Source: Nitrospirota bacterium
GTDB taxonomy: Bacteria > Nitrospirota > Thermodesulfovibrionia > UBA6902
Direction of reading: 5' to 3'
DNA: 35,223 bases
Assembly (NCBI GenBank): GCA_016222905.1
Contig: JACRPZ010000007.1
Span: 1 to 35,223 of the forward strand
A program made the translations under genes and the position numbers. The notes under the pieces are model-generated. The model saw only the letters and a program-made list of their open reading frames with translations, had not been told where the DNA came from and did no database searches. Of this stretch, positions 1 through 35,223 are shown piece after piece. Position 1 is the stretch's first letter, and every line of letters starts with the position of its first letter.

Positions 1-435
1 CAGCAGGAGAAGATAACGTTCACCAGATCGCGTAGTTACCGAAAGAATGACAGTTGTTTTGTGGAGCAGAAGAACTACTCAATTGTCAGAAGGGCGGTGG
101 GGTATCTCAGATATGACACGAAAGAAGAGCTCCTTGCCATTAATGAGATGTATCGTCACCTCCGGCTGTATACGAACTTCTTTCAGCCATCCATGAAACT
201 GACAGAAAAAACACGCAGCGGCAGCAAGGTCACAAAGAAGTATGACAAACCCTTAACCCCTTTCAGAAGGGTTCTTGCCTGCCCTGATGTATCAGAAGAA
301 GATAAGCGGGCATTAAAAAAGCTGTATATAAAGCTCAACCCGGCTCAATTGAAAAGAGAGATTACAAAAATGCAGCAAGAGTTATACAGATTGAACGCTC
401 AAAAACGATCTCCAAAGAAGAAAAAGGCTGCCTGA
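1..435 (+). CDS. Integrase-type (DDE) transposase, C-terminal part
   Basis: The reading frame is open from base 1, so this is the last 144 residues of a transposase that begins outside the window. Near residue 22 the motif FVEQKN carries the glutamate expected as the third catalytic residue of an rve-type DDE integrase. It is followed by the typical VRRAVGYLRYDT and FFQPSMKL stretches and a very basic C-terminus. I recognise the pattern from IS481/ISNCY-like transposases common in anaerobes; the exact family was not tested. An internal GTG at 61 would give a shorter frame but is not a real start, because the homology runs through it. The first residues of an apparently same-family transposase appear at 35197, in the same orientation. 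Confidence 0.8.
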   Translation, partial: QQEKITFTRSRSYRKNDSCFVEQKNYSIVRRAVGYLRYDTKEELLAINEMYRHLRLYTNFFQPSMKLTEKTRSGSKVTKKYDKPLTPFRRVLACPDVSEEDKRALKKLYIKLNPAQLKREITKMQQELYRLNAQKRSPKKKKAA

Positions 436-1034
436 TGAACTATACCTTTTGTATAGATTTTTACATGAGAAACAATATGAATAGAGTCGGGATGCCGGTG
501 AGACGGAGGCGCGCAGCCCCGTGCTATATCTTCGAAGGACTGTGGTGGCAGACTCGCGAGGTCCCTCAGGTACTGCCGTTCCTGCAAGCACTTGCGGCAT
601 TCGACGGCGGCTTGTCTCTGAGTCATCGCACATTCAGGACCGGTGACGACCTCCGGTACTGGTTCAGCCGTATCCCGAAGGGTGATCGCTCACTGGTCTA
701 CATCGCCTGTCATGGGCGTGATGGCAACCTTAAGCCTGTAGACGGCCGCTCTCAAGTCAAATGGGAAGAGCTTATTGACGCGCTCAGGGCAGCCAAGCCC
801 GGAGCCATTGAATTTCTCCACTTCGGCGCCTGCGAAATGGTCGAGGAAGGGAACCGCCGCAGCCGTCTTGAGACACTTGCTGAGGCAAGCGGCGCACGCT
901 GGGTGTCAGGCTACACAAAGAGCATGGACTGGCTCTCTTCAATGCTGCTTGACGTCGCTTTCGTTGCCGACCTCTATCTGCCCTTCTATCACGACACATA
1001 TTGCCGCCGGCCTCAGTTGCAGAAGCGTGCCTAG
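435..1034 (+). CDS. Caspase/CHAT-like cysteine peptidase, truncated by TAG
   Basis: The protein has a caspase-like His/Cys pair: YIACHG (His93 counted from the 435 start) and FGAC (Cys133), each after a hydrophobic strand, then VSGYTKSMDW. This layout matches stand-alone caspase-like proteins of the DUF6642/CHAT type; the family name is from memory. Such proteases act in bacterial regulated proteolysis or defence, but no target is visible here. The ATG at 435 overlaps the transposase stop. ATG 480 or 492 is at least as likely, because the first 20 residues look non-conserved. The frame ends at TAG 1032-1034, yet sensible coding continues in the same frame to 1142 (next entry). The gene is richer in G+C than its neighbours, which suggests transfer. 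Both catalytic residues lie before the TAG, so a truncated active protein is possible. Confidence 0.65.
   Translation: MNYTFCIDFYMRNNMNRVGMPVRRRRAAPCYIFEGLWWQTREVPQVLPFLQALAAFDGGLSLSHRTFRTGDDLRYWFSRIPKGDRSLVYIACHGRDGNLKPVDGRSQVKWEELIDALRAAKPGAIEFLHFGACEMVEEGNRRSRLETLAEASGARWVSGYTKSMDWLSSMLLDVAFVADLYLPFYHDTYCRRPQLQKRA
440..463 (+). terminator. Weak stem-loop with T run after transposase
   Basis: A CTATAC / GTATAG 6-bp stem (440-445 and 451-456) with a CTTTT loop is followed by ATTTTTA. It lies just after the transposase stop and could be a weak intrinsic terminator. The stem is AT-rich, and it would overlap the longest version of the next gene. Confidence 0.3.
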
Positions 1035-1142
1035 TGGTTCCTTCAGACGTACGAGCAGATAGCGCGTGATCTCGGCTTCAGCGGCCTGGCGCGCAGACTC
1101 AGCGGGATAAATGGGCTTGTGCCGGAACGCCTGCGAACTTAA
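1035..1142 (+). pseudogene. Detached C-terminus of the caspase-like gene
   Basis: Directly after TAG 1032-1034 the same frame stays open for 35 codons to TAA at 1140. It begins WFLQTYEQIARDLGFS and ends with VPERLRT. This reads like the natural C-terminal helix of the upstream protein, not random translation. A single CAG, GAG or AAG to TAG change explains the break. Alternatives are stop readthrough or a sequencing error. Confidence 0.6.
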
Positions 1143-1150
1143 AGACATTA

Positions 1151-1172
1151 TGGCAAAGAGTTTGCCTTTGTT
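1151..1172 (+). terminator. Stem-loop; terminator or sigma-54-like promoter
   Basis: GGCAAA (1152-1157) and TTTGCC (1161-1166) form a perfect stem with a GAG loop, followed by TTTGTT. It begins 9 bases after the ancestral end of the caspase-like gene, as a short terminator would. The same bases also read TGGC-N7-TTGC with GG and GC 10 bases apart, the -24/-12 spacing of a sigma-54 promoter pointing toward the toxin-antitoxin pair. Sequence alone does not decide between the two. Confidence 0.35.
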
Positions 1173-1234
1173 AAATGTCCGACACAATCTGCTTTACTGA
1201 TCAGTCTTTTGTAGCTTTATATCTCTCAAAAACC

Positions 1235-1263
1235 TTGACAAATGTTAACACGCAAGTTAACAT
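1235..1263 (+). promoter_or_regulatory. Promoter and operator of the toxin-antitoxin pair
   Basis: A perfect -35 TTGACA (1235-1240) is followed after 17 bp by TAACAT (1258-1263) as -10. Between and over them lies the inverted repeat TGTTAAC-N6-GTTAACA (1243-1249 and 1256-1262), a likely operator for the XRE antitoxin encoded downstream. Transcription would start near 1270, which is the GTG start of the toxin. Confidence 0.7.
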
Positions 1264-1269
1264 ACTTCT

Positions 1270-1626
1270 GTGGGCAAGACAGTAATATTTTACAGAACTA
1301 TTGACGGTAAATGTCCGGTGCGGGAATTTCTCGATTCGCTGCCGGGGAAGGCGGCGCAGAAAGTTGTATGGGTGTTGGGCATTATTGAAGAGCTTGATAT
1401 TGTGCCTTCGTCATATTTAAAGAAACTGGTGAGTACCGAGGAGATATGGGAATGCAGAATTCAGTTTGGGGCAAATGCATACCGGATATTCTCCTTCTTC
1501 GACAGCAATTCAATAATTGTTCTTACTCACGGACTGATTAAAAAAACACAGAAGACGCCTCATAGGGAGATAGAAAGAGCCGAAGCTTACAGAAAAGATT
1601 ATTTACAGAGGAGGTTAAAAAAATGA
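1270..1626 (+). CDS. RelE/HigB-type toxin (Gp49-like)
   Basis: A 118-residue protein of the phage-derived Gp49/HigB-like branch of the RelE superfamily, ribosome-associated mRNA endonucleases. Visible signs are DGKCPVREFLDSL near the N-terminus, IWECRIQFGANAYRIFSFF in the central strands, and HGLIKKTQKTP followed by a basic helix at the C-terminus. The gene starts with GTG and has no Shine-Dalgarno sequence. Its start coincides with the predicted transcription start, so the message may be leaderless. The stop overlaps the antitoxin start by 4 bases (ATGA). Toxin-first order is usual for HigBA. It is probably repressed by the antitoxin at the adjoining inverted repeat. Confidence 0.88.
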   Translation: MGKTVIFYRTIDGKCPVREFLDSLPGKAAQKVVWVLGIIEELDIVPSSYLKKLVSTEEIWECRIQFGANAYRIFSFFDSNSIIVLTHGLIKKTQKTPHREIERAEAYRKDYLQRRLKK

Positions 1627-1898
1627 GTGACCTAAAGAAATACGTTTATGAAAGAAAGAAGAGGGACAAGGCATTTGCCGAGGGGTATGACGAGGGATAT
1701 GAGCAGTTCAAGATCGGGGCGGTGCTCAAGCAGGCACGTGAGACTGCAGGGCTGACGCAGGAAGAGCTTGCCCGTACACTTAAAACAAAGAAGACAGCCA
1801 TATCACGGATAGAGAACCATGCTGATGATATAAAGCTCTCTACATTAGAGAAGGTAGCTCATGCCCTTGGCAGGCGACTAGAAGTGAAGATAGCCTAA
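1623..1898 (+). CDS. XRE-family antitoxin (HigA-like)
   Basis: A 91-residue protein with a lambda-repressor-like helix-turn-helix in the C-terminal two thirds (IGAVLKQARETAGLTQEELA, then KTAISRIENH and LSTLEKVAHALG). The N-terminal 30 residues are charged and probably contact the toxin. The start ATG overlaps the toxin stop, and AGGAGG-like bases (GAGGAGG within the toxin end) lie upstream. It would neutralise the 1270 toxin and repress the operon through TGTTAAC-N6-GTTAACA. The pair lies beside a transposase and a broken gene, consistent with a mobile cassette. Confidence 0.88.
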   Translation: MSDLKKYVYERKKRDKAFAEGYDEGYEQFKIGAVLKQARETAGLTQEELARTLKTKKTAISRIENHADDIKLSTLEKVAHALGRRLEVKIA

Positions 1899-2010
1899 AT
1901 AAGGCTCGGATAAGCCGAATTGCCAATAAAAAAAATATAATAAAATTCATCAGATAACGTCAAGCAATTCTTTGTATTGACGACACCTTTTAAATTATGC
2001 TACCGTTCAG

Positions 2011-2047
2011 CTAATAACTGGTTGGAATCGTCCAACCACGTTATTAG
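2011..2047. repeat. Long near-perfect hairpin upstream of the HEPN gene
   Basis: CTAATAACTGGTTGGA (2011-2026) pairs with TCCAACCACGTTATTAG (2031-2047) over 16 bp with one bulged C and an ATCG loop. No T run follows, so it is not an ordinary terminator. Outer bases ATAACGT (1954-1960) can also pair with ACGTTAT (2038-2044). A folded recombination site of attC type or an RNA-level regulator are possibilities, but attC core sequences do not fit well. Confidence 0.5.
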
Positions 2048-2101
2048 AGCCCGACTTACGCCGCTCAACTTTTCAAAAACCTTAAACATAAAGAGACATC
2101 A

Positions 2102-2833
2102 ATGCCCAGCCCTAAATGTAAGCCAAAAATTACCGATGCTGTATCTCAAGCCCTCAACGATCCTGATATGAGTATATTAGCAATCCATGGCTGCTTAGTT
2201 TGTAACACCCTTTCGCATTTTACTCGATACCCTTTGGTTGCTGCTAAGTTTGCCGCCAATATAGCACAGGGCATTGAGACTAAATATAAGACCGAAAGAC
2301 CCCCGCAAGACGAATTTGATTTATATTTGTCCCAAATATCAGCTGCTATTATTTGTTCTGTAGTTGCAATGGAATCGCATATCAACGAATACATAATTGG
2401 GAACACTAAGACTCTTGATAAACCATGTTTTGTGCCTCTCCCCGCCTTATTGAAAAAATATAATCTCGGCAAAAAGAACAAAAAGAAGATTACCTTAAAA
2501 GAACTCTTTGAATCTACGTCCGTTCTTCTTAAATATGACACAGTTTTTTCTATTCTAAATAATCGCCTTATCACGATCCCGCACTCCACTTTAATTCAGG
2601 ATATTACGCATATTGTAAAGCTTCGTAATCTTCTTGTTCATTTTACACCTGAATATAGTGATGCACTTGATCAGCATGCTAATATCAAGAAAAAAAACCA
2701 CAATCTACGTTTCCCCATAAATCCATTTTCTAATAGTACAACTCGTTTCCCGTACTTTTTAAGTGCTAAGTGTGCGATGGTAAGCCATATGCGTAGTGAA
2801 GAGTTTATTAAATTATTCAACTCACATTGCTGA
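2102..2833 (+). CDS. Hypothetical protein with HEPN-like RNase motif
   Basis: A 243-residue protein I do not recognise as a named family. It is largely helical and contains LRNLLVHF at residues 174-181, which fits the R-X4-H motif of HEPN ribonucleases (R175, H180) near the end of the fold. A lysine-rich linker (KKNKKK) lies near residue 125. ATG 2102 has a weak AGAG upstream. Codon use is strikingly AT-rich (many CTT, ATT, GTT, AAA) compared with the caspase-like gene and the core genes, which suggests recent acquisition. No partner gene lies beside it in the same orientation. HEPN proteins are often toxins or abortive-infection effectors; that role is inferred from one motif. Confidence 0.6.
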   Translation: MPSPKCKPKITDAVSQALNDPDMSILAIHGCLVCNTLSHFTRYPLVAAKFAANIAQGIETKYKTERPPQDEFDLYLSQISAAIICSVVAMESHINEYIIGNTKTLDKPCFVPLPALLKKYNLGKKNKKKITLKELFESTSVLLKYDTVFSILNNRLITIPHSTLIQDITHIVKLRNLLVHFTPEYSDALDQHANIKKKNHNLRFPINPFSNSTTRFPYFLSAKCAMVSHMRSEEFIKLFNSHC

Positions 2834-2915
2834 GATAGGAAGAACTTTACCGGGGTCAAAGGGATTATTTATCACACTCGTCACTCACTTCTGTATTCCC
2901 TTCGATTCCCATAAA

Positions 2916-3755
2916 CTATCCAAAACTTAAAACGCAGGTTGAGCAAATATCGCCCTTACTTCTTCCCTTACACAACCCTGAAATCCCATGATGGCATAGC
3001 GCAAAGTCGTATTTGATAGGGTCTTGCGGATCCATTTCCCTAAGCGCAGTGGTTATCTCCAGCGCTGTTTTCCAGTCAGCGGCTTTTCTCCGGGTTAAAC
3101 CAAGGCATTGAGATATTCTCGCTATATGGGTGTCCAGAGGTATTATCAATTTTGAAGGCGGTATCTTGTCCCAGATGCCTAAATCCACATCTTTATTTCT
3201 TACCATCCACCTGAGAAAAAGATTCATGCGTTTACACGCGCTGCCTTTTTCAGGAGACGGGAGAAGATGGCTCAGTCCATGCGGTCTGATATTTTTTTTA
3301 TAAATTGGCGATGTATCTATGCTCAAGAAGAAGTTTATGAAACCTGTAAGGGCGTTTTGTATATCTTCATCTCTAGGACGGTAGTTTTGATAAAAGAGGT
3401 TTCTGAGCGAGCCCCATTTCCGAAGCGCTGAACTTAGCATGTAAATAAAACAGAGGATATCATCTTCTTTGCTAAACCTATAACTTATCCCCCTTAAATA
3501 TTTGCTATCCTTTTTCAGGTTGAAATTCAATATGAAAGAGGCAGGATGTGTGCCGCCGGGTTTCAGGATTTTCTCAATTACAGGCTTGAAGAGGTCAATC
3601 CTCCCGTATGCGAAAGACGATGCGATAAAGCCCGCAATCTCTATATCGTCAGGGTCTGAGTATCTGTGGGGAAACTCGATAGGGTCGTGCTTGAGCCTGT
3701 CTTTGAAGTTGTAATCCCTGTAAAATCTCTCAAGGGTCTCTTTTAATGAGCGCAT
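2916..3755 (-). CDS. TIGR02757/DUF2400 family protein
   Basis: A 279-residue protein matching the uncharacterised DUF2400 (TIGR02757) family. Key parts are EIAGFIASSFAYGR near residue 40, IPLDTHIARISQCLGL near residue 205, and a C-terminal CHHGISGLC...C..C set (Cys254, 262, 271, 274). The DTH-x2-R block and terminal cysteines resemble HhH-GPD DNA glycosylases with an iron-sulfur loop, although the cysteine spacing differs from endonuclease III. A DNA-related role is therefore an inference. The start ATG has no strong ribosome site. It probably shares a transcript with the membrane protein gene 25 bases upstream. Confidence 0.85.
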   Translation of the reverse strand: MRSLKETLERFYRDYNFKDRLKHDPIEFPHRYSDPDDIEIAGFIASSFAYGRIDLFKPVIEKILKPGGTHPASFILNFNLKKDSKYLRGISYRFSKEDDILCFIYMLSSALRKWGSLRNLFYQNYRPRDEDIQNALTGFINFFLSIDTSPIYKKNIRPHGLSHLLPSPEKGSACKRMNLFLRWMVRNKDVDLGIWDKIPPSKLIIPLDTHIARISQCLGLTRRKAADWKTALEITTALREMDPQDPIKYDFALCHHGISGLCKGRSKGDICSTCVLSFG

Positions 3756-3780
3756 TGCTTACGTTTTGTTGAAGGCGGTA

Positions 3781-4326
3781 TTATATAACTGTTTTTCTTT
3801 TTAATTTTCCATCAAAAATCTGACTGATAACTTCTTTGTCCTCGGCATTCGCTGTCAAGCCGCGGATTGTGAAATATATATTTATATTTTTGGTGACAAT
3901 TCGGAGAATATAATTTTGCTTAAAATCTGTCCCCCATTCATACCCTTTTATTGATCTCCAATAATAATTACCATATGCGGAGATAATGCCATTTTCAGTA
4001 AATATGGTTTTTGCTCTGAAAGGACTACTATTAAAGGATAAGTTGCCAAAGAAAACGATGGAACTCAAAATGGACAGCCAGCCATACAAGGGTAATTCAG
4101 TCCCTTTAACTATTGTAGCTATCCCAACAATAATAAAAAATACAGCAGGAATACCTATAAAAATCGCAAAAAAAGCGGAATCTCTTGTCCAAAATTTGTT
4201 ATGTCGCAGAGTGAACAACGTTTTACTTTTGCCAATTAAATAGCGACGATAATTGGAGAGCACAGGGTGAATTAACATCAAGGATATTAAAATTATCTCT
4301 ATAATGACTATCAATATATCGCGCAT
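3781..4326 (-). CDS. Hypothetical membrane protein
   Basis: A 181-residue protein with three hydrophobic segments (about residues 3-25, 52-73 and 80-98) and a soluble C-terminal part. The C-terminal region reads FTENGIISAYGNYYWRSIKGYEW, a pattern of membrane proteins with a PH-like tail (DUF5673-like, uncertain). No catalytic motif is visible. The start codon precedes the DUF2400 gene by 25 bases, on the same strand. Codon use is AT-rich compared with the recA region. Confidence 0.6.
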   Translation of the reverse strand: MRDILIVIIEIILISLMLIHPVLSNYRRYLIGKSKTLFTLRHNKFWTRDSAFFAIFIGIPAVFFIIVGIATIVKGTELPLYGWLSILSSIVFFGNLSFNSSPFRAKTIFTENGIISAYGNYYWRSIKGYEWGTDFKQNYILRIVTKNINIYFTIRGLTANAEDKEVISQIFDGKLKRKTVI

Positions 4327-4440
4327 TAATTACCCAACGTATAGTTATTCAGCATTTTAAAAGAGTTTATCCTATGCTTTGTATCATAAGCAAGCAAAGT
4401 CTCCCGAAGTGGTTTATTTGTTAAGCATAGCGTATGTGTT

Positions 4441-4451
4441 TGCTATATAAT
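4441..4451 (+). promoter_or_regulatory. Extended -10 promoter for the osmC gene
   Basis: TGCTATATAAT contains a TG extension and a consensus TATAAT (4446-4451). No -35 at 17 bp is convincing; TTGTTA at 4418 is 22 bp away. Transcription would start near 4458 and give a leader of about 27 bases to the osmC ATG. Confidence 0.5.
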
Positions 4452-4484
4452 ATGAAATATCAAAACATTTGAGGAGGGGTGAGG

Positions 4485-4904
4485 ATGAAGAACGTAAAGG
4501 TTACGCTTGTTGACGGCATGAAATTCAGCGCAATTGCAGGCTCAGGCCATACGGTTGTTATGGACGCGGACCCTGAATCCGGAGGCCGCGACAAAGGCTC
4601 AAGGCCGATCGAGCTTCTTCTGATGGCATTCGGCGGATGCAGCGGTATGGACGTCATCTCGGTATTGCGTAAGAAGAAGGAGAAGGTCAGCAATTTAGAG
4701 ATGAATGTGAAGGGCAAGCAAGCTGAGAGCTATCCTCATAAGTACACTTCCATACATATTGAATATGTGCTAACCGGTAAAGATATTTCCGAAGATGCGG
4801 TAAAGAGGGCAATTGAGCTTTCGCTCGATAAGTACTGTGCCGTTGGGGCGACACTGAGCGGAACAGCGAATATAACACATTCATATAAAATAATTTCTGA
4901 CTAA
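4485..4904 (+). CDS. OsmC family protein
   Basis: A 139-residue OsmC/Ohr-fold protein, a family of small cytoplasmic thiol peroxidases that reduce organic hydroperoxides. The two expected cysteines are visible in LLMAFGGCSGMDV and KYCAVGATL. The arginine-containing GGRDKGSRPIELLL segment precedes the first. I start it at ATG 4485 because GAGGAGG (4471-4477) lies 7 bases upstream; the GTG at 4479 adds only two residues and lies too close to that site. It has its own promoter and is followed by a palindromic repeat, so it is probably a single-gene unit. The reductant and true substrate cannot be read from the sequence. Confidence 0.88.
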   Translation: MKNVKVTLVDGMKFSAIAGSGHTVVMDADPESGGRDKGSRPIELLLMAFGGCSGMDVISVLRKKKEKVSNLEMNVKGKQAESYPHKYTSIHIEYVLTGKDISEDAVKRAIELSLDKYCAVGATLSGTANITHSYKIISD

Positions 4905-4944
4905 CAAGCCACAGGGTAGCCATTCAGTTACGGGTGGATCGTAT

Positions 4945-5035
4945 AAATCCCCTCTTTGAAAAAGAGGGGTAAGGGGAGATTTTATAGAATGAATTGAAAA
5001 ATCCCCCCTCGCCCCCCTTTGCTAAAGTGGGGAAA
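4945..5035. repeat. Paired palindromic intergenic repeat (G/C-run family)
   Basis: Two units in opposite orientation. AAATCCCCTC...GAGGGG-TAAGGGGAGATTT (4945-4983) is followed by AAAAATCCCCCC...CTAAAGTGGGG (about 4996-5034). Close relatives occur at 27998, 29356 and 12288. It resembles a BIME/REP-type element. It runs into the 5' end of the pgpA frame. Confidence 0.8.
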
Positions 5036-5521
5036 TTACCACCTTTACTGAACGCTTACGTCGCAGGGGGATACATAATAAACAGATTATCAACATACTT
5101 TTCAACGCTTGGTTTTACAGGCTACATCCCTTTTGCGCCGGGAACTTTTGGGTCTGCCGTAGGTTTCCTGCTGGTATTTCTGCTGAAACCGGATGATCCA
5201 ACGCTCTTATATCTTCTAACGCTTCTTTTTATTCCGGGGCTGTTTGCATCAAATCATTCTGAGAAATCCCTTGGCAAGGACAGCAAACATATAGTCATAG
5301 ATGAGCTTTGCGGTTATCTCCTGACAGTCCTCTTTATTCCTAAGACAATGCCTTATCTAATCGCGGCTTTTGTATTGTTCAGGTTTTTTGACATCCTTAA
5401 GCCTCCGCCTATAAAAAAGATTGAGCAACGGTTATCAGGCGGGGCAGGCATAATGTTTGACGATCTTCTGGCAGCGGTTTACGCTAATCTCTGCATTCAG
5501 ATATGGAGATATTTTTTTTAA
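4994..5521 (+). CDS. pgpA: Phosphatidylglycerophosphatase A
   Basis: PgpA removes phosphate from phosphatidylglycerophosphate to make phosphatidylglycerol in the inner membrane. The family signatures are clear: GFTGYIPFAPGTFGSAVG, the acidic KHIVIDELCGYLL, and RFFDILKPPPIKKIEQRLSGGAGIMFDDLLAA, with hydrophobic helices between them. The start is uncertain. The coordinates follow a TTG at 4994 that lies inside a palindromic repeat and has no ribosome site. The first 13 residues (KNPPSPPFAKVGK) are repeat-derived. GTG 5027 is another option. The family usually begins near INRLSTYFSTLGF, where only an ATA (5078) follows a GGGGG site at good spacing. No in-frame ATG occurs until far into the gene. 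In related genomes cinA often follows; here it is absent. Confidence 0.88.
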   Translation: MKNPPSPPFAKVGKLPPLLNAYVAGGYIINRLSTYFSTLGFTGYIPFAPGTFGSAVGFLLVFLLKPDDPTLLYLLTLLFIPGLFASNHSEKSLGKDSKHIVIDELCGYLLTVLFIPKTMPYLIAAFVLFRFFDILKPPPIKKIEQRLSGGAGIMFDDLLAAVYANLCIQIWRYFF

Positions 5522-5543
5522 CCCAAACAATGCATTTACATAA

Positions 5544-5736
5544 AACCACAGAGATCACAGAGACATTATTGATTTTAAAAAACCGTTATTTTCAAGTAGT
5601 TCCCAGTGTTCTCTTCTTATTTTTTTTGGGAAATAATCAGCCTTACCCATGCATAAAAGAGTACACAGAGAAAATCATAAAAAACTGTCTATTCTTCTTT
5701 TACTATCGAAATGTTTCCTCTGTGTTCTCTGTGGTT
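5544..5736. repeat. MITE-like element with 19-bp terminal inverted repeats
   Basis: AACCACAGAGATCACAGAG (5544-5562) and CTCTGTGTTCTCTGTGGTT (5718-5736) are inverted repeats with one mismatch. An internal TACACAGAGAAAAT near 5660 repeats the motif. The 193-bp block fills the pgpA-thpR gap where cinA often sits. No protein in it looks real. It resembles the common ACCACAGAG-type intergenic repeats of environmental bacteria. Confidence 0.75.
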
Positions 5737-5817
5737 AATTGCAGTTTACGGGTTAATTTATTGGCGGGTCTATGGTATGCTATTCAAGAAAGAATGCAAA
5801 TTCCTGATGGATAATTA

Positions 5818-6387
5818 TTGAGCGGAGATTTGAGGTCTTTTATTGCCATAGAACTGCCTGAAAAGGTCAAGTCCGCTATATCAGAACTCCAGCAGGAGCT
5901 TAAGAAGCGCAAGGCTGATATAAGATGGGTAAAGCCTGAAAGTATTCATCTTACATTAAAATTTCTTGGCGATACTGACGAGAAGATTCTTGACAGAATA
6001 GTAGAAGCGATAAAAGCAGCATGCGGTGGATATGGCAGGTTTAATCTTGAAACAAAAGGCGTTGGCGTTTTTCCTGATATGCGGGCGCCAAGAGTCTTAT
6101 GGCTTGGGATATCTGATAATGATTCTCTAACAGGGCTTCAAAAGAGTATTGAAGATGGTTTGGCAAAATTAGGTTTCAGTCCTGAGAAGAGGCGGTTCAG
6201 GCCTCATCTTACGATCGGCAGATTTAAATCTTCCTTTGGCAAAGAAGGTTTGTATGATAAAATTGAGGAGCTTAAAGATATAAGTCTGGGATTAATAGAG
6301 GTTCAATCAATCTTTTTGATTAAGAGCGAACTGAACCCTTCCGGAGCAAAGTATACAAAAATTGCGGGAATAGACCTTAAGAAATAG
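5818..6387 (+). CDS. thpR: RNA 2',3'-cyclic phosphodiesterase
   Basis: A 189-residue member of the 2H phosphoesterase superfamily (LigT/ThpR), which opens 2',3'-cyclic phosphates on RNA ends. Both HxTx motifs are present: HLTLKFLG near residue 43 and HLTIGRFK near residue 130, with the expected N-terminal RSFIAIELP. The start is a TTG at 5818. A second TTG at 5830 would begin at LRSFIAIEL, which matches many relatives, but GGAG lies only 2 bases before it. recA follows 41 bases downstream on the same strand, the usual order in this lineage. Confidence 0.9.
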   Translation: MSGDLRSFIAIELPEKVKSAISELQQELKKRKADIRWVKPESIHLTLKFLGDTDEKILDRIVEAIKAACGGYGRFNLETKGVGVFPDMRAPRVLWLGISDNDSLTGLQKSIEDGLAKLGFSPEKRRFRPHLTIGRFKSSFGKEGLYDKIEELKDISLGLIEVQSIFLIKSELNPSGAKYTKIAGIDLKK

Positions 6388-6428
6388 AAATAATAAATCA
6401 ACAAAGAAAAACATAAGGAGGAGGCAAC

Positions 6429-7430
6429 ATGTCTGATAAAGATCGCACAAAGGCCCTTGAAGCGGCCATTTCCCAGATAGAGAAGCAGTTCGGGAAAGGC
6501 TCGATCATGCGGCTCGGCTCGGAAGGGAATCCTGAGATTGCCGTTATCCCGACAGGCTCTATCGGCCTTGATATTGCGCTTGGCGTAGGGGGATTTCCAA
6601 GGGGAAGGGTCATAGAGATTTACGGGCCGGAATCTTCCGGGAAAACAACCCTTGCCCTAAATGCTGTTGCGCAGGCGCAAAAAGCAGGAGGCGGAGCAGC
6701 TTTTATTGATGCGGAACATGCCCTGGATGTTTCTTATGCGGAAAAGATAGGCGTAAATGTGCGGGACCTGCTTATCAGCCAGCCTGACACAGGCGAGCAG
6801 GCGCTGGAGGTAACCGAAACACTGGTCAGAAGCGGGGCGCTTGATATTGTTGTTGTGGATTCGGTTGCGGCCCTTGTGCCGCGTGCGGAGATTGAAGGGG
6901 ATATGGGGGACAGCCTTCCCGGACTCCAGGCAAGGCTTATGAGTCAGGCGATGAGAAAGCTCACCTCTGCAATCTCAAAAAGCCAGACCACGGTTATCTT
7001 TATCAACCAGATAAGAATGAAGATCGGGGTCATGTTCGGGAATCCTGAGACAACGTCCGGCGGCAATGCGCTTAAATTTTATGCCTCTGTGAGACTTGAT
7101 ATAAGGAGGATTGAGAGCATAAAGAGCGAGCAGGAGGCGGTCGGCAGCAGAGTAAGAGTTAAGGTCGTCAAGAATAAGGTGGCCCCTCCTTTTAAACAGG
7201 CTGAATTTGATATATACTTTAATGAAGGGATTTCAAGGGCCGGGGAAATAATTGATCTCGGAGCAGACAAAGGGATTATAGAGAAGTCCGGGGCCTGGTA
7301 CTCATATAACGGAACCCGCATAGGACAGGGAAGGGAAAACACAAAGCAGTATCTGAAATCAAACCCTGAGATGGCTCAGGAGATTGAAGCAAAGATACTT
7401 GAGGCGTTTAACTTACAAAAAAAGAGTTAA
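6429..7430 (+). CDS. recA: Recombinase RecA
   Basis: RecA forms ATP-dependent filaments on single-stranded DNA, drives strand exchange and activates LexA cleavage. The 333-residue length is standard. Walker [10 protein letters not shown] is at residues 66-74, the Walker B region reads [12 protein letters not shown], and loop 2 is [25 protein letters not shown]. The start ATG is preceded by AAGGAGGAGG at good spacing. No LexA-type box is visible in the 41-base gap before it, so its own SOS promoter, if any, lies further upstream. pilT follows after 12 bases, so they are probably co-transcribed. Confidence 0.98.
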
Positions 7431-7442
7431 GAGGGAGGCCTT

Positions 7443-8594
7443 ATGCCAGATATCAATTATCTCCTGAAGAAGGCTATGCAGATGAATGCGTCTGACCTGA
7501 TCATAAAGGCAGGCAATAAACCTATTGCCAGGATCAATGGAAGACTTACCCCTATGGAGGATGAAAGCAGGCTCACTGCAGATGACACCAGCGGTATGGC
7601 TGCGGCTGTTATGACTGATGCACAACGGGAGCTTTTTCAGCGCAAAAACGATATTGACCTCTCGTACAGCATCCCCGGACTTGGAAGGTTCAGATGCAAT
7701 GGTTTCAGCCAGCGGGGAACAACGAGCATTGTCTTCAGGGTTGTCCCTATGAAGCCTCTGGATCTGGAAGAACTGCACCTGCCGGTTGTTCTAAGGAAGA
7801 TCGCTATGGAGTCGAGGGGGCTTATCCTTGTAACAGGGACTACCGGAAGCGGTAAATCCACTACACTGGCGATGATGGTTGATTATATAAATACACATAA
7901 AACAGATCATGTCATCACTATTGAAGACCCCATTGAGTATCTGCACCGGGACAAAAACAGCGTTATAAACCAGAGAGAGATCGGCGCTGACACAGAGTCA
8001 TTCAGTAAGGCGCTGAGGGCTGCCCTGAGGCAGGACCCTGATGTGATCCTTGTCGGTGAGATGCGCGATTTTGAGACTATTCAGACATCAATAACCGCAG
8101 CCGAGACAGGGCATCTTGTTTTAAGCACCTTGCACACTGTTGATGCGACTGAGACGATAAACAGGATTATAACCGTCTTTCCACCGTATCAGCACAATCA
8201 GATAAGACTTCAACTTGCCTCGGTTCTCAAGGCGATAATATCCATGAGGCTGGTTCCAATGGCTGATGGAAAAGGCAGAGTGCCAGCGGTTGAGATACTA
8301 ATAGCGACTGAGAGGATAAAGAGCTGCATAGAGGACGCTGACAAGACAAAGCTTATTCATGATGCCATTGCGGACGGCTACAGCCAGTACGGTATGCAGA
8401 CATTTGATCAGTCTCTTATAGGCCTTTTCAGGAAAGGGCTTATAACTTATGAAGATGCCCTGAGCCGGGCTTCAAAACCGAATGATTTTGCCCTTATGAT
8501 CAAAGGGATTCAGTCAACAAAAGATGTTTATGAATCCGGTGAAGAATTCTTTAAGGATAAGAAGGGCCCTGAAATTGAAAGGTTCTCCGGCTGA
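7443..8594 (+). CDS. pilT: PilT/PilU-type twitching motility ATPase
   Basis: A secretion-superfamily hexameric ATPase that retracts type IV pili. The 383-residue protein has Walker A GTTGSGKST (132-140), aspartate box ITIEDPIEYLH, Walker B VILVGEMRD (201-209) and His box ETGHLVLSTLHT (221-232). The long C-terminal tail after ALMIKGIQ is closer to PilU than to compact PilT, so the paralogue assignment is open. GAGGGAGG precedes the ATG. The gene sits between recA and recX, as in many Nitrospirota and Desulfobacterota. No other pilus gene lies in the window. Confidence 0.93.
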   Translation: MPDINYLLKKAMQMNASDLIIKAGNKPIARINGRLTPMEDESRLTADDTSGMAAAVMTDAQRELFQRKNDIDLSYSIPGLGRFRCNGFSQRGTTSIVFRVVPMKPLDLEELHLPVVLRKIAMESRGLILVTGTTGSGKSTTLAMMVDYINTHKTDHVITIEDPIEYLHRDKNSVINQREIGADTESFSKALRAALRQDPDVILVGEMRDFETIQTSITAAETGHLVLSTLHTVDATETINRIITVFPPYQHNQIRLQLASVLKAIISMRLVPMADGKGRVPAVEILIATERIKSCIEDADKTKLIHDAIADGYSQYGMQTFDQSLIGLFRKGLITYEDALSRASKPNDFALMIKGIQSTKDVYESGEEFFKDKKGPEIERFSG

Positions 8595-9036
8595 AGCAAG
8601 AAATTATGCGCTGAAACTTCTCAGTTACCGGTCAAGAAGCCGGAAGGAGATGCTTGAAAGGCTTATCGGAAAAGGTTTTAATGATGAGCAGACAAATAAC
8701 GCAATATTATTTTTAGAGGAAGCGGGTTTAATTAAAGATGAAACCCTTGCAGGGGAGCTTTTCAGTTACGCCCTTGAAAGAAAAAACCTTGGCAGGAGGG
8801 GCATCGAATTTTTTCTCTCAAAACGGGGGATCGGAAAAGAGCTGATAAGTCAAACACTCTCAGTCCATACAAAAGAGATGGAGATGGACGCCGCGCAGAG
8901 AATCATTGATAAGAAACTGAGAACTCTGAGAAGATATCCTGCTGATGTTATAAAACGCAGGCTGTCTGGTATGCTTCAGCGCAGAGGCGTACGTGTTGAG
9001 GTAATAAATAAGACTATCCAATCTTTGGATTTATAA
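8524..9036 (+). CDS. recX: Regulatory protein RecX
   Basis: RecX binds RecA and limits filament growth. The protein has the three-helix repeat pattern of the family: ALKLLSYRSRSRKEMLERLIGKGF, then IEFFLSKRGI and a C-terminal RYPADVIKRRLSGMLQRRG. The frame overlaps the end of the pilT-type gene by about 70 bases if it starts at ATG 8524. ATG 8530, GTG 8539 or TTG 8575 (after AAGAAGG) are alternatives and would remove a non-conserved basic leader. The overlap implies translational coupling with pilT and co-expression with recA. Confidence 0.88.
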   Translation: MFMNPVKNSLRIRRALKLKGSPAEARNYALKLLSYRSRSRKEMLERLIGKGFNDEQTNNAILFLEEAGLIKDETLAGELFSYALERKNLGRRGIEFFLSKRGIGKELISQTLSVHTKEMEMDAAQRIIDKKLRTLRRYPADVIKRRLSGMLQRRGVRVEVINKTIQSLDL

Positions 9037-9069
9037 CCGCTGCAAAAATATTATATAGTTAATGAACTT

Positions 9070-9226
9070 GAAAAATGCAGATATTGTTCAATCAGATAAT
9101 TAACTCGATGAATTTATTGAAATAATATGCATAGGACTTTAAATAATAGAGTGTATGCTCAGGTTGGTTAATGTAGCGGATAAGGGATCGTCCCGACGCA
9201 TCGGGATCACAACACCTGCATTTTTC
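9070..9226. repeat. Inverted-repeat-bounded segment before alaS
   Basis: GAAAAATGCAG (9070-9080) and CTGCATTTTTC (9216-9226) are perfect 11-bp inverted repeats. Inside lies the compact hairpin TCCCGA-CGCA-TCGGGA (9191-9206), a palindrome type frequent between genes in such genomes. The block could be a small non-autonomous element or a regulatory leader of alaS. Confidence 0.5.
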
Positions 9227-9247
9227 TTAATACATTTTGTTGGTTAA

Positions 9248-11896
<2,649 letters not shown>

Positions 11897-11914
11897 TTAA
11901 ACAAGGAGGTTGTC

Positions 11915-12214
11915 ATGTCACTTTCCGAAGTTGTGCAGAAAGCTTTAATGGCAGGGCTCGGCATGCAGGAGAAGGCAAAGGAATTTGTTGACGAGCTTGT
12001 AAAAAAAGGTGAATTGAGCGAGATGCAGGGCGCAAAGCTTATTAAAGAATGGTCTGAGAAGGCGAGTGCTTCAAAAGATGAATTTGACAAGAGCATAAAA
12101 GACCTTGTGAACAAGGCGGTGGAGATGATCAATTTCCCGACGAGAAAAGAGTTTGATGAACTTAACAAGAAAGTGGAGTCTCTTGCAGAGACAGTTAAGC
12201 ATCTGGAGAAGTGA
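11915..12214 (+). CDS. Phasin-like coiled-coil protein
   Basis: A 99-residue all-helical protein: MSLSEVVQKALMAGLGMQEKAKEFVDELVKKGEL is followed by PTRKEFDELNKKVESLAETVKHLEK with heptad spacing. This matches short phasin/PhaF-like proteins annotated as polyhydroxyalkanoate granule-associated or PHA synthesis regulators. No PHA synthase is in the window, so granule binding is a family-level guess. It has a strong AAGGAGG site and lies 18 bases after alaS, probably on the same transcript. A UbiB-type kinase gene follows, a pairing I associate with this lineage. Confidence 0.75.
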   Translation: MSLSEVVQKALMAGLGMQEKAKEFVDELVKKGELSEMQGAKLIKEWSEKASASKDEFDKSIKDLVNKAVEMINFPTRKEFDELNKKVESLAETVKHLEK

Positions 12215-12287
12215 TGACTTGTTTATTGCATAGGCCGTTGAAAACTATTTGTATGCATTTGGTTGTCATTGACCCGAAAATACCTTT

Positions 12288-12343
12288 AAATAACGCCCCC
12301 AAACCCCCCTCTTAAATTAAGAGGGGGCGAGGGGGAGTTATTT
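12288..12343. repeat. Single large palindromic repeat (G/C-run family)
   Basis: AAATAAC (12288-12294) and GTTATTT (12337-12343) enclose CCCCCCTCTTAA / TTAAGAGGGGG. Together they form one long imperfect hairpin of 56 bases. It is related to the units at 4945, 27998 and 29356, and separates the phasin-like and ubiB genes. Confidence 0.8.
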
Positions 12344-12362
12344 TCATGAACAAATAATTCCT

Positions 12363-14075
12363 ATGGCTATATCAGGGCTGTTAAGATTCTGGCAGACATA
12401 TAAAAATATCAAAAGAATAAGACATATTGTCAAAGTATTCCTCAGGCATGGTTTCGGACAGTTCATCGAGCAGATAAATCTCCAGCGTTTTGTTCCCTTG
12501 AGCGCAAAATTAAAGCTCTTCAACAGATGGGAAAAAATAGAGAAGCATACAATCCCTGAAAGGCTGAAGATTGTCTTCGGCGAATTGGGCCCGTCCTTCA
12601 TAAAACTTGCCCAGATCCTGTCCTCAAGGCCTGACCTTGTCACGACTGAATATGCGGATGAATTTAAAAAACTTCAGGATAAGGTACCTCCGTTTCCCTC
12701 GGAAAAGGCAGTTCAGATCATAGAGTCTGAACTGGACATATCGCTTAATGATGTGTTCTCGGATTTTGAGGGCATACCGGTTGCAGCCGCCTCTATTGCG
12801 CAGGTGCATAATGCGGTTTTAAAGACCGGTGAAAAGGTGATCATAAAGGTGCAGCGGCCTGATATACTGGAAATCATCCAGAACGATCTGGCAATTTTAA
12901 GCCTTATCGCGCGCCTTATGAGCAGATATATCCCGGAAAGCAAATTTTTTGACCCTGAGGGGATAGTAAGCGAATTTTCCAGGACAGTAAAAAAGGAACT
13001 GGATTTCATTGCCGAGGCAAAGAATGCGCAGCGGTTTAAAAGGAACTTCGCGGGAGATGAAAATATCTGCATCCCTCTGATATATTCTCATTTATTATCG
13101 GAAAAAGTAATTGTAATGGAGAGGTTTGAGGGCGTCAGGATAGACAATATACGCGGGATAGACGCCTTTGGAATAGACAGGCGTGAAATAGCTAAAAAAG
13201 GAGTTAACGCTTACTTCAAGATGATCTTTGAAGACAGGTTCTTTCACGCAGACCCTCATCCCGGCAATATCTTTGTAATGCCGGACGGGAAGATCGGGTT
13301 AATGGATTTTGGAATAGCCGGGCGGCTGACGCCGGAAATGATGGAGAATGTTGCCGGCGCTTTCATTGCGCTTTACAATAAAAAATTTGACGCGCTTATT
13401 GATATATACATAGATATGGGATTGGTGGCGGGCGATGTTGACCTGGAAGAGTTCAAGAGGGCTTTGAAGAGTGACCTCGTTGATATTGTTGAGCCTCTTT
13501 ATGAGCTTACCATCTCAGAGATAAATTTCTCCGAATATCTTGAACTTTTTACTCATCTTGTCATTAAACACGGGCTCAAGGTCCCTTCGGAATTGATGCT
13601 GATAAATAAAACAATAATGATGCTTGATAACTTAGGCAGGCAGCTTGCCCCAAATTTCAACGCAATTACCGCCTCAGAGCCTTACGCTGCGAAACTCATA
13701 AAAAAACGGCTGAGTCCCGAAAATATTTTTGATAAGGTAAAAGAGAATGTATCGGATATGGGCCGTCTTTTATTCGATACGCCGAGGCAGATAAACAGGC
13801 TTTTAAGAAAAACCATAAGGGATGAAGTGAGTTTAAATATTAATCCTATAGGCATGGATAAATTAATAAGGGACATAGACCGTTCAAGCAACCGCCTGGC
13901 ATTCAGCATAATTGTAGCGGCAATAATTTTAGGTTCGTCCATGCTCATACAATCAAATATTGACATTGGCGGAAGGATCTGGGGGCTGCCGGCTATAGGG
14001 GCTGTAGGGTTTTTAGTGGCTTTCCTGCTTGGGATAAGATTGCTGATATCAATTATAAAATCCGGAAGGCTTTAA
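12363..14075 (+). CDS. ubiB: UbiB/ABC1-family atypical kinase
   Basis: A 570-residue member of the ABC1/ADCK/UbiB protein-kinase-like family, ATPases that assist isoprenoid-quinone or membrane-lipid metabolism. The Ala-rich loop AAASIAQV (141-148), the catalytic FHADPHPGNIFV and the metal-binding GLMDFGIAG are present. Two C-terminal transmembrane helices (about 515-565) match the family. The N-terminal KxGQ motif reads KLAQ (81-84), with alanine in place of the usual glycine. The ATG lies just after a palindromic repeat and has no strong ribosome site. No other quinone-biosynthesis gene is nearby, so the exact role is open. Confidence 0.9.
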   Translation: MAISGLLRFWQTYKNIKRIRHIVKVFLRHGFGQFIEQINLQRFVPLSAKLKLFNRWEKIEKHTIPERLKIVFGELGPSFIKLAQILSSRPDLVTTEYADEFKKLQDKVPPFPSEKAVQIIESELDISLNDVFSDFEGIPVAAASIAQVHNAVLKTGEKVIIKVQRPDILEIIQNDLAILSLIARLMSRYIPESKFFDPEGIVSEFSRTVKKELDFIAEAKNAQRFKRNFAGDENICIPLIYSHLLSEKVIVMERFEGVRIDNIRGIDAFGIDRREIAKKGVNAYFKMIFEDRFFHADPHPGNIFVMPDGKIGLMDFGIAGRLTPEMMENVAGAFIALYNKKFDALIDIYIDMGLVAGDVDLEEFKRALKSDLVDIVEPLYELTISEINFSEYLELFTHLVIKHGLKVPSELMLINKTIMMLDNLGRQLAPNFNAITASEPYAAKLIKKRLSPENIFDKVKENVSDMGRLLFDTPRQINRLLRKTIRDEVSLNINPIGMDKLIRDIDRSSNRLAFSIIVAAIILGSSMLIQSNIDIGGRIWGLPAIGAVGFLVAFLLGIRLLISIIKSGRL

Positions 14076-14078
14076 TAA

Positions 14079-14128
14079 AAAAAGGCACAAAGGTGCAAAG
14101 TTACAAAGGCACAGAGCCGCAAAGGAGG
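14079..14128. repeat. GGCACAAAGG-type tandem repeat
   Basis: The stretch carries four loose copies of a roughly 10-base unit: GGCACAAAGG, TGCAAAGTTA, CAAAGGCACAG and GCCGCAAAGG. Such CACAAAGG repeats are common between genes in environmental genomes. The last copy forms the AAAGGAGG ribosome site of the next gene. Confidence 0.65.
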
Positions 14129-14135
14129 ACAAAGC

Positions 14136-14573
14136 ATGACAATAGAAGAGCTGAAGAAATACTGTGATGAGGAGTTCGGCAATATTGAAAGAATAAAAGG
14201 GGAGCTTCTCTCCCTCTGCAAGCCTGACAAGTCTGAGTATACGCTTTCCGAACAGGCGGCAACAGCGGCTTTTATAGTAAACATATACGGAGGGGTTGAA
14301 AATATCCTGAAACAGATGCTCGTATATGACAAGTTGGATACAAAAGATTCGCCGGAGTGGCATCAAAAGGTCCTTAAAAAAGCCAATGAGATCGGTATCC
14401 TGCCTCCTGACCTTTACCATATCCTCGCGAGATACCTTGCGTTCCGGAACTTTTTCATCTATTCATATACATTCAATATAAAACCGGATGATCTGAAAGT
14501 TCTGGTTGACGCTGTCAGCGGCATGCTTACAAAATTCAGGACAGAGATTGATGAATATATTGAGACCATTTAA
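14136..14573 (+). CDS. HepT-like HEPN protein with altered active site
   Basis: A 145-residue helical protein with the layout of HepT-like/HEPN RNase toxins. AFIVNIYGGVENILKQM fills the first helices and ILARYLAFRNFFIYSYTFNI lies at the active-site helix. Family members usually have R-X4-H there (as in RHFFVHAY). Here the pattern is R104-NFFI-Y109, so the catalytic histidine is tyrosine. The protein is therefore probably not an active RNase; a structural or nucleotide-binding role is possible. No MNT-type nucleotidyltransferase antitoxin is adjacent. AAAGGAGG, contributed by a repeat, precedes the ATG. Two small genes and two ferritin-like genes follow closely. Confidence 0.7.
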   Translation: MTIEELKKYCDEEFGNIERIKGELLSLCKPDKSEYTLSEQAATAAFIVNIYGGVENILKQMLVYDKLDTKDSPEWHQKVLKKANEIGILPPDLYHILARYLAFRNFFIYSYTFNIKPDDLKVLVDAVSGMLTKFRTEIDEYIETI

Positions 14574-14596
14574 CTTAAAACAAAAAAGGAGGGGTT

Positions 14597-14854
14597 ATGG
14601 GTTATACAAATGTCGGACTGAAAGACAAGATAATGGAAATGTATCCTGAGATCAATGAACACGGCGTTTCTGTAACGCTTGATTTCAGCAAGGAGAAGAA
14701 GGCATATGTTGTAAAGCTTAAAAAAGATCAGCATGAACTTTCAACTCATATTGAGAAGAAAGAGGCGGATGAGTGCATGGATGGACTCAAATGCATTCAT
14801 CTTGATTTTCAGATTAGGCAATTCATTGATAATTTTGCGAAAAACAAGACTTAA
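14597..14854 (+). CDS. Small conserved-looking protein of unknown function
   Basis: An 85-residue protein I do not recognise. It is rich in charged residues, with alternating strand-like segments (GVSVTLDFSKEKKAYVVKLK) followed by a helix with two cysteines (ADECMDGLKCIHLDF). A clear AAGGAGG ribosome site precedes the ATG, and codon use matches the flanking genes, which supports real coding. It lies 23 bases after the HEPN relative and 20 before the ferritin-like gene, so the four genes are probably one operon. Confidence 0.75.
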   Translation: MGYTNVGLKDKIMEMYPEINEHGVSVTLDFSKEKKAYVVKLKKDQHELSTHIEKKEADECMDGLKCIHLDFQIRQFIDNFAKNKT

Positions 14855-14874
14855 AAAATAAAAGGGGGGTTATT

Positions 14875-15312
14875 ATGAAAAAGAAGAAGCCTGTAGAATT
14901 GTCGAATAAGTTTTTAAAGAATATGAAGGCGTGGCAGAAACTTGAGGATGAAACGATAAGATTTTCAGAGGCGACCCTGAAGAAGAGCAAAAATCCTCTC
15001 ATACGGATGACCATGGAGATGATCAAGAGCGATTCGCAAAAACATAAGGCTATGCAGCAGATGCTCATCGACAGCCTCACAAAAGAGGCTTTATGCCTTA
15101 GTGTTGAGGAGCTTTCCATGCTTTCGGAAGGGCTTGATAAGCATATGGCCGCAGAAGAGAAATCCCTTGAGCTTGCATATGAAGCATTATTGAACAGCGA
15201 ACTCTTTGTTACGCGTTATGTGCTCTCTCTCCTCATTGCGGATGAAGAGAAACACCACAATCTCTTAGGCAGGCTCGACGAGCTTAAACAGGCAGTGGTT
15301 TTTGTTACATAG
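14875..15312 (+). CDS. Ferritin-like four-helix protein
   Basis: A 145-residue all-helical protein with ferritin/rubrerythrin-like features. The last helix has IADEEKHHNLLGRL (E-x-x-H), and MAAEEKSLELAYEAL and SDSQKHKAM lie in the middle helices. Some expected ligands are replaced in the first half (D/S/Q where E-x-x-H is usual), so a full diiron site is not certain. AAGGGGGG precedes the ATG. It is followed 34 bases later by a better-conserved ferritin-like gene, suggesting a joint role in iron or oxidative-stress handling. A hemerythrin-like fold is an alternative. Confidence 0.65.
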   Translation: MKKKKPVELSNKFLKNMKAWQKLEDETIRFSEATLKKSKNPLIRMTMEMIKSDSQKHKAMQQMLIDSLTKEALCLSVEELSMLSEGLDKHMAAEEKSLELAYEALLNSELFVTRYVLSLLIADEEKHHNLLGRLDELKQAVVFVT

Positions 15313-15346
15313 GGATTGATTTTATAGAAATAATAGGAGGTGTAAT

Positions 15347-15772
15347 ATGGCAGGCATTACAAAAGAGCAGTTGGTAGAATTATTAAACAAAGACCTTGCG
15401 CTTGAATATACCGCTATTGTCCAGTATACCCAGCATCAGGGGGTTTTAAAAGGCGCTATGTATCAAAGTATGCAAAAAGAATTAATAATCCATGCGCAGG
15501 AGGAGCTGCAGCATGCGACAATATTAGCCGGACAGATAGATTATTTGGGGGGAACGCCTGCAATTGATGTGCCCCCGGCAAAGAGATCAAGTGATAGTGT
15601 GACGATGCTTGAGCAGGATCTTGAGGGCGAGAATGATGCTATAGCACGCTATATAGCAAGAGTAAAACAGGCTGAGGAGTTAAACCTCTATCATCTTGCC
15701 CAGCAGCTTAGGACTATACTGGCTATGGAACAGGAACATGCGATGGATTTAGAGCAGGCGCTGGGGAAGTAA
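15347..15772 (+). CDS. Ferritin-like/bacterioferritin-related protein
   Basis: A 141-residue four-helix protein with a near-complete diiron set: E20 in LALEYTAIVQY, E53-x-x-H56 in QEELQHA, a third-helix glutamate in EGENDAIARY and E-x-x-H in MEQEHAMDL. This pattern fits bacterioferritin-like ferroxidases that store iron or remove peroxide. The usual bacterioferritin heme methionine cannot be assigned with confidence. A strong AGGAGG site precedes the ATG. It closes a run of four closely spaced genes beginning at 14136. Confidence 0.85.
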   Translation: MAGITKEQLVELLNKDLALEYTAIVQYTQHQGVLKGAMYQSMQKELIIHAQEELQHATILAGQIDYLGGTPAIDVPPAKRSSDSVTMLEQDLEGENDAIARYIARVKQAEELNLYHLAQQLRTILAMEQEHAMDLEQALGK

Positions 15773-15843
15773 GACCCAGCGTATTGCTGATAAAATTATT
15801 GGGGAATGCAGAATAAGCATAAAAATAACTGTTAGACATCCGG

Positions 15844-16398
15844 ATGGGGATATATTCAAAACTGAATCGTCCAATCATTATTGCAGAGTATGACCCTCAG
15901 TGGCCTCTGCTATTTGAGCAAGAAAGAAAACGGATCGAAGCCGTTTTAGGGAATGAGGCTATACGGTTTGAGCATATTGGGAGTACTGCGATTCCGGGGC
16001 TGGCTGCCAAAGCCGCGATTGATATAGCCATTGGAATCCAGCGTCTTGAGATGGCCTCAAAGTATATTCCAAAATTAGAAAGTTTGGGATACATTTATGA
16101 ACCGACGTTTGAAGCGCTGTTGCCTGAGCGTAGATTTTTCTGGAAGGGAACGCCAATGGTTCATACCTATCATATTCACATGGCTGAAGTAGGAAGCCCG
16201 CTCTGGGTGAAGCCGATCATGTTTCGTGATTATCTGAGAAGGCATCCTGATGAGGCACAGCGCTATAGCGAATTGAAGAAGTCATTGGCAGAGAGATGGG
16301 TCAATGATATGGATGCATACGTTGAAGGCAAGACCGATTTTGTGGAAGGAGTGTTAGAGAAAGCGGCGCAAGAGGCGGGCTATACAGGCGTTGTCTAA
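15844..16398 (+). CDS. GrpB family protein (UPF0157)
   Basis: A 184-residue protein of the GrpB/UPF0157 family, which has a nucleotidyltransferase-like fold. Signatures are IAEYDPQWPLLFEQE at the N-terminus, FEHIGSTAIPGLAAKAAIDI in the core and HTYHIHM in the middle. Substrates of this family are largely unknown. ATG 15844 has a weak upstream region. It is separated by 71 bases from the ferritin-like gene and may have its own promoter. It converges on a possible small ORF on the other strand. Confidence 0.88.
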   Translation: MGIYSKLNRPIIIAEYDPQWPLLFEQERKRIEAVLGNEAIRFEHIGSTAIPGLAAKAAIDIAIGIQRLEMASKYIPKLESLGYIYEPTFEALLPERRFFWKGTPMVHTYHIHMAEVGSPLWVKPIMFRDYLRRHPDEAQRYSELKKSLAERWVNDMDAYVEGKTDFVEGVLEKAAQEAGYTGVV

Positions 16399-16496
16399 CG
16401 TGGCGTTTAAGAATGAATAACAGCAGCAGTGTTGTGCTGGCAAAATCAGGCTCCCTTAGGAAACCATCATTCACGGAAAGTTAAGTTGAAGAAGGA

Positions 16497-16619
16497 TTAC
16501 TTGATCCGCCTTATGCAGGCTGACATCATTCTCCCCTGAACAATGACCTTCTCTCTCTTTACTCTCTTTTCTCTGAAAAAGGCGGTAAGCTTGCTGCAAA
16601 TATTTTTAAAAACTAACAT
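16497..16619 (-). CDS. Possible 40-residue basic small protein
   Basis: The frame encodes 40 residues, very rich in Lys/Arg (for example FFREKRVKREK), with two cysteines. GGGAGAAGG lies just before its ATG, with GGAG 5 bases from the start codon. It sits about 68 bases downstream of a predicted transcription start whose position fits class II activation from the CRP-type site at 16721-16738. The leader contains CCCTA / TAGGG arms that could pair. I do not recognise the peptide. A non-coding RNA from the same promoter is an equal alternative. Confidence 0.4.
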   Translation of the reverse strand: MLVFKNICSKLTAFFREKRVKREKVIVQGRMMSACIRRIK

Positions 16620-16693
16620 ACCTTCTCCCTTCACGTCCGATTGTTTACCCCTAAAACACCGGTAGGGCAAAGAGCCGTATAGTACAGGATTAA

Positions 16694-16738
16694 ATTTTAC
16701 TTGGGGATGGTTTTTTAGTCATGTGATACAAATCACAT
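16694..16738 (-). promoter_or_regulatory. CRP/FNR-family site with minus-strand -10
   Basis: ATGTGATACAAATCACAT (16721-16738) is a perfect palindromic half-site pair, TGTGA-N6-TCACA, matching the CRP consensus. On the minus strand TAAAAT (16699-16694) would be a -10 with a start near 16687, which puts the site centre at about -42, typical of class II activation. It lies between converging large genes, so it probably serves the small ORF or an RNA on the minus strand. Confidence 0.65.
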
Positions 16739-16807
16739 AATGATAATATTAGTGCTGACCCTTAGCTTTACAGGTCATGTTTATCCAGCATATCGCGGCT
16801 GCTAATT

Positions 16808-17788
16808 CTAATCGATTTCCTTATAGATCAGTTTAGAAATGTCCCTCAGGATCTCTTTTTGCTGCTCTATATTGTTGCCAATCGTCATGATCCCGAGTAT
16901 GTACGGGCGTGTAGGATGGTACACGATCCCGAACTCGTGCAGCTGCCGTTCTCTAACAGGAACATCCTGGCCGGATTCCCCGAATTTCGAAGCCACTTGT
17001 ACACCCCAAGGAACCCCTGACGCAATCCCTTGAAAATCCTCCTTACTGAGGATCTGAAGTGCCTTTTCTGACATATCACGGTTCAGGAAGGAGGCATTGT
17101 AGAGAATACGGAAATAGCCTGAATAATCGTGAATGGTGACGTAATTACTATCACCCTTCACCTTATTGTGCACATCCATTCCGTCAATAACATCATAAAG
17201 CTCTTGTAAATTCAGCCCATTATACAGAAGTGCAGTAGCATTGTTGTCAGAATAGCTGATCATGTAATGCAGCAGCTCTTCTATAGTATAGCTTTGCCCG
17301 GGTGTGATTGTGTAAGCCGGCGGTATATCCTGCAGCGCGCTCATGTCCACTGCACCGTCATAAATCATTGTGTGATTGAGTACACTATTGTCCGTTTCCG
17401 CGCGCTTGAGCCAGGCGATTAACACCGGCACCTTCATCATGCTTGCAGGATTGAATTCCCAATGTTCATTGATCTGGAACCATGGTCCGTCATACAGGTC
17501 ACGGTAATAGACCGAAATCTCCCGAACTCGTCCGTTTTGGATCTGCTTCTGTACGAAAGATTCAATCCTGCGCTTAAACGGTATTGGCTCCTGATTGATA
17601 TCAATCCCTTCGGGCAGCTCAATGTCCAGCAGGGGACTCGTAAAATGTATCCCTTTAGCTTGAATGAGACGAATCTTATGTCTCAATGTATTTTTGCAGC
17701 ACCAGACGTTACCATACCACCCGGCTGCGAATATAAGAATTGCCGCTGCCAGATACGCAAATAGGTGGCGGTATTTTGTTTTACTCAT
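16808..17788 (-). CDS. Membrane-anchored class A beta-lactamase-fold serine hydrolase
   Basis: A 326-residue protein with an N-terminal signal anchor (about residues 9-27) and a periplasmic serine-hydrolase domain of the beta-lactamase/penicillin-binding type. All three core motifs are visible: S116-M-M-K119, S180-D-N182 and K268-F-G270 (KTG equivalent). I see no clear omega-loop glutamate equivalent to Glu166, so it is more likely a peptidoglycan-acting or unknown hydrolase than a true beta-lactamase. The start ATG is the only good one before the hydrophobic segment. It stands alone; the next gene upstream is divergent. Confidence 0.85.
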   Translation of the reverse strand: MSKTKYRHLFAYLAAAILIFAAGWYGNVWCCKNTLRHKIRLIQAKGIHFTSPLLDIELPEGIDINQEPIPFKRRIESFVQKQIQNGRVREISVYYRDLYDGPWFQINEHWEFNPASMMKVPVLIAWLKRAETDNSVLNHTMIYDGAVDMSALQDIPPAYTITPGQSYTIEELLHYMISYSDNNATALLYNGLNLQELYDVIDGMDVHNKVKGDSNYVTIHDYSGYFRILYNASFLNRDMSEKALQILSKEDFQGIASGVPWGVQVASKFGESGQDVPVRERQLHEFGIVYHPTRPYILGIMTIGNNIEQQKEILRDISKLIYKEID

Positions 17789-17962
17789 CTTAATATTTTA
17801 GCACCATGTTCATGACAAAAGAAATGTCAGACCCATCAAGAGAGATAATTATGGACATATTCCTTGTGACACTTCTTTCCTCTTCCGGATAATATATTAA
17901 TCAGAGCCAGTACGCTGCTGCCTTCAGCACTTGCAGTGCAGCCATTGGGTCTCTAAAAACAC

Positions 17963-17991
17963 TTGCTATTATCTATCAGTATTAACATAAT
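17963..17991 (+). promoter_or_regulatory. Sigma-70-type promoter
   Basis: TTGCTA (17963-17968), a 17-bp spacer and CATAAT (17986-17991) give a start near 17998. That leaves a leader of about 36 bases to the small exported protein gene, which has an AAGGAGG ribosome site. Confidence 0.6.
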
Positions 17992-18033
17992 GTAACTAAA
18001 ATTAAGTTTTAAATACATTTTGAAGGAGGCGAT

Positions 18034-18600
18034 ATGTATATGACAAAAATTAATAATTATGGCTTGGCAAAAGAATGTTTTGTAACAACTCTTATCGCTG
18101 GCATAATTTTTAGTATCATTGTCAGCGTTATAGCACTGACCGCAGGGAGTGCGCAGGCACATTTAAGGAGTTCAGGAGGGTTGTGCGGAAGAGATGCTTT
18201 ATGTAAAATCCTTGAGGGCAAGGAGTTTGGTCTTATCAAATACTATTCTATGGGATCGGTACTCGTGATCCTTTATGACAGCGGTAAGTTTAGTGGTTTA
18301 ACTCTCTTTGTCCCTGAGGCTGATTACAGGAAAGAAAGAGGCACGATCAGTGACGCTGTTGATTTTTTAGAGGATATCCCAGAGATCAGCGGATTTACAG
18401 TGCTTAAGGGCAAGAGGTCAGCCGGTTGGTTTAAGACTGAAGTTATAGAGGGTGTTTATGTGATAAAACCCCAGTATGAAGTTACAAGCGAATATCGGGC
18501 GCCTGACTACAGATTTTCTGATAAAGGCGGTAAGATCATAATGTATATAACTCCAACATACAGACAACGTGATGATTTTGAGCGGTTACTGATTCATTAA
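18034..18600 (+). CDS. Hypothetical exported or membrane-anchored protein
   Basis: A 188-residue protein I do not recognise. A hydrophobic segment (about residues 18-38) ends in AGSAQA, a possible signal-peptidase site, so the rest is probably periplasmic. The mature part has mixed strands and two nearby cysteines (GLCGRDALC) that could form a disulfide. GGAGG lies 4 bases before ATG 18034; ATG 18040 is equally possible. It has its own promoter and converges on the chemotaxis receptor gene, 31 bases from its end. Confidence 0.65.
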   Translation: MYMTKINNYGLAKECFVTTLIAGIIFSIIVSVIALTAGSAQAHLRSSGGLCGRDALCKILEGKEFGLIKYYSMGSVLVILYDSGKFSGLTLFVPEADYRKERGTISDAVDFLEDIPEISGFTVLKGKRSAGWFKTEVIEGVYVIKPQYEVTSEYRAPDYRFSDKGGKIIMYITPTYRQRDDFERLLIH

Positions 18601-18631
18601 GAGCCCGTTGACAATAAGATATTTTAGCAGG

Positions 18632-20704
18632 TTAAACCTTGAATTTATTCATCTCTTCAAGAAGGTTCAGGGCGTCTTTATGTAAAAGAGAGATGATATC
18701 ATTCATGGCGTTTGAAGCGTCAACAAGCGTGCTGCTTGTGCTCCGGATCTTATCCATTGATCTCACTATTTCAATGCTCTTTTCCTCATGTCTGCTGGTG
18801 GCGTTTGCCATCTGAATAGTCTGTTCGGAAATATTTTCAGAAAGCTCAGCCATCCTGCTGGTCCCCTCTTTCTGTTCATTGACAGCCCTCTGTATATTGC
18901 TTGATAAGTTCTTCACCTTTTCAGTCTCTTTTATAATGAAATTGCTCCCTTTGCTCTGTTCCTGTATTGCGGAGGATATCTTTCCTGTCTGTCCTGTCAT
19001 ATGCTCAATAGAGGTTGTGATATTATTTATTACGAGCGCCTCTTCTTCGGTTGCCCTCTGTATCGCCCTTGCCATTGATGTGGAGGCCTTGGAACTCTCT
19101 ATTATGTTCTTGAGCGTCTCGTTCAAGTCGTTGACAAGCTTCATGCCGCTCTCAACGGTCTTGATGCTGTCAGAGACCATCTTGACGCTTGAACTGGTTT
19201 CAGCCTGCACTGATTTAATAAGTCCGGAAATCTCGCTTGTTGACTCGGTGGTTCTGTGCGCAAGCGCCTTTATCTCCTCAGCCACTACAGCAAACCCTTT
19301 GCCGTGTTCGCCGGATTGAGAAGCAAGAATGGCGGCGTTAAGGGCAAGTAGGGTGGTCCGGTCGGCAACATCGTCTATCACGTTCAGTATTTTGCCGATG
19401 TCAACACTCTTCTTCCCAAGCTTATTTATGGTTTCAGAGAGAGAGACGATGTCGCTCTTTATATTTTGCATCCCCTTTATAGCGGCATTTAATGCCTTCA
19501 TGCCCCTCTCTGAGGCGTTCTTCATGACTGCATCGGCAAGAACAACTGACTCTTTCGCCCTGTCGTCTATATCTCTTGTTGTGGCGTTTACTTCTTCTAT
19601 TGAAGACGCTATGCCGATTGAGGAGTCTGTAAGTTTCTCCGTACTATCTGCCACCTGCTTAATGTTAGCGAGAAGCTCTTCAATAATGGAGGCTGTCTCC
19701 TGAGCTGATTCGCTGTTTATATTCGCGTTTTCAGATATTGATTCCATGGACGTTTTTGTCTCCATGACTGCGGCAGATGTTTCATGGGCGACCTGAGAAA
19801 GGCTCCTCGTGCTTTCAGCCACCTGTGTTATCGCCACGCCCATCTCCTGCACAGCAAGTGTGGCGCTCTGAATCTCATCCTTTTGCATATCGGAGACGTC
19901 CAGCACCTCCCTCGATGTAATTACAACATTCTCCGTAGCCCTTGAAACACTCCGGCTGACAGCCACTATCTTGGCGATCATATCCTTGAGATTAAAGACC
20001 ATCTTGTTTATCGCCTCTCCGAGCTTTGCAACCTCATCCTCGCCTCTAATGTGTATCTTTTCCGTAAGATCGCCTGACGCGATCTTGTTGGCGCCCTTCT
20101 CCATAACAATTATAGGCTGGGTGATAAATCTGGATATAGAAAAGAAAACAAATACGAGTGATATTGCAAAACAGAGCACGGAAATTCCGAGCGCCCATTT
20201 GAGCAGTTCATACAGACGCGACTTTATGACCTCCATTTTAACCCCTAAAATAAGAACTCCGGCAAGTTTCTCCTCTGAATCAAGGATGGGAAACGACAGG
20301 TTATACAAAGGGGGAGCGGTCTGTGTCAGCATCTTTTTGGAAGAAAGCGTGTTAACATACACTTCATCTGTAAGTCTGATGCCTATTTTTTGAATGTCGC
20401 TATGATACAGTATCTTCCCGTCTCTGTCTATGACCATTGAATGTCCAATGGCTTCGTCTCTTGATATGAGTTCCTGAAGTTTTTCGTTTAACCCCTCCAT
20501 TAAATCAATATGAACTCCGAGACTTACTATCTTGCTTATCTCTCTATGCATGCCCTCGCCTATGGCAGAGGTTTTGGAAAGAATGGCGTTCTTATACCTG
20601 TCAAATGCTATATATGTCAGAACACCGGTGTTTACAGTTATGATAAAGAAGAGGATGCCGGAAACTATGAATATTGCCTTTTTCTGAAGTGTAAATCTTA
20701 ACAT
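18632..20704 (-). CDS. Methyl-accepting chemotaxis protein
   Basis: A 690-residue transmembrane chemoreceptor. TM1 (about 10-32) is followed by a periplasmic Cache-like sensor (about 33-170, with [13 protein letters not shown] and [20 protein letters not shown]), TM2 (about 171-193), a HAMP domain and a long cytoplasmic coiled coil. The signalling tip is [28 protein letters not shown]. No C-terminal CheR-binding pentapeptide is visible and no heme motif lies in the sensor. The start is ATG 20704 in TGATG overlap with the upstream stop; GTG 20707 adds one residue. It is the last gene of a four-gene operon with the substrate-binding protein, porin and cytochrome, which suggests it senses a substrate or redox state linked to electron export. 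Confidence 0.93.
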
Positions 20705-21669
20705 CACTTAATGATCTTTGTAGCCGAACTCAAAAGGTCAAACGGCACCTTCAACCCCATGCTTGACGCTTCTTTAAGGTTTATAATCATATCTACTTTG
20801 CCGGGCTCAACTACCGGAAGGGAAGATGCCTTTGCGCCTTTCAGCAGCTTTATGACCAGCTTTGCCGCCTCCCTGCCCTGTTCCTGCGGATTTGCGGTTA
20901 TGGTTAGCAGTACCCCTTTATCCTCTTCTGTGCCTGTCAGTGTGGCTGTAGGAATATTTGCCTTGCGCGCTATATCAATTATGTTGCTGATGCAGTATTG
21001 AGTAGGACAGCTTGTGGTTATCAGAAGCGCATCAACTCCGGTTATCTTTGCGGTATCCTGCGCCCTTTTGATATTAAGCATTACGGATTTAAAACCCATG
21101 CTCTCTTCAAGTTTTTTGACCTCTTCAGCCTGAAGCAACGTGTCCTTCTCAGTGTCGCTGTACAGAACCCCCAGTTTGGAAAAATTCGATATGCTCTTCA
21201 GTTTTTTTAATAGGGTTGAAACGGAGACTTTGGAACTGATGCCTGTTGCGTTCTTAAGGGATATGCCGACTCCGCGAGGGTCAAATACTCCCGCAAATAC
21301 CACGGGTATGGTCGACTGCTCGCCAACTGCTGCCAATGTAGAGGGAGCGCCGTAAGAGACTATTATAGTTACGCCAACCGCGTCGAATTTTCTTGCGGTA
21401 TTCATAAGTGATATAGAGTCAGGAAGCGGTTTCTGAACTATAATCTCAGCTTCCAATATATTGCTGCTTGATGCCTTCTTTTCCGCTATTGCCTCTGATA
21501 AGAGCGTTTCGGTAAATGCCTTGTGCATCTCCTCATAGTACGGGATATTAGGTATCATTATAACACCTATCGTCTTATCAGCAGCCATAACTGAGCCGCT
21601 GTTGAGAACCATGGAAATGACAAAAAGATAAAGCATTAAGCGCCATATTTTTATACTGATTTTTGTCAT
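20704..21669 (-). CDS. ABC-type substrate-binding protein (PF04392-like)
   Basis: A 321-residue periplasmic binding protein with a signal peptide ending near VMA-ADKT. It has the two-lobe pattern of the ABC_sub_bind family: [35 protein letters not shown] and [20 protein letters not shown] pair could form a disulfide. No permease or ATPase gene is adjacent. Its stop overlaps the start of a chemoreceptor gene, and the porin ends 7 bases before its start. A sensory role, presenting a ligand to the receptor, is therefore more likely than transport. Ligands of this family vary (tryptophan and other organics), so none is assigned. Confidence 0.87.
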
Positions 21670-21676
21670 AATCTGC

Positions 21677-23614
21677 TCACCATTTTTTCAGGAATGTCAG
21701 GATTAGGCGATGCCCCCTGCCGTCCTCAATATCGTCATTAGGGTTGTCAAGAATATCATCAAGCTTGCCGTGTAGGTACTCAATCATCAAAGAAGAGTTT
21801 TGCATAAACATGTACTCCCCTGATATTGAATAGACCGTCTTTTCTGTCTTCATCTCGGAAAACGAGTCTATGGCTACAGGCTGAGTCAGGTTTATATCTT
21901 CAACATGAAAGCTTCCACTGCTCCTTGTATTGCTCACGCCCGCATTAAGGTGTACTCTTTCAACGGGAATATACATAGCGTAAATTGAATAGTTATGAGA
22001 GGTGTTTTTGTAAGGGACGTAAGGGTCAATATTGGGTGTACCTGCAGTGTTGTGGTATTCGATATCCTGCTGGGTTTTGTCATTAAGATAAAAATAACTT
22101 GCCGTAAGCGAGAGATCTTTGAGCGGCAGAATAGTTACGCTTCCCAAAATACGATTCTGATTTACATTTCTCTTATCAGCCGCTTCTGTATCTATGTAGT
22201 GAAGTTCGTCCCTCTCCCCATCTTTTATTTTATAGCTTAAGAAGGTGTTTACCTTCTGAACCGGCATCCATGATACCGAGAACTCCCCTTCATCAGAGGT
22301 GTCCGGCTCAATATTTGTGGATGGGTTGTCGGTTGATTTGTGCGTATAACCGGCCTTGAGATTCAGGTTCCTCCTCAGCTTCAGGTCTGCGCTGGCTGAT
22401 GCCTTGCTGGTTGAGGTCTTCTCAGGCAGATCCCATTCTTCAGCGTTCTTTCTGCGAATGTTGTCATAAGAGAATTTCGCCTTCAGCGTCAGGTTTTTCG
22501 AAGCTCTGTATCTTGCGGTCCCTGAAAAAGTGTTTGAAACAGATGAGACGGACGGTTTCACGCTATATGTGTATTTGTTTGAAGGGTCGGATCCATCCGT
22601 GATAGTTACGCTCTCCGGATTATCAACATCCCTGTCGTTATAGCGGTAATTAAAGAAGAATGTCAATTTCTCAATAGGCATCCATGTCACTTCGCCTGAG
22701 CCTGTCACGTAATCCGCCTTAGCTTCGCTGTCGGAGTTCTCCCTGCTTGTATTTGACAAGGTCGCGGACGCTACAAGCCTGCCGGTGTAAGAGGTATGCA
22801 GCCTGATAGTATTGGTTGAACCCTTAAGCTCCGGGATCAGATTGTGGGGATATACTCCAGCCGTTCTGGTGCCTCCCGCGCTGTAGCTATCGTAAAGGAT
22901 ATCATCCCCACCTGCGCGGAACCTCTTCTCGCTGTGTGAAATATCTACTTCAACAGGGCCGAGGTGGCTGTTTGCACCGATTACGATATCTTCTGTTTTC
23001 CAATTGATATCCCTGCTCCTTGACGCCCTCACCTGCTCGTTGAAATAGGCTGCCCCAGACATAAATCTCTGCTGCTGTGTTCCATCCTTCTCAACGAGAC
23101 CCTCCTCAACATACCCATGTAAAGGGAAGTCCGGGGCTTTCAGTCTGAAGAAGAACGAGCTTAGGCTCGTCTTAATGCCGTACTCCTCGCCCGCATCTCT
23201 GACATCAACTCTGGGAGAGGCTGTGGCCGGATCAAGGTCTATCAGCGTTATATTATCAAGGTTGTGGTACAGAGTTGTGTTGAGCCCCCTGAAAGAGAGG
23301 ATATCTTTATATGAGTAACTCAGATCTCCGGCATAGTCTTTTCCGTTATTCACGTTTAAATCAATATGCATTCTATGAGGAAGCATTATCAGTTGCGTCT
23401 CTACCCCAAGAACAATTGAATTATGAAGGTACTCGTACTCCCCAACCTGCGCTGAACCGCTCAGATCAATAAACCTGAAGCCGCCAGAGAGTGTCAATGA
23501 ACTATTGATTTTTCCGCTCTCCTCAGCCGTATCCCCCATGCCTGTTTCTTCGGCAAAGAGGCTGCCATGAAAAAATATAAGAACCAATGTAACAATCAAA
23601 AATATTCTCTTCAT
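21677..23614 (-). CDS. MtrB/PioB-family outer-membrane beta-barrel
   Basis: A 645-residue protein with a signal peptide (MKRIFLIVTLVLIFFHGSLFA) and alternating beta-strands through to a C-terminal aromatic residue (ILTFLKKW). This matches the MtrB/PioB decaheme-associated porins that sheath a multiheme cytochrome across the outer membrane. I start at ATG 23614 because GGAGG precedes it. The frame extends upstream to 23794, but that part overlaps the cytochrome gene. The decaheme gene ends 10 bases before the start. Repeated sheet motifs such as SYTGRLVASATLSNTSREN and KAGYTHKSTD support the barrel. Related families include DMSO-reductase-linked porins. Confidence 0.87.
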   Translation of the reverse strand: MKRIFLIVTLVLIFFHGSLFAEETGMGDTAEESGKINSSLTLSGGFRFIDLSGSAQVGEYEYLHNSIVLGVETQLIMLPHRMHIDLNVNNGKDYAGDLSYSYKDILSFRGLNTTLYHNLDNITLIDLDPATASPRVDVRDAGEEYGIKTSLSSFFFRLKAPDFPLHGYVEEGLVEKDGTQQQRFMSGAAYFNEQVRASRSRDINWKTEDIVIGANSHLGPVEVDISHSEKRFRAGGDDILYDSYSAGGTRTAGVYPHNLIPELKGSTNTIRLHTSYTGRLVASATLSNTSRENSDSEAKADYVTGSGEVTWMPIEKLTFFFNYRYNDRDVDNPESVTITDGSDPSNKYTYSVKPSVSSVSNTFSGTARYRASKNLTLKAKFSYDNIRRKNAEEWDLPEKTSTSKASASADLKLRRNLNLKAGYTHKSTDNPSTNIEPDTSDEGEFSVSWMPVQKVNTFLSYKIKDGERDELHYIDTEAADKRNVNQNRILGSVTILPLKDLSLTASYFYLNDKTQQDIEYHNTAGTPNIDPYVPYKNTSHNYSIYAMYIPVERVHLNAGVSNTRSSGSFHVEDINLTQPVAIDSFSEMKTEKTVYSISGEYMFMQNSSLMIEYLHGKLDDILDNPNDDIEDGRGHRLILTFLKKW

Positions 23615-23624
23615 TTCGCCTCCT

Positions 23625-24620
23625 TTATTGTGTAAACCTTCCGTTTCCGCTTGCGGAAGGAAGGTCAGTGCCGTGTATTTGTGAATGGCAGTCAGTGCAT
23701 CTCGTATTGAAAGCCCCTTTGCCTTCTGCAGCTGAAGTCGAAGATGTCCTGTGAACAGGATGGCACTGAAGACATAAAAACGGCAGACTGACATTAAGCA
23801 GGTTGTTATTTACCGAACCGTGGGGTCTATGGCACGTAAGGCAATCCTCGGTGTTGTCAGCATGCTCAAATACAAAAGGGCCCTCTTTTTCAGCATGGCA
23901 CTTTGTGCATGTCTGCTTTACAGATGATTTTATCAGAGACTTTTCATTGCCGCTGCCATGCGGATTATGGCAGTTATTGCAGAATATCTTCTTTTCAGGA
24001 ACCGGGTGATGGCTCGGCAAAGAGAATTCCGCTTTGATCTCCTGATGACATCTCTCGCACATATCAGCCATCTCGCTGTTTCTTACGATCATGTCAGGCC
24101 CCTTATGGATATTGTGGCAGTCAGAACAGGAAACATCGTTCACGGAATGCGCGCCTGCGTTCCAGTTATGTAGATTGAAAGTAGCATTTGCAGTGTGGCA
24201 TTTAAGGCATATAAGGGATTTTGCCTGCGGCGGCAGATTATTAAGGTCTATAAGCGTATCGTAGGCGCACTTTGTCCGCTTTCCTGCCTTCAAATCCTCC
24301 GCAACCTTTTCCGGTGTAAGCCCTGCTACGGCAAGGCTGCCGGGACCGTGACAGGATTCGCAGTTTACAAGCGGTAGGCCGGAACTCTTTGAAAGCTGCG
24401 CCCCCATTGTACTCGCATCAAGATCGCGCTTTAGCTTATCGTGAAAATGACAGGCAGAGAGGCAGTTATCTGTTCCGATATAGTCTGCATCAAACCTTCC
24501 GGCAAGCAGACGCTCATACTCCTTTATCGGTCCGATCGGCTTGGAAGATTTGAGAGTCTCACAGCCGTTGAGTACAGCTATGGAGACAATAAAAAAAAGG
24601 ACGGCATTTCGTAACGCCAT
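23625..24620 (-). CDS. Decaheme c-type cytochrome, DmsE/MtrA-like lipoprotein
   Basis: A 331-residue multiheme cytochrome. Nine CXXCH motifs lie at about residues 87, 138, 165, 188, 214, 238, 260, 283 and 308. The first expected motif is C53-LSA-C57-H58, with three residues between the cysteines. If it binds heme the protein has ten. The N-terminus has a lipobox (VLNGC, Cys20), so it is probably a lipoprotein, whereas MtrA and DmsE are usually soluble in the periplasm. With the downstream MtrB/PioB gene it would form a conduit moving electrons across the outer membrane. GGGGGTG precedes the ATG. It is the first gene of the four-gene operon and has a clear upstream promoter. The terminal electron acceptor or donor is unknown. 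Confidence 0.92.
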   Translation of the reverse strand: MALRNAVLFFIVSIAVLNGCETLKSSKPIGPIKEYERLLAGRFDADYIGTDNCLSACHFHDKLKRDLDASTMGAQLSKSSGLPLVNCESCHGPGSLAVAGLTPEKVAEDLKAGKRTKCAYDTLIDLNNLPPQAKSLICLKCHTANATFNLHNWNAGAHSVNDVSCSDCHNIHKGPDMIVRNSEMADMCERCHQEIKAEFSLPSHHPVPEKKIFCNNCHNPHGSGNEKSLIKSSVKQTCTKCHAEKEGPFVFEHADNTEDCLTCHRPHGSVNNNLLNVSLPFLCLQCHPVHRTSSTSAAEGKGAFNTRCTDCHSQIHGTDLPSASGNGRFTQ

Positions 24621-24656
24621 ATTTCACCCCCTGTGAATAAATGGATGGTATAAAAT

Positions 24657-24737
24657 CAAATTTGCTTCATTACAATTTATATCACTTAAGAAAATAAGTC
24701 AATAGTAAATAATCTTTCCTGTAGAGAAGCAAATTTG
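24657..24737 (-). promoter_or_regulatory. Cytochrome-operon promoter flanked by 12-bp inverted repeats
   Basis: On the minus strand TTGACT (24702-24697) and, after 17 bp, TAAATT (24679-24674) form a promoter with a start near 24667. CAAATTTGCTTC (24657-24668) and GAAGCAAATTTG (24726-24737) are perfect inverted repeats on either side, each containing the palindrome CAAATTTG. One overlaps the transcription start; the other lies about 65 bases upstream. This suggests a paired operator, or the ends of a tiny element. Confidence 0.65.
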
Positions 24738-24778
24738 TAGTGGTAATTATTGAAGTCAGCCTTCCATAATTAGAGGCA

Positions 24779-25198
24779 TTATTCCCCGATTATCTTTACA
24801 AGCACCCGTTTCTTTCTTCTGCCGTCAAACTCTCCGTAGAAGATACGCTCCCATGTCCCAAAGTCGAGTTGTCCTTTTGTGACGGCGACAACTACCTCTC
24901 TTCCCATCATCTGTCTTTTTAGATGGGCGTCGCCGTTGTCTTCGCCTGTGCGGTTATGTTGATATTGTGAAATTGGCTCATGCGGGGCGAGTTTCTCAAG
25001 CCATTTCTCATAGTCATGGTGAAGGCCTGATTCATCGTCATTTATAAATACGGAAGCTGTTATATGCATCGCATTGCAGAGCAATAATCCTTCCCTGATG
25101 CCGCTTTCCCGTAAACATTCTTCCACTTGAGAAGTAATATTTACAAATGCGCGTCTGGTAGGCACATTAAACCAGAGTTCTTTGCGGTAACTTTTCAT
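24779..25198 (-). CDS. YjbQ/UPF0047 family protein
   Basis: A 139-residue member of the YjbQ (UPF0047, secondary thiamine-phosphate synthase) family. Signs are [18 protein letters not shown] in the middle and [41 protein letters not shown] at the C-terminus. The conserved histidines H-x-T and HL-K probably coordinate a metal. The physiological role is debated. AGGGAGAGG precedes the ATG. It lies downstream of the NifA-like gene across a palindromic repeat. Confidence 0.9.
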
Positions 25199-25227
25199 CC
25201 TCTCCCTCCATTTGTGTGAGTAATTAC

Positions 25228-25286
25228 TTCCCCTCCCTTGAGGGAGGGGAACAAAAAATGTGGGTCCATCCCCTTAAGGGAGAGGG
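25228..25286. repeat. Palindromic repeat, CCCTCCC subtype
   Basis: TTCCCCTCCCTTGAGGGAGG is a tight hairpin, followed by a second, weaker CCCCTTAAGGG palindrome. The subtype recurs at 30710 and differs from the CCCCTCTTTG subtype at 4945, 27998 and 29356. Confidence 0.75.
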
Positions 25287-25340
25287 ACTTTAGAAGAGCC
25301 ATTAAGAAGGAATATACCGTTCACGCAACTTATTATTAAT

Positions 25341-26876
25341 TTAAGCCTTTTCAATAATCCTGTACTTCTTTATCTTGTACCCAATCTGCCTCGGCGTGAT
25401 CCCGAGCAGCTTTGCGGCCTTTGCCTGGACCCAGCCGGTCTTTTTAAGCGCATCAATAATATTTACCTTCTCGATCTCTCCGATATCCGTCATTAATGAG
25501 GCGGTGTTAATTTTAGACCTCGGCCTGCGGATGCTTAGCGAAACAGGCAGGTCTGAAGCTGCGATCTTTTCCGAAGGCGACATGACAACGAGCCTCTCAA
25601 TAGTATTCTCAAGCTCGCGCACGTTTCCCGGCCATTCATAATCAAGGAATATCTGCATCGCATTTTTATCAAAGGTGACGGAACGGTTATTCTCCTTGTT
25701 GAACTTCTTCAGAAAATACTCTATCAGCACCGGAATGTCTTCGCCTCTCTGCCCCAGCGGGGGAAGAAGGATAGGTATTACGTTAAGCCTGAAATAGAGG
25801 TCTTCCCTGAACCTGCCCTCTGATACCATGCCCTCAAGGTCCCGGCTTGTTGCGGCGATTATCCTGACATCAACCTTTATGGTCTTCTGTCCGCCCACTC
25901 GCTCAAACTCCCTTTCCTGAAGCACGCGCAGTATCTTCGGCTGGAGCGTTAAAGGGAGGTCTCCGATCTCATCAAGAAATATTGTGCCGCCGTTTGCAAG
26001 CTCGAACTTTCCGTTTCTCGTTGATATTGCACCTGTAAAGGCCCCTTTTTCATGGCCAAAGAGTTCTGATTCGAGAAGCCCCTCAGGAATAGAGGCGCAG
26101 TTGAATTTAATAAAAGGCCCTTTGCTTCTGGGGCTCATATAATAGATCGCCTTTGCGATAAGCTCTTTACCTGTGCCGCTCTCGCCCCGTAGAAGCACTG
26201 TAGCCTTTGAAGGCGCGACGCGGTGGACCGCCTCAAAGACCTCCTGCATCCTGTCCGAATTCCCTATTACGTTCTCTATGCTGTATTTACCCTTCAGCTC
26301 CCTCTTCAGGTGCTCCTTCTCTTTTTCAACCTCGTCATAGCTCTCCCAGAGCTTTATGAATTGGGCGGTCAATGATGCAACTATCTTGAGCACCCTAAGG
26401 TCATCATCCACATTGCCATGTTCGGTTGCATATATCCTGTCAACGCTCAGAACGCCAAGCGGCTCTTTCTTAAACTCTATCGGCACACATAGGAAAGAGA
26501 TGCCCTCTTTTTCAGGCCGCGAGCCGGTCTTGTTCAGGAATAGCGGCTCCTTGCCTATATTTGAAATGACCATCGGGCTGTTTCGCTCAAGCACCCTGCC
26601 AACGATGCCTTCGCCGATCCTGTATTTGCCTTTTTCAATATTCTGCTTTGTAAGGCCGTGCGCGGCGACAATGCGCAGTTCTTTAGTGAGGGGATCAAGC
26701 AGGAAGACACATCCGCGCTGAAGGTCGAGCAGTTCGCCGAGGGTGGACATCACGGAAGAGAGGTTCTTCTCAAGATCAAAAGAGGTTGTAAGCACCCGGC
26801 TCACCTCAAGTATTGCGGAGAGCTCCTTGTTCTTTCTGGCAATAAGTTCCGAACTGTCCTGTTTCTCTGAATTCAT
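25341..26876 (-). CDS. nifA: NifA-like sigma-54-dependent activator
   Basis: A 511-residue regulator with an N-terminal GAF domain (about 20-165), an AAA+ domain and a C-terminal Fis-type helix-turn-helix. Walker A is GESGTGKE (231-238) and the sigma-54 contact loop is GAFTGA (278-283). The last helices read [27 protein letters not shown], very close to the NifA DNA-binding motif. The likely job is activation of nitrogen-fixation genes at -24/-12 promoters, but no nif structural gene is in the window. I start at ATG 26876; a TTG 15 bases upstream also opens the frame. Neither start has a good ribosome site. Its promoter lies just upstream. Confidence 0.88.
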
Positions 26877-26887
26877 GGCTAAAATGA

Positions 26888-26952
26888 ACAATTTTGTAGA
26901 CTTTTTGCAAAATTGTCATATTATTTATAACTGAAACAGGGGTAAAATGCAA
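26888..26952 (-). promoter_or_regulatory. nifA promoter and 9-bp inverted-repeat operator
   Basis: On the minus strand TTGCAT (26952-26947), 17 bp and TATAAA (26929-26924) form a promoter with a start near 26917. ACAATTTTG and CAAAATTGT (26888-26896 and 26908-26916) are perfect inverted repeats exactly at +1 to +29. They could be an operator or a leader hairpin controlling nifA. Confidence 0.65.
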
Positions 26953-26987
26953 GAGATTAAATACTCTTGCTTTGCTAAAATATTCAT

Positions 26988-27155
26988 GTGACAAAGAAGA
27001 GAGAAGCAGGGGAATCATCTCGAAATCAAGTCGTACCGACCGGCAAAAACCGTCAGGGTGAAAAACATCGGCCTATCTGTATGAACAAGGATTGCAGAAT
27101 AAGACGGGCGGGATGCCAAGGGTCAAAGGAATGTCCGGGATACAAGGGGAAGTAG
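26988..27155 (+). CDS. Possible cysteine-rich small protein divergent from nifA
   Basis: The frame encodes 55 residues with a GTG start and no ribosome site. An extended -10 (TGCTAAAAT, ending 26981) would place the transcription start at the GTG. The C-terminal half has four cysteines spaced C-x4-C-x6-C-x5-C (CMNKDCRIRRAGCQGSKEC), as in small metal or Fe-S binding modules. It lies divergent to nifA across a short shared region. I recognise no family. The overlapping frame at 27131 might be a continuation after a frameshift. Confidence 0.45.
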   Translation: MTKKREAGESSRNQVVPTGKNRQGEKHRPICMNKDCRIRRAGCQGSKECPGYKGK

Positions 27156-27253
27156 TATGCAAAGAGATGCTAAGTCAGACAAAGGCAACGCTAAAACATC
27201 GCGCGCGTGAGATTCAGATAGATGAGGAGGAACTACAAAAACTTGCAGGATAG
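27131..27253 (+). CDS. Possible 40-residue ORF overlapping the Cys-rich one
   Basis: ATG 27131 opens a 40-residue frame, shifted -1 relative to the preceding ORF and overlapping it by 25 bases. The tail is markedly coding-like (HRAREIQIDEEELQKLAG). AAGGG lies a few bases upstream. It could be a separate small gene or the original C-terminus of the cysteine-rich protein after a frameshift near AAGGGGAAG. The rest of the 26877-27295 gap shows nothing further. Confidence 0.35.
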   Translation: MSGIQGEVVCKEMLSQTKATLKHRAREIQIDEEELQKLAG

Positions 27254-27295
27254 AAGATAACAGGCTTATCATTAAAGTGACTCCTTCTTACGCCT

Positions 27296-27988
27296 TTACC
27301 CTCTCACCTCATCCCTATCAACCATGCCGTCTTTTAGAAGCACAAGCCTTCGTGCCTTCTCCATTATCATGCTGTCGTGGGTGGAGAAGACAAACGTCAT
27401 GCCGCTCTTCTCGTTGAGTTCCCGCATTATGTCAAGGAGTGTTGAGGCTGTATGCGAGTCGAGGTTTGCGGTTGGCTCGTCGGCAAGGATTATATCAGGC
27501 CTTGAGACCATCGCCCTTGCAATCGCAACGCGCTGCTGTTGGCCGCCTGAAAGCTGATTAGGCAGTCTGTCTTCCATGCCGCTCAGCCCGACCTCAGAGA
27601 GTATGGCTGCGACACGCTCTTTTCTCTCCTTATCGCTCAGGCCCTGAAGGAGCATGATGTACTCGATGTTCTCCTTCACGGTAAGAACAGGAATAAGGTT
27701 ATAAGACTGGAATATAAACCCGATATGGTCGCGCCTGAAGTCGGAAAGCTCACTACCTTTTAATCCGCTTATCAGCCTGCCGGAGAGCATTACATTTCCG
27801 CTTGTTGGAGTATCAAGGCCGCTCATGATATTCAGAAGTGTGGTCTTGCCTGAACCGGATGGCCCGGCGATAGCGGTGAACTCGCCTTTTCGTATAGAGA
27901 GGCTGAGCATGTTAACAGCGTGCACCGAGTCGCCGTTTGTGTCATATATCTTTGAGACCTGCTGTATCTCTATTACATTTTCATTCAT
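27296..27988 (-). CDS. ABC transporter ATP-binding protein (LolD/MacB type)
   Basis: A 230-residue ATPase with Walker [11 protein letters not shown]-loop [10 protein letters not shown], signature [15 protein letters not shown], Walker [13 protein letters not shown] and H-loop FSTHD. It resembles LolD/MacB ATPases that pair with FtsX-type permeases. I start at ATG 27988 (MNENVIEI) because GAGGGG lies 7 bases upstream. The ATG 24 bases earlier starts inside a palindromic repeat and would add eight repeat-coded residues. It is the last gene of a four-gene export operon with two permeases and a LolA-like protein. The cargo is probably lipid or lipoprotein, inferred from the LolA-like partner. Confidence 0.93.
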
Positions 27989-27997
27989 ATTATTATT

Positions 27998-28084
27998 GCC
28001 CCTCTTTGGCAAAGAGGGGTCAGGGGAGATTTTAATATTAATTATAAAATCCCCTTCAGTCCCCCTTTGCTAAAGGGGGATTTT
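27998..28084. repeat. Paired palindromic repeat in the export operon
   Basis: GCCCCTCTTTGGCAAAGAGGGG and a TCAGGGGAGATTTT flank are followed by an inverted second unit, AAAATCCCCTTCAGTCCCCC...TAAAGGGGGATTTT. It is the same family as 4945 and 29356. Its edge provides the GAGGGG ribosome site of the ATPase gene. Confidence 0.85.
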
Positions 28085-28111
28085 CATCTCCTGTCTTGAT
28101 ATATAAATTCT

Positions 28112-29338
28112 TTATATGCTCCTCTGCATAGCCTTTGCAGGCGTCATCTTTGCGGCAAATAGTGCCGGGTATATTGCGGCGACAAGCGAAAAAATAAATA
28201 TGAGAAGCGGATAGATCGTAAACTGGCTCATGGCAAGTTCAGGATAAAGCAGTTCATTGACCGTTACGCCCGCAAACTCTATGCCTCTATAATCTATACC
28301 ATACCACGAAAAGAAGCTTACAACGCCCAATCCAAGCGCAAGCCCCATTATTATGCTAATGGCGGAGAGCGTTGCCGCCTCAAAGAAGATGATGAGCGCC
28401 ATGTTGAGCGGCCTCGTACCTACAGCCCTAAGCACTCCGAACTCAAACATCCTCTCATAAAGTGACATGAATAGAGCGTTCATTATTATCACCGCCACTA
28501 TGCAGAATACGAGAGTCGATGTGATAATGGTGGATATCTCGGTCATCGCTATAACGCCGTCAAGCTGCGGTATCAGGTCTCTCCAGCCTAACGCCTCGTT
28601 GTTGTTTCCTGAATACCTGCGCCAGAAAGTCAGCGTTCTGTCACCCGCGTTGTCAAGGTTTTTGAACTTCAAAACGATCTCATGAGTCCCGCCCGCCAAA
28701 GCAAGAAGCTGACGCGCCTTATCAATATGAATAAATGCCATGCCGCTGTCCGCCTCCCTTACTCCCATATGATATATCCCCGATATCCTGAACATCTCCT
28801 GAGAAAGCTCGCCTGTTCCTGCCTGCGCAACTGTAAGCACAAGCCTGTCGCCAAGCCCTGCCTCCAGCGTCTCAGCCGCCTTTGAGCCTATGAGTATCTG
28901 CCTTTCGCCCTCTGGCTCAAGATATTCACCCTCTTTCACGGCCTCATCAATCATCGAGATATTCTTCTCTTTTTCAGGATCAATGCCGTAAAGCAGCACT
29001 GAGCTCACTCCGGCAGGGGAGCTTAACATTGCGAATGAAGCTGTCCTCGGAGCATAGGATTCAAGAAGGGGTTCTTTATCCAATGAGGCGAGAATATTCT
29101 CTGAAGCGTTTATCGTTTTTTCGACCTCAAGGGTATCGCTGAAACCTTTTGCATGTATCTGCCCCTGCCCGAGGAAGGTGTCAGTAGCTGTCATTATCAT
29201 TCCCTTCAGCATCCCTATGTAAAGGCCGTCTATGAGCATGAGGGAGGCAAGAGTGATGCCCACGGCTGTTCCTGAGAGGAATGTCCTCCTCTTGTTCCTA
29301 AGGACATTCCGCCATGCAAGTTTCAGAAGCATTTTCAT
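28112..29338 (-). CDS. FtsX/LolE-type ABC permease
   Basis: A 408-residue permease. One N-terminal membrane helix is preceded by the basic LAWRNVLRNKRRT coupling segment and followed by a large periplasmic MacB-like domain (about 45-245). Three C-terminal helices (about 268-395) complete the FtsX fold, with the EFGVLRAVGTRPLNMALIIFFEA loop typical of LolC/E. AGGAAA lies upstream of the ATG. It pairs with a second, similar permease upstream on the same strand and with the ATPase downstream, giving a heterodimeric transporter. Confidence 0.92.
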   Translation of the reverse strand: MKMLLKLAWRNVLRNKRRTFLSGTAVGITLASLMLIDGLYIGMLKGMIMTATDTFLGQGQIHAKGFSDTLEVEKTINASENILASLDKEPLLESYAPRTASFAMLSSPAGVSSVLLYGIDPEKEKNISMIDEAVKEGEYLEPEGERQILIGSKAAETLEAGLGDRLVLTVAQAGTGELSQEMFRISGIYHMGVREADSGMAFIHIDKARQLLALAGGTHEIVLKFKNLDNAGDRTLTFWRRYSGNNNEALGWRDLIPQLDGVIAMTEISTIITSTLVFCIVAVIIMNALFMSLYERMFEFGVLRAVGTRPLNMALIIFFEAATLSAISIIMGLALGLGVVSFFSWYGIDYRGIEFAGVTVNELLYPELAMSQFTIYPLLIFIFSLVAAIYPALFAAKMTPAKAMQRSI

Positions 29339-29355
29339 TATATTTTCCTGTTATT

Positions 29356-29435
29356 CCCACTTTGAAAAAGGGGGAGCAAGGGGGATTTTATGATGATTTA
29401 AAAATCTCCCCATACCCCTCTTTGCCAAAGAGGGG
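29356..29435. repeat. Paired palindromic repeat between the permease genes
   Basis: CCCACTTTGAAAAAGGGGGAGC with a G-rich flank is followed by AAATCTCCCC and CCCCTCTTTGCCAAAGAGGGG. The two halves are in opposite orientation, as at 4945 and 27998. Confidence 0.85.
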
Positions 29436-29461
29436 ATATTTACTGATGATAAATTCATATC

Positions 29462-30679
29462 CTAGTTTGCCCTCATCGCTTTCACCGGCATTATCTTTGC
29501 GGCCCTTACCGCAGGCCATATGCTCACTATTACAGCCGTTCCCATAACTATGAGCGGCGGTACCACAATAGACCTTAAACTTATTTCAGAGGTCAGTCTC
29601 CTGAAGAAGTAACCGCCGTACTCTATAGGCGTGGGGTATGTGATCCCGTATACATGAAACCACCAGTTGGCAAGCACTCCTATTATCGTCCCTGCTGTTA
29701 TGCTGAGCAGAGAGAGGAATAATGTCTCAAAGAGTATCAACTGAAAAATCTGCGAGGGTCTTGTGCCTAACGCCCTGAGCACCCCGAACTCCCGCGTCCT
29801 CTCAAGCACAACCATGAGGATCGTATTCAGCACGCCGACAGCTATGATAATGGTAAAGACTATGATAGTGTACCTGTTGCCTTTGAGGTCTGCCCGCATC
29901 GCTTTATAAAACTGCGCCTCCACAACCTGCCACGGGTCAACATCAATCCCGGTGTCGTTAAGGGTTTCAGCGATTAGGCCCGCGGCCTCAGGCGTCTTTG
30001 AATGATCGTTTAGGACAACGGCTATCTCATGAACGCTTCTGTCCATTGAGAGAAACTCCTGCAGTACATTTATATGAATGTAGCATTTTGACTCGCCGTA
30101 GGACTTCCCCTCGCTGCCGGTTATGCCCGTGACCTTATAAAGACCGTTTGCCACAGAGCCGTCAACGCTCTGCGCTATCAGAGCTATCTCATCTCCCAGT
30201 CCAACTCCTAACACCCTTGCAAGGCCGTCGCTTATCACAACCTCCTGCTTCGGAGAAGCTGATAAGAAAATCCCTTTGCTCACCTTATTCTTGAGCCGGG
30301 TCGTCTTTGCCTCTCTGATGGGATCAATTCCCATGACAGTTACTCCTGTTGTCTTCGTTCCGGCAAAGGCAAGCGCAGGCGTATAAACCCTCGGTGCCCA
30401 TGAATTTACATATGGGACTGATTCTATCTTTCTGCCGATTGAATCAGGAGAGGCGAGGGACTTGTATATCGAGGGCTTGTCAAGATAGCCTTTTTTATGG
30501 ATCTGTATGTGTCCCGTGTGGTCGCGAGTGAACATGTCTATGAGATTGCCGTAGGTGCCGTCTATCATGCCGAAGAAGAGACCGAAGAGGGCGCAGCCTC
30601 CTGCCATCATCATGCCTGTAAGTATTGAGCGCCACTTTCTGCGGAAGATGTTGCGGAAGGCTATCTTATGGATGATCAT
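29462..30679 (-). CDS. FtsX/LolC-type ABC permease
   Basis: A 405-residue permease with the same architecture as its neighbour: basic IAFRNIFRRKWRS, helix 1, a periplasmic MacB-like domain (about 45-240) and three C-terminal helices with REFGVLRALGTRPSQIFQLILFETLF. It follows the LolA-like gene and precedes the second permease; each gap holds a palindromic repeat. The LolA-like neighbour supports outer-membrane lipid or lipoprotein export rather than drug efflux, but no MacA-type adaptor or TolC is seen. Confidence 0.92.
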   Translation of the reverse strand: MIIHKIAFRNIFRRKWRSILTGMMMAGGCALFGLFFGMIDGTYGNLIDMFTRDHTGHIQIHKKGYLDKPSIYKSLASPDSIGRKIESVPYVNSWAPRVYTPALAFAGTKTTGVTVMGIDPIREAKTTRLKNKVSKGIFLSASPKQEVVISDGLARVLGVGLGDEIALIAQSVDGSVANGLYKVTGITGSEGKSYGESKCYIHINVLQEFLSMDRSVHEIAVVLNDHSKTPEAAGLIAETLNDTGIDVDPWQVVEAQFYKAMRADLKGNRYTIIVFTIIIAVGVLNTILMVVLERTREFGVLRALGTRPSQIFQLILFETLFLSLLSITAGTIIGVLANWWFHVYGITYPTPIEYGGYFFRRLTSEISLRSIVVPPLIVMGTAVIVSIWPAVRAAKIMPVKAMRAN

Positions 30680-30709
30680 TGAATAAATCCTAAACTTCCA
30701 TCATTTAAG

Positions 30710-30795
30710 TTCCCTCTCCCCTGGAGGGAGAGGGTTAGGGAGAGGGGGAATAACTTTACACCCTCCCCTCTGTCCCCTCCCCTCAAGGGAGGGGA
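30710..30795. repeat. Paired palindromic repeat, CCCTCCC subtype
   Basis: CCCTCTCCCCTGGAGGGAGA with a G-rich flank is followed by CCCTCCCCTC and CCCCTCCCCTCAAGGGAGGG. It is the subtype seen at 25228 and lies between the LolA-like gene and the first permease. Confidence 0.8.
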
Positions 30796-30823
30796 TATAA
30801 TGAGTGTATACATTTATTCTTTT

Positions 30824-31588
30824 TTACCTTTTTCTCTGAAGGTTCCTTAGTGTAAAGACATCCGGATCAAGCTCTATGTCAAACTCAAGGTCAATATATT
30901 TTATGACTGTCTTCTTCCCCGGTTTATTCAAAGGCTTCATCACAAGCACTGAGGGGATCCTGCGGCCTCCAAGCATCTTTATCTCGCTGAACTCCATTGT
31001 CCTCATCTTGCGTCCCTTCTCGTCATAGTACGCCTCCCATACAGGCAGATAATCTTTTTTGCTGACAACAAGTATTATCTTTCCCCAGACTATGGGGATA
31101 TTAGCTTTAGGGGTAAGTTCCACATAGTAATTTTCAGGGTCGGCAACTTCCGGGGCGATGAGCCTTGCGTCATAATCATCCCTCATGGAACTCTCTTTCA
31201 CAAGGTCGTCATTTGTAAAGTCCGAACCCATCCACGAACTCATCATCATGGAGGGCGGAACCTTCATCACCTTGTTTATATTGGGAAAGTAGTTCCACAT
31301 CTCTGTCTTTTTGCGGAGGGTGGCAATGCCTGCGTCCTTCTTCGGACTGTTTATGTGAATATATGTCATATCAATCCCCTCGCTCCAGATATCCATGCTG
31401 AGCGTGCGTGTCCAGTCTTCAGAGACTACCAGCATCTCAATCTGTCCCCGGCTGGTCTTGCTGCGGTAGAGCTTGTCCATTCTGTCCACTATGCTATCTA
31501 CGTCAAGCAGTTCTTCGGAATATGCCGGGAGGATAAAGAGAAGCTGTAACAGCGTAATTAAAAAAAGGATATTCTTTAGTCGTTTCAT
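30824..31588 (-). CDS. LolA-like outer-membrane lipoprotein-sorting protein
   Basis: A 254-residue periplasmic protein with a signal peptide (MKRLKNILFLITLLQLLFIL, cleavage near AYS-EE) and the half-barrel LolA/LppX fold of the PF17131 type. Typical segments are DVDSIVDRMDKLYRSKTSRGQIEM, MWNYFPNINKVMKVP and YVELTPKA...VWGKIILVV. I start at ATG 31588, after AAAGGA, not at the TTG five codons earlier. It heads an operon with two FtsX-type permeases and an ATPase. The four together look like a lipid or lipoprotein shuttle from inner to outer membrane; the cargo is inferred. Confidence 0.9.
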   Translation of the reverse strand: MKRLKNILFLITLLQLLFILPAYSEELLDVDSIVDRMDKLYRSKTSRGQIEMLVVSEDWTRTLSMDIWSEGIDMTYIHINSPKKDAGIATLRKKTEMWNYFPNINKVMKVPPSMMMSSWMGSDFTNDDLVKESSMRDDYDARLIAPEVADPENYYVELTPKANIPIVWGKIILVVSKKDYLPVWEAYYDEKGRKMRTMEFSEIKMLGGRRIPSVLVMKPLNKPGKKTVIKYIDLEFDIELDPDVFTLRNLQRKR

Positions 31589-31670
31589 TATTTTCCTTTG
31601 CAAGTCTCTGGCTATTTGCTTTATTTGAATTATATCAAATCCCGCAATATTCCAATCATCTTAAGCAACC

Positions 31671-31679
31671 TGTTAAAAT
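31671..31679 (+). promoter_or_regulatory. Extended -10 promoter directly before uvrA
   Basis: TGTTAAAAT is a TGn-extended -10 whose predicted start is the A of the uvrA ATG (31686). There is no ribosome site between, so the transcript may be leaderless. No LexA-type box is visible nearby. Confidence 0.5.
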
Positions 31680-31685
31680 ATTCAA

Positions 31686-34415
31686 ATGTCCTTAAAGGAA
31701 CTCATCATTAAGGGGGCGAGACAGAACAACCTGAAGAATATAAGCCTCAGGCTGCCCCACAACAAGGTGATTACTGTTACAGGTGTGTCAGGCTCTGGCA
31801 AGTCTTCTCTCGCCTTTGACACGATCTTTGCCGAGGGGCAAAGGCGTTTTATCGAATCGCTCTCAACATACGCAAGGCTCTTTCTTGAGAAGCTTGATCG
31901 GCCTGATGTTGATTCTATCCGCAATATAAGGCCTGCTGTTGCGATTGAGCAGAGGAATCCTGTCAAGGGCTCGCGCTCAACTGTCGGTACAGGCACTGAA
32001 ATTTATGACTACCTGAGACTCCTTTACGCAAAGATCGCAAAGCCGCACTGCCACGCCTGCGGCAGTCCGTTAACGGCATGGACGCCATCGTCTTTAGCCA
32101 ATGAACTCATAGAGAAATACAACGGAGAGAAGGCATTAATAATCTTTGAGACGCAGGATTCACCGGCGGAGCTTCAAAGAAAAGGTTTTCACAGGGCATT
32201 GATTGACGGGAAGATAGAGGATATCTCATCACTTGCCGCTCTTCGCCCGCCATTTGATATTGTGCTTGACAGGCTTATCATTAAAGATGAGCCTCGCCTC
32301 TCTGATTCTATTGAGCTGGCATGGGAGCGCGGAGATAAAAGTATAAAGATAGAGATCATCAGCGAGTCGGACAAAGAGAATAAATTGCTCAGGTTCAATT
32401 CAGGACTGAAATGCCTTGAGTGCAATACCGAGGCGATAAAACCCCAACCACTCCTCTTCTCTTTTAATCATCCTCTCGGCGCTTGCCCTGAATGCAAGGG
32501 GTTTGGAAATCTTCTTGAGTATTCGGAGGACTGTATTGTGCCTGACAAAGACCTCTCTATTAAAGAAGGAGCCATAGAGCCGTGGAGCAGGCCTGCATAC
32601 AGGTGGTGGCACAGGCAGTTTGCAAAGGCTGCAACATCACGAGGTATAGATCTTAAAACTCCTTATAAAGAACTTTCCGATAGCGCAAAGAAGCTTCTAT
32701 TTGAAGGCGATTCTGATTTTTACGGATTGAATGATTTTTTTCAGGAACTTGAAGGCAAAAGGTATAAACTTCATGTAAGAGTATTTTTAAGCAGGTACAG
32801 AAAGCCCGCGGTCTGCAAAAAATGCGGGGGGACGAGGCTGAGGCCTGAGGCGCTTGCTTTTACAGTCGGCGGACTGAATATCGCGGAGTTGTCGGATATA
32901 TCCATATTGAGACTGAACGAATTCTTTTCAACCCTTGATCTGACGGATTACGATAAAGAAACATCCGCAGAGATACTCAGGCAGATAAAACTCAAGCTCG
33001 GTTTTCTGATACATGTCGGGGTGGGATATCTGACCCTCAGCAGGCAGTCGAGGACACTCTCAGGGGGCGAGGCGCAGCGGATAAACCTCTCAAACCAGCT
33101 TGCCTCAAGGCTCACCGGAACGCTCTATGTGCTGGATGAACCGACTGTGGGGCTGCATCCGAAAGATGTCGGCAGGATAATAGAAGTGATGAAGGAGCTT
33201 GCGGGCATCGGCAATACGATCATTGCTGTGGAGCATGACATGAGCGTTATTAACTCCTCTGACTGGGTAGTTGAGCTTGGCCCCGGAGGAGGTGAAAGGG
33301 GCGGAGACCTCATATTCTCCGGCTCGCTTGAGGAGTTTAAGAAGACGGATTCTCTCACGGCAAATTATTTGAATAATACGGATTCAATACCTGTGCCTAA
33401 ATTCAGAAAGAAAGGGAGCGGGAAGAAGCTATGCATAAAAGGGGCTTCCGGACATAACCTCAAAAATATTGATATTGAGATCCCGCTTAAGACCCTCACA
33501 TGCATCACAGGGGTTTCAGGCTCAGGGAAAAGCACTCTCGCAGAAGAAACTATCTACAACGGACTTGCGGAGGCTTTTAAAACAGCGTTTGAAGGACATC
33601 AGCCCTACAGGGAGATTAAGGGGATTGAGCATTTAAGGGGTGTCAAGATAATAGACCAGCAGCCTATCGGCAGGAGCCCACGATCCAATCCTGTTACATA
33701 CATAAAGGCGTTTGACCCTATAAGAAAGCTCTTTGCCGGACAGCCCCACTCAAAGAGCCTCGGCTTTGGCCCCGGGCATTTTTCATTTAACACCGAAGGA
33801 GGACGCTGCAAGGCATGCCAGGGCGCCGGTTACCAGAAGCTTGAGATGTACTTCTTTGAAGACCTCTATATAAAATGTGATGAATGCGGAGGGCAGAGGT
33901 TCAGGCCTGAGGTCCTGAATATCGCTTATAATGGAAAGAATATATTTGAGGTCCTCAGCCTTACGGTTGATGAAGCTATCGTATTCTTCAGGCAGACGCC
34001 TTCAGTTACGGCAAAATTAAGGCTGATGTCATCTACAGGCCTTGGATATCTGAGGCTCGGACAGCCTGCCACAACCCTATCCGGCGGTGAGGCGCAGAGG
34101 CTCAAGATATGCGCTGAATTGGGGATCGCAAAGAGACAGGATTATCTCTATATCCTTGATGAGCCTACTGTTGGGCTTCACCCTGATGATATAAAGAAGC
34201 TCCTTGGCATTCTTAACAGCCTTGTTGATGCAGGCAATACTGTTCTGCTGGTTGAGCATAATCTTGATGTGATAAAATGCTCTGACTGGATAATAGACCT
34301 CGGCCCTGAAGGCGGGGATAAGGGAGGATATATCGTGGCTCAAGGCAGGCCTGAGGATATAGCAAACGAAGAAAAGTCCTTTACGGGGATGTATTTGAAG
34401 GAGTATCTGGAATAA
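31686..34415 (+). CDS. uvrA: Excinuclease ABC subunit A
   Basis: UvrA scans DNA for bulky damage and loads UvrB. The 909-residue protein has two ABC modules: Walker A GVSGSGKSSLAF and GVSGSGKSTLAEE, and two LSGGEAQR signatures. Zinc ligands appear as CLECN...CPECKGFG and CKACQGAGY...CDECGGQRF. It is slightly shorter than usual. Some highly conserved stretches differ (IRPAVAIEQRNPVKGSRSTVGT in place of LSPAISIDQ...), so it may be a UvrA paralogue rather than the main copy. The UvrB-interaction region (LQRKGFHRALIDGKIEDIS) is present. The ATG has no ribosome site, and the next gene is convergent. Confidence 0.95.
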   Translation: MSLKELIIKGARQNNLKNISLRLPHNKVITVTGVSGSGKSSLAFDTIFAEGQRRFIESLSTYARLFLEKLDRPDVDSIRNIRPAVAIEQRNPVKGSRSTVGTGTEIYDYLRLLYAKIAKPHCHACGSPLTAWTPSSLANELIEKYNGEKALIIFETQDSPAELQRKGFHRALIDGKIEDISSLAALRPPFDIVLDRLIIKDEPRLSDSIELAWERGDKSIKIEIISESDKENKLLRFNSGLKCLECNTEAIKPQPLLFSFNHPLGACPECKGFGNLLEYSEDCIVPDKDLSIKEGAIEPWSRPAYRWWHRQFAKAATSRGIDLKTPYKELSDSAKKLLFEGDSDFYGLNDFFQELEGKRYKLHVRVFLSRYRKPAVCKKCGGTRLRPEALAFTVGGLNIAELSDISILRLNEFFSTLDLTDYDKETSAEILRQIKLKLGFLIHVGVGYLTLSRQSRTLSGGEAQRINLSNQLASRLTGTLYVLDEPTVGLHPKDVGRIIEVMKELAGIGNTIIAVEHDMSVINSSDWVVELGPGGGERGGDLIFSGSLEEFKKTDSLTANYLNNTDSIPVPKFRKKGSGKKLCIKGASGHNLKNIDIEIPLKTLTCITGVSGSGKSTLAEETIYNGLAEAFKTAFEGHQPYREIKGIEHLRGVKIIDQQPIGRSPRSNPVTYIKAFDPIRKLFAGQPHSKSLGFGPGHFSFNTEGGRCKACQGAGYQKLEMYFFEDLYIKCDECGGQRFRPEVLNIAYNGKNIFEVLSLTVDEAIVFFRQTPSVTAKLRLMSSTGLGYLRLGQPATTLSGGEAQRLKICAELGIAKRQDYLYILDEPTVGLHPDDIKKLLGILNSLVDAGNTVLLVEHNLDVIKCSDWIIDLGPEGGDKGGYIVAQGRPEDIANEEKSFTGMYLKEYLE

Positions 34416-34441
34416 GTAAATTTGACTTGCGAATGAACTAT

Positions 34442-34476
34442 CCGGATTTTTCGGATGATTGAAAACGGAGCCGTTT
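34442..34476. terminator. Two small hairpins between converging genes
   Basis: ATCCG-GATTTTT-CGGAT (34440-34456) and the compact AAACGG-AG-CCGTTT (34463-34476) lie between the uvrA stop and the MazF-type toxin stop. They may act as a two-way terminator; T runs are weak. Confidence 0.35.
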
Positions 34477-34483
34477 AGTACCG

Positions 34484-34807
34484 TCAGTACATATCCAGTT
34501 GGATTCTTATCGCCTCATTTATCCTTAGCATATACTCTTCTGAAATAGAGCCCGCGCTTTTATACAGCCGCAATTTACTTACTGTTGCCAACTGATCGGC
34601 CATTGCCTTGCTCTCTTTACCGTCAAACAAAACCAGCGCCTCACTTGGATAGATGTTATCTGTATTGCTGGTTAGAGGAACAACTTGAACCCGATTGAGG
34701 AACTTGTTTGATGCATTATTGCTAACGATCACTGCGGGACGTTTTTTCCTTATCTCTCCGCCTACAGAAGGATCAAAATTAACCCACCAGACCTCACCTC
34801 TTTTCAT
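34484..34807 (-). CDS. MazF/PemK-type endoribonuclease toxin
   Basis: A 107-residue toxin of the MazF/PemK/Kid family, sequence-specific mRNA interferases. The N-terminal MKRGEVWWVNFDPSVGGE and the RPAVIVSNN strand carry the usual basic and serine active-site region. VQVVPLTSN and MADQLATVSKLRL complete the fold. Its start overlaps the antitoxin gene by 14 bases, so translation is probably coupled. Cleavage specificity cannot be read from sequence. Confidence 0.93.
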   Translation of the reverse strand: MKRGEVWWVNFDPSVGGEIRKKRPAVIVSNNASNKFLNRVQVVPLTSNTDNIYPSEALVLFDGKESKAMADQLATVSKLRLYKSAGSISEEYMLRINEAIRIQLDMY

Positions 34808-35024
34808 GCGCTATATCCTTGAAAATCATCTCTGCCCAATCCAAGGCTTCCGCTTCCCGCTTCTTGTCCTTTGACATTCTGGAGTATGCTAATTCCATGT
34901 TTGGGCGAACTACATGCGGGCGAACCAATCCCTCAACGAATTTGCTGATTTTGCGAGGACCGATGGTCTTATGAAGACCTTTATAAACTTCCTCATCTAC
35001 GGTTATGGTCAATTTCTTTTGCAT
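34794..35024 (-). CDS. MazE-like antitoxin
   Basis: A 76-residue protein upstream of and overlapping the MazF-type toxin, the normal antitoxin position. The N-terminus (KKLTITVDEEVYKGLHKTIGPRKISKFVEGLVRP) has a ribbon-helix-helix-like strand-helix-helix. The acidic and aromatic C-terminal helix (ALDWAEMIFKDI) would wrap around the toxin. AAAGGAG precedes the ATG. It probably represses its own promoter through the TATACGTATA palindrome. Confidence 0.88.
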   Translation of the reverse strand: MQKKLTITVDEEVYKGLHKTIGPRKISKFVEGLVRPHVVRPNMELAYSRMSKDKKREAEALDWAEMIFKDIAHEKR

Positions 35025-35040
35025 CGAAGTTCTCCTTTGT

Positions 35041-35078
35041 TATACGTATAGTGTACGTGCAATAAAGGGCTGTGTCAA
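35041..35078 (-). promoter_or_regulatory. Antitoxin-toxin promoter with palindromic operator
   Basis: On the minus strand TTGACA (35078-35073), 17 bp and TACACT (35055-35050) form a promoter. The perfect 10-bp palindrome TATACGTATA (35041-35050) sits at the predicted start and is a likely antitoxin operator. The -35 lies only 10 bases from the insertion-sequence repeats and may belong to the element end. Confidence 0.65.
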
Positions 35079-35087
35079 CTCGACGAA

Positions 35088-35157
35088 TTGCCTCATTAAA
35101 AAACGATACGAAAGAGGATCGTTGCCTCAAATAAGAAATCGATACGAAAAATAATCG
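35088..35157. repeat. Tandem repeats at the left end of an insertion sequence
   Basis: Two adjacent direct copies lie at 35088-35121 (34 bases) and 35122-35157 (36 bases). Both begin TTGCCTCA, share CGATACGAAA and end ATCG. They lie between the toxin-antitoxin promoter and a transposase start, as expected for transposase binding sites at an element end. Confidence 0.75.
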
Positions 35158-35196
35158 AAAATAGCCATCTGTAAGCAAAAGCGACAGGAGGCAGAA

Positions 35197-35223
35197 ATGA
35201 GGCTGACGATGCAAGAGAGGAAG
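35197..35223 (+). CDS. Transposase, first nine codons
   Basis: ATG 35197 follows AGGAGG at good spacing, and the nine visible residues are MRLTMQERK. This is the N-terminal pattern I associate with integrase-type transposases starting LTMQERKAVT. It is probably the same family as the C-terminal fragment at position 1. The rest lies outside the window. Confidence 0.65.

Follow-up and report, generated by a model that had tools for sequence, protein, structure and literature searches.

The presented analysis has identified an operon that joins an outer-membrane electron conduit to a dedicated sensor composed of a substrate-binding protein (SBP) and a chemoreceptor. This arrangement is real and conserved across dozens of related species from many genera, and it is apparently undescribed, with no earlier account of such an operon found in the open-access papers that were searched. 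In the window, by which we refer to the entire analyzed stretch of 35,223 nucleotides, four genes follow each other on the minus strand, encoding an MtrA-type decaheme lipoprotein, an MtrB-type barrel, an SBP of the family PF04392 and a Cache-HAMP chemoreceptor (Table 1). The cytochrome and porin genes are separated by 10 bases and the porin and SBP genes by 7, and the GTG start of the chemoreceptor overlaps the stop of the SBP by 4 bases. The preliminary description had named the same four components, whose identities and locations were upheld by profile or fold matches, and the spacing it had given is exact to the base. Its assignment of the genes to one operon is supported, and the overlap recurs with exactly 4 bases at 22 of 34 SBP-receptor junctions. 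Downstream, the operon is limited by a convergent gene on the plus strand (18034-18600) and upstream by a 158-base gap containing a promoter-like site, of a kind whose total does not exceed the expectation from shuffled sequence. Neither RNA families nor tRNAs were found in the window.

Table 1. Features of the conduit-sensor operon, with positions referring to the window.
Feature	Position	Strand	Basis
Promoter-like site TTGACT-17-TAAATT, 5' of the operon	24674..24702	-	weak evidence
MtrA/DmsE-type decaheme cytochrome c lipoprotein, 331 aa	23625..24620	-	TIGR03508, 6r2q_A
Cytochrome lipobox LNGC, aa 17-20	24561..24572	-	sequence
First haem motif CX3CH (CLSACH, aa 53-58)	24447..24464	-	pattern kept in 65 of 66 relatives
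MtrB/PioB-type outer-membrane barrel, 645 aa from ATG 23614	21677..23614	-	AlphaFold2, Foldseek
PF04392 periplasmic SBP, 321 aa, signal peptide without lipobox	20704..21669	-	profile, model, PDB matches
C-x4-C motif (C221-P-T-Q-Y-C226), sole two cysteines of the SBP	20992..21009	-	sequence, type I counterparts
Chemoreceptor, 691 aa, two transmembrane helices	18632..20707	-	sCache_3_2, HAMP, MCPsignal
Periplasmic sCache_3_2 sensor domain, aa 45-169	20201..20575	-	E 1.5e-9
HAMP domain, aa 191-241	19985..20137	-	profile match
Signalling hairpin tip, 40H-like	19292..19351	-	alignment

The first two genes encode an outer-membrane conduit of the MtrAB type, whose cytochrome was identified by its sequence and whose barrel by its fold. 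The cytochrome scores 250 bits against the DmsE-family decaheme profile TIGR03508 (cutoff 192), and its match to the MtrA chain in the Shewanella structure 6R2Q (6r2q_A) has an E-value of 4.8e-44. That chain bears a wrong molecule name in the PDB copy. Ten haem motifs, nine CXXCH and one CX3CH, constitute a pattern that is retained in 65 of 66 relatives, and the genome contains no second TIGR03508 decaheme protein above the curated cutoff. The reading frame listed for the porin extends from 21677 to 23794, but its actual start is the ATG at 23614, preceded by AAAGGAGG, which accounts for the 10-base gap to the cytochrome gene. On the level of sequence, the sole profile match of the porin is a sub-threshold hit to the GSU2204 family and a search of its profile against the PDB returned nothing. 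Its identity was instead settled by an AlphaFold2 model (pLDDT 87.9), whose best match in Foldseek is MtrB (6r2q_B, E 1.6e-20, TM 0.74), while the second match (E 1e-9) trails by about eleven orders of magnitude. In known systems, an MtrA-like cytochrome and an MtrB-like barrel together pass electrons across the outer membrane, and in PioAB and MtoAB an MtrC-type cytochrome is not required. Since an MtrC-type outer-surface cytochrome is also absent from the window operon, we classify the conduit as MtrAB rather than MtrCAB. Although it shares the adjoining genes for a decaheme MtrA-type cytochrome and an MtrB-type barrel with MtrAB, PioAB and MtoAB, it differs by the lipoprotein nature of a cytochrome with one CX3CH haem site, by the lack of a surface cytochrome in the operon and by the SBP and transducer that follow the porin. 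Homology is also found to the decaheme-porin pair of the GSU2203/GSU2204 family (NF041028, NF041027), with scores below the family cutoffs, whereas the window porin lacks a CXXCH motif and is followed by the SBP and the receptor.

The relationship of the SBP to the conduit is illustrated in a survey of 230 genomes of the same class, which were searched with the porin and the SBP. Directly downstream of the porin and on the same strand, the SBP was found at 63 of 82 porin loci, corresponding to 61 of 75 porin-bearing genomes, and at least three of the porin loci without it (G198, G211, G132) run off their contig on the downstream side. Together with the conserved 4-base overlap, this order excludes a chance neighborhood of the genes. 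In the 100 loci whose neighborhoods were read, three modules, whose Pfam identities were checked, alternate behind the SBP. The window represents type I, which consists of a 40H-like chemoreceptor of about 690 residues (33 porin-linked loci and one at a contig edge), and in two further genomes this receptor is placed before the cytochrome. Type II comprises a second SBP (PF12974) and a HAMP-GAF histidine kinase, with 16 copies linked to a porin, 28 copies lacking one and a further 3 truncated by the end of a contig, whereas type III, observed at 8 loci, combines a 13-haem MtrC-like cytochrome with a receptor of about 500 residues that carries a different tip. In all porin-linked types with a known neighbor, the partner of the SBP thus either is or includes a signal transducer, while genes for an ABC permease or ATPase do not adjoin the SBP in any of the porin-linked loci that were read, as the preliminary description had remarked for the window. 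Its proposed link between conduit and sensory pair is supported on the level of the class. The finding by which it would have been refuted, a scattering of the last two genes, was looked for and does not apply to the SBP, whose association with the conduit is therefore real, whereas the receptor is its neighbor only in type I and represents one of several outputs. Since the SBP follows the porin while the next gene varies between three modules, the SBP can be assigned to the conduit, whereas the module that provides its output is exchangeable. The nearest public relatives of the SBP locus all reside in metagenome-assembled genomes of Nitrospirae/Nitrospirota.

The SBP itself matches PF04392 with an E-value of 7.5e-23 and its model (pLDDT 92.5) is closest to the PDB entries 3lft, 6hni and 3lkv (TM 0.77-0.87). 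These correspond to the proteins TrpX, CD0873 and VC_1101, whose ligands are Trp, Tyr and Phe (PMC6816091). Despite the shared family and fold, their pocket signature is lost here: the common TPxAQ segment reads AP[AS]TL, [SG]C stands where DN is conserved in those proteins, and the selectivity position holds Pro instead of Tyr or Gln. With all three positions changed, the binding of an amino acid in the same manner appears unlikely. At the position of the DN loop, the protein has instead gained a pair of cysteines, of which C221 is found in 37 and C226 in 36 of 37 type I SBPs, whereas the pair is almost never found in types II and III. The two residues might form a disulfide, coordinate a metal or contact the ligand. 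The strict correlation between cysteines and partner rests on about three contrasts, since both traits changed only a few times on the SBP tree, where the partner type switches about three times; two of these independent contrasts agree, none disagrees and one is neutral, which is not significant. In the same genomes, the mean pairwise identity is 62% for the SBP and 46% for the Cache domain of the receptor, which is in accordance with the ligand being held by the SBP, which would in turn dock on the Cache domain. As counterpoint to such a relay, the Cache domain could bind a ligand directly.

Alignment places the window receptor in the 40H-like class. Its descending arm, the one arm counted, exceeds that of a 34H-like receptor by 21 residues or three heptads, and its C terminus carries no CheR tether. 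The genome, an assembly of 90 contigs that totals 2.84 Mb and has a completeness rating of 100%, encodes five receptors and two chemosensory clusters. One of them, C26, includes a 34H-like receptor, to which the window receptor aligns only with gaps, whereas the tip of the first receptor of the other, C36 (locus L117), is 54% identical over 125 residues without gaps. Both this tip and the longer signalling domain are features that the window receptor has in common with the receptors of C36. The genes of C36 encode CheY, CheA, an AAA ATPase, CheW and a receptor that ends in a fused PF12974 domain, followed by a further receptor, CheW, a HEAT protein, CheR and CheB, and the cluster is present with most or all genes in 15 of 20 relatives fetched. 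In five genomes of type I or a related kind (L223, L224, L225, L228, L229), only its CheY, CheA and ATPase are found together, with the remaining genes located elsewhere or not found. A periplasmic CXXCH motif is present in all 15 full versions of the receptor-PhnD fusion, which originate from 14 of the 20 relatives and the window genome. The same motif in a periplasmic domain is a feature of the c-haem Cache sensors GSU0582 and GSU0935 (PMC12889525). Based on its class and tip, we infer that the window receptor would couple to the CheA of C36, which resembles the Esn system of Geobacter, and neither to C26 with its 34H-like receptor nor to a pilus pathway. In a set of 101 genomes, C36-type CheA, which separates cleanly by score (above 500 versus below 350 bits), was found in all 12 genomes of type I, compared with 6 among the 16 remaining genomes with a porin (Fisher p 0.0009), although phylogenetic independence is not given for the associations among receptor type, cysteines and CheA.

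A movement of the cell according to a ligand, as suggested in the preliminary description, is not supported by the analysis. Flagellin and FlhA are both missing from the window genome, as they are from 11 of the 12 type I genomes in which they were sought. Among the 16 remaining genomes with a porin, by contrast, 12 encode FlhA (p 0.0006, uncorrected for kinship). With both proteins missing, flagellar swimming is rejected for the window genome, and its place should be taken by the control of a non-flagellar chemosensory pathway.

Precedents exist for the individual features of this system. In the pairs MBP-Tar, RBP-Trg, TorT-TorS and LuxP-LuxQ, a periplasmic binding protein reports to a receptor or kinase, with TorT-TorS governing a respiratory system, but the SBP described here is of another family and the pair is encoded in the operon of an electron conduit. 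The electrode-sensing network Esn of Geobacter sulfurreducens comprises EsnA (GSU1704), EsnB (GSU2220), an ATPase (GSU2221), EsnC (GSU2222) and EsnD (GSU3376). Its members EsnA-D are required when the organism grows on electrodes, whereas growth on Fe(III) oxide does not depend on them (PMC5585712). For cluster 5 of the Geobacter beta group, an effect on the extracellular matrix was mentioned from unpublished observations (PMC2577667). The likeness of C36 to Esn, which is based on gene order and receptor class as described in both publications, concerns the 40H receptor class, the order CheA-ATPase-CheW (GSU2222-2220) and the tie to extracellular electron transfer instead of flagella. In contrast, EsnA contains a cytoplasmic GAF domain, lacks a periplasmic input and is encoded outside any conduit operon, whereas the window receptor features a Cache domain, an SBP as partner and a place in such an operon. 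In Shewanella, congregation at insoluble acceptors requires the Cache receptor SO_2240 and mtrBC/omcA (PMC5789149). Here too, a Cache chemoreceptor and Mtr genes are both involved, but the process is based on swimming with no SBP known, whereas the window system is linked, SBP-bearing and flagellum-less. SO_2240 and mtrBC/omcA are not known to be linked, and neither Esn nor SO_2240 is encoded in a conduit operon together with an SBP.

Our preferred reading, whose probability we place slightly above even, is that of a periplasmic sensor dedicated to the conduit, whose signal passes into a non-flagellar array of the Esn kind. The operon would thus build a single outer-membrane conduit equipped with its own sensory arm. 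While the cytochrome and the barrel would move electrons through the outer membrane, the SBP, with its altered pocket and two cysteines, may detect a small ligand or a redox or soft-metal state tied to the conduit. As suggested by the pairing of the genes, the loaded SBP would dock on the Cache domain of the adjoining receptor, which in turn would join an array containing CheA, ATPase and CheW, the c-haem Cache receptor, CheR and CheB. Given the lack of a flagellum, the output would probably be the control of attachment, matrix, pilus or second messenger, and thus concern settling on or leaving an electron acceptor instead of swimming. In a more specific and tentative version, which we consider doubtful, the C-x4-C motif would make the SBP switch in the periplasm in response to redox conditions or soft metals, so that it registers the state of the conduit and signals via the receptor to the Esn-like array with its c-haem Cache receptor.

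The same sensory pair might alternatively direct chemotactic twitching by type IV pili, with cells crawling to the acceptor. Twitching is possible in light of the three PilT-family proteins that score above cutoff in the genome, one of them in the window (7443-8594), and of the presence of two chemosensory clusters. However, no cluster of the PilG/PilH type was recognized beside CheA, and one of the two clusters is similar to Esn, in which mutations impair the colonization of electrodes (PMC5585712), which renders this reading unlikely. A role of the SBP as component of an importer or as accessory of the conduit, for example as a metal- or haem-related partner, with the receptor being merely co-expressed, would be compatible with the fact that the PF04392 proteins of solved structure, such as TrpX and CD0873, belong to ABC importers and that the SBP tracks the porin even where the receptor is replaced. 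We regard it as quite unlikely in view of the transporter genes missing beside it in the porin-linked loci that were read and of the signal transducers found in all three unrelated output modules. Where the SBP occurs without a porin, moreover, its neighbors are a histidine kinase and another SBP. The pair might finally sense an aromatic amino acid that signals nutrients and has no relation to electron transfer, as suggested by its nearest solved relatives and by the position of the porin-free relative L091 after a gene for anthranilate synthase, but the described replacement of pocket residues disfavors such a ligand and makes this reading highly improbable.

It has long been an open question how bacteria perceive electron acceptors that are solid or extracellular. 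Studies of Esn in Geobacter and of congregation in Shewanella have emphasized that chemoreceptors matter, but they have not revealed the sensed input. With a dedicated binding protein that is encoded together with the conduit and widely conserved, this input could be found by the purification of a single soluble protein. If the SBP were indeed a redox switch, the system would constitute a chemosensory pathway that monitors respiration outside of the cell. The three exchangeable modules, a receptor, a kinase and a multihaem cytochrome with receptor, offer a natural experiment on how the signal of extracellular respiration is used by organisms with and without flagella.

The module that follows the PF04392 substrate-binding protein (SBP) takes distinct forms. 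In type III loci (L071, L073, L075, L076, L078, L079, L088, L195), the gene for a 13-haem MtrC-like cytochrome separates those of the SBP and the receptor; the tip of this receptor (IEAARAGE) is canonical, and flagella are present in those members belonging to family f1. Type II loci (L091-L101, L169-L215) include porin-free operons combining a PF04392 SBP with a PF12974 SBP and a HAMP-GAF histidine kinase. The position of the L091 operon directly 3' of an anthranilate synthase gene, together with similar genes of about 500 residues located 5' of the operon in several relatives, hints at an aromatic cue there. At L062 (G005:C57), a close relative, the SBP with the C-x4-C pair is retained and a PF12974 SBP, with no kinase adjoining it, occupies the place of the receptor, possibly reflecting a half-exchanged module. 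The SBP and hybrid histidine kinase of L118 are a second orphan SBP-transducer pair in the window's genome (G000), which contains three pilT-family genes over the cutoff, including that of the window.

Coordinates of features in the window and elsewhere in G000
Feature	Location	Strand	Context
Second PF04392 SBP, then hybrid histidine kinase (Cache, HAMP and receiver domains)	L118:7796-10753 (G000:C87)
Receptor with C-terminal PF12974 domain	L117:5518-8379 (G000:C36)
LolD-like ATPase, two LolCE-like permeases	window 27296-30679	-	upstream of conduit operon, same strand
NifA-family regulator	window 25341-26891		separates Lol-like genes from conduit operon
YjbQ/UPF0047 gene	window 24779-25198		separates Lol-like genes from conduit operon
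PilT-family ATPase	window 7443-8594	+	directly 3' of recA

The fusion receptor of the Esn-like C36 cluster is a conserved protein, present also in L218-L222, L226, L227 and L231-L237. Its periplasmic domain is c-haem Cache-like, with a CXXCH motif and a match to PF21563, and a phosphonate-binding-type PF12974 domain lies past its signalling domain, at the C terminus. Since the protein contains only two transmembrane helices, this SBP-like domain should be cytoplasmic, an odd location for the PF12974 family.
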